Below, one piece after another: positions 1 through 64,000 of a DNA stretch of 64,000 nt. This stretch comes from Dolosigranulum savutiense (lineage in GTDB: Bacteria > Bacillota > Bacilli > Lactobacillales > Carnobacteriaceae_A), in the NCBI RefSeq assembly GCF_039830095.1, contig NZ_CP142435.1:1860001-1924000 (forward strand), given 5' to 3'. Below the pieces are notes generated by a model, which had not been told where the DNA came from, did not search any database, and saw only the letters and a list, made by a program, of their open reading frames with translations. The position numbers and the translations under genes are program-made. Numbering within the stretch: the stretch's first letter is position 1; each line of letters starts with the position of its first letter.

Positions 1-19
1 TTTTTTCAAATGATTTGAG

Positions 20-48
20 TTGATTGAGGCTATTAATTGACTTATAAT
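20..48 (+). promoter_or_regulatory. Promoter of the CsbD-like gene
   Basis: TTGATT at 20-25 and TATAAT at 43-48 are separated by 17 bases, a good sigma-A spacing, and lie 30 bases before the start codon at 79. A second TTGACT at 36-41 is too close to any -10 to be used. Confidence 0.6.
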
Positions 49-78
49 TCTAACTATAACAATGAAAGGATGATTCAT

Positions 79-276
79 ATGCCATTAAGCGATGATGTAA
101 AAGGAAAAGCTAAAGAAGTTAAAGGGAAAGCGACTGACGATAAAGGGAAAGAATTAGAAGGTAAAGCACAACAAGCTGCTTCTAAAGCAAAAGATACAGC
201 GAAAGACTTGAAAGAAAAAGCTGAAGATGCTTTTGAAGGGGCAAAAAACGCAGTTAAAGATGCTTTTAATGACTAA
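79..276 (+). CDS. CsbD family stress protein
   Basis: A 65-aa, very hydrophilic, Lys/Ala/Asp/Glu-rich protein built of repeating KGKAKE / KGKATD / AKDTAKD helical blocks, as in the CsbD family of small general-stress proteins. The family's molecular function is unknown. The start at 79 is chosen because AAAGG (66-69) lies at proper distance from it; upstream in-frame ATGs (37, 70) would overlap or precede the ribosome binding site. The gene is monocistronic, with its own promoter and a perfect terminator behind it. Confidence 0.88.
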   Translation: MPLSDDVKGKAKEVKGKATDDKGKELEGKAQQAASKAKDTAKDLKEKAEDAFEGAKNAVKDAFND

Positions 277-290
277 TCATAACTGAGTTG

Positions 291-322
291 AAAAAACGCC
301 ACTATATGTAGTGGCGTTTTTT
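291..322 (+). terminator. Rho-independent terminator after the CsbD gene
   Basis: A perfect 14-bp stem (291-304 with 309-322) and a 4-base loop, with A6 on the left and T6 on the right, so it can stop transcription in either direction. Confidence 0.9.
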
Positions 323-368
323 CACTTAAAATAACATGTTTTGATATGTTTTAGGAAGGAGGACGAAA

Positions 369-983
369 ATGAGTCGACGAAAACGACAGAAAAAATCATT
401 CAATATTTGGAAATATATTTGCTTGACGTTTTTTGCGCTCATTGTGGGGCTATATATTTATGTTGCCTTTTTTGTGTCAGCAGATTCAACATCGATTAGT
501 CAAGCGTCACGAGAACAGGCAGGCGAAGTTGCTCATATCAAGATGGAGGCGACGCGTGAAAATGCTGAACACTTTATTGATCAATATTTAGCCCAGATGA
601 ATCAGGATGAGAATTTCCATTATGATATTAATCTGCAAGAAGATGGTCTCTATGTGGCAGGGAATGTATCGTACTTAGGGATGACGTATCCGTTCGAGAT
701 GCAGACAACCCCAGAAGTACTCGATAATGGCAATATCCAGCTAAATATCGAATCGATTACAGTGAGCAATTTTGAATTGCCACGGGAACTTATTTTGACG
801 ATTTTATCAACGCGTGATACATTTCCTGACTTTATTGCTATCAATGCAGAAGCGAATTATATCGGTGTGAACTTAACTGAACTAACGCTTGATAATGGGG
901 TTTCATTCGGAGCTGAAGTCATTGATTTACCGGCTGATCAATTGGAGCTGTCGGTTTATTTGCCTAAAGATGGTCTTCAATGA
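369..983 (+). CDS. ypmS: YpmS family (DUF2140) membrane-anchored protein
   Basis: A 204-aa protein with a basic N-terminus, one membrane segment at about residues 14-38, and a long extracytoplasmic domain matching the YpmS/DUF2140 family of Firmicutes; its function is unknown. A strong ribosome binding site (GGAAGGAGG, 353-361) precedes the ATG. It is followed at 26 bases by yozE and then deoD, suggesting a short operon. Family assignment rests on the domain pattern and the yozE neighbour, a common pairing in Lactobacillales. Confidence 0.85.
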   Translation: MSRRKRQKKSFNIWKYICLTFFALIVGLYIYVAFFVSADSTSISQASREQAGEVAHIKMEATRENAEHFIDQYLAQMNQDENFHYDINLQEDGLYVAGNVSYLGMTYPFEMQTTPEVLDNGNIQLNIESITVSNFELPRELILTILSTRDTFPDFIAINAEANYIGVNLTELTLDNGVSFGAEVIDLPADQLELSVYLPKDGLQ

Positions 984-1008
984 TATACTGGAGGAGGTAG
1001 ATGATAAG

Positions 1009-1236
1009 GTGAGAGAATCGTTTTATCATTATATTTTAACCGAACGTAACACAGTAACACCTACAGCTTTGTCGAAACTTGCTCGATCCATTGCAGCAGA
1101 TGGGATGTTTCCCAAAACATCCACCGATTATGACGAAATAAGTCGTTATTTAGAAACGCATGTTGATTATGTTGAGAGTATGACACTTTTCGATGAAGCA
1201 TGGCAACGCTATATGGATAAAAAACAAACACAATAA
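1009..1236 (+). CDS. yozE: YozE family small protein
   Basis: A 75-aa protein whose core, with an SFYHY start, an FPK-x-STDY block and an EISRYLE helix, is the YozE SAM-like fold family (PF06855); role unknown. I place the start at GTG 1009 because homologues begin just before the SFYHY motif and GGAGGAGG lies at 990-997. A longer frame opening at ATG 970 inside ypmS has no ribosome binding site. It sits between ypmS and deoD with short gaps. Confidence 0.82.
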
Positions 1237-1252
1237 GAAAGGGAGATTTATT

Positions 1253-1963
1253 ATGTCAACACCACACATTAATGCTAAAAAAGGGGACATCGCAAAAATT
1301 GTCTTATTACCAGGAGACCCATTGCGAGCAAAATATATTGCTGAGACATTTCTAGAGGATGTTGAGCAATATAATGACGTGCGTAACATGTTTGGCTTCA
1401 CAGGGACATACAAAGGTGTCCGTGTTTCTGTCCAAGGAACAGGTATGGGTATGCCAAGTGCGATGATTTATGCGGAAGAGTTGATTACAGAGTATGATGT
1501 TGAGGTCTTAATCCGTGTTGGCTCTGCTGGTGGAATGAAAGAAGACATCCAAATTCGTGATGTGGTATTAGCACAAGGAGCCACAACAGACTCTAGCTTA
1601 CACCGCAATATTTTTGGTGGTCAAGTCGATTATGCTCCATTAGCGAACTTTGACTTATTAAGAACGGCATATGACATTGGTACAGAAAAAGAAATGAATA
1701 TTCGTGTCGGAAATGTCTTGTCTGCTGACCGATTCTACAATGACGAAATTGATTCTCAGAAGTTAGCCGATTATGGTGTGTTAGCTGTTGAGATGGAAGC
1801 TGCTGGTATATACTCTGTAGCAGCTAAACATAATAAAAAAGCTCTCGCTATGTTAACTATTAGTGACCACTTAATAACAGGTGAGCAAACAACAGCAGAA
1901 GAGCGTCAAACAACCTTTGAGGATATGATGATTATTGCGCTAGAAGCAGCTACTCGTCTATAA
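1253..1963 (+). CDS. deoD: Purine nucleoside phosphorylase, DeoD type
   Basis: A 236-aa protein, the exact usual length of hexameric trimeric-dimer DeoD enzymes, which convert purine (deoxy)nucleosides and phosphate to free base and (deoxy)ribose-1-phosphate in salvage. Visible family motifs are [15 protein letters not shown] near the N-terminus, GTGMGMPS at about residue 63, RVGSAGG at about 87, the base-binding VEMEAAG at about 178, and TISDHL with the catalytic Asp near 204. The start at 1253 follows GAAAGGGAG (1237-1245). It lies 16 bases after yozE and is probably its operon partner. Confidence 0.97.
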
Positions 1964-2047
1964 ATATCTAATAACTACTGAAACATAGAATCAATATATT
2001 GTTTCATAAATGATTAGTAAGATTAGTAAGAAGTGAGATGGTGTGGA

Positions 2048-3520
2048 ATGACCGAAGAGAAACAAACTGTTAGTAAGACCAATTATATTATATCACTTAT
2101 TGTCGTTGCTATTGTCGGTGTATTAGGAGCAGGTGGAGCTTATTTTGTCGGGGTATGGCAAGGAAGTCCTGCTCGTCAGTCAGGCTCCACTAGCATCACC
2201 GTGACTGAGCAACCCCTTGATGATGAGTTATCGTTAGATGACATTGAGGCAATGTACCATACCTTGATGAATCACTACTACGAAGATGTTGATTCTAAGA
2301 CCTTAATTGAAGGAGCACTGGAAGGAATGGCTGACTCATTAGGCGATCCCCATACAGCATTTCTAAATAGTGTGGATACGGCTGAATTGAATGATTCCAT
2401 TAGCGGTTCTTTTGAAGGCATTGGTGCAGAGGTGATGAAAGATGGCGATGCTGTGCGAATTATGTCTCCGATTCCTGATTCACCTGCTGATAAAGCTGGA
2501 TTACAAGCTAATGATTTGATCTTAGAAGTAGATGGACAGTCTGTTCAAGACTTAAATGTGACCGAAGCCGTTCAACTGATTCGAGGAGAGAAAGGCACCG
2601 AGGTCAATTTAAAACTGCGTCGTAATGAGGAAGAATTTACGCTTGCAGTAACACGGGACACCATCCCACTTGAATCTGTTAAAACCAAAATTGACGAAAG
2701 TGATCAGTCAATTGGGCATGTTCATATTACACGTTTTAATTCAACAACTTATGATGAACTCGTTGCAGCGATTAAAGAGCTGCAGTCGCAAAATGTTGAG
2801 AAATTTATTTTTGATGTTAGAGGGAATCCAGGTGGACTACTTGACGTTGCTATTAAGATGGGCAATATTTTCGTGGATAACGGTGAGCCGATTATGCAAA
2901 TTCAAGCTGATGAGACGGAACAACCACATGTATTCCTTGCCAGCGATGAATTTGGTGACTTCAAGTTTGATCGTAGTAAATATGATGCGGTATTGTTGGT
3001 GAATGAAGGTAGTGCGAGTGCTTCAGAAATTTTAGCAGGAGCTATGCAGCATGCTGGTTATCCTATTATTGGAACACCAACTTATGGTAAAGGAACAGTT
3101 CAGACGATCCAGGAACTTAGTGGTCATACTGAAGTGAAGTTTACCCACCAAATATGGCTAACAGCTTCAGGAGACTTTATTAATGAAAAAGGTGTAATGC
3201 CAGATGAAGAAGTGAAACGTAGCCAATATGGAGACGTGTTAATTATTGATGCTGAAGCAACATATAAACTTGGTGATCAGTCACAAGAAGTTGAAAATAT
3301 TAACCGCATATTAAATATGTTAGGTTATGATGTAACGGTTAGTGAGCAATTTACTGAACAGACAAAAACAGCAGTTGAACACATTCAAACTGAGCATCAG
3401 TTAAATGTAACTGGTGTTGTGCATGACAGTACAGCAATGACATTGATGCGACTTGTTCAAGAATACTTCAGTGAACATGATGATCAATATGATTATGCAG
3501 TAGATAAACTTCAAGATTAA
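2048..3520 (+). CDS. S41 family C-terminal processing peptidase (CtpA/CtpB type)
   Basis: A 490-aa membrane-anchored serine protease. An N-terminal membrane segment (about 13-35) is followed by a PDZ domain (about 105-190, with GIGAEV and GLQANDLILEV), the S41 catalytic domain with the nucleophile in NEGSASASEI and the Lys in TYGKGTVQ, and a C-terminal peptidoglycan-binding-like domain (about 405-475). This is the full CtpA architecture. The start at ATG 2048 has only a weak ribosome binding site; GTG 2033 in frame is an alternative. It acts outside the membrane. Signal peptidase I follows at 39 bases, so the two may be co-expressed secretion-quality factors. Confidence 0.94.
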   Translation: MTEEKQTVSKTNYIISLIVVAIVGVLGAGGAYFVGVWQGSPARQSGSTSITVTEQPLDDELSLDDIEAMYHTLMNHYYEDVDSKTLIEGALEGMADSLGDPHTAFLNSVDTAELNDSISGSFEGIGAEVMKDGDAVRIMSPIPDSPADKAGLQANDLILEVDGQSVQDLNVTEAVQLIRGEKGTEVNLKLRRNEEEFTLAVTRDTIPLESVKTKIDESDQSIGHVHITRFNSTTYDELVAAIKELQSQNVEKFIFDVRGNPGGLLDVAIKMGNIFVDNGEPIMQIQADETEQPHVFLASDEFGDFKFDRSKYDAVLLVNEGSASASEILAGAMQHAGYPIIGTPTYGKGTVQTIQELSGHTEVKFTHQIWLTASGDFINEKGVMPDEEVKRSQYGDVLIIDAEATYKLGDQSQEVENINRILNMLGYDVTVSEQFTEQTKTAVEHIQTEHQLNVTGVVHDSTAMTLMRLVQEYFSEHDDQYDYAVDKLQD

Positions 3521-3559
3521 TGAGTCAAATTAAATAATCCTATAGAAAGAAGGAATGAT

Positions 3560-4177
3560 ATGGCAAGTAACCGAGAACAGAACACCAACAGAATATCTTC
3601 ACGAATGAGCAAACATGAATCGGAAGAGTCAGCGCTTGTTTGGTTAGGGAAAGAGATTATCAGTACGCTAATATATGTTGGTGTTATTTTAGGTATATTC
3701 CTTCTGATACAAACATTTTTATTCGCACAAGTTAGCATTGATGGACAATCGATGGCGCCAACATTGCAACCGAATGATCGACTGATCTCTAACAAGATAA
3801 GTTCGATTGAGCGCTTTGATATTGTGGTTTTTGATTCGCCGGATGAACCAGATAAACAGTATATTAAACGTGTGATTGGAATACCAGGCGATCACATTGA
3901 ATTTACTGAAGATCAACTCTATCTAAATGGTGAAGCAGTTGATGAACCCTACCTGAATGAGATTATCGCTGCCTATCCAGGAACGTATACAGCTAATTTT
4001 TCGATGGTGGATATCACTGGAGAAGAAACCGTACCAGAAGGACAGTATTTTGTCATGGGAGATAATCGGGTAAATTCCCGAGATTCAAGAAGTTTTGGTT
4101 TCATTTCGGAAGAAGCAATTTCTGGTGAAACAAGACTACAACTCTGGCCATTATCAGAAATCGGCTTCTTATATTGA
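3560..4177 (+). CDS. lepB: Signal peptidase I
   Basis: A 205-aa type I signal peptidase that cleaves Sec signal peptides at the outer membrane face. One N-terminal membrane segment (about 32-54) is followed by box B with the catalytic Ser (DGQSMAPT), the catalytic Lys in YIKRVIGIPGD, and the box E GDNRVNSRDSR. Single-anchor topology is the Gram-positive SipS form. GAAAGAAGGA (3545-3554) sets the start. Confidence 0.96.
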   Translation: MASNREQNTNRISSRMSKHESEESALVWLGKEIISTLIYVGVILGIFLLIQTFLFAQVSIDGQSMAPTLQPNDRLISNKISSIERFDIVVFDSPDEPDKQYIKRVIGIPGDHIEFTEDQLYLNGEAVDEPYLNEIIAAYPGTYTANFSMVDITGEETVPEGQYFVMGDNRVNSRDSRSFGFISEEAISGETRLQLWPLSEIGFLY

Positions 4178-4182
4178 TACTA

Positions 4183-4252
4183 ATGGAGCTAAGTGAATGA
4201 GCATGTGTCTAGCTAGATCATAGTTGGTCCATGCTACGTAGCTTAGCTCTCA
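4183..4252 (+). terminator. Large imperfect hairpin after lepB
   Basis: GAGCTAAG (4186-4193) pairs with CTTAGCTC (4242-4249), and an inner AGCATG (4200-4205) pairs with CATGCT (4230-4235), giving a long interrupted stem with a weak CATTTTA tail. It may act as a terminator for lepB or as a processing or leader structure ahead of rbgA; the sequence does not decide. Confidence 0.45.
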
Positions 4253-4316
4253 TTTTATGTTAACGTTATGAAACACAACAATCAAAAAGATTTATATTTA
4301 AATGGAAAGGTGATAG

Positions 4317-5183
4317 ATGATGACGATTCAATGGTTTCCCGGTCATATGGCCAAAGCAACACGTGAATTTCAAGAAAAATTAAAACTAGTCGATGTGGTA
4401 TTTGAACTATTAGATGCCCGTATTCCTTTATCCAGTTCGAATCCATCACTTGATGAAATTATTGGAGACAAACCACGTGTCAAAATTTTGATGAAATCAG
4501 ATTTAGCTGATACACAAATCACGTCGCAATGGTTAACCTATTATAAAGAAAATAACATTGCAGTTGTCTCTTATAATGCAAAGCGTAATCAAGATGTCAG
4601 CCCTATTTTAGCAGCAGCCGATGATGTCTTAACTGAGTATAAACAAAAACGGATAGATAAAGGCTTAAGACCACGAGCGATTCGTGCGGTTAGTGTGGGG
4701 ATTCCTAATGTAGGTAAATCAACATTGATTAATCGGTTTGCGGGCAAAAATATTGCCCAAACAGGAAATCGCCCGGGCGTTACTAAAGCGCAGCAATGGA
4801 TTAAATACAAAAATAAATTAGAGTTATTAGACACGCCAGGAATTCTCTGGCCTAAATTTGAAGATCAACGAGTAGGTAAGTGTCTGGCGGTGACAGGTGC
4901 TATTAAAGATACACTACTTCACTTAGATGATGTGGCACTCTTTATGATGGCATACTTCACCGAACACTATCCAGGACGTTTAGCTAAACGTTATAATTTT
5001 GATAAAAAATTAGAGACAGAAATGCCATTGCCTGAATTATTGATGCTCATTACGAAAAAAAGAGGTTACCGCGATGATTATGAACGTGGTGCTGAAATGC
5101 TCATTTATGAAGTGCGAAAAGGCTTGCTAGGTGCATTCTCCCTAGAGACTCCAGAGCTATTGGCTGATTCAGATGATGCATAA
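4317..5183 (+). CDS. rbgA: Ribosome biogenesis GTPase RbgA/YlqF
   Basis: A 288-aa circularly permuted GTPase needed for late 50S subunit assembly. Motifs appear in permuted order: G4 (MKSD, about residue 61), G1 P-loop GIPNVGKST (about 129), G2/G3 with DTPG (about 176). The N-terminal WFPGHMAKA signature is that of YlqF. The G4 motif reads M-K-S-D where N/T-K-x-D is usual. Two ATGs in a row (4317, 4320) follow GGAAAGG (4304-4310). The end overlaps rnhB by 11 bases, so the pair is translationally coupled, the usual ylqF-rnhB order. Confidence 0.95.
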   Translation: MMTIQWFPGHMAKATREFQEKLKLVDVVFELLDARIPLSSSNPSLDEIIGDKPRVKILMKSDLADTQITSQWLTYYKENNIAVVSYNAKRNQDVSPILAAADDVLTEYKQKRIDKGLRPRAIRAVSVGIPNVGKSTLINRFAGKNIAQTGNRPGVTKAQQWIKYKNKLELLDTPGILWPKFEDQRVGKCLAVTGAIKDTLLHLDDVALFMMAYFTEHYPGRLAKRYNFDKKLETEMPLPELLMLITKKRGYRDDYERGAEMLIYEVRKGLLGAFSLETPELLADSDDA

Positions 5184-5946
5184 GACGATTAAAGAAATTG
5201 AAGCCTTATTGCAGACTATGGAAGATGCGAATCATCCCATTATAAAGGAATTGCAAGGCGATCAGCGTAAAGGTGTTCAACGAGCACTCAAACGTTGGCA
5301 AAAAAAATGGGAGAAACAAGCTCAACTAGAAGTAGATTTTCAAATACGGAATAAGTACGAACAACAGTTGTATGATGAAAATATTACATTAATTGGTGGT
5401 GTGGATGAAGTGGGGCGCGGTCCGCTTGCTGGCCCCGTCGTAGCAGCTTGCGTTATTCTAGATCCGTCCCAACCAATACTGGGCTTAAATGATTCGAAAC
5501 AATTGAGTGCCACCCGACGCAAACAGTTGGTAGATACAATTAATGAACGAGCACTTGCCGTAACAATCGGTCAAGCCACCCCAGAAGAAATCGACCGACT
5601 GAATATTTATCAAGCAACAAAGTTAGCTATGGAACGAGCAGTTGCTGAACTCAACCATCCAGTTGAGCATTTATTAATTGATGCCATGACAATTGCAGTC
5701 GATATACCACAACAATCTATTATTAAAGGGGACACTCATAGTAACAGTATTGCTGCTGCCAGTATTATAGCTAAAGAATATCGTGATCAGTTAATGATCG
5801 AGTTAAGTCAACAATATCCTGCCTATGATTTTGACTCTAATATGGGTTACGGGACCTCTGCTCACTTGGCAGCCTTAAGAAACGTTGGTATTTGCCCGAT
5901 TCATCGCCGAAGTTTTGAACCAATAAAATCTATGATACACGATTAG
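5173..5946 (+). CDS. rnhB: Ribonuclease HII
   Basis: A 257-aa RNase HII that nicks RNA in RNA-DNA hybrids and at misincorporated ribonucleotides. The N-terminal helical substrate-binding domain (about 1-70) leads into the catalytic domain with GVDEVGRGPLAGPV (catalytic Asp and Glu), LLIDAM, and KGDTHSNSIAAASIIAK. Length and motifs are typical. ATG 5173 (or 5176) lies inside the 3' end of rbgA. Confidence 0.96.
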   Translation: MMHKTIKEIEALLQTMEDANHPIIKELQGDQRKGVQRALKRWQKKWEKQAQLEVDFQIRNKYEQQLYDENITLIGGVDEVGRGPLAGPVVAACVILDPSQPILGLNDSKQLSATRRKQLVDTINERALAVTIGQATPEEIDRLNIYQATKLAMERAVAELNHPVEHLLIDAMTIAVDIPQQSIIKGDTHSNSIAAASIIAKEYRDQLMIELSQQYPAYDFDSNMGYGTSAHLAALRNVGICPIHRRSFEPIKSMIHD

Positions 5947-5988
5947 GAGCCAATAGTCTTAGAAATATTAAAATCCTAAAAAAATTAA

Positions 5989-6017
5989 TTGACATTTTAA
6001 TATAAGCAGTGTACTAT
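5989..6017 (+). promoter_or_regulatory. Promoter of the trpXYZ leader
   Basis: A consensus TTGACA (5989-5994), a 17-base spacer, and TACTAT (6012-6017). Transcription would start near 6024, leaving a leader of about 270 nt before trpX. Confidence 0.75.
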
Positions 6018-6050
6018 TGAGGTATACAAAAAAAGAAATGGGGAGACACG

Positions 6051-6119
6051 ATGTTGATCGGACAAGCTAAACAATTAAATAGAATGCGTTGGCAAAGCCG
6101 TATAGATGCTGTGTCTTGA
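6051..6119 (+). CDS. Putative Trp-containing leader peptide of the trpXYZ operon
   Basis: A 22-codon reading frame (ATG 6051, TGA 6117) with a clear ribosome binding site, GGGGAG at 6040-6045, five bases before the ATG. It carries a single Trp codon (codon 14, 6090-6092) in the context Arg-Met-Arg-Trp-Gln-Ser-Arg. It ends 17 bases before the strand that can pair with the second terminator. Position before a tryptophan-type transporter and two terminators suggests a translated attenuator peptide. Translation and Trp sensing are inference. Confidence 0.55.
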   Translation: MLIGQAKQLNRMRWQSRIDAVS

Positions 6120-6189
6120 GTTTTGACGTAGATGCAGCCATTCATTCAATTGAAGGGATGTATCTATGGGGTGAGTATTAACATGTTCG

Positions 6190-6220
6190 ACCGCATGGAT
6201 CATAGCGTCTGTGCGGTTTT
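6190..6220 (+). terminator. First leader terminator before trpXYZ
   Basis: ACCGCA (6190-6195) pairs with TGCGGT (6212-6217), followed by TTT and a further T-rich tract (6224-6232). Confidence 0.6.
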
Positions 6221-6233
6221 CTATATTTTTTTA

Positions 6234-6264
6234 GGCAACCGTAGATGAATGGTTGTCTTTTTTT
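6234..6264 (+). terminator. Second leader terminator before trpXYZ
   Basis: GGCAACC (6234-6240) pairs with GGTTGTC (6251-6257) around a 10-base loop, followed by T7 (6258-6264), only 28 bases before the trpX start codon. A terminator placed here makes sense only if it is conditional. Confidence 0.75.
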
Positions 6265-6292
6265 GTATAAAAAATATAGAAAGAGTGATGTT

Positions 6293-7267
6293 ATGAAGAA
6301 AGTGTTTCGAGTAATTGCGGTATTGTTGGTGCTAGTTGGTGGGGCCATCTTTATTGAGGAACGTGGCTCAATTGAAGATCGTCTGCCAACTGTTGGGTTA
6401 CTACAATTGGTTAGTCATCCTGCACTCGATGATATTAAGAAAGGGACGATTGATGCTTTAGCGGAAGAAGGATTCATAGACGGAGAGTCAATGACATTAT
6501 TATTCCAAAATGCAGAAGGGGACCAAAATAACTTAAGTACGATGTCGCAAATGTTTGTGCGAGAAGATGCAGATGTTATGATCGGAATTGCCACGCCTGC
6601 TGTCCAAGCACTGGCTAATGCATCAACAAATATTCCGATTGTGATGGGAGCAGTGACTGACCCGGTAAATGCTGGGTTGATTGAGGACTTAGAGCACCCT
6701 GGAGGCAATATTTCTGGTATTTCTGACCGAACGCCGATCAAAGAACAGCTCGATTTAATTCAAGAAATTTTACCCGATGTAGAGAAGATCGGGATCATTT
6801 ATTCAACTGCTGAAGATAATTCAAGGAAACAAAGTGAACAGGCGGCGGAATATATGCAATCTATTGGGATAGAGCCAGTAGTTGCAACAATTAGTTCAAC
6901 TAATGATTTATCACAAGTTGCGACACAATTATTAACTCAAGTAGATGCGGTTTGGGTGGGGACGGACAATATGATTGCTAGTGCCTTTCCGACCTTAGTA
7001 GAGATAGCAAATCGTACAAAGAAGCCTATTTTTCCGGTAGTGGATACGATGGTAGAGCAGGGAGGATTGGCAACACTGGGCCTTAATCAATATAATCTGG
7101 GGTATCTTACGGGAAAAATGGCTGCTCGTGTCTTGCGTGGTGAAGAAATTGGACAACTCCCGGTTGAGTTTCCCAGTGAATTGGACTTAATTGTTAATGA
7201 AGCACAGGCGAATAAACTAGGCATTCATTTGCCGGATACCGTGCATGAAAAAGTGAAAGGAGAATAA
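6293..7267 (+). CDS. trpX: TrpX-like ABC transporter substrate-binding protein
   Basis: A 324-aa periplasmic-binding-type protein of the ABC_sub_bind family (PF04392). The mature part begins with VGLLQLVSHPALDDI and carries IATPAVQALA and GAVTDPVNAGL, closely resembling streptococcal TrpX of the putative tryptophan transporter TrpXYZ. An N-terminal hydrophobic segment (about 4-22) has no lipobox Cys, so the protein is either membrane-tethered or cleaved, unlike typical Gram-positive binding lipoproteins. The start at ATG 6293 follows AGAAAGAG (6278-6285). The permease follows one base after the stop. Tryptophan as substrate is inferred from family likeness. Confidence 0.85.
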   Translation: MKKVFRVIAVLLVLVGGAIFIEERGSIEDRLPTVGLLQLVSHPALDDIKKGTIDALAEEGFIDGESMTLLFQNAEGDQNNLSTMSQMFVREDADVMIGIATPAVQALANASTNIPIVMGAVTDPVNAGLIEDLEHPGGNISGISDRTPIKEQLDLIQEILPDVEKIGIIYSTAEDNSRKQSEQAAEYMQSIGIEPVVATISSTNDLSQVATQLLTQVDAVWVGTDNMIASAFPTLVEIANRTKKPIFPVVDTMVEQGGLATLGLNQYNLGYLTGKMAARVLRGEEIGQLPVEFPSELDLIVNEAQANKLGIHLPDTVHEKVKGE

Positions 7268-7268
7268 G

Positions 7269-8156
7269 ATGAACTTAATTATTGTATCTGTAGCAGAAGG
7301 CATCTTGTGGGGAGTCATGGCACTCGGCTTATTTATTTCTTTTCGTATCTTAAATATAGCTGATTTAACGATGGAAGGAACTTTTCCCCTCGGAGCAAGT
7401 GTAGCAGCAGTTTTAATTACTAGCGGATTAAATCCTTATTATGCCACTTTAATCGCACTGATGGCCGGGATGATGGGGGGATTAATTACGGGCTTGCTCA
7501 TTACAAAAGGCGGTATTCAACCCCTCTTGGCTGGAATTCTAACCATGACTGGACTGTATTCAATTAATTTACGTGTGATGGGGCAATCAAATATTAGTCT
7601 CTTAAATCAACCGCGTGTAACGTCACTGACAGGCATGAATGACTATTATAGCTCAATAATAATAGGAGTGATTCTCTTAATTTTCTTTATTGTTATATTA
7701 TATGCCTTCTTCTTATCCGATTATGGACAAGCTTTGATTGCGACTGGAGATAACGAGCGAATGGCTATTTCATTGGGTATTCGGACACATCAGATGAAAA
7801 TAACGGGCTTGATGTTGTCTAATGGATTAGTGGCGCTATCCGGTGCTTTAATTGCACAGCATAATGGCTACGCAGATATTAGTATGGGTATTGGGACCAT
7901 TGTTATTGCGCTAGCGTCCGTGATGATTGCTGAAGTCACGATGAGCAATATTGCTTTCTTACCACGCTTAATATCGCTACCTTTAGGGGCTATTATCTAT
8001 CGACTCATTATTTCTGGTGCCCTTTCGCTAGGTTTAAATCCTAATGATTTAAAATTAGTTTCAGCCGTCCTGTTAGCTCTTATTATGGTCATACCAACAA
8101 TGTGGAATCAATACGGCATTCAGCTTTCGATATATTGTCAGGAGGAACAAAAATGA
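7269..8156 (+). CDS. trpY: TrpY-like ABC transporter permease
   Basis: A 295-aa polytopic membrane protein of the branched-chain/sugar-type permease family (BPD_transp_2), with about eight to nine hydrophobic segments and the NIADLTMEG block near residue 28 seen in this permease group. It lies between the binding protein and the ATPase; its TGA overlaps the trpZ ATG (ATGA), so the two are translationally coupled. Confidence 0.87.
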   Translation: MNLIIVSVAEGILWGVMALGLFISFRILNIADLTMEGTFPLGASVAAVLITSGLNPYYATLIALMAGMMGGLITGLLITKGGIQPLLAGILTMTGLYSINLRVMGQSNISLLNQPRVTSLTGMNDYYSSIIIGVILLIFFIVILYAFFLSDYGQALIATGDNERMAISLGIRTHQMKITGLMLSNGLVALSGALIAQHNGYADISMGIGTIVIALASVMIAEVTMSNIAFLPRLISLPLGAIIYRLIISGALSLGLNPNDLKLVSAVLLALIMVIPTMWNQYGIQLSIYCQEEQK

Positions 8157-8962
8157 AAAAGCAGCCCATTTTAAGTTTAACTAACATCAGTAAAAGCTTT
8201 CATGTTGGAACAGTGAACGAAAATCCTGTCATCAACTCACTCGATCTTGCTGTTTATCCGGGTGATTTTATAACAATTGTCGGAGGAAATGGTGCCGGGA
8301 AGTCAACATTACTCAATGTTATTTCAGGAAATTTAATGCCAGATTCAGGCGATATTCAATTAGGTGGTCAAGTACTAACACATCACTCCGAACAACAACG
8401 AGCAACAAAGATGGCACGGGTTTTTCAAGATCCAACTATGGGAACGGCACCGCGCATGACTATTGCTGAAAATTTACGAATTGCTGCCTTACGTGGACAA
8501 AAACGAGGCTTGCACTTTGGGATGAATCAAGCAGTGCGGCAGCAGTTCAAAATCTTAGTCGCCTCGCTACAATTGGGTTTAGAAGATAAGTTAGATACAG
8601 AAGTACAATACCTTTCAGGTGGGCAGCGTCAAGCAATCGCCTTGTTAATGGCAACAATTCAAACACCAGAAATCTTGCTTCTTGATGAACATACTGCCGC
8701 ACTAGATCCACAAGTCGCCCATACTGTGATGGAGCTGACTAATGAACGGATTACATCAGAAGGCATCACTGCTTTAATGATTACTCATAATTTAAGCGAT
8801 GCTATCCAATACGGGAATCGTCTCATTATGTTGCAACGTGGAAAGATTGTTCTTGATCTTTCAGGACAAGATAAAGCTGCCCTTACTAGCGAAGAATTGC
8901 TAATGTATTTTAAACAACATGTTTCTCGTACTGATTTGTCAGATAGTTTACTTCTATCCTAA
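8153..8962 (+). CDS. trpZ: TrpZ-like ABC transporter ATP-binding protein
   Basis: A 269-aa ATPase with Walker A GGNGAGKST (about residue 43), signature LSGGQRQA (about 157), and Walker B LLLDEH followed by the D-loop AALD. Start at ATG 8153, preceded by GGAGG (8141-8145); a longer frame from 8102 would run deep into trpY and has no ribosome binding site. It powers import through TrpY. Confidence 0.9.
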   Translation: MKKQPILSLTNISKSFHVGTVNENPVINSLDLAVYPGDFITIVGGNGAGKSTLLNVISGNLMPDSGDIQLGGQVLTHHSEQQRATKMARVFQDPTMGTAPRMTIAENLRIAALRGQKRGLHFGMNQAVRQQFKILVASLQLGLEDKLDTEVQYLSGGQRQAIALLMATIQTPEILLLDEHTAALDPQVAHTVMELTNERITSEGITALMITHNLSDAIQYGNRLIMLQRGKIVLDLSGQDKAALTSEELLMYFKQHVSRTDLSDSLLLS

Positions 8963-8967
8963 CGTCG

Positions 8968-9090
8968 AATGACCAAAAGAACAAAATCGAACTTATTGAT
9001 CCCCGAGACTATCAAGCCACCCATGAATTAAGTTGTTTAAGCAGATCTTTAAGGGAAATGATTGTAACCGGGTTCACCTATACGGTATAA
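8968..9090 (+). pseudogene. Possible 3' remnant of a lost gene
   Basis: This frame is open for 40 codons with protein-like composition (for example IELIDPRDYQ and SRSLREMIV) and ends at TAA 9088. It has no start codon or ribosome binding site near its beginning, and its end contains the next gene's promoter. It could be the tail of a decayed gene or chance. Confidence 0.2.
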
Positions 9091-9091
9091 T
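9062..9091 (+). promoter_or_regulatory. Promoter of the 146-aa unknown gene
   Basis: TTGTAA (9062-9067), an 18-base spacer, and TATAAT (9086-9091). Confidence 0.6.
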
Positions 9092-9122
9092 GGAGAAAAG
9101 AAGATGAAGGATGGGGATTATC

Positions 9123-9563
9123 ATGAGTCAGACAGTCTACACAACCTATTGGATTAATAAACGTGATAATGTACGTAAAGAACACGGCACCTATAAGAGC
9201 GAGGAAGCGGCAAAAGAGGCTATAATTGCTTGGTGGGAAATTAACGGTGAAAATTATGACTATGAAGCATACCGAACTAATACAGGAGCCTTAGAAATTT
9301 CTTACATCGATGAATTTTCTTTCTATCGCATTGAAAAAGAAGAAACCGATGAGCCGTTACCATCCACCAGTTACAAGTTACGGACAAGTGGAGAAATCGA
9401 AGCCAAACGCCAGCAACTTAGCTTAGGCGAGCATACGATGCTATTTGACGAATTAGCAGAACCGCACCGTGACCGTCTTATTCAAGCAATGGGAAGTGCT
9501 AAACAAGCACGCCAGTTCGTGTACACCAAAGACGGTCAATTGATTAAAGATATCAATCACTAG
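9123..9563 (+). CDS. Conserved-looking protein of unknown function
   Basis: A 146-aa soluble protein I do not recognise. The N-terminal 70 residues form an alternating pattern typical of a small alpha/beta fold (YTTYWINKRDN, AIIAWWEINGENY, ISYIDEFSFYRI). The C-terminal half is charged and helical. There is no signal peptide or membrane segment. The start at 9123 is chosen because GGGGA (9113-9117) serves it, while ATG 9111 overlaps that site. It has its own promoter and stands alone before thiM. Confidence 0.7.
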   Translation: MSQTVYTTYWINKRDNVRKEHGTYKSEEAAKEAIIAWWEINGENYDYEAYRTNTGALEISYIDEFSFYRIEKEETDEPLPSTSYKLRTSGEIEAKRQQLSLGEHTMLFDELAEPHRDRLIQAMGSAKQARQFVYTKDGQLIKDINH

Positions 9564-9674
9564 GTAATGTGAGTGAGAACCTTGTGAAATCGCTAATAGT
9601 TTAAATTTTACATGATTTACGCTATAATGGTTAATAGGATATAATTTTAGAACTTAAGGAGCTGGAATAATACA

Positions 9675-10508
9675 ATGGTCAGTGAATTGAAACAAGAAAT
9701 TATGCAATGTGTTCGAGATGTGAAAGCGAATAATCCCATGGTTGGATCTGTTACAAATACGGTAACAATTAATTTTGTAGCAAATACTCAAATTGCAGTG
9801 GGCGGCTCAGCATCTTGTGTATATATGCCGGATGAAGCAGAAACACTTGTAGAAAAAGGTGACTCATTTTACATTAACTTAGGGACAATTTTACCTATTT
9901 ATGAGGATACGCTTCCACAAGCGGGTCGATTACTGTCAGATACCCATAAAAATTGGGTGCTTGATCCAGTTGCAGTCGGCATTGGATCATTGCGTACACG
10001 GTTATTACGACAATTTAACGCATATAAGCCTACAATTATTAAAGGAAATGCCTCTGAAATCTTAGCTTTAGCTGGACTTTGGGGCTTAGAAGGTGGGCAA
10101 GCTGCTTCAAAAGTTCGTGGAGTTGATTCAACCGAACTTGTCGAAGAAGCAACAGAAGCAGCCAAATCAATTGCTGAACATACAGAGGGTGTTTGTGTCG
10201 TCTCTGGTGAAGAAGATTTACTAACAGATGGACGTCGTGTTGTTCGTGTTAAAGGTGGGCATGAAGCATTAGCCAATATTACCGGATCAGGTTGTGCACT
10301 TGGTGGAGTGATTGCTATTTATGCTACTCAAGTGGATGATCCATTCGTTGCAGCACTGACTGGTTTACAAATCTTTAAAAAGGCGGCTGAGAAAGCGGCT
10401 GAGGCGAGTGAAGGACCAGGCACATTCCAAGCTAAATTCTTAGACTTCTTGCATAACTTAACGCCAGAAGAAATTGCTGAAAATGAGTTTGAGCTGGTGG
10501 AGGAGTAA
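9675..10508 (+). CDS. thiM: Hydroxyethylthiazole kinase
   Basis: A 277-aa ribokinase-fold enzyme that phosphorylates 4-methyl-5-hydroxyethylthiazole in thiamine salvage. Visible are the N-terminal NPMVGSVTNTVTINFVAN block, LDPVAVG, the KGNASEI segment and the C-terminal TGSGCALGG anion hole with the conserved Cys. AAGGAG (9656-9661) precedes ATG 9675. No TPP riboswitch was found upstream. The next gene starts two bases after the stop and encodes a thiamine-binding protein, which supports the assignment. Confidence 0.9.
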   Translation: MVSELKQEIMQCVRDVKANNPMVGSVTNTVTINFVANTQIAVGGSASCVYMPDEAETLVEKGDSFYINLGTILPIYEDTLPQAGRLLSDTHKNWVLDPVAVGIGSLRTRLLRQFNAYKPTIIKGNASEILALAGLWGLEGGQAASKVRGVDSTELVEEATEAAKSIAEHTEGVCVVSGEEDLLTDGRRVVRVKGGHEALANITGSGCALGGVIAIYATQVDDPFVAALTGLQIFKKAAEKAAEASEGPGTFQAKFLDFLHNLTPEEIAENEFELVEE

Positions 10509-10510
10509 AT

Positions 10511-10831
10511 ATGTCAGATATGAATACATTAGTAGCGGTGTCCATTGCCCCAATTGCTAGTCAAGAAGAACTAGCTCCACAAATTGCTGAAGTTATTCGA
10601 GTGATTCGCTCATCACACTTACCTAACCAAACTTATTCCATGTTTACTGAAATTGAAGGACCATGGGATGAAGTGATGGCGATTGTGAAAGAAGCGACAC
10701 AAGTATTAACTGATCGAGGTATTCGGACAATTGTAAATGTAAAAGCCGATGTTCGTCCAGGTCATTCTGGGACAATGAAGCGAAAAGTCGAAAAAGTTAA
10801 TCGTATTTTAAATGAAGAATCAGCAAAATAA
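10511..10831 (+). CDS. Thiamine-binding protein, MTH1187/YqgV family
   Basis: A 106-aa ferredoxin-like-fold protein of the PF01910 family (VAVSIAPIA near the N-terminus, a long second helix, KADVRPGHSGTMKRKVEKV near the C-terminus). Members bind thiamine or its pyrimidine moiety. It is directly coupled to thiM, so a role in handling thiamine precursors is likely. Confidence 0.85.
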   Translation: MSDMNTLVAVSIAPIASQEELAPQIAEVIRVIRSSHLPNQTYSMFTEIEGPWDEVMAIVKEATQVLTDRGIRTIVNVKADVRPGHSGTMKRKVEKVNRILNEESAK

Positions 10832-10863
10832 TCTTGGTTCACAGAATGACGTTTTAAATATAA

Positions 10864-10906
10864 ATAAAATGTGTTGGAGAGTGCAATTGTCTTCGACACA
10901 TTTTAT
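10864..10906 (+). terminator. Inverted repeat after the thiamine genes
   Basis: A perfect 11-bp stem, ATAAAATGTGT (10864-10874) with ACACATTTTAT (10896-10906), and a 21-base loop. It lies between the thiM unit and the PII-like gene. It has no long T run, so it could be a terminator or an operator or leader structure. Confidence 0.5.
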
Positions 10907-10941
10907 GTTATGAATAACATAAAAAGATAAGAGGTGTGAAT

Positions 10942-11607
10942 ATGGAGCATTTAGCAATGGATTTATTGGTATTTATAGTCAATGAACATGAATCTAAACA
11001 GTTAATGATTGATGCCCGGCAGCGGGGAGTTGCTGGAGGAACCATTATTCCAGCTGAGGGGACAATTAAAAATGGTTTCTTGCGAAAGCTTTGCCTTGAT
11101 AGTGTCCGTCGCGAAATATGCTTAATTTTAACCCCGGCTGCCATGGCGACCAAAGTATTAGATCATATTGCTAGAACAAAACAAATGCATAAAAAACATC
11201 ATGGCATCGGTGCCCAATTACCGCTAAATAACGTACTGGGCTTATCAAATCGCCAGAAGGAACGAAGAACCCCATTAAAGCAGACAGAAAGGGAGAGCCC
11301 GTCAATGTATCAAGCAATTTTTACAGTGGTTGAACGCGGAACCGCTCAAGAAGTGATGACTGTTGCCGAAGATCGTGGTGCGACAGGAGGCACCATTATT
11401 CGTGGGCGTGGAGCAAGCTCAAAAGATATCACAACAGTCTTCAATATGGAAATTGAACCAGAAAAAGATATCTTATTAATTATTACAACGACTGCTCAGG
11501 CTCCATCCATTATGAACGGTATTGCTGATCATCTAAATATCGAACAAGAAAACTCAGGTGTTATGTTTACGTTAGATATCAGTGAATTACGTGGTATTTA
11601 TGAATAG
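10942..11607 (+). CDS. Tandem PII-like protein
   Basis: A 221-aa protein made of two PII/GlnB-like halves (about 1-100 and 120-221). Each half repeats the same motif, GVAGGTII in the first and GATGGTII in the second, at the position of the PII T-loop and B-loop. The halves are joined by a basic linker rich in Arg/Lys/Gln. Canonical PII is a trimer of 112-aa chains; a fused pair is a different assembly. It stands 16 bases before a DUF1538 transporter gene, so it probably regulates that transporter in response to a nucleotide or other small ligand, by analogy with PII-transporter pairs. ATG 10942 follows GAGGTG. Confidence 0.82.
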   Translation: MEHLAMDLLVFIVNEHESKQLMIDARQRGVAGGTIIPAEGTIKNGFLRKLCLDSVRREICLILTPAAMATKVLDHIARTKQMHKKHHGIGAQLPLNNVLGLSNRQKERRTPLKQTERESPSMYQAIFTVVERGTAQEVMTVAEDRGATGGTIIRGRGASSKDITTVFNMEIEPEKDILLIITTTAQAPSIMNGIADHLNIEQENSGVMFTLDISELRGIYE

Positions 11608-11623
11608 GAGGGATGATAAATAA

Positions 11624-13108
11624 GTGAATATATTAACGCAAAAATTTCGTGAGGTACTGCAAGCAGTTATTCCAACGTATAGTTTAGTTTTACTTATCCA
11701 TTTTTTTATTGTTGATTTACCTAAAGAGGCACTACTTGCATTTTCTGTCGGCACTCTTTTTATTATGGCGGGAATGACCATTTTCTTGACGGGAGTTGAT
11801 TTAGCTATCACTCCAATTGGTGAGCAAATGGGAAAGGGGATTGCCAGGTCAAATAAAGTTAGTATTGTTATTATATTTGGTTTTGTGCTAGGTTTTTTAA
11901 TTGCGGCATCTGAGCCTAGTATTAATGTGTTAGGACAGGAAATTGCTGATGTATCCGGTGGTGCTGTCAATGCCATGGCGATTGTAGGTGTTGTCTCAGT
12001 GGGATTAGCCATCATGATTGTTATTGGCTTGTTGCGAATTGTGTACGACTGGTCATTGATTAAAATACTTATGATTGTTTATAGTTTAGTATTTATAATG
12101 GCAATTTTTACTACAGAAGAATTTATTTCGATTTCCTTTGATGCATCCGGTGCAACAACAGGTGCCATTACGGTACCATTTGTACTCGCGATGGCTTCAG
12201 GTGTGGCTAACTTGAAAAAAGGGACTTCACAATCAAATAATGATAGTTTTGGTTTAGTGGCGATTGCTTCTGTTGGAGCTATTATAGCTGTGATGCTCTT
12301 TAATTTAATTGCCCCAATTGGAGAACTTGCCGGTTCATTGTCTATTGAAGTGGATGCGGGTACCCCTTTACGTACACGCTATGTATCCGTCTTTATAGAC
12401 CAGTTGAAAGATGTATTCATAACGATTATGCCAATCGTTGGATTATTTTATGTTTACCAAAAATTCAAGCTCCAGGTGCCTAAGCGAGTATTGCATAAAA
12501 TTTGGATAGGATCAGTATATGTCTATGCGGGGCTCGTTATTTTCTTAACAGGGGTGAACGCTGGTTTCATGGATATTGGTCGGATTATTGGCCAGCGTAT
12601 TGCCAGTGAGATGATGTATATTGAATTAGCTGTTGTTGGAGCTGTGATGGGAATAGTAACAATACTTGCTGAACCGGCAACAAACATTTTAACCACTCAA
12701 ATTGAAGATGTTACTTCAGGAGCGATTAAGCGCCGTCCGATATTAATTGCCCTAACGTCTGGTGTGGGCTCAGCTATTTTCTTAGCTGTCTTACGTATGT
12801 TAATTCCTGGATTAAAATTGTGGCATATTTTATTGCCGGGTTATGCTATTGCAATTGGATTGATGTTTATTGTCCCCAAGATATTTGTCGGTATGGCGTT
12901 TGATGCAGGTGGTGTAGCTACGGGCCCGATTACAGCAACTTTCATTCTGGCTTTTATCCAAGGAGCTGCTGATACCATTCCAACGGCTTCCGTTATGATT
13001 GAAGGATTCGGGATGATTGCAATGGTAGCTTTAATGCCTATTTTGACGTTACAACTATTAGGATTTATCTATGAACTGAAGCGGCAACGCACGACTTCAA
13101 CCTCTTAA
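11624..13108 (+). CDS. DUF1538 membrane protein (two-domain, antiporter-like)
   Basis: A 494-aa polytopic protein made of two homologous DUF1538 halves. The first carries FLTGVDLAITPIGEQMG, an EPSINVL element and FDASGATTGAIT; the second repeats FLTGVNAGFMDIGR, EPATNIL and FDAGGVATGPIT. Paired DUF1538 proteins (UmpAB) have been reported as Na+(K+,Li+)/H+ antiporters in a halophile; here both halves are fused. The start is GTG 11624, 12 bases after AGGAGG. Coupling to the tandem PII-like gene suggests a regulated ion or metabolite transporter. Substrate unknown. Confidence 0.85.
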   Translation: MNILTQKFREVLQAVIPTYSLVLLIHFFIVDLPKEALLAFSVGTLFIMAGMTIFLTGVDLAITPIGEQMGKGIARSNKVSIVIIFGFVLGFLIAASEPSINVLGQEIADVSGGAVNAMAIVGVVSVGLAIMIVIGLLRIVYDWSLIKILMIVYSLVFIMAIFTTEEFISISFDASGATTGAITVPFVLAMASGVANLKKGTSQSNNDSFGLVAIASVGAIIAVMLFNLIAPIGELAGSLSIEVDAGTPLRTRYVSVFIDQLKDVFITIMPIVGLFYVYQKFKLQVPKRVLHKIWIGSVYVYAGLVIFLTGVNAGFMDIGRIIGQRIASEMMYIELAVVGAVMGIVTILAEPATNILTTQIEDVTSGAIKRRPILIALTSGVGSAIFLAVLRMLIPGLKLWHILLPGYAIAIGLMFIVPKIFVGMAFDAGGVATGPITATFILAFIQGAADTIPTASVMIEGFGMIAMVALMPILTLQLLGFIYELKRQRTTSTS

Positions 13109-13113
13109 TACGC

Positions 13114-13143
13114 ATGCTGCACATGAGATTGTGTAGCATTTTT
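13114..13143 (+). terminator. Terminator after the DUF1538 gene
   Basis: ATGCTGCACA (13114-13123) pairs with TGTGTAGCAT (13130-13139), one G-U pair, followed by T5. Confidence 0.8.
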
Positions 13144-13164
13144 GATTAAAACGGCAAAATCCAT

Positions 13165-13342
13165 GTTCACTCGTTTAATTTTTATGCTATAATCAGTAAG
13201 GAGGTCGTCAGCTTTGCAGTTGTGAAATTAGCTTGCATGGCTACATCCATTATATATTGAATTACATAGAATCATGGAAATAAGCTAGTTGATAAAAGGC
13301 AACATGAATTGCACCATGAGATGAATACTGGGAGGTAAAGGG
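13165..13342 (+). promoter_or_regulatory. Promoter and long leader of the metallophosphoesterase gene
   Basis: An extended -10 (TGCTATAAT, -10 hexamer 13188-13193) with a weak -35 (GTTCAC, 13165-13170) gives a 5' untranslated region of about 140 nt. A strong AAGGAGGT (13198-13205) near the leader's start is followed by no convincing frame (TTG at 13215 opens three codons; GTG 13222 opens 12 codons at poor spacing). I see no known riboswitch. Confidence 0.4.
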
Positions 13343-14194
13343 ATGTTTTGGATTATTATCGTTGCGATTGTGCTACTAGGAATTTATTTTTTCTATCAAA
13401 ATCGCTTTATTAACGTAACTGCGTATAAATTAACAGTAGCCAATCTACCAACCGATTTACGTGGGAAGAAAATTGTCCATATTTCAGATTTGAATTTCCG
13501 AGCGAATATGAATAATGGATTTGTCAATACAATTTTATCAAAGATTGAAAAACAAGAACCAGATATGATTGTGGTGACGGGGAATACAATTTATTCTACT
13601 GTGGAATATTTGGAAGAGACACCGGTGAAGGAATTCTTCGAGAGTCTTTGTCAGAAAGCCCCTACGTACGTTGTGACAGGAAATCATGATATTGAAAATA
13701 TAGGCTTCGATGAATTAGGACAATTGTTAGTTGAGAGTGGCGCTCATTTATTAATTGATGATGCAGTTTATGCAACTTTCAAGAATGAACAGCCACATGA
13801 TGGGCTTGTATTGATGGGCTTTGCTGAACGTGGTGATATGAATAATATTGCTGATCCGTATTTAAAAAATATCGAGTTAGATGCAGAGATGATTGATAAA
13901 CCTAAAATATTATTAGCACATCATCCTGAGTATTTTGATAAGTACTTGGAAGATGCCGCTAAAGCACCTGATTTAACGTTTTCAGGGCACACATTGGGCG
14001 GACAAATTGTCTTACCTTACTTCGGGGGATTGATAACGACCACTCAAGGATTACTACCGGCCTATGACTATGGTTTGTTCGTAGCTGATGATCAACCGAC
14101 AAAGCGAATGATCGTTACCCGAGGGATGGGAAATGCTTCGATTCCAGTACGTTTAAATAATCGGATTGAAATTGTAACTGTTATTTTAAATTGA
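13343..14194 (+). CDS. Metallophosphoesterase-fold protein with missing metal ligands
   Basis: A 283-aa protein with one N-terminal membrane segment (about 2-18) and a YkuE-like calcineurin phosphoesterase domain. The fold markers are clear: HISDL, DMIVVTG, VTGNHD, LLAHHP and SGHT-x-GGQI. Three of the usual metal or catalytic ligands are replaced: the His of D-L-H is Asn (SDLNF), the Asp of G-D is Asn (TGNTI), and the second His of G-H-T-H is Leu (GHTLGG). GNHD and the AHH His remain. The protein may therefore have little phosphatase activity and act as a binding protein. GGAGG (13331-13335) precedes the ATG. Confidence 0.85.
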   Translation: MFWIIIVAIVLLGIYFFYQNRFINVTAYKLTVANLPTDLRGKKIVHISDLNFRANMNNGFVNTILSKIEKQEPDMIVVTGNTIYSTVEYLEETPVKEFFESLCQKAPTYVVTGNHDIENIGFDELGQLLVESGAHLLIDDAVYATFKNEQPHDGLVLMGFAERGDMNNIADPYLKNIELDAEMIDKPKILLAHHPEYFDKYLEDAAKAPDLTFSGHTLGGQIVLPYFGGLITTTQGLLPAYDYGLFVADDQPTKRMIVTRGMGNASIPVRLNNRIEIVTVILN

Positions 14195-14206
14195 TAGTAG
14201 ATGATA

Positions 14207-14239
14207 GAGATAGCCTGTACGATGAAGGCTATCTTTCTT
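14207..14239 (+). terminator. Terminator after the metallophosphoesterase gene
   Basis: GATAGCC (14209-14215) pairs with GGCTATC (14227-14233), followed by TTTCTT. Confidence 0.75.
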
Positions 14240-14285
14240 ATTGAGTGCAGGTACTAGCTAGAAGACGAGAAGGAGTGAGTTTAGT

Positions 14286-14726
14286 ATGGGAGTTGAATTA
14301 ACATGGCAGTCGGACTTGGTATTTAGAGCGGCTGACCAAGCAGATGGGCATACGGTGCAACTAGATGTAGGACATCCCATTAGTGGGACACATAACGGCC
14401 AAACACCGGTCGAAGTATTGCTCAGTTCATTGGGTGGTTGTATGGGAATTTCCTTGATGACAACTTTAAGAAATTACGAAACAGCCGTTGAATCATTGAC
14501 ATTGGAACTTGAAGCCCATAAAGCAGATAATCTACCGAATCGCATCGAATCAATTGATTTAGTAGTTCATATTGTCACTGACATTCCAAAAAATCGTATT
14601 GAGCGCGCTTTACAATTAAGTCATGACAAGTATTGTACTATTTCTAATACAATTAATGCTGATATTCAAATAACATTGATTTGTAATGGAAAAATTATTG
14701 AAAGGAGAGAGACCGATAATGAATAA
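14286..14726 (+). CDS. OsmC family protein
   Basis: A 146-aa OsmC/Ohr-like protein. Both redox Cys positions of the family are present, in LGGCMGIS (about residue 56) and KYCTIS (about 118), so a thiol peroxidase role against organic hydroperoxides is plausible; the YhfA-like OsmC subgroup is equally possible. Preceded by GAAGGAG. Its stop overlaps the start region of the following acetyltransferase gene (TAATG-type junction), so the two are coupled. Confidence 0.9.
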   Translation: MGVELTWQSDLVFRAADQADGHTVQLDVGHPISGTHNGQTPVEVLLSSLGGCMGISLMTTLRNYETAVESLTLELEAHKADNLPNRIESIDLVVHIVTDIPKNRIERALQLSHDKYCTISNTINADIQITLICNGKIIERRETDNE

Positions 14727-15342
14727 GATAAACTATCGTCCGATTCAAGTGAGTGATTATGATGGGCTACAGGTATTATTACAAAATGAATGGTATAGCC
14801 ATTATGTAGCGAAAGATCGAGAAATAACGCAAGCCTTCGTTCAATTAGATTTACATAATTGTCTAATGAAGTCATCATTTGGCTATGTTGCTGTTATGAA
14901 TGATGAAATTGTAGGGGTCATTTTAGGCCGCATTCAAGCTAACGCACCTAAGTTAGCAATGGTTACTCAAGATATTACTGCTAATATTCTGACACTGATA
15001 ACAGAAGAATCACCGATAGTGGCTGAATTAGCTCAAATTTTTCAGAACCGACATAGCGCCAATCAAGCAATGAAACATAAAATAACTAGCCATTATGAGG
15101 CCGAAGCTGTTTTATTTATTGTATCAGCCGCAAATCGAGGCAAGGGAATTGGTTCAGGTTTATGGCAACTTATCCAAGAAGAGTTTAAGCAACAGCATAT
15201 AGAGCGTTATTGCTTATTTACGGATAAATGGTGTAATTATGGTTTCTATGACTATAAAGGGCTCCAGCGCATAGAAAGTTATACCGTTAACGAAAATACA
15301 TCTGAACCAACACACTTCCTCTATGAAGGGGAGGTCCACTAG
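14719..15342 (+). CDS. GNAT family N-acetyltransferase
   Basis: A 207-aa GNAT protein with N-terminal YRPIQVSDYDG, a central GYVAVMNDEIVGVILG strand pair, and the acetyl-CoA motif A NRGKGIGSGLW (about residue 147). It is longer than a minimal GNAT because of an insertion around residues 75-125. Substrate unknown. The start at 14719 follows AAAGGAGAG (14701-14709) and overlaps the osmC stop. Confidence 0.87.
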   Translation: MNKINYRPIQVSDYDGLQVLLQNEWYSHYVAKDREITQAFVQLDLHNCLMKSSFGYVAVMNDEIVGVILGRIQANAPKLAMVTQDITANILTLITEESPIVAELAQIFQNRHSANQAMKHKITSHYEAEAVLFIVSAANRGKGIGSGLWQLIQEEFKQQHIERYCLFTDKWCNYGFYDYKGLQRIESYTVNENTSEPTHFLYEGEVH

Positions 15343-15357
15343 TTGAATAGGTAAATT

Positions 15358-15403
15358 AAAACCCTCGCACCGACAACAATAATGCTGTCAGTACGAGGGT
15401 TTT
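15358..15403. terminator. Bidirectional terminator between convergent genes
   Basis: AAAACCCTCG (15358-15367) pairs with CGAGGGTTTT (15394-15403), with an inner GACA/TGTC pair. It serves the GNAT gene on plus and ampS on minus. Confidence 0.85.
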
Positions 15404-15422
15404 GTTAGTTATTTAGACTGTG

Positions 15423-16661
15423 TTAGGCCCAAGTTCCATTGCGGAAAATTGGAATACGCGTACCATCTTTTTTAATACCATCGATATCCATATCAGCTGA
15501 GCCGATCATAAAATCAACGTGTGTCGTTGAACGGTTCAAGCCAGCTTCTTTTAATTCGTCCTCGCTCATCTCGGTCCCACCTTCGAGACTGAATGCGTAA
15601 GCTGAACCTAGAGCAACGTGGTTTGAAGCATTCTCATCGAACAATGTATTGAAGAAAGTTAAACCAGACTGTGAAATAGGGGACTCATGCGGTACGAGCG
15701 CCACTTCACCGAGGCGTGATGCTCCTTCATCTTGTTCAAGTAATTTTTCTATAACATCTTGCCCCTTGTCAGCAGAGAAGGAGACAACTTTTCCATCCTT
15801 GAATTCGAATTCCATGCCTTCAATGACAGAGCCAGCATAGCTTAGTGGCTTCGTAGAGACAACTTTTCCGTCAACTCGATTAGCATCCGGTGCCGTGAAG
15901 ACTTCTTCAGTTGGCATGTTGGCCATGAAGCGTTCGCCACGAACATTGTCGCTACCGGCACCTTCCCAACGGTGACCATCAGGCAAGCCGATAGTTAAGT
16001 CAGTACCAGGGGCAGAGTAGTGAAGAGCTACAAATTGTTCATCATTAAGCTCATCTGCTTTGTTCGTTAAGGTTTTATCTTTTTTCGCCCAAGTTGCGAC
16101 AGGATCTTCGTCGTATAGATGAATGGCTTTAAAAATCGCATCCCAGAGAGCATCTACTTGCTCTTCTTCAGTCTCTAAGTCAGGGAATACTTTGGCAGCC
16201 CATTCTGGTGAAGCAGCAGCACCCAGCGTCCAACTAATTTTGTTCGCTTGAGAAGCTTCTCGCATTGGTTTTAATGCTTCTGCATTTGCTTTTTGAGCGG
16301 CTGCAATCTTTTCACCATCGATACCATTTAAGTTATCCGGATCGCTGGAAATAATTCCAACACGACTTGCTCCATGCTTTAACAGGTAATTCATTTTTTC
16401 AATCCGGTAGTCGGGCACATCAGTTAGCGTCTCTTTTGATTGGTACTCGAAGCTTAAACGAGATAGTGGGTCGTCGCTCCAATCAACAATAACCTCACGT
16501 GCGCCTTTTTCGTAAGCAGCTTTCGTAATTGCACGGCCTAACTGTGCATTATCTACCGAGACACTCAAGTGAACAGTATGTCCTTCCTGAACGTTAATCC
16601 CTGTTGTTACAATTAAATTAGCGTATTTTTTAATTAATTGATCAAAATTATCTAGCACCAT
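15423..16661 (-). CDS. Aminopeptidase AmpS/PepS, M29 family
   Basis: A 412-aa metallo-aminopeptidase of family M29, of the usual length (about 410). Recognisable blocks are the N-terminal YANLIVTTGINVQEGHTV, the central RWEGAGSDNVRGERFMANMPTEE, and the C-terminal SNHVALGSAYAF and HVDFMIGSADMDIDG, which carry the metal ligands Glu, His and Asp. Start at 16661 after GAGGAGT; a longer frame to 16703 overlaps the promoter. Cytosolic, with a role in peptide use. Confidence 0.95.
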   Translation of the reverse strand: MVLDNFDQLIKKYANLIVTTGINVQEGHTVHLSVSVDNAQLGRAITKAAYEKGAREVIVDWSDDPLSRLSFEYQSKETLTDVPDYRIEKMNYLLKHGASRVGIISSDPDNLNGIDGEKIAAAQKANAEALKPMREASQANKISWTLGAAASPEWAAKVFPDLETEEEQVDALWDAIFKAIHLYDEDPVATWAKKDKTLTNKADELNDEQFVALHYSAPGTDLTIGLPDGHRWEGAGSDNVRGERFMANMPTEEVFTAPDANRVDGKVVSTKPLSYAGSVIEGMEFEFKDGKVVSFSADKGQDVIEKLLEQDEGASRLGEVALVPHESPISQSGLTFFNTLFDENASNHVALGSAYAFSLEGGTEMSEDELKEAGLNRSTTHVDFMIGSADMDIDGIKKDGTRIPIFRNGTWA

Positions 16662-16693
16662 AACAGTAACACTCCTCAAATTTATTTGTAAAC

Positions 16694-16722
16694 ACTTTAA
16701 CATACATTTAGTCTTTTGTCAA
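16694..16722 (-). promoter_or_regulatory. Promoter of ampS
   Basis: On the minus strand, TTGACA (16722-16717), a 17-base spacer, and TAAAGT (16699-16694). The rest of the gap to 16984 is AT-rich, and I see no gene in it. Confidence 0.7.
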
Positions 16723-16984
16723 TTTTTTGAATGCGATATCATTTTGAGGCGGAGGATGAAAATAGTAGTGAATAGGACTTTATACTGCAATTATTCTACA
16801 GCAATAGGTATTACAGTACTTTTTATCCGCAACATATTATTTTTCGTAAAGAATTCTACTTTATTTCAAGATAACTTACTCGTTTTATCATGGACAAAAT
16901 TGAAATTCATTGTTAAGTTATTAATAGAACAAATGTGAAATATTGATCAATTTTCATGTATATAAAATTTAGGAGGGATTTTTT

Positions 16985-18469
16985 ATGAGTGAGAAGAAGA
17001 AGTTAAGTATGAAAGCATTAATACTTATGATCTTTACATCGGTATTTGGTTTTACCAATATTACGAGGTCATATTATTTAATGGGATACTCATCTATTCC
17101 ATGGTTTTTACTAGCTGCAGTAACATTTTTTCTGCCATTTGCTTTTATGATTGCTGAGTTTGGCTCAGCGTTTAAGGATGCTAAGGGTGGTATTTATAGC
17201 TGGATGGAGCGATCATCAGGCACTAAATATGCATTTATAGTTACTTTTATGTGGTTTGCTTCATATGTAATTTGGCAAGTGAATGTGGGGACTGGAATTT
17301 GGGTTGTTTTATCAAATGCTATTTTCGGTGTTGATAAAACACAAACTTGGTCCATTCTTGGTCTTGATTCTGTCAAAACATTAGGTATTCTGGGCATCAT
17401 TTGGATTATTTTTGTCACATTTGTCTCAACAAAAGGGATGGATAAAATTCAAAAAATAACATCCGTTGGGGGAACCGCTGTTGCGTCTATTAATGTGTTC
17501 TTGTTTGTCGGAGGAATTTTGATTCTTATTTTAAACAAGGGACAAATTCTTGAACCATTGAGTGCAAAGGCTTTAGTTGAGGCCCCAAACCCAGCTTATC
17601 TCGGAGGACTGCAAGTTTTATCCTTTATAGTCTATGCTATTTTTGCTTACGGTGGTATTGAAGTAATAGGTGGTTTAGTGGACCAAACAGAAAATGCCGA
17701 AAAAAATTTCCCACGAGGGATTAAAATTGCTGCTATTGTCATAGCAGTTGGTTATTCATTAGGTATTTTAATCTTCGGTACGTTCACAAACTGGACATTC
17801 ACTTATTCAGAGTTCCAGACAGAAACAATTACATTGGGCAATGTTTCGTATGTAGGGATGAATCAGATGGGTTATCAACTGGGTCTCGCCTTTGGAATGG
17901 CTGAATCTGCCGCAAGAACTATTGGTGGTCTTGTCTCAAGATTTATGGGAATTTCAATGTTCTTAGCACTTACAGGGGCATTCTTCACCTTAACTTATTC
18001 ACCATTGAAACAACTTATTGGTGGGACACCCAAAAAACTTTGGCCAAAGAGTTTAGTTGTACAGAAAAATGGGATGTATATAAATGCCATGAAAGTACAA
18101 GCAGCGATTATTATAGTTATTATAGCAATTGTTTCGTTTGGTGGAGATAGTGCAGAACAATTCTTCGAAATTCTTGTATCTATGACGAATGTATCTATGA
18201 CATTACCGTACTTTTTCATTGCATATTCATTTTTAAGCTTTAAAAAAGACGATACAATCGAAAAACCATTTGTTAAATTTAAGACCTTAACTTCGGCAAA
18301 AATTTCGGTATTTGTCGTATGTACTGTCGTTGGATTTGCTAATGTGTTCACCGTAATAGAGCCCGCAATCTCAAAAGGAGATTATTTAACCTCAATTATG
18401 TCGGTCGCTGGGCCATTGTTCTTCACTGTACTCGCGCTAATATTGTATAGCAGAGCAGAGAAGAAATAA
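16985..18469 (+). CDS. Amino-acid permease, glutamate/GABA antiporter type (YjeM-like)
   Basis: A 494-aa APC-superfamily transporter with about 12 to 13 hydrophobic segments. The N-terminal SVFGFTNITRSYYLMGYSSI and AEFGSAFKDAKGGIYSW blocks and the helix-6 FAYGGIEVIGGLVDQTENAEK match the YjeM branch of the glutamate:GABA antiporter family. GGAGGG (16973-16978) precedes the ATG. Monocistronic with a strong terminator. Substrate is inferred only to the level of amino acids. Confidence 0.9.
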   Translation: MSEKKKLSMKALILMIFTSVFGFTNITRSYYLMGYSSIPWFLLAAVTFFLPFAFMIAEFGSAFKDAKGGIYSWMERSSGTKYAFIVTFMWFASYVIWQVNVGTGIWVVLSNAIFGVDKTQTWSILGLDSVKTLGILGIIWIIFVTFVSTKGMDKIQKITSVGGTAVASINVFLFVGGILILILNKGQILEPLSAKALVEAPNPAYLGGLQVLSFIVYAIFAYGGIEVIGGLVDQTENAEKNFPRGIKIAAIVIAVGYSLGILIFGTFTNWTFTYSEFQTETITLGNVSYVGMNQMGYQLGLAFGMAESAARTIGGLVSRFMGISMFLALTGAFFTLTYSPLKQLIGGTPKKLWPKSLVVQKNGMYINAMKVQAAIIIVIIAIVSFGGDSAEQFFEILVSMTNVSMTLPYFFIAYSFLSFKKDDTIEKPFVKFKTLTSAKISVFVVCTVVGFANVFTVIEPAISKGDYLTSIMSVAGPLFFTVLALILYSRAEKK

Positions 18470-18494
18470 AATTTATAATGCATAGAATCATATA

Positions 18495-18547
18495 TAGTCC
18501 ACTGAACGCAGAGATTTTTTCTGCCATCAGTGGACTATTATTTATGA
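18495..18547. terminator. Strong bidirectional terminator
   Basis: TAGTCCACTGA (18495-18505) pairs with TCAGTGGACTA (18537-18547), and an inner GCAGA/TCTGC extends it. It sits between the convergent YjeM-like and flavodoxin genes. Confidence 0.85.
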
Positions 18548-18586
18548 TAGAAACTGAAATTTAAATGAATAACAATAAACAGACTA

Positions 18587-19039
18587 TTAGTTCTGAGCGA
18601 TTTTAACCAGTTCCTTTGCCATTTTTTCCAAGGCTGCAATGTCATCTTCTTCAGGGTACAAGTTATATAAGACTGGTTGAGAACCACGTGTTGCGCCAGT
18701 CCGTTCGAACTGCTGATCGAAGTCAAGAACGGACTGACAGAACTTCTCATAGAATGTATCTCCCGAACCGAACGTGCCAAATATTTTACCACTTAAATCG
18801 ACTTCGGCTAATTCTTCATAAAAATCAACAATCTCATCCGGTAAATCAGCATCAGTTCCATAGGTATAGGTTCCGACGATGACAATATCAAAATCTAAGA
18901 AATCTTCAGGATCTGCGAACGTACTCTCTAGTACTTCAACATCAACATCTAGATCGACAAAAGCCTCTTCTAAAATCTCGGCACCTTCCTCCGTATTCCC
19001 CGTTAAACTTGCATATACAATTAAGGCACTAACCATCAT
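18587..19039 (-). CDS. Flavodoxin
   Basis: A 150-aa acidic electron carrier. The FMN phosphate loop is YASLTGNTEEGAE (about 9-21), the 60s loop is GTYTYGTDADLP, and the 90s loop is GSGDTFYEKFC. Length is typical of short-chain flavodoxins. Two ATGs (19039, 19036) follow GGAGGAG. It may serve as an electron donor in the cytosol, for example to radical-SAM activases; the PflA partner encoded at 28.8 kb is one candidate by function, not by proximity. Confidence 0.95.
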   Translation of the reverse strand: MMVSALIVYASLTGNTEEGAEILEEAFVDLDVDVEVLESTFADPEDFLDFDIVIVGTYTYGTDADLPDEIVDFYEELAEVDLSGKIFGTFGSGDTFYEKFCQSVLDFDQQFERTGATRGSQPVLYNLYPEEDDIAALEKMAKELVKIAQN

Positions 19040-19073
19040 TATTCTCCTCCATTACACTCATTCTACATTCCAT

Positions 19074-19102
19074 ATTTTATCAAAAAATGATAATAGTCAC
19101 AA
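19074..19102 (-). promoter_or_regulatory. Flavodoxin promoter with dyad
   Basis: On the minus strand, TTGTGA (19102-19097), 17 bases, and TAAAAT (19079-19074). A dyad TTATCA-N5-TGATAA (19077-19093) fills most of the spacer and is a plausible operator. Confidence 0.55.
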
Positions 19103-19140
19103 ATAAAGCAATTATAAATAAAAAATAATAAATTATTTAA

Positions 19141-19178
19141 TGTAAAGACTTTACACAATAAAGTTTTTAGAATATAAT
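19141..19178 (+). promoter_or_regulatory. Promoter with palindromic operator
   Basis: TTTACA (19150-19155), a 17-base spacer, and TATAAT (19173-19178). A 15-bp palindrome, TGTAAAG-A-CTTTACA (19141-19155), covers the -35. It drives toward the decayed genes at 19.2-19.95 kb. The regulator is unknown. Confidence 0.6.
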
Positions 19179-19205
19179 TATACTAAAATTAGAAGTGGAG
19201 GAGGT

Positions 19206-19611
19206 GAAAACATAAAAAATATTAATAGGCGTATCATTAAGTCTAATGTTATTTGGAGCTTATAGTACAACTATTTAGTCATTTACTCATCCTATCTCGT
19301 CAAGTTATCTTTAGTGTTGTTGGGTTAGTAATGATCATTATTGGTGGAGTAGAATTCACTAGTTACACTTCTATATTACAATCATGGTGGAATCCATTCT
19401 ATTTGTTCCATTGGCAAGATATTTTGCTAAAAAATTCTACTAGCTTCTTATTGGGGTTAGTAGGGATGACGCTTTCGGTGACCGTGCTACTGGCTCAATT
19501 GAATTGGATAATATTTCAGAAGCGATTGTAGAGGAAAGGAAGATACTTCTAATGTTTCTGAAGAGAGTGAACCATTAGATGACTATGTGCGGACAATTCA
19601 GGAGGGATAAA
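19206..19611 (+). pseudogene. Decayed gene(s) for a small membrane protein
   Basis: Behind a perfect ribosome binding site (GGAGGAGGT, 19197-19205) no intact frame starts. One frame gives a signal-like KKILIGVSLSLMLFGAY without a start codon and stops at 19277. A second, open from about 19247 to 19531, encodes hydrophobic segments (LSRQVIFSVVGLVMIIIGG, FLLGLVGMTLSVTVLL). A third continues as a hydrophilic acidic tail (EESEPLDDYVRTIQEG) to TAA 19609. The three pieces read as one membrane protein broken by frameshifts and loss of the start codon. No family recognised. Confidence 0.45.
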
Positions 19612-19624
19612 TTTTAAAAAAATT

Positions 19625-19954
19625 ATGACTAAAATCCAACGATATACTGGACTGATATTCGTTATCTTTATTGGAATTATTTTAAATATGCTTTCACCGG
19701 GTAAACTATTAGTCGTAGAAATTGTTTTGCTTTTGTTTATTTTCTGGTTAATTAGAAAGAAAAATAAACAATTAAAGGAGCATTTTCGTACACAAGTTGC
19801 GCATAAAATAACAGACACGACGCGAGTTATCGGGTTGTTGCTAGTTATCATCGTAGCAGCGACTTCTCATTTCACTAACAATTATCTTGCTTTTGGTGTT
19901 GGATTAGTTATTGACGTGTTATACGTACTATATATGAACAAAAAGTTTAGGTAG
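19625..19954 (+). CDS. Small membrane protein of unknown function
   Basis: A 109-aa protein with about four hydrophobic segments in two pairs (about 7-24, 27-45, 68-84, 87-104) and a basic middle. AGGAGGG (19601-19607) is 17 bases before the first ATG (19625), which is too far; the frame is open back to ATT-TTA-AAA-AAA, so the original start codon may be lost. It belongs to the decaying unit behind the promoter at 19150. I do not recognise it. Confidence 0.5.
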   Translation: MTKIQRYTGLIFVIFIGIILNMLSPGKLLVVEIVLLLFIFWLIRKKNKQLKEHFRTQVAHKITDTTRVIGLLLVIIVAATSHFTNNYLAFGVGLVIDVLYVLYMNKKFR

Positions 19955-19974
19955 AATTAATTTTAAAAAATAAA

Positions 19975-20025
19975 AGAATCCCTCAGATGTCGGAACGGTT
20001 GGTGTTCGGTCATCTGGGAGATTCT
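19975..20025. terminator. Terminator between convergent small genes
   Basis: An imperfect stem of about 15 bp, AGAATCCCTCAGATG (19975-19989) with CATCTGGGAGATTCT (20011-20025), A-rich on the left and T-rich on the right. Confidence 0.7.
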
Positions 20026-20043
20026 TATTTTGAGTTGAAAAGT

Positions 20044-20274
20044 TCAAAATAATATGGATAACAGAATTATGATGCTTCCTGCTAAAATAATAATGCCTCC
20101 TCCCCATATGAGTTTATTTTCTTTTTCCGTGTATGTAAAGAATAATCCACCTAAACCGACTAAAAGATATACAATTGATTCAGTAAATATATTAATATTG
20201 AATTTGATTAAAACTCCTAAAAGTGTTAATGTATAAAGAATTGTAGCAACTATTCTAATTTTTTTTGAATTCAT
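20044..20274 (-). CDS. Small membrane protein, possible immunity partner
   Basis: A 76-aa protein with a basic N-terminus (MNSKKIRI) and three hydrophobic segments (about 8-24, 29-45, 54-74). The start at 20274 is preferred because AAAGG serves it; ATGs at 20307 and 20292 lack a site. It is divergent from the secreted protein gene at 20361, about 85 bases away. A small membrane protein next to a secreted hydrophobic protein could be an immunity protein, but nothing in its sequence proves that. Confidence 0.6.
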   Translation of the reverse strand: MNSKKIRIVATILYTLTLLGVLIKFNINIFTESIVYLLVGLGGLFFTYTEKENKLIWGGGIIILAGSIIILLSILF

Positions 20275-20360
20275 AAGTGTTATTCCTTTCATATTATTTT
20301 TGTTCATGATAACATAGCAATCGTAGAGATGTAAAGAATAAAACCTTAGGAGGGTTATTT

Positions 20361-20885
20361 ATGAGAAAAGTTGTGTCGAAACTATTTGTGACGTGTAGTT
20401 GTGCCTCTGTGTTGTCATTGGCTTTTCCAGTAGGAACGGTGTCAGCAGAAGAGAGAGAAATTATGCAAACCATTCAGCATTTTGAAGAAGAGGAGCTCTA
20501 TGCTCTTTTAGAAGCAGCTGAAACAACTCCAGAAAATTACCTTCAAGAAGGTAAAGAAGAACAATTAATTGCCCATTTTAGATCCTATGGAGTTAATCTT
20601 CAAATAGATGGAGTCAATCACTCAGAAGTTCAGGAAAGAAGTGTTGCTAAATGCGTTGGGCATTTAACCTTATTAATTGGCTCGACAGCACTAGGAATTA
20701 ACATGTTAAAACAGTTGAAAAATTTCGTTGCTGCTGCAGGTGGTATAAAAGCAGCTGCGTCTGCCCTAGTTGCTGTCGCTAAAGGTGGGGCATCTGCCGA
20801 AAACTTAAAAACATTTGGCGGAGCTTTAGTTGATATGGCATCAGTTGTATTAGGAATTGATGGCGTAATTGAGCATTGTTTATAA
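20361..20885 (+). CDS. Secreted Ala/Gly-rich protein, bacteriocin-like candidate
   Basis: A 174-aa protein with a Sec signal peptide (basic start, hydrophobic core 7-25, probable cut after VSA near residue 29). The mature part has an acidic helical first half (about 30-88) and a hydrophobic second half (about 95-174) rich in Ala, Gly, Val and Leu (AAAGGIKAAASALVAVAKGG). Cys occurs at about 98 (AKCVG) and 173 (EHCL), so a disulfide could close the hydrophobic domain. AGGAGGG (20349-20355) precedes the ATG. I recognise no family. The layout, an acidic pro-part and a small hydrophobic domain, recalls membrane-active peptides. Confidence 0.65.
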   Translation: MRKVVSKLFVTCSCASVLSLAFPVGTVSAEEREIMQTIQHFEEEELYALLEAAETTPENYLQEGKEEQLIAHFRSYGVNLQIDGVNHSEVQERSVAKCVGHLTLLIGSTALGINMLKQLKNFVAAAGGIKAAASALVAVAKGGASAENLKTFGGALVDMASVVLGIDGVIEHCL

Positions 20886-20938
20886 AAAAACAATAATCTA
20901 CATTAAGTTTTAACTGTTTATGTAACATATAAAGGTAT

Positions 20939-20979
20939 TTCCCGTATGATGGAATGAAAATGATTCCGTCATACGGGAA
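20939..20979. terminator. Bidirectional terminator
   Basis: A 17-bp stem with one G-U pair (20939-20955 with 20963-20979), T-rich on the right, between the secreted-protein gene and plsY. Confidence 0.88.
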
Positions 20980-20985
20980 TTTTCG

Positions 20986-21582
20986 TTATTTGGCTTTCCG
21001 TAAGCCAAAGGGGACGGTGCTTTCGGTGCCGTCTAGGATTCGTTTAATATTTGATTTGTGCCGGATAACGATGATGAGAAATAAGACAACAACTGTTCCA
21101 GTAAAAATCGTATCACCAATGTAGAGGCTAGCAAGAATAGCAATTCCGACTGTCAACATACTCGATAAGCTTACCATGCTGCTAATAAACAGGATAGTAG
21201 CGAAGACAGCAGCCATAATAAGAACGAAGACGGGGTAGATTCCTAAGCCAACACCTGCTGTTGTTGCGACAGCTTTTCCGCCCTTAAAGTGGGCAAAAAT
21301 TGGGAATGTATGACCCAACACAGCAACTAAACCAAATAAAAGGGGATGAACTGTCGTTGTTAACACCAGTGGAAGTAAGACAGGAATCGCTCCTTTTGCG
21401 GTATCAATAATGAAGACCGCAATCCCAGCTGGCACGCCGAGGACCCGAAAGGTATTCGTTGTGCCTGAATTTCCACTCCCGTAGTTCCGTATATCTTTTC
21501 CGTAAAATAATTTTCCAATCCAAATCCCGCTTGGAATCGAGCCGAGTAAGTAAGCGATAATCATGGCCAGTAAGTTAATCAT
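20986..21582 (-). CDS. plsY: Acyl-phosphate:glycerol-3-phosphate acyltransferase PlsY
   Basis: A 198-aa polytopic membrane enzyme that acylates glycerol-3-phosphate with acyl-phosphate, the first step of phospholipid synthesis. The three PlsY motifs are visible: YLLGSIPSGIWIGK (motif 1), GHTFPIFAHFKGGKAVATT (motif 2) and the motif 3 Asn/Glu-containing loop replaced near SSMLTVG. Divergent from parE, the common arrangement in Firmicutes. Confidence 0.95.
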   Translation of the reverse strand: MINLLAMIIAYLLGSIPSGIWIGKLFYGKDIRNYGSGNSGTTNTFRVLGVPAGIAVFIIDTAKGAIPVLLPLVLTTTVHPLLFGLVAVLGHTFPIFAHFKGGKAVATTAGVGLGIYPVFVLIMAAVFATILFISSMVSLSSMLTVGIAILASLYIGDTIFTGTVVVLFLIIVIRHKSNIKRILDGTESTVPFGLRKAK

Positions 21583-21812
21583 AAAATGCTCCTTTATTTA
21601 AATTAATAGGTAGAAATTTAATTTATTTTTATTTAATATCTATAGTTTATCATAAAAATAATGTTTAAAAAAATTAAATGATGAATGATCGGTAGACAAT
21701 TATGTTACTTTTGTTGTAGGAACTGTCATGATTTAGTAAAAAATGGTGTGATTTAAAAATGGTTGTAAGTATGGTATGATAAAAAGGCATGATTAAAAAA
21801 GGAGTGGCTAAT

Positions 21813-23816
21813 GTGGCAGAGCAAGGGTATACAGATGCGTCGATTAAAATATTAGAAGGATTGGATGCGGTTCGCAAGCGGCCAGGGATGTATATTGGAT
21901 CAACGGATAGTAGAGGACTACATCACTTAGTATATGAGATTGTTGATAATGCGATCGATGAGGTCTTGGCAGGGTATGCGGATCAAGTCGATGTCGTTGT
22001 ACATAATGATGGTAGTGTGTCGATTACTGATAATGGGCGAGGGATTCCGGTTGGGATGCATGAATCAGGTATTCCAACCATGCAAGTTATTTTTACCGTA
22101 TTACACGCTGGTGGGAAATTTGGAGGCGATGGTGCGTATAAAACGTCAGGTGGACTGCACGGTGTTGGAGCTTCTGTTGTAAATGCGCTCTCCGAGTGGC
22201 TGACGGTGACGGTTGAGAAGGGTGGCTATCGTTACACACAACAATTTGTTAATGGAGGTCATCCGGAAGGCGGGGTTGAGAAGAAAAAAATTTCGCATAA
22301 AAAAAGTTCAACAACGATTCGCTTCAAGCCAAGTGCGGAGATTTTCTCAAGTACAGTCTTTCATTATCAGACAATTAAGGAACGACTACGTGAATCAGCT
22401 TTCTTAGTTAAAGGGACAAAAATGACGTTAAAAGATGAACGTGGTGATCAGGAAGCTGATGAATTTTTATTCGAAGATGGCATTCAAGCGTTTGTCTCGT
22501 ATCTGAACGAAGAAAAAGATACTCTATCAGAAATTGCTTATTTTGAAGGAGCAGCGCAAGGAATTGAGGTAGAGTTTTCGTTCCAATATAATGATGGCTA
22601 CTCAGAGACATTCTTAAGTTTTGTTAATAATGTGCGGACGCGTAATGGCGGAACACATGAGACGGGAGCAAAGAGTGCGATTACGAAGACATTCAATGAT
22701 TATGCGCGTAAAGTGGATCTTTTGAAAGATAAAGATAAGAACTTGGAAGGTAGTGACGTGCGCGAAGGGATTGCAATGGTGCTGTCGATTCGTGTGCCAG
22801 AAGCGCTCCTTCAATTCGAAGGTCAGACGAAAGAAAAACTCGGCACCCCTCAAGCGCGTGGTGTTGTTGATAGCATCATTAGTGATCAGTTGAGTTACTT
22901 CTTAGCCGAAAACGGTGAATTATCTAAAAAACTCTTACGCAAAGCGATTAAAGCCCGAAAAGCACGAGAAGCAGCCCGTCGCGCAAAGGATAATTCTCGT
23001 AATGGTGCATCAAAGAAAAAGCGTGAACGGTTGTTATCCGGAAAATTAACACCTGCCCAGAGTAAAGATGCAGATAAGAATGAGTTATATTTAGTGGAGG
23101 GAGATTCAGCAGGTGGCTCAGCGAAGCAAGGACGTGACCGGAAGTTTCAAGCGATTCTGCCTTTGCGAGGAAAGGTCATCAATACGGAAAAAGCGTCACT
23201 CCAAGATATTTTAAAAAATGAAGAGATTTCAACAATGATTTATACGATCGGGGCTGGCGCCGGGCCAGAATTTGATTTAGCTGATTGTAATTATGATAAG
23301 GTCATTATTATGACGGATGCTGATACAGATGGAGCGCATATTCAAGTGTTACTACTGACATTCTTTTACCGGTATATGAAGCCATTAATTGAAGCCGGCA
23401 AGGTCTATTTAGCCTTACCGCCGCTTTATAAGGTGGAGTCCGGTCGTGGCAAGAAAAAAACAATTGAATATGCCTGGACAGATGAAGATTTAGAGCGTAT
23501 GTTGGATGTGGTGGGCAAACCTTATACAATTCAACGCTACAAGGGGCTCGGGGAGATGAACGCTGATCAATTATGGGAGACGACCATGGATCCTGCAACC
23601 CGGACCTTAATCCGTGTGACAATTGAAGATAGTGAAAAAGCAGAGCGACGCGTTTCGACCTTAATGGGAAGTAAAGTAGATCCGCGTCGAGAATGGATTG
23701 AAGAGCATGTTGAGTTCACATTAGCTGAAGATGGAAGTATCTTAGAAACGAATGTCGGTGGCGATCACGTGCCAGATGAAACAGTAGACATGACAGGTAG
23801 AAAGGATAATGACTAA
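21813..23816 (+). CDS. parE: DNA topoisomerase IV subunit B
   Basis: A 667-aa type IIA topoisomerase ATPase subunit: GHKL ATPase domain (DNAIDEVLAG, DNGRGIPVG, GGLHGVGASVVNALS), transducer domain with the QTKEKLG loop, and TOPRIM domain (EGDSAGGSAKQGRDR, then DTDGAHI). The GTG start at 21813 is chosen because AAAAAAGGAG (21795-21804) lies eight bases before it; ATG 21789 precedes that site. parC follows with no gap. ParE rather than GyrB by the parC partner and the plsY neighbour. Confidence 0.96.
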   Translation: MAEQGYTDASIKILEGLDAVRKRPGMYIGSTDSRGLHHLVYEIVDNAIDEVLAGYADQVDVVVHNDGSVSITDNGRGIPVGMHESGIPTMQVIFTVLHAGGKFGGDGAYKTSGGLHGVGASVVNALSEWLTVTVEKGGYRYTQQFVNGGHPEGGVEKKKISHKKSSTTIRFKPSAEIFSSTVFHYQTIKERLRESAFLVKGTKMTLKDERGDQEADEFLFEDGIQAFVSYLNEEKDTLSEIAYFEGAAQGIEVEFSFQYNDGYSETFLSFVNNVRTRNGGTHETGAKSAITKTFNDYARKVDLLKDKDKNLEGSDVREGIAMVLSIRVPEALLQFEGQTKEKLGTPQARGVVDSIISDQLSYFLAENGELSKKLLRKAIKARKAREAARRAKDNSRNGASKKKRERLLSGKLTPAQSKDADKNELYLVEGDSAGGSAKQGRDRKFQAILPLRGKVINTEKASLQDILKNEEISTMIYTIGAGAGPEFDLADCNYDKVIIMTDADTDGAHIQVLLLTFFYRYMKPLIEAGKVYLALPPLYKVESGRGKKKTIEYAWTDEDLERMLDVVGKPYTIQRYKGLGEMNADQLWETTMDPATRTLIRVTIEDSEKAERRVSTLMGSKVDPRREWIEEHVEFTLAEDGSILETNVGGDHVPDETVDMTGRKDND

Positions 23817-26288
23817 ATGGCTCAGGAACAACCCCAACAAATTCAAGAATTAACATTAGAGAATGTCATGAGTGATCGGTTCGGTCGCTATTCCAAATAT
23901 ATTATTCAAGATCGGGCCTTGCCTGATGTACGAGATGGTCTGAAACCAGTCCAACGTCGGATACTCTATGCAATGTATGCGGATAATAATACGTATAATA
24001 AAGCCTTCCGTAAGTCTGCTAAGACAGTTGGGAATGTTATCGGAAATTATCATCCACATGGTGATTCTTCTGTCTATGATGCCATGGTACGGATGAGCCA
24101 AGATTGGAAAATGAGACAGCCCCTAATTGATATGCACGGGAATAACGGAAGTATGGATGGCGATCCTCCAGCAGCGATGCGTTATACAGAAGCGCGTTTA
24201 TCTAAAATTGCCGGCGAACTGTTGAGTGATATTGATAAAGAGACGGTCCAACATGTTTTAAATTTTGATGATACGCTGGAAGAGCCCACTGTCTTACCAG
24301 CTAGTTATCCGAACTTACTGGTCAATGGAGCAACGGGAATCTCAGCTGGTTATGCAACAGATATTCCACCGCATAATTTAGCTGAAGTAATTGATGCAAC
24401 CATACATCTATTGAAGCATCCGAATGCGCGTTTAGAGACGTTGATGGATTATATTCAAGGACCCGATTTTCCCACTGGTGGGATTATGCAAGGGACAAAA
24501 GGGCTGAAAAAAGCATACAAAACAGGTAAAGGAAAAATTATTGTTCGCGGAAAAACAATGATTGAATCGATTCGGGGCGGTAAAGAACAAATTGTGATTA
24601 CTGAAATTCCGTATGAGGTAAACAAGTCGAAGTTAGTGCGTAAAATTGATGATATTCGAATTCAAAAGAAAATAGATGGGATTGCTGATGTGCGCGATGA
24701 GACTGATCGTGAAGGACTTCGTATTGTCGTTGAGATGAAGCGTGATGTGGATGCAGAAGGAATCTTGACTTATATCTTGAAACATACCGATCTACAAGTA
24801 TCGTACAATCTGAATATGATTGCTATCGATCATCGCCGACCACAACAAGTCAGTTTAGCTCAAATATTAAACTCGTATCTAGAACATAAAAAAGATGTCA
24901 TTACGAAGCGGACCACCTTCCTTCTGAACAAAGCTGAGAAACGTCAACATATTGTCCAAGGTTTAATTAAGGCAGTCTCTATCTTGGATGAGCTGATTAA
25001 AACTATTCGTAGCAGTGAAAATAAAGCTGATGCAAAAGTCAATATTATGGATGAGTATGGATTTACAGATGCTCAAGCAGAAGCTATTGTAACGTTACAA
25101 TTATATCGCTTAACGAATACGGATATTACGCAACTACAAGAAGAAGCAGATGAATTAGCTAGCAATATTGCACATTATCAAGATATTCTGGCCAATGCGT
25201 CGACACTTGATGAAATTGTTAAAGATGAATTGTTGGCTGTTAAAAAAGCTTATGGATCACCGCGCTTAACGCAAGTCGAAGATAAGATTGAGAAGCTAAA
25301 AGTTGAGACAGAAGTACTGGTGACAGAAGAACAAGCGATTGTAACAGTCACAGAACAGGGTTACTTAAAGCGGACCAGCTTACGTTCTTATGCGGCTTCC
25401 AAAGTCGAGGAACTTGGCAAGAAACAAGACGATATATTGCTATTTGCTGAAGAGTTATCAACTTTAGACCACTTGCTCATTTTTACGAACAAAGGAAATG
25501 TGATTAATCGCCCCGTGCATGAACTGCCAGATATTCGGTGGAAAGATGTCGGTGAACATTTATCACGTAGTCTGTCCTTAGCAAGCGGCGAAATAATAAA
25601 AGCAGTCTACAGTTACCGTGAATTGAGTGATACAGCTAAGTATGTGTTCATTACGAGAGATGGTTATATTAAACAAACTTTGGAGAATGAATTCGAACCA
25701 AAACGGACGTACAAATCACGGAGCTCTACAGCTATCAAATTGAAGTCGGATGAAGATTATGTTGTGGGCTTATATCGAATTGAAAGTGATCAACATAAGG
25801 ATATCTTTATTGCCACGGCGAAAGGTTACGGGCTCCGTTACCAGCTGTCAGAAGTATCAACTGTTGGAGCTAATGCGATCGGTGTGAAGTCAATCAACTT
25901 GAAAGATGATGATGTTGTTGTGAGCGGGATTATATTCGAACGGGAAGATCCAAGTAAAGAAGCGATGGTTATTACGCACCGAGGAAGTGTGAAAAAACTA
26001 TCATTGGCAACCTTTGATGAAGGATCACGTGCGAATCGAGGCTTGAAGATTATTCGTGAACTAAAAACAAATCCACATCGCATTCAATATGTGATTGATG
26101 TAAATATGAATGAACCTGATCCAATTCAGCTGCTAACTGATAAAGGCAAGCTGTTTGCCGTTAACCCGGCTGATTATACACCAGCTGCACGCGATAATAA
26201 TGGCTCCTTTATCTTAAATACAGATGAAGATGGTGAGATTACGGGTTACCGTTATCAACTCTTGGATATTATCGAAACAAATGATTAA
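23817..26288 (+). CDS. parC: DNA topoisomerase IV subunit A
   Basis: An 823-aa subunit. The breakage-reunion domain has the quinolone-determining region [18 protein letters not shown] (Ser at the classical resistance position, so wild type) and the active-site Tyr in [11 protein letters not shown]. The C-terminal beta-pinwheel repeats (for example [21 protein letters not shown]) begin near residue 500. The ATG directly follows the parE stop. Confidence 0.97.
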
Positions 26289-26312
26289 TAACTACTGAAC
26301 AATATAATTTTT

Positions 26313-26339
26313 AAAGCATCCTTTTTTGGGTGCTTTTTT
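26313..26339 (+). terminator. Terminator after parC
   Basis: AAAGCATCC (26313-26321) pairs with GGGTGCTTT (26328-26336; one G-U), followed by T-rich sequence. Confidence 0.88.
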
Positions 26340-26475
26340 GTTTTTTATAACAGGTTTTTATTTTTGAAAAACAAGATAAAACGTATCATTATAGGATTTA
26401 TTCAACCAATGCTATATTTTTTGATGATTATTTTGCAATCTGTTACAAAAAATGCAATAAGTTTGAACAAAAGTA

Positions 26476-26504
26476 TTGTCTTTCACAAATAAATGTGATA
26501 TAGT
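26476..26504 (+). promoter_or_regulatory. pflB promoter with operator dyad
   Basis: TTGTCT (26476-26481), 17 bases, and TATAGT (26499-26504). The spacer is almost wholly taken up by a perfect dyad, TCACA-N6-TGTGA (26483-26498). An outer repeat TTGCA-N15-TGCAA lies just upstream (about 26434-26458). A repressor bound to the dyad would block the promoter; identity unknown, but redox or oxygen control is expected for pflB. Confidence 0.6.
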
Positions 26505-26547
26505 GAACGTAACAAATAAATAATAACTAATTTGGAAGGGGATACTT

Positions 26548-28797
26548 ATGAGTACAAAAGTAGCCGATATTAAACAGTGGGATGGATTCAAAGAAGGACA
26601 ATGGCAAGAGAGTGTTAATGTTCGAGATTTTATTCAGAAAAACTATGATCTCTATGAAGGAGATGAGAGCTTCTTAGCTGAGGCAACAGAAGCAACTAAA
26701 CAATTATGGGACCAAGTAATGGATCTTAACCGCCAAGAATTTGAGGCGGGTGGAGTCTTGGATATGGATACAGAAGTTGTATCTACCATTACATCACACG
26801 ATGCTGCATACTTGAATAAAGAATTAGAAACAATTGTCGGTTTCCAAACAGATAAACCATTCAAGCGTTCATTCCAACCATTTGGCGGTATCCGCATGGC
26901 TGAGCTATCTGCTGATGCATATGGATACGAAATTGATCCAGAAATGTCACACATCTTCCGTGACTACCGTAAGACACACAATGATGGAGTTTTCTCTGCT
27001 TACACACCAGAAATGAGAGAAGTTCGTCGTAGTGGAGTTATTACCGGACTACCAGATGCTTACGGACGTGGACGAATTATCGGGGATTACCGTCGTGTGG
27101 CTCTATACGGATTGGACTTCTTAATTGAAGACAAAAAACGTGAACACAACACTTACGGTAATGGTACAATGTCTGAAGCGGTTATCCGTCAACGTGAAGA
27201 ATTGTCCGAACAAATCAAATCATTAAAAGAATTGATTGAATTAGGACGTATTTACGGATACGACTTATCTCGTCCAGCTGAAACAGCTCAAGAAGCCTTC
27301 CAGTGGACATACTTGGCTTACTTGGCTGCCATTAAACAACAAAATGGAGCTGCTATGTCACTTGGTCGTGTCTCTACATTCTTAGACATCTATATTGAAC
27401 GTGACTTGGAACGTGGTATAATTACTGAACAAGAAGCACAAGAGTTCGTTGACCACTTCGTTATGAAATTACGTCTTGTGAAATTTGCTCGTACACCAGA
27501 ATACAACGAATTATTCAGTGGGGACCCAACTTGGGTAACAGAAGCTATCGCAGGGGTTGGACTTGACGGACGTCCACTTGTAACGAAAAACAGTTTCCGT
27601 TTCTTACACACATTGACAAACTTAGGGCCTGCACCAGAACCAAACTTAACCGTTCTATGGTCACCAGACTTACCTCAAAACTTCAAAGAATACTCTGCTA
27701 AAGTATCTATTGAAAGTAGTGCTGTTCAGTACGAGAACGATGAAGTCATGCGTCCAGAGTACGGTGATGATTACGGAATTGCTTGTTGTGTATCTGCAAT
27801 GGAAATTGGAAAACAAATGCAATTCTTCGGTGCTCGTGCGAACTTAGGAAAAGCACTTCTATACGCAATTAATGGTGGAGTGGACGAAAAATCTGAAGTA
27901 CAAGTAGGTCCCGACTTTGGTAAAATTGAATCAGACATTCTTGACTTTGATGAAGTGATGGAGAAATATGATCAAGTGCTTGAATGGTTATGTGAACTCT
28001 ACATCAACACATTGAATGTTATCCACTACATGCATGACAAGTACAGCTACGAAAGTATTATGATGGCTTTGCACGACACAGAGATTCACCGTACGATGGC
28101 AACAGGTATTGCTGGATTCTCCGTTGCAGCTGATGCCTTGTCAGCAATTAAATACGCTAAAGTTCACGTCATCCGTAACGAAGACGGCTTAGCAGTTGAC
28201 TATAAAGTCGAAGGAGACTTCCCTAAATATGGTAACAACGACAAACGTGTTGATGACTTAGCAGTTGACATTTTAGACCGCTTTATTACAAAATTGAAAA
28301 AACACGAAACTTACCGTGCTCAAGAAACAACCACTTCTATCTTGACAATTACATCAAACGTAGTGTATGGTAAGAAAACAGGAAACACTCCAGATGGGCG
28401 TCGTGCTGGTGAACCATTCGCACCAGGAGCTAACCCATTACACGGACGTGACTGTCAAGGTGCGTTAGCAAGTCTAAACTCTGTTGCAAAATTACCGTAC
28501 AAAAACGGTAAAGATGGTATTTCCAACACCTTCTCAATCGTACCAGGTGCACTTGGAAAAGACATCGACACACAAAAACAGAACTTGAGCTTGATGTTAG
28601 ACGGATATGCTAAAAAAGGTGGACACCACTTAAACGTTAACGTCTTAAATAAAGAGACTTTACTTGATGCAATGGAAAACCCAAGTGAATACCCACAATT
28701 AACGATTCGTGTCTCAGGCTACGCAGTTAACTTCATTAAATTAACGCGCGAACAACAAATGGATGTTATTAGCCGTACATTCCACGAATCAATGTAA
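26548..28797 (+). CDS. pflB: Formate C-acetyltransferase (pyruvate formate-lyase)
   Basis: A 749-aa glycyl-radical enzyme converting pyruvate and CoA to acetyl-CoA and formate under anoxia. The catalytic Cys pair is in IACCVSAME (about residue 412), and the radical Gly is in RVSGYAVNF near the C-terminus. Codon use is strongly biased, as expected for a highly expressed gene. GGAAGGGG (26532-26539) precedes the ATG. The activase gene follows at 52 bases. Confidence 0.98.
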
Positions 28798-28849
28798 GGT
28801 AGATTAAATAACAATATAAAACTAAGTAGACACAGAAGGAGTCAGTATT

Positions 28850-29596
28850 ATGGCAGAGCAACCAATCGGATACGTACATTCAACAGAAAGTTTTGGAACA
28901 GTCGATGGACCAGGTATTCGTTTCGTCGTCTTCATGCAAGGGTGTCGTATGCGTTGCGAGTTCTGTCATAACCCTGACACATGGAATATGGGCGGTGGGA
29001 CTCCTTTCACACCTGAAGAATTACTTGAGAAAGCCTTGGATTACCGTGATTACTGGGGTGAAAATGGTGGAATTACCGTTAGTGGGGGGGAGCCGCTTAT
29101 TCATATCGACTTTTTAATTGAATTCTTCCGCTTAGCAAAAGCAGAAGGTATTCATATGTCGTTAGATACATGTGGTCAACCGTTTACTAAAGACGAACCA
29201 TTCTATAGTCGCTTCGATGAGTTAATGCAATATACCGACTTAGTATTGATGGATATTAAACATATTAACAGTGATTTTCACCGTAAATATACAGGACATC
29301 CAAACGAAAACATCTTAAATATGGCCCGTGATTTATCTGAACGTGGTATACCAATGTGGATTCGTCATGTCCTAGTACCTGAACGATCTGACTTCGATGA
29401 AGATTTACAAAAATTAAGTCACTTTATTGACAGTTTAGATTCAGTAGCAAAAGTTGAAGTCTTACCTTACCATAAACTGGGTGTCTATAAATATGAACAA
29501 CTGGGCATTCCCTATCGATTAGAAGGTATTGAGTCCCCGTCAAAAGAACGGGTCGAAAATGCTAATGAAATTCTTAAAACTAGTCAATATAAATAA
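28850..29596 (+). CDS. pflA: Pyruvate formate-lyase-activating enzyme
   Basis: A 248-aa radical-SAM activase that installs the glycyl radical on PflB. The 4Fe-4S site is GCRMRCEFCHNPDTW (CxxxCxxC), and SGGEPL is the SAM-binding GGE motif. GAAGGAG precedes the ATG. It forms the usual pflBA pair. Confidence 0.97.
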   Translation: MAEQPIGYVHSTESFGTVDGPGIRFVVFMQGCRMRCEFCHNPDTWNMGGGTPFTPEELLEKALDYRDYWGENGGITVSGGEPLIHIDFLIEFFRLAKAEGIHMSLDTCGQPFTKDEPFYSRFDELMQYTDLVLMDIKHINSDFHRKYTGHPNENILNMARDLSERGIPMWIRHVLVPERSDFDEDLQKLSHFIDSLDSVAKVEVLPYHKLGVYKYEQLGIPYRLEGIESPSKERVENANEILKTSQYK

Positions 29597-29606
29597 GTAG
29601 ACTAAG

Positions 29607-29640
29607 AAATCAGTTAACGTTAAAAGTTAGCTGGTTTTTT
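29607..29640 (+). terminator. Terminator after pflA
   Basis: AAATCAGTTAAC (29607-29618) pairs with GTTAGCTGGTTT (29626-29637; G-U pairs included), ending in T6. Confidence 0.8.
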
Positions 29641-29716
29641 AGTGTTTGGATTGCAAAAAATGTTCATTTATCGTATTCTGAATAGTAGAGAAAAAGTTTT
29701 AAATAGGAGAGATATT

Positions 29717-30646
29717 ATGAGTAATATTTTAGTTTTGGGGCATAAAAGTCCTGACACGGATGCTGTAACATCAGCTATTAGTTTTGCTTATCTACAGAAC
29801 CAATTAGGTAAGGATGTTGAGCCGGTTGCGTTAGGAGAAATTTCAGAAGAGACACAATATGCACTAGATTTCTTTAATACAGAAGCACCGCGAATTGTAA
29901 CTGAAGCCGATAGTAATGTAGAAGCTGTTATGTTAGTTGATCATAATGAACCACAACAGAGTTTAGATAACATCGATGAATTCGAGATTTTATCGGTAGT
30001 CGATCACCATCGTATTGCAAATTTTGAAACGGCTGGTCCACTCTATTATCGCGCGGAACCAGTGGGCTGTACGAATACTATTATCTTCAAGATATATAAA
30101 GAACACGGTATCGATGTGCCAAAGGATATCGCAGGCTTGATGCTGTCCGCTATTATTTCTGATACCTTATTATTTAAATCACCAACCTGTACGGTGGAAG
30201 ATGAACGCGCTGCACAAGAATTGGCTGAAATTGCTGAGGTTGATTTACACGCATATGGTATGAAGATGCTAAAAGCCGGAACAAATGTAAATAGTAAAAC
30301 AGCCCAAGATATCTTAAATGGTGATGCAAAAAGCTTTGAGATGGGAGACAAAACAGTTCGTATCGGACAAGTTAATGTTGTGGATGTCCAAGAATTGCTT
30401 CAGCGTAAAGATGAGCTTATTGATCTAGCTGAAAAAAACAATACTGCAGAAGGATATGATCTAACGTTGCTCCTTATCACTAATATTCTAGAGAGTGATA
30501 CGGTTGGGCTAGTTGTCGGTTCAGGAATTGAGACAGTCGAATCAGCTTTTAACGGAACCGTCAATGACCACCAAATTAAATTACCAGGTGTCGTCTCACG
30601 TAAAAAGCAAGTTGTCCCTCCATTAACAGATGCCTTTGAAGGATAA
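29717..30646 (+). CDS. ppaC: Manganese-dependent inorganic pyrophosphatase
   Basis: A 309-aa family II pyrophosphatase of the DHH superfamily, which clears PPi. Metal and catalytic motifs are GHKSPDTDAV (about 8-17), LVDHNE (about 75), the DHH signature VDHHRIANF (about 96-104), and the C-terminal SRKKQVVPPL substrate clamp. The start at 29717 follows TAGGAGA; the longer frame from 29642 runs into the pflA terminator. Confidence 0.97.
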   Translation: MSNILVLGHKSPDTDAVTSAISFAYLQNQLGKDVEPVALGEISEETQYALDFFNTEAPRIVTEADSNVEAVMLVDHNEPQQSLDNIDEFEILSVVDHHRIANFETAGPLYYRAEPVGCTNTIIFKIYKEHGIDVPKDIAGLMLSAIISDTLLFKSPTCTVEDERAAQELAEIAEVDLHAYGMKMLKAGTNVNSKTAQDILNGDAKSFEMGDKTVRIGQVNVVDVQELLQRKDELIDLAEKNNTAEGYDLTLLLITNILESDTVGLVVGSGIETVESAFNGTVNDHQIKLPGVVSRKKQVVPPLTDAFEG

Positions 30647-30654
30647 AAATTTTC

Positions 30655-30681
30655 AAGCTCTCGCTTAGCGGGGGCTTTTTC
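30655..30681 (+). terminator. Terminator after ppaC
   Basis: AAGCTCTCGC (30655-30664) pairs with GCGGGGGCTT (30668-30677; with a G-U pair), followed by T3-5. Confidence 0.8.
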
Positions 30682-30755
30682 TAATGCAAGTTATTTATGG
30701 TATAATAGGAGTAAGGAATGGTAGCGCTTATCGACATAATGATTGGAGAGTTTTT

Positions 30756-30944
30756 ATGAAACGACGGGGAAAGAACTTAAAAATATTTCTTATAGATGGG
30801 ACACTACAGAATAGTACATTAATGCAAGATATTTTATTCTCCAGCCCCAGTGCTGCTGCAACTTTTATGTTAGGGTATCCAGCGAGTGGCCCTCAACTTT
30901 GGAAGACAGAAGATGGTGTGATATTGCGAGAGTTAGAAGGATAA
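30756..30944 (+). CDS. Stand-alone DUF4357 domain protein
   Basis: A 62-aa protein made of almost nothing but one DUF4357 domain: LKIFLIDGT, LFSSPSAAATFMLGYPASGP, WKTEDGV. This domain is usually found at the C-terminus of longer proteins such as GIY-YIG nucleases. It begins cleanly after GGAGAG with its own TATAAT (30701-30706), so it looks like a real small gene, not a fragment. Function unknown. The lipoprotein gene starts 15 bases after its stop. Confidence 0.8.
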   Translation: MKRRGKNLKIFLIDGTLQNSTLMQDILFSSPSAAATFMLGYPASGPQLWKTEDGVILRELEG

Positions 30945-30959
30945 GAAGGAGTGATGCAG

Positions 30960-32177
30960 ATGAAGAAATTATTAGTAAGTTTGCTTGCTTCATCAGTTAT
31001 GTTGGTAGCTTGTGGGCAAGAAAATCAGACAGAAGCTGAAGAACAAGAGAAACAAGAACAGGTGGCGGACGCCCAACAAACTGGTGAAGTAGCGAATAAG
31101 TCAGTAAATGACCAATCTTCACAAGAAAATAAGGATAAAGAGAAGTCAGTTGAAGATGTTACCCAAAGTCCATCAGAAGAGTCGGATGATGAGTCAGAAG
31201 CAGTCCATGAGCTAGAACGGTGGTTGCCAAAAACACCCAATGTAGAGCGAACCTATGCAGGAGAAGGTAGTGAGTTTGCAGAGTTCACGACCTATCCGCA
31301 ATTTATTCATGAGGATACTGTACAGATCAAGCATCAGAACCCAGGGATAACGACATATTCCATTTATGAATATCGTGAGGATAGTATTGTTGAAATATTT
31401 ACTCATCATGGTAGTTTAATGCGCGATGATTTTGCCAATACAGCCCAAACAAGTGACACTGAAGGGGAAGAAATCGTTCTGAAGGCGCCGATTGAGGTAG
31501 GCACACAATGGAAAGATAGAGAAGGACAGACTGTTGAAATAACCGCCACTGATTTAGATCTAGATACTCCTGAAGGTATGGTAAAAGGTATCGAAGTGAC
31601 AACGACTACAGTAGATCCAGAGGGTCATGAAGGAAAGCTTCACCGCTATTATGGCAAAGATATTGGCTTGGTAAAGGAAGTAACTGAACTTGGCTCAGAT
31701 GCCGAGATGACCGTCACATCAACCTTAACAGAGTATAATACGGATACAGTTGAGAAAATTCCATTTACGCTGTATGCACTTGATTATCAAACATTAGATC
31801 AAGCCGTTGAGATTGAAATGGAATTTGAACTGAAGACAAACGATCCAATCCGTCTAGCGTTGGCCGACAAATTAAAAGAAGAACTAGATAACGAAGCAAC
31901 TAACTTATTGCCAGATAAAGCAATGATTAATTACATGTATTTAGATGATGATCGAATTGTTCACGTTGATTTTTCTGAAGAGCTAGCCACTGAAATGCAG
32001 GCTGGAGCCAGTGGAGAGCTGGAGATCTTGTACCGAATTGTTGATACGATTGCTAATTTATACCAGGCCGAAGCAGTGAATTTAACCTTGGACGGTGATG
32101 CGTATAATAAGGGTGGTCACGTGCATATCGATAAAAATCAACTGCTTTATCCAAAAAATGGACCAATGGCACACTAG
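30960..32177 (+). CDS. GerMN-domain lipoprotein
   Basis: A 405-aa lipoprotein: signal peptide with lipobox LVAC (Cys about 21), an acidic Gln/Glu/Ser-rich linker (about 22-85), a beta-rich middle domain (about 90-265), and a C-terminal GerMN domain (about 285-400; YLDDDRIVHVDFSEEL, VNLTLDGD). GerMN was named from spore-germination GerM, but here the host shows no sporulation genes, so a cell-wall role is more likely. Start at 30960 set by AAGGAG (30946-30951). Membrane-attached outside the cell. Confidence 0.88.
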   Translation: MKKLLVSLLASSVMLVACGQENQTEAEEQEKQEQVADAQQTGEVANKSVNDQSSQENKDKEKSVEDVTQSPSEESDDESEAVHELERWLPKTPNVERTYAGEGSEFAEFTTYPQFIHEDTVQIKHQNPGITTYSIYEYREDSIVEIFTHHGSLMRDDFANTAQTSDTEGEEIVLKAPIEVGTQWKDREGQTVEITATDLDLDTPEGMVKGIEVTTTTVDPEGHEGKLHRYYGKDIGLVKEVTELGSDAEMTVTSTLTEYNTDTVEKIPFTLYALDYQTLDQAVEIEMEFELKTNDPIRLALADKLKEELDNEATNLLPDKAMINYMYLDDDRIVHVDFSEELATEMQAGASGELEILYRIVDTIANLYQAEAVNLTLDGDAYNKGGHVHIDKNQLLYPKNGPMAH

Positions 32178-32272
32178 AGAATCAAGGCTCATTCTTATAA
32201 ATTGATTTTATAACCCAATTAAGTTAAACTATTAATAAGTGAAATAACTAATTAATGAAGAGGATGAGGCAA

Positions 32273-32782
32273 ATGTTTAATAAGAAAAAACTTGATCATA
32301 TTTGGTATCCTATCTTGATTGTAGTAGCAGCTATTGCACTTACATTTGTTGGCTATCATGCGGGTGGGGCTGGTATACAGGAAGATGAATCTGCAAAAAA
32401 CGTTGCAGAAACAACTGAAGAAAATACTGCGATTGATCATGTAGAACCTGGTACGTATGAAGTGACTGGAAAAGGATATAATGGAGACATTGTTCTTTCT
32501 GTCACATTTAAAGACAATAAAATTACAGCCATTGATATTATAGAACAAGATGAAACACCAGATATTGCAGGAGATGCCTTAGAAGGCTTACCTAACGATA
32601 TTATCGAAGCCAACTCTACTGATATCGATGCTTATTCTGGAGCAACCAATACATCAAATGGTATAAAAGAAGCCGTTAAAAAAGCTATACAAGAAGCTAG
32701 CGGTGGATCAACTGTAAAGGATACCCCCAATGACGATACAGATGCTGATTCAAACGCATCTGAAGACTGGGAAGAAGAATAA
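32273..32782 (+). CDS. FMN-binding domain membrane protein
   Basis: A 169-aa protein with one N-terminal membrane segment (about 10-32), a short acidic linker, an FMN_bind domain (about 55-140), and an acidic disordered tail. The DAYSGATNTSNGI motif contains the Thr that is covalently flavinylated in this family. It probably faces outward and takes part in extracellular electron transfer or redox sensing. The start at 32273 is preferred (GAAGAGG at 32257-32263, nine bases); ATG 32255 is an alternative. The left arm of the inverted repeat begins 18 bases after its stop. Confidence 0.85.
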   Translation: MFNKKKLDHIWYPILIVVAAIALTFVGYHAGGAGIQEDESAKNVAETTEENTAIDHVEPGTYEVTGKGYNGDIVLSVTFKDNKITAIDIIEQDETPDIAGDALEGLPNDIIEANSTDIDAYSGATNTSNGIKEAVKKAIQEASGGSTVKDTPNDDTDADSNASEDWEEE

Positions 32783-32842
32783 ATATTTGCGACAAACCTC
32801 GTTAGATAATTAATGAAAAAGTCAAGAAAATTATACTTTTGG

Positions 32843-32871
32843 TTGTTTTTTATGAGCTTATGTTATATAAT
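32843..32871 (+). promoter_or_regulatory. Antisense RNA II promoter, Fst copy 1
   Basis: TTGTTT (32843-32848), 17 bases, TATAAT (32866-32871), an almost consensus promoter reading toward the toxin gene's 3' end. Confidence 0.8.
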
Positions 32872-32877
32872 ATAGAC

Positions 32878-32942
32878 AGATCACAAAATCTAACAGCACG
32901 CACCAAAACCCCGAAGAGGTTCCAGCTCATTCGGGGTTTTTG
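32878..32942 (+). ncRNA. Antitoxin RNA II of Fst module 1
   Basis: A predicted antisense RNA of about 65 nt, from about 32878 to the shared terminator (CCCCGAA 32909-32915 pairs with TTCGGGG 32930-32936, then T5). It carries two short stretches that are repeated near the toxin start: TCACAAAATCTAA (32881-32893; second copy 33056-33068) and CACGCACC (32897-32904; second copy 33077-33084). Since the two RNAs are convergent, these direct repeats make RNA II complementary to the toxin ribosome-binding region, the par_pAD1 design. Confidence 0.8.
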
Positions 32943-32972
32943 CTAATTTAATAGCTTGGCGAGGCTTGTTGC

Positions 32973-33071
32973 CTATTGATTATCGTCATCAGAGTCAAGC
33001 CATTTAATGACGTAATTAGTTATCACGCCACTCGTAACACTAATGACTAGCGCTGTCACAAAATCTAACAT
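32973..33071 (-). CDS. fst: Type I toxin, Fst family (copy 1)
   Basis: A 32-aa peptide, MLDFVTALVISVTSG followed by VITNYVIKWLD and the acidic tail SDDDNQ. One membrane helix followed by W-L-D and a charged tail is the Fst/Ldr toxin pattern. GGAAGGAGG (33091-33083) lies 11 bases before the ATG. RNA I starts near 33126 from TTGTAA (33162-33157) and TATAAT (33138-33133). The 5' leader CCTTCC can pair with the GGAAGG of the ribosome binding site, as in Fst RNA I. The peptide would damage the membrane when the antisense RNA is lost. Confidence 0.88.
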   Translation of the reverse strand: MLDFVTALVISVTSGVITNYVIKWLDSDDDNQ

Positions 33072-33132
33072 TGCAACACGCACCTCCTTCCTAGTTGTAA
33101 CATTTACCTTCTGGAAGGCAGGCAACGTAATA

Positions 33133-33162
33133 ATTATATCATGTTAAGGATAGGGATTACAA
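33133..33162 (-). promoter_or_regulatory. Toxin RNA I promoter, Fst copy 1
   Basis: On the minus strand, TTGTAA (33162-33157), 18 bases, TATAAT (33138-33133). Confidence 0.7.
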
Positions 33163-33377
33163 GAAAGTCTACAATATATAGAGTCTATATTTAGTCTAGA
33201 TATTTACACATTGTGGTTTTTCTCAATGTGTATTTTAGTAGTTATAATTGTTTATTTATTAGTTTACATAATGTATCTTATGTTAACCAATAAATAAATT
33301 AACAATTATTGTATAGTTTCAGGCTGTTTTTTGGTAAACTGTATATATAAAAAATAACGATATAGGAGATTTGTCAT

Positions 33378-33740
33378 ATGAGCAATAAAACGGATGAGAT
33401 ACGCATTGTTGGTGGCTATAGAGTTCAAAACGGACGTATAATAGATGATGTGGAGCGGATATGGTTTCAGTGTGATAAATGTAAAGCGTATGATTATTAT
33501 CATCAAAATGAAATAAAGTGTCTGCACTGTAATGGTTATATTGATGGGTTAAGTTTAATCCGTGCATGGAATAATCGGCGTGATCATAAAACAAATAGAC
33601 CACCTTCAACATTTAGTAGAGTGTTTGATTTTGTTATTGGGAACTTAGTGTTGGCTGTTGTTGCTGGATTTTATCTACTGTTGTTTATAATTTGTTTCTT
33701 GCCAGCTATCGTATTTATCTGGTTTTTACTTAGTATTTAG
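33378..33740 (+). CDS. Lar-like zinc-ribbon membrane protein between inverted Fst modules
   Basis: A 120-aa protein of no certain family. The N-terminal half has two Cys knuckles, CDKC (about 32-35) and CLHC (about 48-51), followed by IRAWNNRR (about 61-68). Paired knuckles followed by A-W-N-x-R is the pattern of Lar-type restriction-alleviation proteins and related phage zinc ribbons. The C-terminal third (about 86-120) is hydrophobic, one long or two short membrane segments, which Lar proteins lack. AGGAGA (33364-33369) precedes the ATG. It sits at the exact centre of the inverted repeat pair. Function unknown. Confidence 0.72.
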   Translation: MSNKTDEIRIVGGYRVQNGRIIDDVERIWFQCDKCKAYDYYHQNEIKCLHCNGYIDGLSLIRAWNNRRDHKTNRPPSTFSRVFDFVIGNLVLAVVAGFYLLLFIICFLPAIVFIWFLLSI

Positions 33741-33955
33741 GTAGGGAGCAATGATTAAAGCAATATTTAACCGACAAAAAATAATTATCTAGGAATGGTA
33801 GCTGTCATATTTTAGCAATACAACTTGGTATAATATATATTATGTAAACTAATAGTTAAAATAATTATAATCCACTAAAATATACATAGAAAAAACAATC
33901 CCTGTTAAAGAGTTGCTTAAAAATTATTAATAGACACTATATATTGTAGTTCTTC

Positions 33956-33985
33956 TTGTATTCCCCATTCTTTACATGATATACT
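33956..33985 (+). promoter_or_regulatory. Toxin RNA I promoter, Fst copy 2
   Basis: TTGTAT (33956-33961), 18 bases, TATACT (33980-33985); RNA I would start near 33992 with a leader of about 50 nt containing ACCTTCCAAAGGT, a small hairpin that can also pair with the ribosome binding site. Confidence 0.7.
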
Positions 33986-34042
33986 TATTACGTTGCCTAC
34001 CTTCCAAAGGTAAATGTTCCAACTAGGAAGGAGGTGTGTGTC

Positions 34043-34144
34043 ATGATATTAGATGTTGTGATAGCGCTAGTCATTAGTGTCACGAGTGGCATAATACTTC
34101 ACTATGTCATTAAATGGCTTGACTCTGATGATGATAATGAATAG
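34043..34144 (+). CDS. fst: Type I toxin, Fst family (copy 2)
   Basis: A 33-aa peptide, MILDVVIALVISVTSG followed by IILHYVIKWLD and the tail SDDDNE. It differs from copy 1 at about nine positions, all in the membrane helix and ends, while ALVISVTSG and YVIKWLDSDDDN are identical. GGAAGGAGG (34026-34034) is eight bases before the ATG. Toxin and antitoxin RNAs are convergent over the shared terminator at 34176-34213. Confidence 0.88.
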   Translation: MILDVVIALVISVTSGIILHYVIKWLDSDDDNE

Positions 34145-34175
34145 GCAACAAGCCTCGCCAAGCTATTAAATTAGC

Positions 34176-34213
34176 AAAAACCCCGAATGAGCTGGAACCT
34201 CTTCGGGGTTTTT
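34176..34213. terminator. Bidirectional terminator of Fst module 2
   Basis: A perfect 12-bp stem with a 14-base loop; A5 on one side and T5 on the other. It serves both RNA I and RNA II. The equivalent structure in module 1 is at 32905-32941. Confidence 0.9.
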
Positions 34214-34240
34214 GGTGCGTGCCTTTAGATGTTGTGATCT
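34176..34240 (-). ncRNA. Antitoxin RNA II of Fst module 2
   Basis: Predicted antisense RNA, started near 34240 by TTGTTT (34275-34270), 17 bases, TATAAT (34252-34247), and ended by the bidirectional terminator AAAAACCCCGAA (34176-34187) with TTCGGGGTTTTT (34202-34213). Direct repeats shared with the toxin start region are TTAGATGTTGTGAT (34049-34062 and 34225-34238) and GGTGTGTGTC / GGTGCGTGCC (34033-34042 and 34214-34223). Confidence 0.8.
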
Positions 34241-34312
34241 ACTTACATTATATAACATAAGATCGTAAAAAACAACCGAAAGTATAATTTTCTTGACTTT
34301 TTCATCAATTAT

Positions 34313-34363
34313 CTAACATAGAAAAATTATTCCAGTTAATCCAAGAATTCCTATAAACAACAT
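34313..34363 (-). pseudogene. Possible gene start truncated at the repeat boundary
   Basis: On the minus strand AAAGGGGAG leads into ATG 34363 and a 16-aa hydrophobic frame (MLFIGILGLTGIIFLC) that runs into a TAG supplied by the end of the right repeat arm. A second start-less fragment (KKIFISLIAVLIVVLP, 34413-34478) lies upstream of it behind AGGAG. Both resemble N-termini of small membrane proteins cut or decayed near the insertion boundary. Weakly supported. Confidence 0.25.
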
Positions 34364-34487
34364 CTCCCCTTTGAAAATCTTGTTAACTGAGTATGTTTAG
34401 CATGATACATTTCTACCAATTATTGATCGGCAACACTACTATAAGTACAGCAATTAAGGATATAAATATCTTTTTAAGTTTATTCTC

Positions 34488-34778
34488 CTATTCTTCATCT
34501 GCGAAAATTAGTTTCAGTAGTAATATAATCGGGCTGATACAATAAATAACCGGGGCAAGCGTAGTCGTTGTCATTTTAAGGCGTTCATGGACAATAGTGT
34601 TGGCAAAGGGAAAACTAATGGTAGCACCGATGAAATAAATAGTTGCTATGATTGTCGGGAATTCAAGCAAATGTGCATTAAATCTATGTCTCATAATAAT
34701 CCAGTAAAATCCAAAGAAAACGATGCCGATAATAAAGCCAAGACTTAAATTAAACTTATTGTGTTTTTTCTCAGACAT
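34488..34778 (-). CDS. Small membrane protein of unknown function
   Basis: A 96-aa protein with three hydrophobic segments (about 11-28, 38-58, 70-90) and a charged N-terminus (MSEKKHNKFN). GAAAGGAG precedes the ATG by a normal distance. No family recognised. The 343 bases between it and the second Fst toxin hold the antisense RNA, the repeat end and small relic frames. Confidence 0.6.
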   Translation of the reverse strand: MSEKKHNKFNLSLGFIIGIVFFGFYWIIMRHRFNAHLLEFPTIIATIYFIGATISFPFANTIVHERLKMTTTTLAPVIYCISPIILLLKLIFADEE

Positions 34779-34968
34779 AATACTCCTTTCATTTTGTGAA
34801 GAAATTGATGATGAAATTACTTTGTAGACTCAGTATACACGATGCTGGAATCGATTACAAGAAAAATGAAACTTTTCTTGACAAATTTTAAATTTTAAAG
34901 AGTTATCATTTGATGTAATCGTTTTTACGTGATATTATGCAATTAATAGGATAAAGGAGTTGGTCACC

Positions 34969-35229
34969 ATGATTGATTGGCTTATCAATTTTGTAGTTGA
35001 ACGACCCGGTGTTGTCGGTATTGCGCTTGTATTGATTCTATTTGATGTGACCCCTATAAGCAAATATACTGACAAATTTTTTGAAGATGATGCATGGTAT
35101 TTAGAGTTCCAGAAAAAGACAGAAAAACGTTTAGAAAAGGATTTAAAAGAACAGCGCGAGCTTATCACACGGCTAGAAGAAAAACAGAAACAGAAACAAT
35201 CTAATAAACATCTAAACAAAAAGAATTAA
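34969..35229 (+). CDS. Single-pass membrane protein with coiled coil
   Basis: An 86-aa protein with an N-terminal membrane segment (about 2-27), then a highly charged helix rich in Lys, Glu and Gln (about 42-86) likely to form a coiled coil. The layout resembles BhlA/UviB holin-like peptides, but there is no phage context. Start at 34969 follows AAAGGAG (34953-34959). Followed by a strong terminator. Function unknown. Confidence 0.6.
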   Translation: MIDWLINFVVERPGVVGIALVLILFDVTPISKYTDKFFEDDAWYLEFQKKTEKRLEKDLKEQRELITRLEEKQKQKQSNKHLNKKN

Positions 35230-35232
35230 ACC

Positions 35233-35286
35233 AACAAACTTCCCAATGAGACTAGTGATTCAACTAGCTACATCGGGAAGTTTGTT
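35233..35286 (+). terminator. Strong hairpin terminator
   Basis: AACAAACTTCCC (35233-35244), continuing as AATG, pairs with CATCGGGAAGTTTGTT (35271-35286); an inner ACTAG/CTAGC pair tightens it. Confidence 0.85.
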
Positions 35287-35378
35287 TATATTACTCTTCT
35301 GAATATCAAAAAATCTATAGGTTATGAGCTGTAAATAACTTTTATATCCGCTATAATGTGAGTAAGGAGTGAGTAATT

Positions 35379-36011
35379 ATGAATACAGATATTTATACAT
35401 TATATTTAGTAACGGACCGATTCGATTATACGGATGATGAGTTTTTTAGTATTATTGAGGAAGCTTGCCAGGCTGGAGTTACCTTAGTTCAATTACGTGA
35501 AAAAAAAGCTACGACGAATCGCTTCTTTCACTTGGCCCAAAAAGTAAAAGCGATCACTGATAAATACGATGTACCGCTGATTATCAATGATCGCGTTGAT
35601 ATTTGTTTAGCTGTCGATGCTGCCGGGGTTCATATTGGTGATGATGAATTACCAATTGATGTGACCAGATCACTTATTGGACCGGATAAGTTACTCGGGG
35701 TGTCGGCTGATACGCTTGAGCGGGCGAATGAAGCACAACAACTCGGAGCTGATTATCTGGGAATTGGTGCTGTCTTCCCCTCTTCTACTAAAGCCGATTG
35801 TGAGACTGTTTCACTTGATATAGTTCGTCAAATTAATGACCGGAGTGCTCTGCCTAGTGTAGCAATTGGTGGGATTAATCAAGATAATATTACCCAACTT
35901 GAAAAGACTGGTATTACTGGAATTTCATTAGTGAGTGCTATTATGCAGGCAGATAACGTCAGTGAGACAACAGAGCAACTTCTCCAACATGTTCGGGCCA
36001 TTACATCATAG
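35379..36011 (+). CDS. thiE: Thiamine-phosphate synthase
   Basis: A 210-aa TIM-barrel enzyme joining HMP-PP and thiazole phosphate to thiamine phosphate. Visible are YLVTDR, the QLREKKATT pyrophosphate-binding strand, NDRVDICLAVDAAGVHIGDDELP, the LGIGAVFPSSTKAD loop and AIGGI. It stands alone, 25 kb from thiM, with TATAAT at 35352-35357 and no TPP riboswitch. Convergent with codY, with no clear terminator in the 11-base gap. Confidence 0.95.
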   Translation: MNTDIYTLYLVTDRFDYTDDEFFSIIEEACQAGVTLVQLREKKATTNRFFHLAQKVKAITDKYDVPLIINDRVDICLAVDAAGVHIGDDELPIDVTRSLIGPDKLLGVSADTLERANEAQQLGADYLGIGAVFPSSTKADCETVSLDIVRQINDRSALPSVAIGGINQDNITQLEKTGITGISLVSAIMQADNVSETTEQLLQHVRAITS

Positions 36012-36022
36012 ATTCTGAATAT

Positions 36023-36841
36023 TTATGCTTCATCTTGAAATAAGATATCGCGGAAATAGTCATTCACTAGTTTAATATGGGTTCCCTTCATTCCCATCGA
36101 TTTTTGCTCAATCACACCGGCAACGACGAGTTTTTGGAGGGAATTGACAATAATAGAGCGGGTAATACCCAGTTGGTCTGCAATTTCAGACGTTGTTACC
36201 CGCATTTCTTGTTTATTGCCCAATACTTTGTACAAACCACGCAATGCTTTACGTTCTGTTTTGGTTGTGGTGTTGTATGCAAGATGGGCTTTTTCGCGTT
36301 TATTCTGTTCGGTGACGTGTTCTACGGACTCTTTGAAACTGAAGGCTATGCCTACAATATTTGCAGCATACTCGACTAAACCAACTTCACTAGGACTTAA
36401 TTCTTGGTCAATGGTTGCTACCAAAATAGTTCCACGTCGTTTTTTAGACATCTCTACAGGAACAAGCGTTGTTAAGGCTTGTTCATAGAGTGATTTAGTC
36501 TCGACAGGGAAAATAGTACGGTTATCGTAGATCGATAAGTTCTCTTCCGTGTCATCAATGGCATTAATACGCTTGAGATAATTGAGTGGGAACTGCTTAC
36601 GCTGAACAATATCATAGACACGACCCGTATTAATCTTATGCGTTTCATAATAGCCGTGAATGGTCCCATCATATGCCACAATATAGATGTTGGCCTCAAG
36701 TATCCGTCCGAGTGCGCTAGATAGACTATTCAAGGGAAAATCTTGTGTTAAATTTTCTGGCTTGAGTAAATAATGGGTCCAATCTGTCATTTTTATGTGT
36801 TGATTCAGCTGTTGTGTGAGGTCTTTAATATCTGAATTCAA
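36023..36841 (-). CDS. codY: Global transcriptional regulator CodY
   Basis: A 272-aa GTP- and/or branched-chain-amino-acid-sensing repressor of stationary-phase and nutrient genes. The N-terminal GAF domain (about 1-155) and the C-terminal winged helix (about 200-260; TTSEIADQLGITRSIIVNSLQKL) match CodY. Lactobacillales CodY often senses only branched-chain amino acids. Last gene of xerC-hslV-hslU-codY, its conserved position. Confidence 0.97.
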   Translation of the reverse strand: MNSDIKDLTQQLNQHIKMTDWTHYLLKPENLTQDFPLNSLSSALGRILEANIYIVAYDGTIHGYYETHKINTGRVYDIVQRKQFPLNYLKRINAIDDTEENLSIYDNRTIFPVETKSLYEQALTTLVPVEMSKKRRGTILVATIDQELSPSEVGLVEYAANIVGIAFSFKESVEHVTEQNKREKAHLAYNTTTKTERKALRGLYKVLGNKQEMRVTTSEIADQLGITRSIIVNSLQKLVVAGVIEQKSMGMKGTHIKLVNDYFRDILFQDEA

Positions 36842-36883
36842 TGGGATTACTCCTTTACTAACGGTTTATTTTTTGGAATTAGA

Positions 36884-38329
36884 TTATAAAATATAACGGC
36901 TAAGGTCTGTATTTGTCGCAATTTCACCGATTTTTTCGTCGACATATTTCTCGGTGATTTTTACTTCTCCGCTTTGCATGCTTGGTGATTCGAATAAGAG
37001 TTCTTCTAAGAGCTTTTCGACAATGGTGTGCAAGCGACGTGCTCCGATATTATCTGTATTTTCATTCACTTCGAAGGCAATTTCAGCAATTCGTTCAATC
37101 GATTCCATCGTAAAGATCACATCAACATTCTCAGTACCGATTAATGCTTTGTATTGTTCAATTAAGGCATTTTTCGGTTCAGTCAGAATTTGGACAAAAT
37201 TGTCTTTTGTTAAGTCATTTAACTCCACACGAATTGGAAAGCGTCCTTGTAATTCAGGAATTAAGTCACTTGGTTTAGACATATGGAAGGCCCCTGAACC
37301 AATAAAGAGGACGTGATCAGTTTTTAATGTTCCATATTTTGTCCGTACAGTTGATCCTTCGACAATTGGTAAAATATCGCGCTGAACACCTTCACGCGAA
37401 ACTTGGCCGTTGCCGCCTCCTTGTTGTTCACGGACAGTAATTTTATCGATTTCATCAAGGAAGATAATTCCGTTATTTTCAGCTAATTGAATCGCTTCAG
37501 AATTAATATCTTCTGTATTAATTAACTTATCTGCTTCCTCATCAGTGAAGATGTCAACTGCTTCTTTAACTGTGACAGTACGCTTCACTTTTTTCTGAGG
37601 ACCTAAGCTACCTAAACTTGATAAGTCAATACCCATTTGTTCCATTTGTTGACTCATTGGGTTATTTGGTGTTTGTTTTTTCTCTTCAACCATAATATCC
37701 ACTTCACGTGAATCGAGTACACCGCGTTCAATTTGATTTACTAAATCTTTTCGTTTAGTAGCAATTTCTTCTGATACATCTTCTTCTACGTCCGGTGCTC
37801 CCCCACCAAATAAATTAGCCATTTGTTGTTGCGGGTTGCCCCCTGCACCTTGGAATAGACTCGCAAATGGATTTTGAGCTTGTTGTGTGTGGGTATCTTT
37901 TTTACCTGGAGCAAGCGCTTTCGCTACACGTTTGATAGCTTGTTGACGTGCCTTGCTACGGACTTCTTGCCGTTTTTGTTCTCGGACAAGGTGAACCGCA
38001 TTTTCAACCAAATCTCGTACCATCGATTCAACATCGCGTCCGACATAACCGACCTCAGTGAATTTGGTAGCCTCTAATTTAACAAATGGTGCATTCACAA
38101 TATCAGCTAAACGTCGTGCTATTTCAGTTTTTCCAACTCCAGTAGGGCCAATCATTAAGATGTTTTTAGGAGTAATTTCTTTTTGCATATCTGCTGATAG
38201 TTGTAGACGGCGATAACGATTTCTTAAAGCGATAGCAACAGCTTTTTTAGCATCGTCTTGACCAACAATATAACGGTCTAAGCGTTCGACAATATCTTTC
38301 GGGGTTAAATTTAATTCAGTTGTATTCAT
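36884..38329 (-). CDS. hslU: ATP-dependent protease ATPase subunit HslU
   Basis: A 481-aa AAA+ unfoldase for HslV. Walker A is [15 protein letters not shown] (about 57), the I domain (about 110-245) is Gln/Gly-rich, and Walker B is [10 protein letters not shown] (about 255). The C-terminal end RYIL is the tail that inserts into HslV. Slightly longer than the usual 460 or so because of the I-domain insert. Starts 12 bases after hslV. Confidence 0.97.
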
Positions 38330-38341
38330 TCTAACATCTCC

Positions 38342-38869
38342 TTACAATGTTTCCGTAATAACGTTGTGGTTAGTGTACACACAAATATCAGCTGCAGCGT
38401 GTAAGCCCTCTGCTGTCATTTCTGAAGCTGATAAAGTATTTCCAGCATGTTTTTTCAACATACGAGCTGCTGATAAGGCAAAGTTTCCACCTGAACCAAT
38501 ACTGAGTATCCCATCATCAGGAGAAATCACTTCGCCATTACCGGATACTAAAAGCATTTCTTCTTTATTCATTACAATAAGCAAGGCTTCAAGATTTTTC
38601 ATCATTTTATCTGTACGCCATTCTTTCGCTAATTCGACAGCTGCGCGTTGCAAGTTTCCGCCATGCTCATTCAAGTAACCCTCAAACTTCTCTTCTAAAG
38701 TGATGGCGTCTGATACAGAACCAGCAAAGCCCACTAAAACTTCACCGTTATGAATTTTTCGAACTTTACGGGCTGATCCTTTCATCATTACTTTTTCACC
38801 AAGTGTCACTTGTCCATCACCAGACATTGCACTCTGTCCATCATGTTGAATTGCTAATATCGTTGTCAT
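38342..38869 (-). CDS. hslV: ATP-dependent protease subunit HslV
   Basis: A 175-aa proteasome-like peptidase. The sequence starts M-T-T-I-L-A, so removal of Met exposes the catalytic N-terminal Thr (unlike Bacillus CodW/ClpQ, which uses Ser). [15 protein letters not shown] and GFAGSVSDA are family blocks. Coupled to hslU. Confidence 0.97.
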
Positions 38870-38919
38870 GTAATCTCTCCTTAGTCATTCTTTTTTATCG
38901 TGCGTGTATACGTATCTAT

Positions 38920-39828
38920 TTATTGTTTTGCTCGAGGATGAAATTTATTATAATGTTGCTGCAAACGTTCTTTACTGACGTGAGTATAAATTTGGGTGGA
39001 AGATAAGCTTTCATGTCCGAGTAACTCTTGAACGGTCCGCATATCAGCGCCGTTATTTAACAGATGTGTTGCAAAGGTATGGCGTAACATATGTGGTGTA
39101 ATATGTGTTGTTAAGCTAGATGTTTCAATAATTTTATTCAAGACATAGGTGATACCTTCTGCTGTAATTTGACGCCCACGATGACTAATAAAAACATACG
39201 GATGGTCTTGTTTATAGCAGTTCATTAAGACACTGCGACAAGCTTCAAGATATATGTTTAAAGCTTGATGTGCCGGCGAACCAAAGGGAATATAACGTTC
39301 TTTATTCCCCTTACCATGGACTAACATCACTTCCATCTCGAAGTCAATATCAGAAAGTTTTAAATTGCAACATTCACTAACACGCATGCCTGTGCCATAG
39401 AGCACTTCTAGCAATGCTTGATTCCGATAATCCAGTGGCTCATCTCCTGCTGCGGCCGCAAAAAGTGCTACCATCTCTTCATTATAGAAAAACTTTGGCA
39501 ATTTTGCTGAGCCTTTCTTTAGATCAATCGATAGGAATGGATTATCCGCGATTTCGTCTTGTGCTAATAAAAAATGGTAAAATGAGCGTAAACTTGATAT
39601 TTTACGAGCAATTGACGACCGATTATAGCCATCATCCGTCATTTTCCCTAAATAAATACGAGCATCTGTGCTTGTGATTTTTCTCAAGTCACTATCTCCC
39701 GTAGCTACCAAAAATGACTGAAATTGTTCAATATCATCTAGATAGGCCTGCTTCGTTAATGCAGAATAATGGCGTTCATACGTTAAATAATTACCGAATT
39801 GGTGCCTTAATTGCTCATTCACACTCAA
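38920..39828 (-). CDS. xerC: Tyrosine recombinase XerC
   Basis: A 302-aa site-specific recombinase that resolves chromosome dimers. N-terminal SAM-like core-binding domain (about 1-90); catalytic residues in GTGMRVSE (Arg), GKGNKERYIP (Lys), HMLRHTFATHLL (His-x-x-Arg), LGHESLSSTQIYTHV (His and Tyr). First gene of the hslVU-codY unit. Confidence 0.95.
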   Translation of the reverse strand: MSVNEQLRHQFGNYLTYERHYSALTKQAYLDDIEQFQSFLVATGDSDLRKITSTDARIYLGKMTDDGYNRSSIARKISSLRSFYHFLLAQDEIADNPFLSIDLKKGSAKLPKFFYNEEMVALFAAAAGDEPLDYRNQALLEVLYGTGMRVSECCNLKLSDIDFEMEVMLVHGKGNKERYIPFGSPAHQALNIYLEACRSVLMNCYKQDHPYVFISHRGRQITAEGITYVLNKIIETSSLTTHITPHMLRHTFATHLLNNGADMRTVQELLGHESLSSTQIYTHVSKERLQQHYNKFHPRAKQ

Positions 39829-39950
39829 ACTACCTCCTCTTTACCAATATATATTTTAACACAATTCAGCTTAAATTTATAATTATTCACTTTGAACCTT
39901 GTGTTTCAAGAGATGTCTATTAAAAATGAAGAGACAGATATATAAGAAAA

Positions 39951-39985
39951 AACACTAGTTAAATGATTGCATCACTTAGCTAGTG
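39951..39985. terminator. Hairpin between topA and xerC
   Basis: AACACTAG (39951-39958) pairs with CTAGTGTT (39978-39985), with further TAA/TTA and TGAT/ATCA pairing inside; A-rich on the left, so it would act on minus-strand transcripts from topA. Confidence 0.65.
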
Positions 39986-40007
39986 TTGGAATTATTGACA
40001 TTTCTGA

Positions 40008-42074
40008 TTATCGTTGTTCTTCTTCTTTGTAATCACAATTTGAACATTTAACTTGAGTTTTTGTGCGCGTTCGTTTTTCGACTAAGAAGCTATCACATTT
40101 TGGACAGTTTCGGGCAAGTGGTTTATCCCAAGAGGTAAATTCACAGTCAGGATATCGCTCGCAGCCATAGAAAATACGTCCTTTTTTAGATTTACGTTGA
40201 ACCACTTCTCCTTCACCACAGTCAGGACACGTAACGCCTACCTTTTTCAGAATCGGCTTGGTATTTCGACAATCTGGGAAGTTCGAGCAAGCATAAAATT
40301 TTCCATAACGGCCCATTTTAATAACCATTTCGTGCCCACATCTTTCACAATCAAAGCCAGCTGGTTCATCCTGAATCTCGACTTCTTCCATTTCTTCCTC
40401 GGCTTTATCGACTTCTTCCTTGAATCCTTGATAGAATTTGTCGATGACATCGATCCATTCATTTTTTCCTTCTTCAATACTATCTAAATCAACTTCTAAA
40501 TCCGCTGTAAAGTTAATGTCGACAATATCTGGGAAAAATTCAACAATAATTTCATTGACGATTTCGCCCAATTCAGTTGGCTCAAATCGTTTCTGTGTTA
40601 AAGTGACGTAATATCGTTTTTGAATAGTGGCAAGAGTGGGTGCATAGGTTGAGGGACGACCGACACCGTTCTCTTCCAAGGTTTTAATGAGAGTAGCTTC
40701 ACTATAACGAGCAGGAGGTTGAGTGAAGTGTTGGTTGGGTTCTAGTTTATCTAATTTTACGGATTCCCCTTCAGACATATCTGGTAACATATTATCTTTA
40801 GTTGAGGAGTCACGATAGACCTTCTGATATCCCTGGAATTTTATTTTAGAGCCGTTAGCGCGGAATGTCACGCCGTTTTGGCTAATATCAACACGCATCG
40901 TATCGTACACAGCTGGTTTCATCTGACTAGCTACGAAGCGAGACCAAATTAGATTATATAATTTGTATTGATCTTTTGTTAAATGCTTTTCGATAGCTTC
41001 TGGTTCACGCATAACACTGGTGGGACGAATCGCTTCGTGGGCATCTTGAGCACCACTACTGTTTTTAATATTTGTTTTTTTGCTAGCAGCATAAGATGCA
41101 CCGAATTCATCATGAATATAGTTGGTCGCTTCTGCTTTTGCTACATCAGAGATTCGCTTCGAATCCGTACGCATATACGTAATTAATCCGACCGGCGCAC
41201 CCCCACCCAGTTTAATCCCTTCGTATAATTGCTGAGCAACCATCATCGTTTTACTCGTTCGGAAATTTAGTTTATTAGCTGCTTCTTGTTGCAAGCTACT
41301 AGTTGTAAATGGTGGCTGTGGGTTACGTCGTCGTTCTTTTCGGTTTACTTTATCGATATTGAACGGCTGATCTTCATCAATTTTGGCAATGACTTCCTGT
41401 ACTGCCTCATTATTTGGTAGGTCTTTTTTCTTGCCATTCAATCGGAAAAATTTTGCTTCAAATTTGGAACGAGATTTTTTGAACTTCGCTTCAATTGACC
41501 AGTATTCTTCAGGTTCAAACTTACGAATTTCATCTTCACGATCACATATCATTTTCAGCGCAATTGATTGTACCCGACCAGCACTCAATCCTCGCTTCAC
41601 TTTTTTCCATAAAAGTGGACTAATCTTATACCCCACAATCCGATCTAAAATTCGCCGTGCTTGTTGTGAATCAATTAAATCGGCGTTGAGTTTTTTCGGT
41701 TGTTTGAAGGCATTTTTGACCGCATCTTTGGTAATTTCATTGAAGACCACGCGATTTTCTGCTTCTGGATCTAACTTCAAGGCATGACTTAAGTGCCATG
41801 CGATCGCTTCTCCTTCGCGGTCCGGGTCGGCTGCGAGATAAACTTTTTCAGCTTTTTTCGCATAGCGACGCAAATTTTGCAGAACCGGTCCTTTTCCACG
41901 AATCGTAATGTAATCGGGTTCATATTCGTTATCGAAATCAACACCCATACGACTTTTAGGTAAATCACGTACATGTCCTTTACTCGCAACTACCTTATAA
42001 TTGCGACCAAGATATTTTTCAATTGTCTTTGCTTTTGCCGGTGACTCTACAATCACCAAATATTTAAAGGCCAA
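40008..42074 (-). CDS. topA: DNA topoisomerase I
   Basis: A 688-aa type IA topoisomerase relaxing negative supercoils. TOPRIM domain at the N-terminus ([26 protein letters not shown]), active-site Tyr in LITYMRTDS (about residue 300), then three C-terminal four-Cys zinc ribbons (CERCG...CSNFPDC, CPDCG...CERYPDC, CPKC...CSNC). Complete. dprA lies upstream at 89 bases. Confidence 0.98.
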
Positions 42075-42163
42075 ATCAAAGATCCCCTTTCTTCATTCAT
42101 CTAGTCGCTACTTATCATAGGCAAAATGCAGACACTTTGTCAACTATTAATTACTAAATGTAA

Positions 42164-43033
42164 CTAATAATGCGACCATTGACCTAAAATATCATCTGCT
42201 TGAGTGACTGGAACAGCACCTAATTTAATCAAATGATTGGTCCCGACTGAGTACAAACTATCTATTGCTCCAGGAATTGCAAACACATCTCGCCCCTCTT
42301 CTAAGGCTCGGTTAGCTGTGATGAGGCTCCCACTTCGCTGTTTTGCTTCAATCACTAATACTCCGCGGCTTAATCCTGATATAATACGATTGCGATCAGG
42401 GAAGTGATGCTTATTTGCTTTCGTCTGTGGAGGATATTCGCTAATCAGTAAATGATCTTGGGCAATATATTTTTGTAATGATCGGTTTTCAGACGGATAA
42501 TAGTGATTGATTCCCGTCCCAATCACTGCTATAGTTGCCCCACCCTGTTTAACCGTTATTTTATGAGCAAGGGCATCAATCCCCCGCGCCAACCCACTAA
42601 CAATCCCGATATTGTGCGAAGCAATCTTAGGAATAATAGACTGAACAGCTTCCTTACCGTAATTAGAATGACGTCTCGAGCCAACTACACCAAGTAACTG
42701 ACTCTTTGTCAACTCCCAATCTCCCTTATAATACAACAACAATGGTGGTGCATAAATATGGCGCAACATTACTGGATAGTGTTCTTCCAAAATTGTCACT
42801 ACCTTGATATTTAACTTCTCTAACCTATTTAAATGAGCACCTAAATTAAACGATTCTATCTGCTCAGAAATTAATTGTCGCTTCCCCGATGATATGCGTA
42901 CGCGATCAACCCAATTGAAATCCAACATCTCTGCATATTCGGGAAACGTTTCGACAAAAAAACGTCCTTTCTCGCGCGGTTTGACCGATAGACAATGGGC
43001 TAGCGCGAATAAAGTATGTAATTCCGACTGCAT
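42164..43033 (-). CDS. dprA: DNA processing protein DprA
   Basis: A 289-aa protein that loads RecA on incoming single-stranded DNA in transformation. The Rossmann core has VVGSRRHSNYGKEA, SGLARGIDALAH, VIGTGINHYYP, SEYPP, and FPDRNRIISGLS. GAAGGAGG lies upstream of the ATG. Its presence says that the DNA-uptake pathway may exist, no more. Confidence 0.96.
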   Translation of the reverse strand: MQSELHTLFALAHCLSVKPREKGRFFVETFPEYAEMLDFNWVDRVRISSGKRQLISEQIESFNLGAHLNRLEKLNIKVVTILEEHYPVMLRHIYAPPLLLYYKGDWELTKSQLLGVVGSRRHSNYGKEAVQSIIPKIASHNIGIVSGLARGIDALAHKITVKQGGATIAVIGTGINHYYPSENRSLQKYIAQDHLLISEYPPQTKANKHHFPDRNRIISGLSRGVLVIEAKQRSGSLITANRALEEGRDVFAIPGAIDSLYSVGTNHLIKLGAVPVTQADDILGQWSHY

Positions 43034-43188
43034 AAAAATTCCTCCTTCATCTCTCTATTTTATAAATACGCATAAAAGAGGAAATTTCACCTTTATGAGT
43101 GCCATCCCGAAAAACCACCCACTTTTGGAGAATTATTTATCGCCACAGAATATTCATAGTCATTAAAATATCTCTATTCGTTAAATAA

Positions 43189-43237
43189 AATTGAGTGACT
43201 TATTTCCGATTAATTACCGAAAATAAGCCACTCAATT
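43189..43237. terminator. Hairpin upstream of dprA
   Basis: AATTGAGTGACTTATTT (43189-43205) pairs with AAATAAGCCACTCAATT (43221-43237) with one mismatch. It lies in the 280-base gap between dprA and the 161-aa gene and probably ends transcription from the latter. The rest of the gap is described under the IS-end relic. Confidence 0.65.
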
Positions 43238-43263
43238 ACGAGCCTAATCGACACTATCAAATC

Positions 43264-43297
43264 GCCAACTTTTGGGGGTCACATCACTATTAAGCAG
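43264..43297. repeat. IS-end-like relic, copy A
   Basis: GCCAACTTTTGGGGGTCACATCA (positions 43264-43286), then CTATTAAGCAG. It is nearly the same as 53803-53837. It resembles a terminal repeat of IS3/IS150-group elements (TGACCCCnAAAAGTT type, here in reverse). No transposase frame is nearby. Confidence 0.4.
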
Positions 43298-43313
43298 GGA
43301 GTTATCCTATTTA

Positions 43314-43799
43314 TTAGTTATCGCGTTGGCTTAAGTCAAGCCCGCTAATTTTTTGAAGCTCTGGGAATAGAGCACGTAAAATACGACCACCATAAACAAA
43401 CGTATCAACTAACGGACGAACATCTTCGCCGGTAATACCTAAGTTTCGCATATGAAGTTCACCATCTTGGTTAACAGCGAAGTGATAGTATCCTGAACGC
43501 ACAGTATTTAGTTCATTTAATTTTTCTAGAATTTGTGGCATTTTATTGCGGTCACTGACGTAGCCGATACGGTTGTACGTAATTTGATAATTAACTCGGT
43601 CGCTCGCTGCATCGTGAATAATAACTGAGCATGGAATGACTTTTTCATCATTCAGTTGCATACCGGTTTGGAAGACGGCTTGCTTTTGTTCGATTTCTTT
43701 TCCATCTTTCGTCTTGATTGGGCGGTTAAGCACCTGATCTTTAAACCCAATACTACGATCGGATGCTACCTGTTTGAACTTATCTGTAATTAAACTCAT
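43314..43799 (-). CDS. Conserved-looking protein of unknown function
   Basis: A 161-aa soluble alpha/beta protein with no signal or membrane segment that I do not recognise. It has an ordered pattern, long strands (VIPCSVIIHD, VNYQITYNRIGYVSD), a helix (QILEKLNELN), then GYYHFAVNQDGELHMRNLGI and a C-terminal helix (FVYGGRILRALFPEL), which is compatible with a YbjN or chaperone-like fold, but that is a guess. Start preceded by GGAGGAATAAC. Monocistronic, between rplS and dprA. Confidence 0.75.
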   Translation of the reverse strand: MSLITDKFKQVASDRSIGFKDQVLNRPIKTKDGKEIEQKQAVFQTGMQLNDEKVIPCSVIIHDAASDRVNYQITYNRIGYVSDRNKMPQILEKLNELNTVRSGYYHFAVNQDGELHMRNLGITGEDVRPLVDTFVYGGRILRALFPELQKISGLDLSQRDN

Positions 43800-43891
43800 G
43801 TTATTCCTCCATTAATACTATTTTATTTCACTATCTCCATTATAAATGATAATCATCAAAATCTAAAATGATAACTCTTTATTAGACGACA

Positions 43892-43924
43892 AAAGAGCCT
43901 CCTGCCTAAAACAGAAAGCTCTTT
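43892..43924 (-). terminator. rplS terminator
   Basis: AAAGAGC (43892-43898) pairs with GCTCTTT (43918-43924), inner CTG/CAG; on the minus strand the 3' arm runs into TTTTG. Confidence 0.8.
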
Positions 43925-43933
43925 AATTCAGAA

Positions 43934-44296
43934 TTATGCTTTTACTTCTTTTCTGATTTTCTCACGAATACGCGCTGCTTTACCAGTTAAGTTACGTAAG
44001 TAGTACAATTTAGCACGACGTACGCGACCTTGGCGAACAACGTCAATCTTCGCAACACGTGGTGAATGTACAGGGAAAGTACGTTCAACACCAACACCGC
44101 TAGAAATTTTGCGAACAGTATATGTTTCGCTAATTCCTTGACCACGGCGTTTGATGACAACACCTTCGAATAACTGAATACGTTCGCGCTCTCCTTCTAC
44201 AATTCGAGCGTGGACACGTACAGTATCTCCTGGACGAAAATCAGGAATATCGTTACGTAATTGTTCCTGTGTGATTGCTTCAATTAATGGGTTCAT
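43934..44296 (-). CDS. rplS: 50S ribosomal protein L19
   Basis: A 120-aa ribosomal protein; [33 protein letters not shown] and [15 protein letters not shown] are diagnostic. In many Firmicutes it lies beside rbgA; here rbgA is 39 kb away on the other strand. Confidence 0.99.
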
Positions 44297-44298
44297 TC

Positions 44299-44400
44299 TT
44301 TCTACTCCTCTCGCGCAATTATCATGGGTGCATACGTCCTAGCGGATAATTGCATGATTACGGTGGTCCCCCACCAATTATATATACTATCATATTTTTT
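44299..44400 (-). promoter_or_regulatory. Probable L19 leader (autoregulatory RNA)
   Basis: The minus-strand leader of rplS folds into a short GGTGG/CCACC hairpin (44373-44360 region) and a second stem GCAATTATC with GATAATTGC (44357-44321 region) just before AGAGGAG and the ATG. This is the place and general shape of the Firmicutes L19 leader, through which the protein represses its own synthesis. Assigned by position and shape only. Confidence 0.5.
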
Positions 44401-44419
44401 TCTCATTGTAAAGAATTTT

Positions 44420-45331
44420 TTACCATTTTTCCAATTCAGCAATCGTCTGGGTAAAAATATCCGGTAATGGGCAGCTAAACTCCATATACTCTTCTGTTCT
44501 GGGATGAATGAAGCCGAGTGTTGCTGCATGTAAAAATTGCCCGTTCCCTGCCAATGTCTTACTCGGTCCATACTCGGGATCACCCGCCATAGGGAAATTA
44601 ATGTATTTCAAATGTACACGAATTTGATGGGTACGTCCGGTTTCAAGCTGACACGCAATCAGGGTATAATCGTCTTTAAAGCGTTGCAAGACATTGAAAT
44701 GCGTAATAGCTTCTTTACCGTCATCCACAACGGCATACTTTTTCCGATCATGCGGGTCACGGCCAATTGGAGCATCAATCGTCGCTTTTTCATGAGGAAT
44801 ACGGCCATGGACAAGGGCAATATATTCCCGTTTAGATGTTTTTTCTTTTAGTTGGGCTGATAAGTGATGATGGGCCTGGTCATTTTTAGCCACCATCAAG
44901 AGTCCGGATGTATCTTTATCAATCCGATGCACAATACCAGGTCTAATTTTTCCGTTAATACCGGATAAGTTGTCTAGATGATACAATAAGGCATTAACTA
45001 AGGTCCCATCTGGATGCCCTAGTGCCGGATGCACAACCATGCCTTGGGGTTTGTTCACTACAGCGATATCTTCATCTTCATAAACAATCTCAAGCGGTAT
45101 ATGTTGTGGTTTAGCTTCTATTTCTTCTGGTTCAGGAATCGTTATCTTCACCTGATCCCCACTAGCTACTTTGTATTTATTCGGTTGTTTTTCTCCATTT
45201 ACCAACACAGCACCTTCTGCAATTAACTGCTGAATCTGATTCCGCGAGACATCTGCAATTAAATGACTTAACACCTTATCCAGTCGTCCGTGTTCTTGAT
45301 CAATGGTAAGTTCAATCTGTTGTTTATTCAT
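44420..45331 (-). CDS. rluD: RluD-type 23S rRNA pseudouridine synthase
   Basis: A 303-aa enzyme with N-terminal S4 domain (RLDKVLSHLIADVSRNQIQQLI) and RluA-type catalytic domain with HRIDKDTSGLL (catalytic Asp) and LETGRTHQIRVHL. Its ATG overlaps the lspA stop by one base (TAATG), so they are coupled, the standard lspA-rluD pair. Confidence 0.95.
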   Translation of the reverse strand: MNKQQIELTIDQEHGRLDKVLSHLIADVSRNQIQQLIAEGAVLVNGEKQPNKYKVASGDQVKITIPEPEEIEAKPQHIPLEIVYEDEDIAVVNKPQGMVVHPALGHPDGTLVNALLYHLDNLSGINGKIRPGIVHRIDKDTSGLLMVAKNDQAHHHLSAQLKEKTSKREYIALVHGRIPHEKATIDAPIGRDPHDRKKYAVVDDGKEAITHFNVLQRFKDDYTLIACQLETGRTHQIRVHLKYINFPMAGDPEYGPSKTLAGNGQFLHAATLGFIHPRTEEYMEFSCPLPDIFTQTIAELEKW

Positions 45332-45798
45332 TAGGATCCCTTAACTTTCTTCTTTACAAGTTCATCATAGACAATATAGCCAATTAAAATAATTACGCCA
45401 ATGGTTAGCGCCATATCTGCCACATTGAAAATGGGGAAATTGATAAATTCTAAACGAATCATATCGATAACATATTTTAAATGCAACCGATCAATAAAAT
45501 TTCCAATCGCCCCGCCCATAATAAACGCAATACCTGTACTGGCAATCGGGGACTTTTTCCCTTCTGTGTGCAAAAAGTAAATAAGTGCGCCCACGACGAC
45601 AACAGTAATCACATAAAAGAAAATCATTTGATCTTCTAGGATACTCCAAGCCGCCCCGCTATTGCGAATATATGTCAGCGACAGCACATTGGGCACGAGC
45701 GACACAACTTCTCCTAAGGCAATTTCTTGCACAGTTAAATATTTGCTCAACTGATCCAATCCAATCAATATCATAGCGATAATATAATAAATAATCAT
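45331..45798 (-). CDS. lspA: Lipoprotein signal peptidase
   Basis: A 155-aa four-helix membrane aspartyl protease that trims prolipoproteins. Catalytic Asp motifs are GGAIGNFIDRL and FNVADMALTIG. The window encodes at least two lipobox proteins (GerMN and YkyA/deacetylase) as likely clients. Confidence 0.96.
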   Translation of the reverse strand: MIIYYIIAMILIGLDQLSKYLTVQEIALGEVVSLVPNVLSLTYIRNSGAAWSILEDQMIFFYVITVVVVGALIYFLHTEGKKSPIASTGIAFIMGGAIGNFIDRLHLKYVIDMIRLEFINFPIFNVADMALTIGVIILIGYIVYDELVKKKVKGS

Positions 45799-45922
45799 TT
45801 TCTTACCTCATTTCATTTATTCTCTATCTTACAGTAATTTTGATAAATTTTCTATTTAAACTACAATTTTCTCTCAAAAACTGTTATAGTGAGTATAGGA
45901 CTTATTTTTGGAGGAGATCTGA

Positions 45923-47257
45923 ATGAGAAAAAAATCAGTAGTCACATTAGCAAGTGTCGCCATGTTACTAGCTGCCTGCTCAGGTCCATCGTTGGACGAG
46001 CAGATACAATCTACAGAAGAAACCATTAATCAAACTGCTTCAACTTTTAATCAGTTATTCGAAAAAGAACAGACAATGATGGAAATTTATGAGACTGAAC
46101 TAGAAACGGATGCCACACTAGAAAATTTCAACAATGAATCAGGGGCACTCCACGACAACTTAACACAACGTCAGGAATTAATTGCCTCTATCCAAGAGCA
46201 TAATCAGGCATTTGAAAAAGCAACCCAATATTTTACAAATTATTCGGGAGAAGATTTATCATCTGAGACGACGAATGCATTTGCAGAACATCTTTCACAC
46301 CTGAATGCCCAACTAGACGCTTACAGTGATTTATACTTACAAGCAATTAACCAGCAGCGTCAATATTTCAACTCATTTGCTGAAGAAGATATGGATTACG
46401 AACATTTATCATACGGAGTCGAGGTGATTAATGAGACACATGAACGACTCTATACACAAGCTCAAGAGATTAATGAGCAACTCGAAGTTACGGTTGCACA
46501 ATTAGACGCCTTCCAACATCAGGAAACGATTGATCCAGAAACTGATAATACTGCGCCGAGTGAAGGAGAAGCTGCTGAACATGCTGGTGCCTCTAATGAA
46601 GTGCCTGCTGCTGAACCTAAATATGTCTTAAACGAAGACTTATGGACGATTGAGCCGCTTGAAGACGGTACCGAATCTCAAGTTGCTTTACTGACAATCG
46701 ATGATGCTCCGTATGGTAATGCCCTTGATATGGCCGAAACGATGCAAGAAAAAGGCGTATCGGCTATTTTCTTTGTCAATGGGATGTATCTCGATGAAGA
46801 TGGCCGTCAAGTTATTCAAACATTGCACGATATGGGCTTTGAAATTGGAAATCATACCCAAAATCATCCCAATTTATCTGAGTTAACAATCGATCAACAG
46901 CGTAATGAAATTGTTGAGACCAATGACATCATCGAAGAGACAATTGGCATACGCCCACGCTTCTTCCGAGCGCCATTTGGTGTGATGAATGCAGACACCT
47001 ATACTGTTCTCGATGAAGAAGGTATGACAGCGATGAACTGGACATACGGTTACGATTGGGAAGAACAGTACCAAAATCCTGAAAACTTAACCAATATTAT
47101 GGTCAATGCACCCGAATTAAATCATGGAGCTAACCTTCTCATGCATGATCGCACGTGGACACGCGATGCTTTAGGTGATATTATTGATGGTTTAGCAGAA
47201 AAAGGGTATTCATTCGTTAATCCGAGTGAACTGACCGCACGTAAGGAGACTGAATAA
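45923..47257 (+). CDS. Fused YkyA-like / polysaccharide deacetylase lipoprotein
   Basis: A 444-aa lipoprotein: lipobox LLAAC (Cys about 19); a long helical, coiled-coil domain (about 25-195) like the YkyA putative cell-wall-binding lipoproteins; an acidic Ala/Glu linker; and a NodB deacetylase domain (about 245-435). NodB motifs are TIDDAP (motif 1), GNHTQNHP (His-x3-His, motif 2), RFFRAPFG (motif 3), WTYGYDW (motif 4) and LLMHD (motif 5), so the metal site is complete. Likely removes acetyl groups from a surface polysaccharide or peptidoglycan. The downstream glycosidase-like gene begins directly at its stop. Confidence 0.88.
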   Translation: MRKKSVVTLASVAMLLAACSGPSLDEQIQSTEETINQTASTFNQLFEKEQTMMEIYETELETDATLENFNNESGALHDNLTQRQELIASIQEHNQAFEKATQYFTNYSGEDLSSETTNAFAEHLSHLNAQLDAYSDLYLQAINQQRQYFNSFAEEDMDYEHLSYGVEVINETHERLYTQAQEINEQLEVTVAQLDAFQHQETIDPETDNTAPSEGEAAEHAGASNEVPAAEPKYVLNEDLWTIEPLEDGTESQVALLTIDDAPYGNALDMAETMQEKGVSAIFFVNGMYLDEDGRQVIQTLHDMGFEIGNHTQNHPNLSELTIDQQRNEIVETNDIIEETIGIRPRFFRAPFGVMNADTYTVLDEEGMTAMNWTYGYDWEEQYQNPENLTNIMVNAPELNHGANLLMHDRTWTRDALGDIIDGLAEKGYSFVNPSELTARKETE

Positions 47258-48529
47258 ATGAAATCAATTAAAAAAACATGGCCTCTATTAACGGTACTCC
47301 TCTTTACTAGCTCCCCTGTTTGGGCACAACAAGCTAATGAAGACCCCATTGAAGTTAAAGAACGGACACCCGTTGAAGATATGCAAAGTCGCAGAGATGG
47401 CTTACTTAATGTCTATACGGAATCCCTTATTCGTTTGCCGAAGCGAATCCCACAAGATTTAGTCTATGATTCCGGTGTGGATATTCCTTATCCCGAAGAT
47501 GGTGTGAAAGGGATTTTTGTTCCTGGACATAGCGCTTCAGATAAAACCACCCTAAACAATTTAGTGGACTTTATCTCTTCCACTGATTTGAATTCAATTG
47601 TTATCGATGTGAAAGAAGATTACGGTAATATTGTCCTGGATATCGAAGCAGATGGTGAATTCGAAGAATATATTAATAATGCCCTTGTTGCTGATAATGA
47701 TCCAGCTGAAATTTTAAGTTTACTAGACGAACACGATATTTATCCAATCGCTCGTGTCGTTACCTTCAAAGATACCATGCTTGCTACAGAACGACCTGAT
47801 CTCTCCTTCCGTGAAGCAGATGGATCAGTCTGGAAAAATGGCAACGGAGAAGCATTCGTCAATCCTTATGAAAAAGAAGTTTGGGAATACACACTTGATA
47901 TTGCCAAGAAAGCTGCTCGTCTAGGCTTTAAAGATATCCAATTTGACTATGTTCGCTTTCCAGAAGGGTTTGAAGTCTTTGATGAGACACTCACTTATAG
48001 TCGCGGTGACTATGAAGATTCTGATTTAACTGCCGGTGAACAACGTATGTCAGCGGTTAATGATTTTGTCAAGTATGCACGCGAAGAACTTAGACCATTT
48101 GGCGTCGAAACGTCAGTCGATGTCTTTGGATATGCAGCATTCATTCGTGAAGCACCCGGTATTGGTCAAAGTTTCTTAGGTATCTCTGAACATGTGGACA
48201 GTATTTCAGCGATGATTTATCCAAGTCACTGGGGCCCGGGGAACTTCAACGTGCCTAAGCCTGACTTAGAACCCTATGATACAATCGATGGCTATATGGA
48301 ACTTGAAAATGAATTGCTGGCTGAGTTAGAAGAAAATGCTCCACGCTCTCGTCCATGGATTCAAGACTTTACAGCTAGCTACTTAGGGGCGGGCAACTTT
48401 AAAGAGTATCAAGCTGAAGATGTCACTGCCCAAATTCAAGCCCTCTATGACAATGGTGTCGAAGAGTACTTGATTTGGAATGCAACCGGTGATTACTCTC
48501 GCGATGCTAAGTTTAAAATAACAGAATAA
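47258..48529 (+). CDS. Putative glycoside hydrolase (DUF4015)
   Basis: A 423-aa secreted protein with a signal peptide (cut near VWA, residue 23) and a TIM-barrel DUF4015 domain (PF13200). Blocks GVKGIFVPGHSAS, SIVIDVKEDYGNIVLD, KDIQFDYVRFPEG, SVDVFGYAAF, ISAMIYPSHWGPG and YLIWNATGDYS are characteristic; acidic residues in these strands would be catalytic. Its ATG follows the stop of the deacetylase gene with no gap, so both enzymes probably act on the same wall polymer. Confidence 0.9.
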   Translation: MKSIKKTWPLLTVLLFTSSPVWAQQANEDPIEVKERTPVEDMQSRRDGLLNVYTESLIRLPKRIPQDLVYDSGVDIPYPEDGVKGIFVPGHSASDKTTLNNLVDFISSTDLNSIVIDVKEDYGNIVLDIEADGEFEEYINNALVADNDPAEILSLLDEHDIYPIARVVTFKDTMLATERPDLSFREADGSVWKNGNGEAFVNPYEKEVWEYTLDIAKKAARLGFKDIQFDYVRFPEGFEVFDETLTYSRGDYEDSDLTAGEQRMSAVNDFVKYAREELRPFGVETSVDVFGYAAFIREAPGIGQSFLGISEHVDSISAMIYPSHWGPGNFNVPKPDLEPYDTIDGYMELENELLAELEENAPRSRPWIQDFTASYLGAGNFKEYQAEDVTAQIQALYDNGVEEYLIWNATGDYSRDAKFKITE

Positions 48530-48563
48530 GTACTGTCAAAATTTTATTAAGACTACTAAATTG

Positions 48564-48630
48564 ACCATTTGTAAGGTTGCTATTGACTGGTTATCCTATC
48601 CAGTAAGTAGTAATCTTACAAATGGTTTTT
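48564..48630 (+). terminator. Very long hairpin terminator
   Basis: 27-base arms (48564-48590 with 48600-48626), nearly fully paired, and T5 after. Unusually long for a simple terminator. The remaining sequence to 48885 is AT-rich; I see only a likely -10 near 48858 and no gene. Confidence 0.85.
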
Positions 48631-48885
48631 ATTTTAAATATATATCAGTAGCCATCAACAACAGTACTATAATGTTAGATTGCTTCTATCTATTTCGATC
48701 TTTTTTATAAAATTTCTGTTCGTCATTGAAAGTGTTTATCTATGGTTTCACAATGGTATAACTAACCATCGATGAATCTCTCAATAACATCTCACGCACT
48801 CAAAATACCAATTTAGAGACCTTTTATCGAATGACTCTCCAATTATGAGATACTAGTATTATCATAATACAAAGGAGTTTCAATA

Positions 48886-50022
48886 ATGGCTAGTCAATTC
48901 AAATGGATAAAACAACAAGACACAACAGATTGTGCGGTTGCCTGTATAAGTATGGTTCTTGAACATTATGGATCTAAAATGCCGGCGCATAAATTACGTA
49001 ATATGACTGGAACTAATCGTAGAGGAACATCAGCTTTAGGTATGAAAAATACCTTTGAGAAATTAAAGTTTAACTGTAATGCTGTAGAAGCTGACAATAA
49101 CGTTTGGTATCATGAAGATATGATTTATCCGGCGATTGCACATGTTGTTATAAAACAAAGATACCAGCATTATGTTGTGATTTATGAAACTGATCAATCT
49201 AAGTTAATGATTGCTGATCCTGCTGAAGGACTGTACACAATGACTTATGAAGAATTTAATAATATTTGGTCTGGTGTGCTACTTCTCCCTCAACCAACGG
49301 ATCAATATAAACCTGTTATTGAGCAAGTCGGTGGATTAACATTTTTCATCCCCTCTCTATTCCGATCAAAAAAACTTGTCTTCTCTACTATTATTGCATC
49401 TTTTTTAGCTACTAGCCTTAGTATCGTTAGCTCATACTACTTCCAAGGTGTAATTGATAATATATTGCCCGAGCATAATTTATCTTTACTCAATATAACA
49501 TCACTTGGTTTAATAGGTGTATACTTGTTTAAGGTTATATTTGAATTTATTAGGCGTCAACTAATAACAATTCTTGGTCAACAGCTGAGTAAGCATATCA
49601 TGCTAGACTACTTTAATCATGTACTTAAATTGCCTATAAAGTTCTTTGACACGCGTAAAAATGGTGATATTATATCTAGATTCTTAGATGCCAATAAGAT
49701 TATTGATGCACTTGCTAGCGCATCTCTAATATTATTTCTTGATGTTGCTATGGTTATTATCGTGGGAACATTCTTATTTATCCAAAATAACATATTATTC
49801 TACATCACCCTAGTCTCTCTCCCTGTTTATTTCATTACTGCATACATTTTTGTACAAAAATATGATAGTGCAAATGAAAAAGAAATGGCCGCTGGTTCGA
49901 CACTTAATTCAGGTATTATAGAGAGTCTAAATGGTATTGAGACAATTAAAGCTTACAACGGTGAAAAAAAATTTATGAAAACACCTGTAATAATTTTCTG
50001 GATTTCATGGAGTGTTCAATGA
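48886..50022 (+). CDS. Peptide-cleaving ABC exporter, N-terminal part (frameshifted)
   Basis: A 378-aa product carrying the N-terminal C39 peptidase (about 1-130) and the first part of the ABC membrane domain of a ComA/LagD-type bacteriocin or pheromone exporter. Peptidase residues are present: Gln and Cys in KQQDTTDCAVACIS, His in QHYVVIYE, Asp in IADPAEG. The frame leaves the family sequence after YNGEKKFM (about residue 364) at an A8 tract (49964-49971) and ends 17 codons later. One added A would continue the frame into the next entry, giving a normal 718-aa exporter. AAAGGAG precedes the ATG. Confidence 0.82.
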   Translation: MASQFKWIKQQDTTDCAVACISMVLEHYGSKMPAHKLRNMTGTNRRGTSALGMKNTFEKLKFNCNAVEADNNVWYHEDMIYPAIAHVVIKQRYQHYVVIYETDQSKLMIADPAEGLYTMTYEEFNNIWSGVLLLPQPTDQYKPVIEQVGGLTFFIPSLFRSKKLVFSTIIASFLATSLSIVSSYYFQGVIDNILPEHNLSLLNITSLGLIGVYLFKVIFEFIRRQLITILGQQLSKHIMLDYFNHVLKLPIKFFDTRKNGDIISRFLDANKIIDALASASLILFLDVAMVIIVGTFLFIQNNILFYITLVSLPVYFITAYIFVQKYDSANEKEMAAGSTLNSGIIESLNGIETIKAYNGEKKFMKTPVIIFWISWSVQ

Positions 50023-51041
50023 AAAAAGTCAAATTAGATAATATTCAACATATAATTAAACAAGGCATTCAACTCCTCATTAGTGCGGGTGTACTGTGGG
50101 CAGGTGCGTATTATATTATTAATGGATCAATGAGTATTGGACAGTTGATCACTTATAATGCACTACTTGTATTTTTCACTAATCCACTTGAGAGTATCAT
50201 TAACTTACAAACTCAATTACAAACAGCCCAAGTAGCAAGCAAGCGGTTAAATGAAGTACTATCCATTACATCAGAAGAAAGTACATCTCAAGATAATAAT
50301 AATCACATGATCTTTGATTACCAAATTAATATTCAAAATTTAACCTTCTCGTATGATTTAAAAGAACCGATACTTAATAATATCAATTGTCGAATCCGTG
50401 CTAATCAAACAGTTGCTATAGTAGGAAATAGTGGCTCTGGTAAATCAACACTAGCAAAATTAATGATTAAATTTTATGAGCCCGCTACTGGTATGATTTA
50501 TTATGACAATACACCAATTACAGATATTAAGCATAGTGTTGTTCGAGAAAATATAACATATGTGCCACAGGATTCCTTCTTCTTTAAGGGTACTATCTTA
50601 GAAAACTTACTATTTGGTCTATCAGAACTTCCACAAGAAGAATCTATTTTCCATGCATGCGAGCAAGCTAAAATAAGGAAATATATAGACCAATTACCAC
50701 TTGGGTTGAGAACTCCACTCGAAGAAGGGGCTTCAAATTTATCTAGTGGTCAAAAACAGAGACTAGCTATTGCCAGAGCACTACTACGTGATACCAATAT
50801 AATAATTTTTGATGAAGCAACGAGTAATATTGATATATTTGCAGAAAATAATATTATCAATTCTATTTCTCAATTATCAAACAAAACCATTATTCATATT
50901 ACACATAATTTATCAATTGCTAAAAAATGCGACAGTATTTTCCTCATACATGAAGGTACAATCAAAGAAAATGGAACACATGAAGAATTGGTAGCTAACA
51001 ATTACATTTATAATAAATTATGGAATACGATATCAGAATAA
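50007..51041 (+). CDS. Peptide-cleaving ABC exporter, C-terminal part (frameshifted)
   Basis: The remainder of the exporter: last membrane helices (about 15-65) and the nucleotide-binding domain with Walker A GNSGSGKST, Q-loop PQDSFF, signature LSSGQKQR, Walker B IIIFDEATS and switch His in ITHNLS. The family frame is open upstream to the A8 tract (about 49972); ATG 50007 lacks a ribosome binding site, so separate translation is doubtful. All ATPase motifs are intact, which speaks for a recent break, slippage rescue or a base-call error. Confidence 0.8.
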   Translation: MECSMKKVKLDNIQHIIKQGIQLLISAGVLWAGAYYIINGSMSIGQLITYNALLVFFTNPLESIINLQTQLQTAQVASKRLNEVLSITSEESTSQDNNNHMIFDYQINIQNLTFSYDLKEPILNNINCRIRANQTVAIVGNSGSGKSTLAKLMIKFYEPATGMIYYDNTPITDIKHSVVRENITYVPQDSFFFKGTILENLLFGLSELPQEESIFHACEQAKIRKYIDQLPLGLRTPLEEGASNLSSGQKQRLAIARALLRDTNIIIFDEATSNIDIFAENNIINSISQLSNKTIIHITHNLSIAKKCDSIFLIHEGTIKENGTHEELVANNYIYNKLWNTISE

Positions 51042-51054
51042 TTGAACAGAAAAA

Positions 51055-51096
51055 TGACCCTCTAAAGTAAATAGTAAAAATTACTTTAGAGGGTCA
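51055..51096. terminator. Bidirectional terminator between ABC exporter and response regulator
   Basis: A perfect 16-bp stem, TGACCCTCTAAAGTAA (51055-51070) with TTACTTTAGAGGGTCA (51081-51096). The trailing GGGTCACATCATTAT matches the IS-end relics at 43.27 and 53.81 kb over their shared GTCACATCA. Confidence 0.85.
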
Positions 51097-51101
51097 CATC
51101 A

Positions 51102-51836
51102 TTATCCAAAATATTTCTTCAATTTTTTTGTTTGATGTTTAGTAAAAAAGATTGTGGTTCCATCTCGCATAATAATAATTCTTTGAGAATAATTAATGCG
51201 TACAACATTGTGATGATTTATTAGTACCGATCGATTAAGTCTAAAAAATTGTGCATACTTTTTCTCTAATTCAGACAATGTACCTCTTATTTCATATTGT
51301 CCGTTAGTTAAGTAAATTATCAATTGATGTGATTTACCTGTCGTTTCAACAGACAATACATCTTTAAAATCAAATCTAAATGTTTTTGCTCCAAAACTAA
51401 ATGTAAAAATATCTTTATCTTCCGTTAAAGTACTAATTAATCGTTCATTTGCTGCTGAAATAGCTTGCAAGACATTCTTTCTTAAAATATCTAATTCATC
51501 ATTTTTTTGAACAAATCCTAATACTTCAATATTTCTTTTTAGCATTTCTGGCATTGATTCATCATGTCCAGTAATAAAAATAATTTTTGCATGCGGATCT
51601 TGTTTTCTAATCTTTTCTGCTAGATCAATGCCTGTTAGATGATGATTTAAATTAACATCTAACAGATAAATACCTTTTTTTATACTTTTATCTTCAACAT
51701 AAGATAAAAGTTTTTCGGGATTTGTGCTAACTTTTTCTAAATAATAATTGTCTCGATCCATAATATAATATTTGACGATTGTTATTAATCTATCTAACTG
51801 TTCTTTAGAATCTTCACAAATAAAAATTGGAAACAT
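51102..51836 (-). CDS. LytTR response regulator (AgrA/ComE type)
   Basis: A 244-aa regulator. Receiver domain (about 1-125) with acidic pocket ICEDS, phospho-acceptor Asp in YLLDVNLN (about 59), and the Lys in FVQKND; LytTR DNA-binding domain (about 140-244; FRFDFKDVLSVETTGKSHQL, FFRLNRSVLINHHNVVRI). It belongs with the kinase gene just upstream in transcription order. Such regulators bind paired direct repeats and control peptide signals, bacteriocins or competence. Pairing with a C39 exporter supports peptide-based signalling. Confidence 0.92.
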   Translation of the reverse strand: MFPIFICEDSKEQLDRLITIVKYYIMDRDNYYLEKVSTNPEKLLSYVEDKSIKKGIYLLDVNLNHHLTGIDLAEKIRKQDPHAKIIFITGHDESMPEMLKRNIEVLGFVQKNDELDILRKNVLQAISAANERLISTLTEDKDIFTFSFGAKTFRFDFKDVLSVETTGKSHQLIIYLTNGQYEIRGTLSELEKKYAQFFRLNRSVLINHHNVVRINYSQRIIIMRDGTTIFFTKHQTKKLKKYFG

Positions 51837-51839
51837 TTT

Positions 51840-53150
51840 CTAGTCCCCTTCTCTATCTAGAATGGTTATTTCCACTGAGAAATAATCATCAATATGATAA
51901 TTTACCAATACATTATCATATTGATGATTAATTTCTTCCACCTTGGTTAATCCTAGCCCTTTATGCCCCAATTTTGTGGTATATCCTTTTTTCTTAAACC
52001 TGTCAATTGATGCATGATTTTCAAAATAAATATTTGCAATTATAATGTCAATATAATCATCCCCTCTATTTACAATAACCTCTATCTCACTTCCCTTATA
52101 ATCCATTGCATATTCCCTTGCATTATCTATTAAAATACCTACTACACGTATTAAGTCAAAAGAATGCATTCCTATAGTAGTGATTTTTTTAGGACAACTA
52201 AATTGAAAGTTAAGTTGTTCATTGTCCATTTCAATTAATTTAACCGTCAAGATACTCTTTAATAGCTCATGCTCTACATTTATTAATTCATTATACATTG
52301 ATTTTTCATTTTTCAACTCTTGTTTTGAGTACTGAGTTAGTTGGTTCAATTTAATTTCTAATTGATCATATTGTTCCGAAGCAACTAAGCCATTTAGTGA
52401 TGTCAAAATATTTTTGTAGTCATGTTTGAATTGTCGTAATTTGAGTTGATTATTTTCAATAATCTTATTGTATTCCTTCGTACTTTGTAACTGTTTATTT
52501 ATAAATCTAATTTCTTGTTTAGATTTAATAAATTGTATTAAGTAAAAACATAGTCCTCCCATAAATAAAAAGAACACCACTAAAAAAAATGTCGTTAATA
52601 TTAATAGCGAATGATACTGACCTGTATACTTTATATACATAAAGTAAAGTATAGTTATTAAATTCATTACTACAATCAACATCGTTATCTTTTTTTCATT
52701 ATCCTTGTCTTCTGATACTATAGTAATATATTTTCTGATTTTATAAACTATATAAATTGAAACTGTAATAGCTATAATCTGTAAACAAATAGCTACCAAT
52801 AAACTTCCATACCACTCTTGACCTAAAAACAAATTAAAAGGAACTGCTAGTAAAAAACTAATCCATGCATTAATTAGAATAAACGAAAATAACTGGTTTA
52901 TTTTTGCGTTGTCCCCTTCTTCTGAATAGAAATAGTATAAAAAAAATACAAAAAGTAATTCTCCCAGCGTACTACTATAAAAATATTGTTCAAATACTAT
53001 AATTATATACCAAAATATCGGAAGGAATAGGCTCCCCAATATTAATTTAACACAGTTAGTATTGGGTTTTATTAACCAAATCGAAAATATAAATATAGTG
53101 ATTACTTTAAAAATATATTCAATTAACACAATAATAGTTTCAGTAAACAT
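51840..53150 (-). CDS. GHKL sensor histidine kinase (AgrC/ComD type)
   Basis: A 436-aa membrane kinase. Six to seven hydrophobic segments (about 5-215) would bind a peptide ligand; then a coiled linker, the H-box with His in LRQFKHDYKNILTSLNG (about 243), N-box DNAREYA (about 339) and G-box HKGLGLTKVEEI (about 393). The regulator gene follows after three bases. GGGAGAT lies upstream of the ATG. Confidence 0.92.
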   Translation of the reverse strand: MFTETIIVLIEYIFKVITIFIFSIWLIKPNTNCVKLILGSLFLPIFWYIIIVFEQYFYSSTLGELLFVFFLYYFYSEEGDNAKINQLFSFILINAWISFLLAVPFNLFLGQEWYGSLLVAICLQIIAITVSIYIVYKIRKYITIVSEDKDNEKKITMLIVVMNLITILYFMYIKYTGQYHSLLILTTFFLVVFFLFMGGLCFYLIQFIKSKQEIRFINKQLQSTKEYNKIIENNQLKLRQFKHDYKNILTSLNGLVASEQYDQLEIKLNQLTQYSKQELKNEKSMYNELINVEHELLKSILTVKLIEMDNEQLNFQFSCPKKITTIGMHSFDLIRVVGILIDNAREYAMDYKGSEIEVIVNRGDDYIDIIIANIYFENHASIDRFKKKGYTTKLGHKGLGLTKVEEINHQYDNVLVNYHIDDYFSVEITILDREGD

Positions 53151-53223
53151 TTATTATCTCCCACCATATACAACATGTCTTAATATCTATTATTTAACAA
53201 TTTTTAAAAAAAGAATGCACACG

Positions 53224-53244
53224 GTAAATTGTAGTACAATTTAC
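53224..53244. promoter_or_regulatory. 21-bp palindrome upstream of the kinase gene
   Basis: GTAAATTGTA-G-TACAATTTAC, a perfect dyad with 10-bp arms, about 75 bases before the kinase start. A likely operator in the gap between the divergent kinase and the 49-aa gene. The gap otherwise shows AT-rich sequence without a clear gene. Confidence 0.5.
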
Positions 53245-53512
53245 TTTTTTGTAAGATTTATAGTAAATAAATTATACCATTTATTTTTAATTTTTTTAAT
53301 AAGAAGCCCGAAATGAACATTTTGATGCCTAAACAATATGATTTTTTCTTTTTTGTACTATGTTATTTCAAGTATCCATTTTCCCTGTTTAAGCAGTCCA
53401 ATACTATTTCTTTATCTCTATGATATACTTCATTCGGTGGGGAGAAAACCTCAAAAGATTTTTAAATTTAATATTTTCTCCTCCTACTTTTTAATAAGGG
53501 AGAGAATCACTC

Positions 53513-53662
53513 ATGAAATTGAACGATTTCTATCAGGAAAACAAAAAAATCATTCATTACACATTATATGCGATTCTTGGGATTATGGTATTATACGCAT
53601 GGCCGGTAATTTATGAAAAAGGAAAAGATTTTGGATATAGTCTTTTTCAATTTTTAAATTAA
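53513..53662 (+). CDS. 49-aa single-pass membrane protein
   Basis: A short frame with a good ribosome binding site (AAGGGAGAG, 53496-53504) and clean start at 53513. The N-terminus is hydrophilic (MKLNDFYQENKK), one membrane helix spans about 15-33, and the tail is YEKGKDFGYSLFQFLN. There is no double-glycine leader, so it is not an obvious substrate of the C39 exporter; it could be an accessory or immunity peptide. Divergent from the two-component genes and followed by a terminator. Confidence 0.6.
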   Translation: MKLNDFYQENKKIIHYTLYAILGIMVLYAWPVIYEKGKDFGYSLFQFLN

Positions 53663-53744
53663 TAAGTATTTTTAGACAACCATGATGCTTAACCATAAAT
53701 ATGACTATCAAGAAGATAGCATGTGTGAGTGATCATTATGTAAT

Positions 53745-53852
53745 AAAACAAGCATGCAGTAGCCTTCATATGTACTGACCCTCGAAAATTAGAATAATTT
53801 ACTCTAACTTTTGGGAGTCACATCAATATTAGGCAGATTGCATGCTTGTTTT
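53745..53852. terminator. Bidirectional terminator with a nested IS-end relic
   Basis: A perfect 14-bp stem, AAAACAAGCATGCA (53745-53758) with TGCATGCTTGTTTT (53839-53852), then more T. The 80-base loop is far too long for an ordinary terminator and holds an inverted repeat pair (53771-53793 with 53803-53825) that looks like both ends of an IS3-type element. Confidence 0.7.
53771..53837. repeat. IS-end-like relic, copy B
   Basis: Left TGTACTGACCC... (53771-53793) and right ...TTTTGGGAGTCACATCA (53803-53825) are imperfect inverted repeats with a 9-base middle; together they look like the two terminal repeats of an IS3/IS150-group element with the body gone, or a tiny MITE. The right end plus the following TATTAGGCAG matches copy A at 43264-43297. 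Confidence 0.45.
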
Positions 53853-53879
53853 TATATTGGCAATTTTAATCGATTATAT

Positions 53880-56800
53880 TTAAAGGAAGTCAATTGCTTC
53901 TACCAAGTCAAGTGAGATTATAACAGCTCTTACAACGGGTTTATTCAAGGTAACTTCGAGGGCTTGCTTGTATAAGTTTAGCTGACCGCTGTATTTTTGT
54001 CGTAATTCGGCTTTTGCTTTTTGTTCACCAAGATAGCTGATTCGATCAGTCTTGTAGTCGTATAGGACGATCCCTTCTTCTGTTTCAAAATAGCCATCCA
54101 CAATTCCGTGAATCAATACATAATCATCGACTGCATCAATTTGTTCGAAAATATCACGGGCAGCCATCAACAGCGAGAATGGTTTTTCTGTCTGGAGTCG
54201 GTCACCTTGTTGCAATAACTCCTGGCCAAAATCAGTCTGGAAAAATTGGACAATCGATTGAATCGGCACTTGTTTAGTCGTAGTGGCATCTAATTGATGA
54301 TTGTCTGCCAATTGTGTTAACTGCGCCAATACAGTCTCTAGCGTTATCTCGTTAGTTAAGTCCAGTGATTGAAGCAGTAAATGCGTCACCTGCCCGATAT
54401 CGCTCGCAGTCGGTTGTGACTTATGTGCTTGTATAAAGCTTGGATCGGCTAGTTCATCTTGAACATAGCGATTAATCGATGGCTTCTGTGCTGAGATATC
54501 TAGCTTAACCATTTGACCATCTTCGGGCACTTCGAATAATCGCTTCAATTCTGAGACCGATTGATAACTGGTTGTTTCAGTGGATGATTGATGCGTATAG
54601 GGTGTCATCATTCGATCGATCGCCTGTTGGATGGTTGAGTCATGCAGCGATACCTGGGTTAGTTCGACCGGTTGTTCTTTGTGCTTCACTTCTTGAGCAG
54701 GTTGGCTAAGTAAATCCTGTTCATTTTTGAACGTGATATCAAAGTTAGCCGCAAACTGTTCGATGGTGTGGTTGCCTGATTTATCAAGTGGCGCTTCTAG
54801 GAGTTCGTGGTTATTGAAGGAACGATGACGGATTAAACAATAGCCAATCCAGTCTAAGAAAGTTGTTTGTCCTGTTGTCCGTAAATAATCGGGCAGAATC
54901 AAGTCTTCGTGTCGTCGTGCTTGCTGCCAAGTTTCAATGGCTTTTTCTTTTGTTTTATAGCTACCCACTAAGAATAATTTTTGTTCCGCCCGGGTTAAAG
55001 CCACATAAAGTACTCGCATTTGTTCAGAGAGTAATTGGTTTTTCTTCCGAATGCTGAGCCCTTGATTCATCCAGGTTGGGTACCTTATATGCTGAGCAAC
55101 ATCGATATAATCGGTCCCAAATCCGAAAGATTGCTCTAAAGTGTACGTCCCTTGTGCATCGGAAATATTATGTCGCCGTGCTAAATTACAAACAAACACA
55201 GCGGGAAATTCGAGTCCTTTGCTCCCATGAATCGTCATCACCCGAACAGCATTGTCTTCATCGGTAATGTGTGACGCTTCGGCCAAGTCTTTATCTTGTG
55301 CTTTCATTTTTTCAATAAAGCGAATAAAGTGAAATAACCCTTTAAAACTGGATGCTTCATAAACAGCAGCACGCTCATATAAGGCATGTAAATTAGCTTT
55401 TCGTTGTGAGCCGGCAGGTAACCCTCCTACATAGTTTAAAAAGCCTGTATCGTCATAAATACGCCAAATAAGCTCAGTTAATGGATGATCTCTTGCAAAA
55501 TCACGCCACGCCGTTAATTGATTCAAGAATGCTTGGCAAGTTTTAGCTTGCGGCTGTTCATCTAGCTCAGCAAATTGCTGCAATGCATCGAAGTAGGATA
55601 CATTTTTATCTGCAATCCGAATTTGAGCTAATGCCGACTCATCTAGACCCACAATCGGCGAGCGCAATACGGCGGCTAATGGAATATCCTGGCGTGGATT
55701 ATCAATAACTTTCAGCAGTGACATCATTAAGAGCAATTCAGTTGTTTGGAAATAGTTTTCTGTCTGATTAAGTGCTACAGGAATATTGAACGCCTGACAT
55801 GTTTCTTGGAGCAATAAATTATGGCGCTTCGTTGGCGTTAAAATTGCAATATCTCGGTATTTAATCGGTCGCATGGTCTGTGATTCTTTATCATAAATAA
55901 GAAACTCTTCTTCAATGAGTTCCTGAATACGACTAGCAATCAGCTTGAACTCCCCTTCAGCACTCGTACGAATAGCGTCCTCACTGGTCGCTTCTTCACC
56001 CTCTTGTTCATAAATCAACAGTTCAGGCTGCATCTCCTCACTCATCGGAAAGTCTGTCATGCCTTGAACAAGCGCCGCTGATTCATCATAGGTCATCTCC
56101 CCAACTGTCTCATCCATCAGTTGCATAAAAATCAAGTTAACAAAGGAAATAACAGCGCCGTTCGACCGGAAATTTTCTGCTAAAATAATACTGGTTCCTG
56201 ATTGCTTGTTCTCTGCTTGATATGACTGATATTTTTCTAAAAACAACGACGGATCCGCCTGACGAAACCCATAAATCGACTGCTTCACATCTCCTACCAT
56301 AAATCGATTCCCCGGTGTTTCTTCAGCTAAAAACGTTAGAATCGTTTCTTGTAATTTGTTAATATCTTGATATTCATCAATCATAACTTCCGCAAAAAAT
56401 TCACGATAATACTGTGAAGCCTCAGTTGCCATGGGATTCCCATCCGTATCCTCTGTTGCCAGAATTTGGAGCGTTAATTGTTCAAGATCGTTAAAGTCTA
56501 GAGCATTAATCTCAGCCTTTCGTTTGGAATAAGCGGTGCTAAAATCAAGTGTTATTTGAGTTAATGTTTGGACAATCGGTGCGAGTTGTTTCATCTGATC
56601 AAGTTGCATGGCAAGTGGTACAGCGAAGAACTGTTCGTGAATAGCTGTCACACGGTCACGAATTTGATCGAAAATATCTTTCACGACTTGTAGTGCTTCA
56701 TACATCTCTTCGTCCGAATCTTTGCGTGGGCCACCTCTCTTCGTCGGAAACTGAAACTCACTTACTGTCATTTCCAGCGCCTCTAAATTGTGAGTGTTCA

Positions 56801-57659
56801 AGTGTGTCTTCATTTGTTCCAAAACATCTTGAATCGGCTCAAATTTTTTCATAAATTTGCTAAATGATTTATTTTCTTGGTAAGTTACACCGATTGCTTG
56901 AGCTTGCTCTAATAAGGTTAGTAGGTAATCAATATCACTCGCTAGTTTAGGTGCAATAAGGTGTTGGTAAATAGGCGAATCTACTAACTGATCTACTTGA
57001 TAGAGTGCCGGTAAATTAGCCAACCATCTATTAGGCGATGGATTGGCTACACTGAACTCATACAGTTCAAGAATAAGCGACTTCAGTGCATCGAGTGAGC
57101 GATCAGAGGCATACATCCGCACTAACGTATGAAAATGCGCCGACTCCGCCTCAAACCAATCTTCCAGCACCTCTTCCAGGACGTCTTCTTTTAACAAAAT
57201 CCGTTCTGTATCATCCGCTAGCAAACGAAACACTGGATCAATATCAATTAAGTAATAAAAGCGCCGGATTACTTGCAAGCAAAATGAATGCAAGGTTGAA
57301 ATATGCGCCTGTGTTACGTTTGAAATTTGACGCGATAAATGTTGTTTGCTTGCTTGGGTCAATTGACGATCTTCCGCTGTGCCGGCTTGATTAATTTCCT
57401 TACGTAGCGCTCGAGCAATACGATCTTTCATCTCTTTCGCTGCTGCTTCTGTAAACGTTACAACAAGTAACTCATCGATATTGACACCCATCTTCACATG
57501 TTCAATAACTCGCTTAACGAGCACAGAAGTCTTCCCTGAACCTGCACTCGCAGATACCAATATATCTTCTCCTGTATCGTAAATCGCTTGCCATTGTCCA
57601 TCCGTTTCCCGGGCATTTTCCGGTTTCAGCGGAATGGATCGGTTAACTAATTGACTCAT
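53880..57659 (-). CDS. addA: ATP-dependent helicase/nuclease subunit A (AddA/RexA)
   Basis: A 1259-aa UvrD-like helicase with C-terminal RecB-family nuclease domain. Walker A SASAGSGKTSVLVKRV (about residue 35), Walker B IDEYQDIN, helicase motif VMTIHGSKGLEFPAVF, and the nuclease motif LYDYKTDR with the following QLNLYKQAL. With AddB it processes double-strand breaks and makes RecA substrates at Chi-like sites. The start at 57659 follows AAGGAG and lies inside the addB 3' end. Confidence 0.96.
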   Translation of the reverse strand: MSQLVNRSIPLKPENARETDGQWQAIYDTGEDILVSASAGSGKTSVLVKRVIEHVKMGVNIDELLVVTFTEAAAKEMKDRIARALRKEINQAGTAEDRQLTQASKQHLSRQISNVTQAHISTLHSFCLQVIRRFYYLIDIDPVFRLLADDTERILLKEDVLEEVLEDWFEAESAHFHTLVRMYASDRSLDALKSLILELYEFSVANPSPNRWLANLPALYQVDQLVDSPIYQHLIAPKLASDIDYLLTLLEQAQAIGVTYQENKSFSKFMKKFEPIQDVLEQMKTHLNTHNLEALEMTVSEFQFPTKRGGPRKDSDEEMYEALQVVKDIFDQIRDRVTAIHEQFFAVPLAMQLDQMKQLAPIVQTLTQITLDFSTAYSKRKAEINALDFNDLEQLTLQILATEDTDGNPMATEASQYYREFFAEVMIDEYQDINKLQETILTFLAEETPGNRFMVGDVKQSIYGFRQADPSLFLEKYQSYQAENKQSGTSIILAENFRSNGAVISFVNLIFMQLMDETVGEMTYDESAALVQGMTDFPMSEEMQPELLIYEQEGEEATSEDAIRTSAEGEFKLIASRIQELIEEEFLIYDKESQTMRPIKYRDIAILTPTKRHNLLLQETCQAFNIPVALNQTENYFQTTELLLMMSLLKVIDNPRQDIPLAAVLRSPIVGLDESALAQIRIADKNVSYFDALQQFAELDEQPQAKTCQAFLNQLTAWRDFARDHPLTELIWRIYDDTGFLNYVGGLPAGSQRKANLHALYERAAVYEASSFKGLFHFIRFIEKMKAQDKDLAEASHITDEDNAVRVMTIHGSKGLEFPAVFVCNLARRHNISDAQGTYTLEQSFGFGTDYIDVAQHIRYPTWMNQGLSIRKKNQLLSEQMRVLYVALTRAEQKLFLVGSYKTKEKAIETWQQARRHEDLILPDYLRTTGQTTFLDWIGYCLIRHRSFNNHELLEAPLDKSGNHTIEQFAANFDITFKNEQDLLSQPAQEVKHKEQPVELTQVSLHDSTIQQAIDRMMTPYTHQSSTETTSYQSVSELKRLFEVPEDGQMVKLDISAQKPSINRYVQDELADPSFIQAHKSQPTASDIGQVTHLLLQSLDLTNEITLETVLAQLTQLADNHQLDATTTKQVPIQSIVQFFQTDFGQELLQQGDRLQTEKPFSLLMAARDIFEQIDAVDDYVLIHGIVDGYFETEEGIVLYDYKTDRISYLGEQKAKAELRQKYSGQLNLYKQALEVTLNKPVVRAVIISLDLVEAIDFL

Positions 57660-60600
57660 TATCGTCATCTCCTTGTAACTGCTCATAGAGTGTTTGTAAT
57701 TTTTGTATATAGGCTTCTTTTGACAAATTCTCTAAATAGCGGTAGTTATTCTCAGGTAGCAAGGCATCAAATAGAGAAATACTATGAAACTTCCCACCAG
57801 GTGCACTGTCAGCATATTGATCTTTATAAGGGCGCAACTCAATTTGACCTGAAATAATCGCTTTTCCTGCTTGTTGAATGAGCGATCGGTTATGTTGGAA
57901 CATTAATTTCAACTCAGTTGGTGTGATTATTTTAGACCGCTTAGACGGCGTGCCGTCCGCATTTAACTTAATCGGATAAATGAGTGAACCGACTTTGGGT
58001 GCCAATGTTTGTTCAAATTGCGCAAACACATCCGGATAATTAATAATCATCCCATCGTATTTAAACGCCTTCAACCATGCTTCGTCAGCCGATTGATTGA
58101 GCAAGTCGGTATAGTTTAGCCAGGGTGAATAGACTTGCGCATAAAAAGCACTCATTGGTCGATGTGCCTGACCGAATAATGCTTGCGAGTGTGTGAGTGC
58201 CACATCAAAGTATGTGAGCATCTGAAGCATCAATCCCGCCTCTAACTGGCTATAATCCAATGATTTACGGCTTGATTTATAATCAACAACTTGCAAGTGA
58301 TGTTGCCCTTCTACCACCATTTGATCGATTCGATCGATTTTTCCACGTACATGCAAGGTGTGCTGCGGGGATAAGTGGAAGCTTAAACCAGGTATACCCG
58401 TCTGTGATCCTAAGCGTCCAAAGAGCACTTCTGTCTTGGACGGCTGCATAGCACTTCGTCTAAATTGCTCTTGCATCACTAATAGTTGTTCACGGACGGT
58501 CTCTTGGAGCATTTGGGCGATAAAAGCTAACTGATGCGTTGTTGTCAATATTTTATACCGCGATTTGGTCAATAAGTCTTTAGCAATTTCAGCTGCTAAT
58601 TCACGAATTTGGTCTGAGGGTACTGCCGTTATATCTAGTCCTTCATTGATTACATGGCTAAACAATCGATCAAGAATATCGTGATAAAAACTGCCTGATT
58701 CAGCCGGCGTAAGTTGCAAGGTGTCACGCTCACGTAATTTCAATCCATATTGCAAGAAATGACTATAAGGATCTTTGAAGTATTGCTCTAATTGTGAAAT
58801 AGACAGATGCATATCTGTCCCGTATAGTTGTTCAGCCACTGCAGGATCAATAGGTTTAGGTATATTTTTGTACGATAAACTAGTTAATAATCGTTCTTGC
58901 GCGGGACTTAAAGAACGCATCATATAACGGTACAGCCCAGACCAAAACGGATTGAGGGGCTGCTGATTATCCCGAGTCATGCGCAGGACTTGAATGAGCT
59001 TACCTAAAGTGGACTGAAATCCACCAATTAATGGCAATATAGCGGAAGAGTGCTCTTGACGGAGTGTCTCTTCGATAGACGGCAATCTATTCAGCTTCAA
59101 TGTTGGAAAATGATGAATCATTCGCTCGATATAGGGACTTAAATAATGATCATTCCCACTATCTCTTTTTTGGCTATAAGTGATAATTAATTGTTCACTC
59201 GCTGCATTGAACATCCGATACGCCGCAAAGGGTTCTCCAGCCAGTAGCGCCGCAGTGGATGGTAATAAGTATTGTTGATCCCCTAACTGCTCGGCTATCA
59301 TCTCTCGATCCTCATCCGTTAAAATAGATGACTGTTCGGTCGTCACGGGTAAGGCTTCCTCGTTCACTCCCAATAAAAATACAATCTTATGACGTGCAAC
59401 GCGTGAAAAGGTAAATGGAGAAACGGTTACTTGATCTAATGTCGGCGGTACTGAACTGTAAGTCCCCTGTTCAAACCCCGTCTCAAAAATGGCTAAGCAT
59501 TCATCCACTGTCCATACTTGTGTACCTAAAATGTCAACAAATTCATCTAACAAGTTGACAAAAACCTTCCATACTTGTTCGTGCTTGCGCGAATGGTCAA
59601 GTTGTCCGTGCTCAATATCACGATCGCGCCAAGCCAGTAATCGTTCTTTAATTCCTTGCTTCACTAAAAAATTATATAAGGCCTGCACCGCTTCTAGGTT
59701 CGTCTCCGCCTCATCGAAGGCAGCAAATAACGGTAGCAATGCCTCTCGAATAATATTTTTCACCGTATTGGCAGTCTCTTCCAATTGTTGATCATAATCT
59801 AGAGGTTCGCTTATCTCATCTAAGTCAAATCGTGCATACTGCCACGGCTCATCGCGTAACCAATAAGATCCTTCATAACCATACGCTAACATCACATTCT
59901 CCATGACATCAACCATTTGGCGCCAATCCTGCGCTGAATAACTGGCCGGCACGAATAACTCCGTCTTTAACAAACTCATCATATCTTCATAACGAAAATG
60001 ACGTTTATACAATCGTAATAACGCATTTAAAAATAAGGCAAAGGGATGATCAGCCATTGATTCCCGTTCATTCATAAAATATGGAATCCCTTCCTGCTGA
60101 AAAATAGGATGCAGTACCTCTTTATAGTGATCGAGATGACGTGTCGTAACTAAGATGTCTCGATACCGAAAGCCTTTCAGACGCGTTAACTCACGAATAG
60201 TGGCAGCAATATATTCAACTTCCGCCTGCTTTGTCGTTGCTTGCACCACTTGAATTGCCTCATCTGTTGAGGGAATTGTTGATTTCTGCGGCAAACTCTG
60301 CCCATTTTGGGAATGAATCCAAAAGCGTTCCAAGGCAATTAACGGGGGGGCAATTGTTTCATCCACATCATCGAGTAAAATGTTTTCGACCGGCACCATA
60401 CCCCATTCTGGCGTCTTCACTAAATTAAAAATTGTATGGTACGTCATCCCCGATTGATAGAATAAATCGAAATTGCTCGGTCGCTCATTTAACATATATG
60501 GTCGATCTAAGGTTAAGGCAAGATAAACATGCTGACAATGTGCAATTAAGGTAAGAACCAACTCCAATTCCTGAGCCGAGAATGTTTCTAGCTGATTAAT

Positions 60601-61206
60601 TATAATGACGGTCTTGGACAAATCGCGTTGCTTTAACTCCACAATTAACAGTCGCAAGACATCTTCTTTCTCCAAATATTTGCCGTCCAGTGCATCTAAG
60701 AATCTTTCATAAATTAGTGATAAATCGTGTAATTTTTGAGTTAGATCATGCGCATCCACTTGATTATTTATATTATGCAAACTTTCTGGATCAATTTTGC
60801 CTCCCCGAAATTCCAGTAGCATCTGCAGAACTTTTTGGATAAAGCCTTCAAAATGACTTTCTCCGCGAAAAATAGTTAAGTCTTCTTCAATATCACGAAT
60901 AATATGCTTCACTAACATACTTAACCCTGTCTCTGATAGACGTGTCTGACTGAATGTTCCCGTTTGTTGTAGCAGATGCCAAGCTAGGCGATTAAAACTA
61001 TACACTTGTAAATTAATCATGCCACTTTGAGACTGATCTTTATTGAAATATTTTAACATAGCCACTTCCGACTCAAACTTCAAATGATCTGGAATTAAAT
61101 AATAGACGGTCTCTACGCCATCTTGTTGTAACTGCTGCTTAGCTAAATCATATAAATACGGTTCTTTTTTACTGGTCGCTCGGCCTAAAACAAAAGTTAA
61201 TGCCAT
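57643..61206 (-). CDS. addB: ATP-dependent nuclease subunit B (RexB type)
   Basis: A 1187-aa AddB-family protein. The position of Walker A reads LGRATSKKEPYL, which lacks the GKS/T P-loop, and the C-terminal region has none of the Cys residues of the AddB Fe-S cluster. Both are features of the RexB form of streptococci and lactobacilli. The nuclease motif VVDYKSSRKSLD and QMLTYFD are intact. Start at 61206 follows AAGGAG; longer frames run into a terminator. Overlaps addA by 17 bases. Confidence 0.94.
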   Translation of the reverse strand: MALTFVLGRATSKKEPYLYDLAKQQLQQDGVETVYYLIPDHLKFESEVAMLKYFNKDQSQSGMINLQVYSFNRLAWHLLQQTGTFSQTRLSETGLSMLVKHIIRDIEEDLTIFRGESHFEGFIQKVLQMLLEFRGGKIDPESLHNINNQVDAHDLTQKLHDLSLIYERFLDALDGKYLEKEDVLRLLIVELKQRDLSKTVIIINQLETFSAQELELVLTLIAHCQHVYLALTLDRPYMLNERPSNFDLFYQSGMTYHTIFNLVKTPEWGMVPVENILLDDVDETIAPPLIALERFWIHSQNGQSLPQKSTIPSTDEAIQVVQATTKQAEVEYIAATIRELTRLKGFRYRDILVTTRHLDHYKEVLHPIFQQEGIPYFMNERESMADHPFALFLNALLRLYKRHFRYEDMMSLLKTELFVPASYSAQDWRQMVDVMENVMLAYGYEGSYWLRDEPWQYARFDLDEISEPLDYDQQLEETANTVKNIIREALLPLFAAFDEAETNLEAVQALYNFLVKQGIKERLLAWRDRDIEHGQLDHSRKHEQVWKVFVNLLDEFVDILGTQVWTVDECLAIFETGFEQGTYSSVPPTLDQVTVSPFTFSRVARHKIVFLLGVNEEALPVTTEQSSILTDEDREMIAEQLGDQQYLLPSTAALLAGEPFAAYRMFNAASEQLIITYSQKRDSGNDHYLSPYIERMIHHFPTLKLNRLPSIEETLRQEHSSAILPLIGGFQSTLGKLIQVLRMTRDNQQPLNPFWSGLYRYMMRSLSPAQERLLTSLSYKNIPKPIDPAVAEQLYGTDMHLSISQLEQYFKDPYSHFLQYGLKLRERDTLQLTPAESGSFYHDILDRLFSHVINEGLDITAVPSDQIRELAAEIAKDLLTKSRYKILTTTHQLAFIAQMLQETVREQLLVMQEQFRRSAMQPSKTEVLFGRLGSQTGIPGLSFHLSPQHTLHVRGKIDRIDQMVVEGQHHLQVVDYKSSRKSLDYSQLEAGLMLQMLTYFDVALTHSQALFGQAHRPMSAFYAQVYSPWLNYTDLLNQSADEAWLKAFKYDGMIINYPDVFAQFEQTLAPKVGSLIYPIKLNADGTPSKRSKIITPTELKLMFQHNRSLIQQAGKAIISGQIELRPYKDQYADSAPGGKFHSISLFDALLPENNYRYLENLSKEAYIQKLQTLYEQLQGDDDNESIS

Positions 61207-61218
61207 GTTCTCACTCCT

Positions 61219-61251
61219 TAAAAAACGGGGCGATTTCATTGATCGCCCCGT
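61219..61251 (-). terminator. pepT terminator
   Basis: On the minus strand ACGGGGCGAT (61251-61242) pairs with ATCGCCCCGT (61234-61225), then T6. It ends the pepT transcript just before the rexB ribosome binding site, so rexBA either has its own promoter or reads through. Confidence 0.85.
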
Positions 61252-61263
61252 CAACATCCTTTT

Positions 61264-62487
61264 TTATTTAGCGGCTAATTCAGCAATTTTTACAATCGTA
61301 TCGACCGCTTTTTCCATACTTTGAACCGATACATACTCATAACGGCCGTGGAAATTCTCTCCACCTGCGAAAATATTTGGTGTCGGTAAGCCCATAAATG
61401 AAATCTTACTCCCGTCAGTTCCTCCACGAATAGGCTCAATAATCGGCTTAATATCAAGCGCCAACATTGCATTTTGAGCTAAGTCAACCGGGCGCATATC
61501 TTGCTCAATAATTTCAGCCATATTATAGTACTGATCATTGAGCTCAATTGTAATTGGATCAATAGCGTAGCGGTCATTCAACTCCTTAGCGATAGTTTCA
61601 GCTAACTGCTTACGTTGGTTAAACTTATCGCGTGAGTGATCGCGAATGATGTACTCAGCTTCGGCTTCTTCCACTGTTCCATTCACGGACATTAAGTGGA
61701 AAAATCCCTGACGCTCATCTGTTTTTTCTGGTACATCTTCAGCCGGTAGCTTAGCATGGAAGTCATGAGCAAGTTGCAAGGCATTGATCATGGTATCTTT
61801 CGCTGTTCCGGGGTGGACATTTTTACCTTGAATAGATAGTTTTAATCCAGCAGCGTTGAAACTTTCATATTGCAGTTCACCGACCGGGCCCCCATCCATC
61901 GTATAAGCAAAGTCAGCCGCAAAATGTGCTACATCAAAATGATCAGCTCCACGACCAATCTCTTCATCGGGTCCAAACGCTACGCGGATTTTACCATGTT
62001 TAATTTCTGGATGATCAATCAAGTACTCTACCGCACTTAAAATTTCTACGATACCTGACTTATCATCGGATCCAAGCAGTGTCGTTCCATCGGTTGTAAT
62101 TAAGGTCTGCCCGACATAATTTTTCAAGTTAGGAAAATCTTCTGGCGATAGCGTAAACTGATCATTCAACTGAATAGCTTCCCCATCGTAATCCTCATGA
62201 ATTTGTGGCTGGATATTTTCTGAAGCAAAATCAGCGGTATCAATATGAGCAATAAATCCAATTACTGGCACATCGTGTTCTGTATTTGCTGGTAAAGTAG
62301 CCGTCACAAACCCATTGGCGTCATTGTAGTGAATCTCACTTAAGCCAATAGCTTCCAAGTCCGGTATTAAGACTTCTTTTGCAAATGTAACTTGGCGTTC
62401 TGTCGATGGAATAGTTTCACTATTCACATCTGAGCGCGTATTCACCTTGACATATTTTAAAAATCGATCAACTAAATTGTTATACAT
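61264..62487 (-). CDS. pepT: Peptidase T
   Basis: A 407-aa M20 dizinc tripeptidase of normal length. Metal and catalytic motifs are [12 protein letters not shown] (His and Asp), [20 protein letters not shown] (catalytic Glu), DGGPVGEL and [20 protein letters not shown]. Start at 62487 because GAGGAG lies eight bases upstream; GTG 62496 overlaps that site. Confidence 0.97.
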
Positions 62488-62509
62488 TAAAATCACTCCT
62501 CTTTATTTT

Positions 62510-63628
62510 TTACTGCTGACTAATATATTGAAACATATCACTCTGACAAGTCGCTTCTTGCACTTCAATCGACCAATTCTGTTCTTGGTTAAAGGCTTCT
62601 AACTTCTCCGCTAAGTGGGGAACAATGATATGTTCTGTATAATGACCCATATCGATAAAGTCCAAACCAGCTCGCATCATATCTTGCGCCGTATGATAAC
62701 TAATATCTCCCGTAATATAGAGTGTCGCCCCTTTTTGCTTGGCTGCTTCAAAACTACTACTACCTGCTCCACCAAAAATAGCCACTCGCTCATGCACACG
62801 GGTTTCATCATGTGTGCCATAACGTACCCCTGATACATCGAAGGTTTTCATAATATGTTGGGCCAATTCAGGAGTTGATTTACCGACTGTACCCACACGA
62901 CCATAACCATATGCCTGCCCACCACTCTGCAGTTGGACGACATTATAGACCGGCTTTTCATACGGATGAGCGCCACGTAAAGCCTGCAAGACGGTCGATA
63001 ATTCTGACTCATTGACTAAAAATTCAAGGCGACTCTCGGCTGTCTCTTCCGGTTGCCCCACTGTACCAATGGCTGGATCGGCTCCGACCTTTGGCGTAAA
63101 ATGTCCCATACCGCTACTTTCATAGTACACGTCCGTATAATGATCGGAAAAAGTTATGTGTTCAAGAATAGCCTCCACCACTGTCTGTTTCTCCGCTTCT
63201 GGGACAAAAACTGTTAACTGATATTGAGATTCTTGTTGGGTAATAGTAACAATTTTTCTATCCGAACTCATTTCAATCGCATCTGCCAGCCAATCATTCA
63301 CCCCACCTATTGCTGCATCAAGATTGGTATGCGCTGCATATAGCGCAATCTCATGCTTGATTAAGGCAATATATTGCTGCCGACGCGGATCTTCACCATT
63401 TAGTGTTTGTAACTTATTGAAGATGGGCGGATGGTGCGTCACAATCAAGTCAATCTCTTGGTCAATCGCTTCCTGCAGTGTATCCTGATCTAAATCTAAT
63501 GCCACCATCACCTTACTCACCCGCTGATCCTTTGTGCCAAATATTAACCCAATTGGATCCCAATCTTCCGCTAAGTGCGGTGGTGCAAATTGTTCAATTT
63601 GTGATATAATATCGCCTACTGTTGTCAC
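62510..63628 (-). CDS. Nif3-like dinuclear metal centre protein
   Basis: A 372-aa Nif3/YqfO family protein (often labelled GTP cyclohydrolase 1 type 2). Metal motifs are VTHHPPIF (His pair), AAHTNLD, and the C-terminal DMGHYTEHIIVP; a CutA1-like insert (about 130-235) sits in the middle, as in YqfO of Bacillus. Its ATG overlaps the trmK stop (ATGA), the standard pair. True substrate unclear in the family. Confidence 0.94.
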   Translation of the reverse strand: MTTVGDIISQIEQFAPPHLAEDWDPIGLIFGTKDQRVSKVMVALDLDQDTLQEAIDQEIDLIVTHHPPIFNKLQTLNGEDPRRQQYIALIKHEIALYAAHTNLDAAIGGVNDWLADAIEMSSDRKIVTITQQESQYQLTVFVPEAEKQTVVEAILEHITFSDHYTDVYYESSGMGHFTPKVGADPAIGTVGQPEETAESRLEFLVNESELSTVLQALRGAHPYEKPVYNVVQLQSGGQAYGYGRVGTVGKSTPELAQHIMKTFDVSGVRYGTHDETRVHERVAIFGGAGSSSFEAAKQKGATLYITGDISYHTAQDMMRAGLDFIDMGHYTEHIIVPHLAEKLEAFNQEQNWSIEVQEATCQSDMFQYISQQ

Positions 63629-64000
63629 GACTGAATCATCTCCTTAATGTGTTGTTGTTGCTCTTTAATATTGGCTACATTCTCTGTCACATCATCTCTT
63701 GCTTGATCCAACTGACCCAAGATATAATCTAATTTATCATGCTCAGCCTGCCATTTTTTCTTAAAAATAGCTGACTTCTCTCGCATCAAAAACTTGCCAA
63801 ATACTTGCTCATCAATACTTAACTGAACCGGTTCTGTAGCAGGTTCAGCCACTATAATTTCATAGATATGTTCTTGATCTTCCAAGATTTCTTCAGCAAC
63901 AATTTCGTAATGAATCGACGTCAAAAAGGCCCGCAACTGCGCCTCACCTACGTTCGGTTGCAGGATTAAGCGCTCTGTCTGCTTAAATCGTCCAGAAGCT
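63625..64000 (-). CDS. trmK: tRNA (adenine(22)-N(1))-methyltransferase TrmK, C-terminal part
   Basis: The frame is open to the window edge. The visible 124 or so residues start within a strand ending ERLILQPNVGEAQLRAFL, continue as IVAEEILEDQEHIYEIIVAE, and end in the helical coiled-coil domain typical of TrmK C-termini. The Rossmann SAM-binding part lies beyond the window. Coupled to the Nif3-family gene. Confidence 0.9.
   Translation of the reverse strand, partial: ASGRFKQTERLILQPNVGEAQLRAFLTSIHYEIVAEEILEDQEHIYEIIVAEPATEPVQLSIDEQVFGKFLMREKSAIFKKKWQAEHDKLDYILGQLDQARDDVTENVANIKEQQQHIKEMIQS

Follow-up and report, generated by a model that had tools for sequence, protein, structure and literature searches.

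The leader upstream of the trpXYZ operon of Dolosigranulum savutiense very probably acts as a ribosome-mediated transcription attenuator, whose specificity would be set by the codons at or beside the 5′ strand of a three-way junction in the predicted RNA. Three computational observations carry this reading: a leader frame kept among relatives, a match between its regulatory codons and the downstream gene, and the co-adaptation of the two strands of each alternative helix. Translation of the leader, ribosome stalling, the direction of the response and its kinetics are what we infer. The finding would add a widespread translation-sensing attenuator to the Lactobacillales, an order in which amino acid genes are often controlled by T-boxes. 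Such T-box control is stated for histidine in the accessible text of PMC9413887.

The trpXYZ leader and its predicted parts

The D. savutiense genome is a single contig of 1.98 Mb, of which we analysed a stretch of 64,000 nucleotides (the window; positions 1,860,001 to 1,924,000 of NZ_CP142435.1). The operon and the parts of its leader are listed below in window coordinates, with the basis of each assignment in brackets.

5989..6017, + strand: promoter-like site TTGACA-17-TACTAT (10 of 12 matches; count not above shuffles)
6040..6045, + strand: Shine-Dalgarno sequence GGGGAG of the leader ORF (sequence)
6051..6119, + strand: leader ORF of 22 codons, MLIGQAKQLNRMRWQSRIDAVS (sequence; in-frame ORF also in relatives)
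6090..6092, + strand: regulatory Trp codon (UGG), presumed stall position (alignment and position scan)
6097..6107, + strand: segment a, 5′ strand of P1 within the ORF (predicted fold; P1 covariation)
6108..6116, + strand: segment a′, 5′ strand of P2, with 6130–6138 as partner (predicted fold, covariation, pairing tests)
6127..6138, + strand: segment b (Rfam-model match, covariation, pairing tests, predicted fold)
6139..6160, + strand: P3 hairpin of the three-way junction (predicted fold, covariation)
6160..6173, + strand: segment c, GTATCTATGGGGTG (common to P1, the b:c hairpin and the antiterminator)
6189..6202, + strand: segment d, able to form either the 5′ arm of the first terminator or the antiterminator with c (predicted pairing)
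6206..6219, + strand: segment e, 3′ arm of the first terminator (predicted pairing)
6232..6259, + strand: second terminator (terminator scan, predicted pairing)
6293..7267, + strand: trpX, tryptophan ABC transporter substrate-binding protein (NF041285, 421.6 bits, cut-off 390)
7269..8156, + strand: permease, trpY-like (BPD_transp_2)
8147..8962, + strand: ATPase, trpZ-like (ABC_tran)

The 22-codon frame with its ribosome-binding site and one Trp codon (6090–6092) is as the preliminary description, made from the letters of the window, had presented it; a single Trp codon is few for an attenuator and counts against our reading. Both of the tandem terminators proposed there were also recovered (6189–6218 and 6233–6258), where 0.3 such hairpins were expected. 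Its consensus promoter is present at 5989–6017, but promoter-like sites were no commoner than chance (1 found versus 1.8 expected in shuffles).

In the predicted fold, P1 joins 6097–6099 to 6170–6172 and 6101–6107 to 6162–6168. Segment b can serve two helices, with 6130–6138 forming the 3′ strand of P2 and 6127–6135 able to pair with 6160–6168 in c; the latter helix is P1 of the Rfam model discussed below (window coordinates assigned by eye). The predicted energies are −17.8 kcal/mol for the first terminator (d:e) and −14.4 kcal/mol for the antiterminator (c:d), and the 5′ arm of the second terminator (6232–6243) can pair with e and its tail (6212–6223) at −11.2 kcal/mol. Beyond the operon, an ORF of 145 amino acids (9126–9560) without a Pfam or NCBIfam match at E 0.001 sits between trpZ and a hydroxyethylthiazole-kinase/thiamine-binding-protein pair (9675–10831).

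In the proposed mechanism, when Trp-tRNA is ample or no ribosome is present, a:c (P1), a′:b (P2) and P3 would close the junction; d would then pair with e, the second terminator would form, and transcription would end. A ribosome at the stop codon would cover both a and a′, leaving b to pair with c, and termination would follow again. When charged Trp-tRNA is scarce, the ribosome would halt at the UGG codon and cover a but not a′, so that P2 would retain b while c would be free to pair with d; e would be released to pair with the 5′ arm of the second terminator, and the polymerase would enter trpXYZ. A rise in expression on starvation that depends on translation of the leader would be expected of such an attenuator.

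Distribution of the leader and the match between codons and genes

TrpX homologues were found in 23 of the 27 genomes of the window's family and, at E 1e-60, in 337 of the 395 genomes of the order. A simple pattern, which asked for a W or Y/F motif at the end of a short ORF upstream of the gene, matched 51 of 56 loci (L031 and L033–L087), and paralogous transporter genes (approximately 42% identical) carried this RNA too, with Y and F codons at the corresponding place (e.g., ..QLNHFYFSYFRYCL). The pattern-negative loci were L041, L050, L052, L053, and L060, among which L050 and L060 were later recovered by a covariance model. Direct DNA similarity yielded mostly short AT-rich matches, and two of the four loci read from it (G003 and G090) showed the conserved leader.

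The covariance model, R1, was built from 46 leaders; it begins immediately upstream of the Trp codon and extends as far as segment c. It contains the codon columns and therefore favours W- and Y-type codons, while the openness of the ORF and the identity of the downstream gene lie outside it. The window, itself a member of the training set, was found at E 2.8e-7. Among 100 loci, R1 gave 96 matches, of which three antisense ones were removed, leaving 93 in 93 loci (46 of them the training leaders); seven loci that had been fetched as trpX-like (L041, L052, L053, L112, L115, L123, and L125) gave no match. Antisense matches, three in this set and seven in the further set described below, were discarded because the junction is nearly palindromic. 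At least one match at E 0.001 was present in 287 of the 395 genomes of the order Lactobacillales, representing 66 of 80 genera; in a class sample, 36 of 398 genomes had matches. Three genomes of the class sample with matches lay outside the order, with convincing elements in G403 (Y/F) and G423 (His); the match in G730 (L171) was taken as false, as it had no such ORF. In a phylum sample, 3 of 329 genomes had matches, all in the order and one being the window's own. Several genomes had two to five matches, the highest counts including antisense readings.

Outside the training set, we retrieved 40 further elements from the better-scoring order-wide hits, a choice that is not a random draw and includes some near copies of earlier leaders (e.g., L201 of L096 and L205 of L104). 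Extra copies were read at 25 of 30 loci from eight genomes; among the weak matches there, L241 had no ORF, and L234 and L242 had no convincing one. L231, a truncated locus read out of register, contains the element already known as L050.

A frame passing through the Trp-codon column with a start and a stop was found in 93 of 93 elements, the window included, and in 40 of 40 further ones. When a Shine-Dalgarno-like string was also required, the frame was retained in 127 of the 133, versus 0 and 4 of 133 for the other two frames, so that the elements have the putative leader ORF, with start, ribosome-binding site and stop, that attenuation calls for. The preliminary description had staked its reading on the frame being conserved in relatives, which it is. 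Many leaders, although not all, share a recurrent Q/K-L-N stretch that lies one to three codons upstream of the regulatory one (6051–6089 in the window, and relatives).

The 93 matches comprised 58 W, 34 Y/F and 1 His leaders. All 56 W leaders with a downstream CDS preceded a protein closer to TrpX than to its paralogue, and all 26 Y/F leaders of transporters preceded a protein closer to the paralogue (the reference being included in both counts). The NF041285 cut-off was passed by the three W-leader proteins tested and failed by the six Y/F-leader proteins. In the remaining 8 Y/F cases the downstream genes were aroE, then DAHP synthase and aroB, and in the single His case (L097) a hisZ-like gene, then hisG and hisD. 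Regarding these assignments, aroE was above the cut-off for L157, DAHP synthase was confirmed for L162, hisZ was the best family but below its cut-off, and aroB, hisG and hisD were recognised by eye. The 40 further elements comprised 32 W leaders before TrpX (L213, ..SFSWQTWRR, being counted as W by eye), 4 W leaders before trpB (family matches for L188, L191 and L199; L192 by its near-identical start), 2 Y/F leaders before the paralogue and 2 Y/F leaders before aroE. Among the extra copies, Y/F leaders preceded a 3-dehydroquinate-synthase-like protein and, at L224 (G010) and L225 (G316), solute-binding proteins of family 3 (PF00497) that are unrelated to TrpX. At L245 (G151), a leader combining codons for Tyr, Trp and Phe (..SQYWFSYFRESL) preceded a gene whose product passes the NF005588 cut-off as a class I/II aminotransferase. 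Only a few loci were read for the contexts with DAHP synthase, aroB or the aminotransferase.

The leaders thus carry codons of an amino acid related to the gene that follows. The constant Trp codon that the preliminary description had put forward for checking holds before trpX and trpB and gives way to Tyr/Phe or His codons before other genes. In a tree of 62 proteins, the W and Y/F transporter clades were separated by one branch (support 100/100), which means that the 82 transporter matches (56 W and 26 Y/F) amount to approximately one evolutionary event. Named TrpX relatives are Lactobacillaceae and a Streptococcus, and the Lactobacillaceae lie in the tree among other members of the order. 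The independent evidence is the occurrence of fitting codons before unrelated genes (trpB, aroE, hisZ-like, and aminotransferase).

Because the codons seem to set the specificity, such leaders predict the substrates of uncharacterised transporters, and the TrpX paralogues behind Y/F leaders are probably Tyr/Phe importers. In genome G010, the leaders of two TrpX-like paralogues (L050 and L060) differ, one being rich in Tyr (FFHYYYGYYR) and the other in Phe (FFFFSFFRYSL); these are possibly separate Tyr and Phe importers. Four W leaders with a terminator (L090, L094, L172 in G040, and L173 in G053) had no same-strand CDS of >100 amino acids within approximately 3 kb, and they may be attenuators left behind after gene loss, given that the very similar L199 (G060, same genus) precedes trpB.

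These results also bear on two readings that the preliminary description had offered beside attenuation, an arrest peptide and an RNA sensor; both are disfavoured by codons that follow the downstream gene and by an N-terminal peptide without codon-position bias. A TnaC-like ligand-induced arrest peptide, in which free tryptophan rather than uncharged tRNA would stall the nascent WQS peptide, is unlikely. It would account for the single Trp of the window leader and for the recurrence of the Q/K-L-N and WQS/WQN residues, but differences between 60 pairs of similar leaders upstream of the regulatory codons were spread evenly over the three codon positions (138/126/146), the spacing from LN to W varies by whole codons, LN is missing in many members, and W and the residues following it vary with the gene, with Y/F and His versions in existence. 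Furthermore, the useful signal for an importer would be starvation rather than excess. A frame that is kept while its N-terminal peptide sequence is not points more to a leader peptide than to an arrest peptide.

Still less probable, and in our estimate very improbable, is a metabolite-binding riboswitch in which the RNA itself would sense tryptophan or another aromatic compound. This is how the related trpB motif (RF04312) was first classified, Narunsky et al. 2024 having published it among their strong riboswitch candidates (PMC11109978), and the strong covariation, the three-way junction and the string TGGCAAAGC, the commonest at the Trp codon in W leaders, would suit such a sensor. However, the start-to-stop frame runs through the 5′ strand of the junction in every one of the 93 and the 40 elements, the bases at the regulatory codons follow the downstream gene, UGG before some genes being replaced by UAC/UAU/UUC or His codons before others, and, in our own reading of the alignment, no conserved aptamer core is left once codons and helices are discounted. 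The recurrence of the same RNA frame across lactic acid bacteria, with codons suiting other genes, makes the catalogued candidate riboswitch more likely a translation-sensing switch.

Competing helices and the position of the ribosome

In the alignment of 46 leaders, 87.2% of the cells of the three-way junction pair, and 22 of its 29 pairs vary on both sides; the corresponding values for the b:c hairpin with P3 were 92.2% and 10 of 14, and none of 500 shuffles was as good for either structure. The b:c helix alone showed 98.1% pairing, with 5 of 9 pairs varying on both sides. Covariation extends into the codon itself, as its base columns 20 and 21 covary with c: opposite UGG, c mostly reads CCG, CUG, CGG or UCG, opposite CAA it reads UUG, and opposite UAU it reads AUG.

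We also compared each helix formed by a leader's own strands with helices formed by swapped partners (64 non-redundant leaders, 2000 permutations), after leaving out near-identical leaders and two leaders without a proper terminator partner (L090 and L094). On average, own partners scored better in every helix, with 0 of 2000 permutations as good: −12.07 versus −8.51 for a:c, −8.06 versus −4.67 for a′:b′, −8.69 versus −7.88 for b:c (where only 8 of the 64 leaders did better than their own median swapped partner), and −17.34 versus −11.19 for d:e. As d had been picked as the best partner of c, the antiterminator was tested in a way that avoids this bias, with c set against the downstream region (−13.65 versus −12.03, 0 of 2000 permutations). 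The second terminator was present in 44 of the 64 leaders, and pairing of e and its tail with the 5′ arm of that terminator scored −11.02 versus −7.77 (44 leaders, 0 of 2000 permutations), or −10.64 versus −7.55 when e was cut before the terminator and the window excluded (43 leaders, 0 of 2000). Together with the covariation, these comparisons support a predicted three-way junction that includes the codon strand, a hairpin competing with it, an antiterminator, and a relay that reaches the second terminator.

The preliminary description had drawn the antiterminator elsewhere, between 6136–6146 and 6244–6254. This complementarity is present by eye, and the regions containing both segments form a strong duplex in the window itself (−15.6 kcal/mol), but in 43 other leaders own pairs barely beat swapped ones (−7.61 versus −6.97, with 30 of 2000 permutations as good), and only 3 of the 43 reached −12 or below. 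We dropped this pairing, which has little probability of being the antiterminator; the conserved alternatives are c (6160–6173) with d (6189–6202) and then 6212–6223 with 6232–6243. Covariation, which the preliminary description had named as a check, was borne out for the junction and b:c helices; its own antiterminator is, by the swapped-pair test, largely specific to the window. Overall, that description had pointed to a real regulator and guessed its mechanism correctly: the frame, the fit between codons and genes, and the pairing tests give strong support to ribosome-mediated attenuation instead of a T-box.

To model the consequence of ribosome position, we placed the A site at a chosen codon, folded the RNA that lay downstream of the ribosome as far as the end of d, and summed the c:d pairing; the scan is an equilibrium model, while actual attenuation is kinetic. 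For 38 W leaders, the median predicted antiterminator rose from 0.10 without a ribosome to 0.96 with the A site on the Trp codon, and was 0.84 for the second-Trp position and 0.24 for the stop codon; further upstream, over codons −7 to −4, the medians (0.33–0.48) were not low. For 25 Y/F leaders, the medians were 0.01 without a ribosome, 0.95 and 0.96 at the first and second regulatory positions, 0.33 at the stop codon, and 0.01 at codons −7 to −4. In W leaders, the mean for Trp codons was 0.85, compared with 0.50 for the other codons scanned and 0.26 for the stop codon; in Y/F leaders, the mean for regulatory codons was 0.79, compared with 0.37 both for the other codons scanned and for the stop codon; random choices of codons reached the regulatory-codon mean in 0 of 5000 trials. 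Shifting the ribosome edge over 10–16 bases left the Trp-codon peak at 0.93–0.96, and the second-Trp value dropped to 0.36 at 16.

Under strict thresholds, 41 of the 64 leaders switched cleanly. Twenty others exceeded 0.5 at codons −1 to +3, yet were also at least 0.5 with the ribosome absent or on the stop codon. The last three (L118, L141 and L097, the His leader) stayed below 0.5 at codons −1 to +3, the His leader attaining at most 0.09 at any scanned position. The window leader is among the 20, with 0.24 without a ribosome (0.42 with a few extra upstream bases), 0.65–0.91 at the seven codons preceding the Trp codon, 0.92–0.99 at the Trp codon and the next two, and 0.75 at the stop codon. 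In the family, terminator and antiterminator are predicted to be mutually exclusive and set by the ribosome's position; in this equilibrium scan, the element of the window itself behaves only in part like a switch.

Relation to catalogued RNAs and known attenuators

An Rfam scan of the whole 64 kb gave no family at its gathering score, T-box included. A T-box that reads uncharged tRNA-Trp directly, as reported for trpXYZ of Streptococcus suis (PMC9382623), has next to no probability here despite the UGGC string in the leader, as its defining core, whose absence had been noted from the start, and its stem I specifier are lacking: no T-box was among the five Rfam matches down to E 5 in 5980–6300, and a regular expression for the core matched nowhere in the upstream regions of loci L031–L087.

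The window leader matched RF04312 (trpB ncRNA motif) at 36.7 bits and E 0.00096, below the cut-off of 59, and is a divergent, sub-threshold match whose predicted architecture is shared with that family. Among 17 relatives searched, L042 (63.4) and L034 (61.0) were above the cut-off, and over 348 Bacilli genomes there were 10 matches above it, all 10 with a W leader directly upstream. Among 10 weaker matches, 7 had a leader of the W, Y/F or His type; the other 3 (L102, L103, and L105) lacked one. As RF04312 contains no codon columns, this comparison is independent of R1. The b:c hairpin, the subsequent d:e terminator and a transporter gene or trpB downstream are common to the motif and the window element, whereas the RF04312 model begins at b and so omits the leader ORF, segment a, P2 and the codon-set specificity; moreover, it was proposed as a riboswitch, and we read the window element as a ribosome-mediated attenuator.

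The motif has >900 representatives in Firmicutes and Fusobacteria and is listed as an orphan without a known ligand, and its authors allowed that a protein factor might be involved or that the RNA might be a classic attenuator (PMC11109978). Beyond that remark, no leader-peptide reading of the trpB motif was found in the accessible portions of the open-licence PubMed Central literature. The attenuator reading is a proposed answer to the ligand question of the motif and suggests that a search for a small-molecule ligand would fail.

A second family, RF02863 (sRNA_2410), covered the Y/F leaders L051, L054, L058 and L059 at 52.8–60.7 bits (cut-off 61). It is catalogued as an Enterococcus sRNA, whereas the matching stretch here is the leader of a Y/F-type transporter operon; instead of being a free sRNA, the RNA may represent a leader transcript that ended at the terminator. 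We find it fairly probable that the orphan riboswitch class and the annotated sRNA family are one programmable attenuator chassis, in which a three-way-junction RNA reads aminoacyl-tRNA supply via the ribosome. Its specificity for Trp, Tyr/Phe, Tyr-Trp-Phe or His would be obtained by codon exchange, with c changed to match, and it would serve several gene families that are unrelated to one another, for the most part within one order, being ON only in a narrow stall window that masks a and not a′.

Regarding other known systems, the streptococcal Trp T-box regulates a like operon in response to a like signal, the charging of Trp-tRNA, but is a different RNA that reads the tRNA directly, without translation (PMC9382623). 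The motif uORFC-13-1, described in PMC8632094 together with other uORF motifs, is a proposed Phe-containing uORF with a terminator before aroF (DAHP synthase) in Acholeplasma; it likewise combines an amino acid uORF with a terminator, and in the accessible text of that study its reported occurrence is limited to Acholeplasma and environmental sequences. In Firmicutes, his genes preceded by His-rich leader peptides have been described; the accessible parts of those reports draw no link from these peptides to the trpB motif, nor to leaders of the Trp and Tyr/Phe types (PMC9413887, PMC2965389). The His leader found here (L097) is probably of that histidine-attenuator kind.

The his and trp attenuators of Enterobacteria consist of a leader peptide with regulatory codons, chained alternative hairpins, and a final terminator. 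The window element likewise has regulatory codons in a putative leader peptide, alternative hairpins and a terminator at its end, a likeness of architecture. In contrast to those attenuators, the codon strand here is predicted to be one arm of a three-way junction, and many members would relay to a second terminator.
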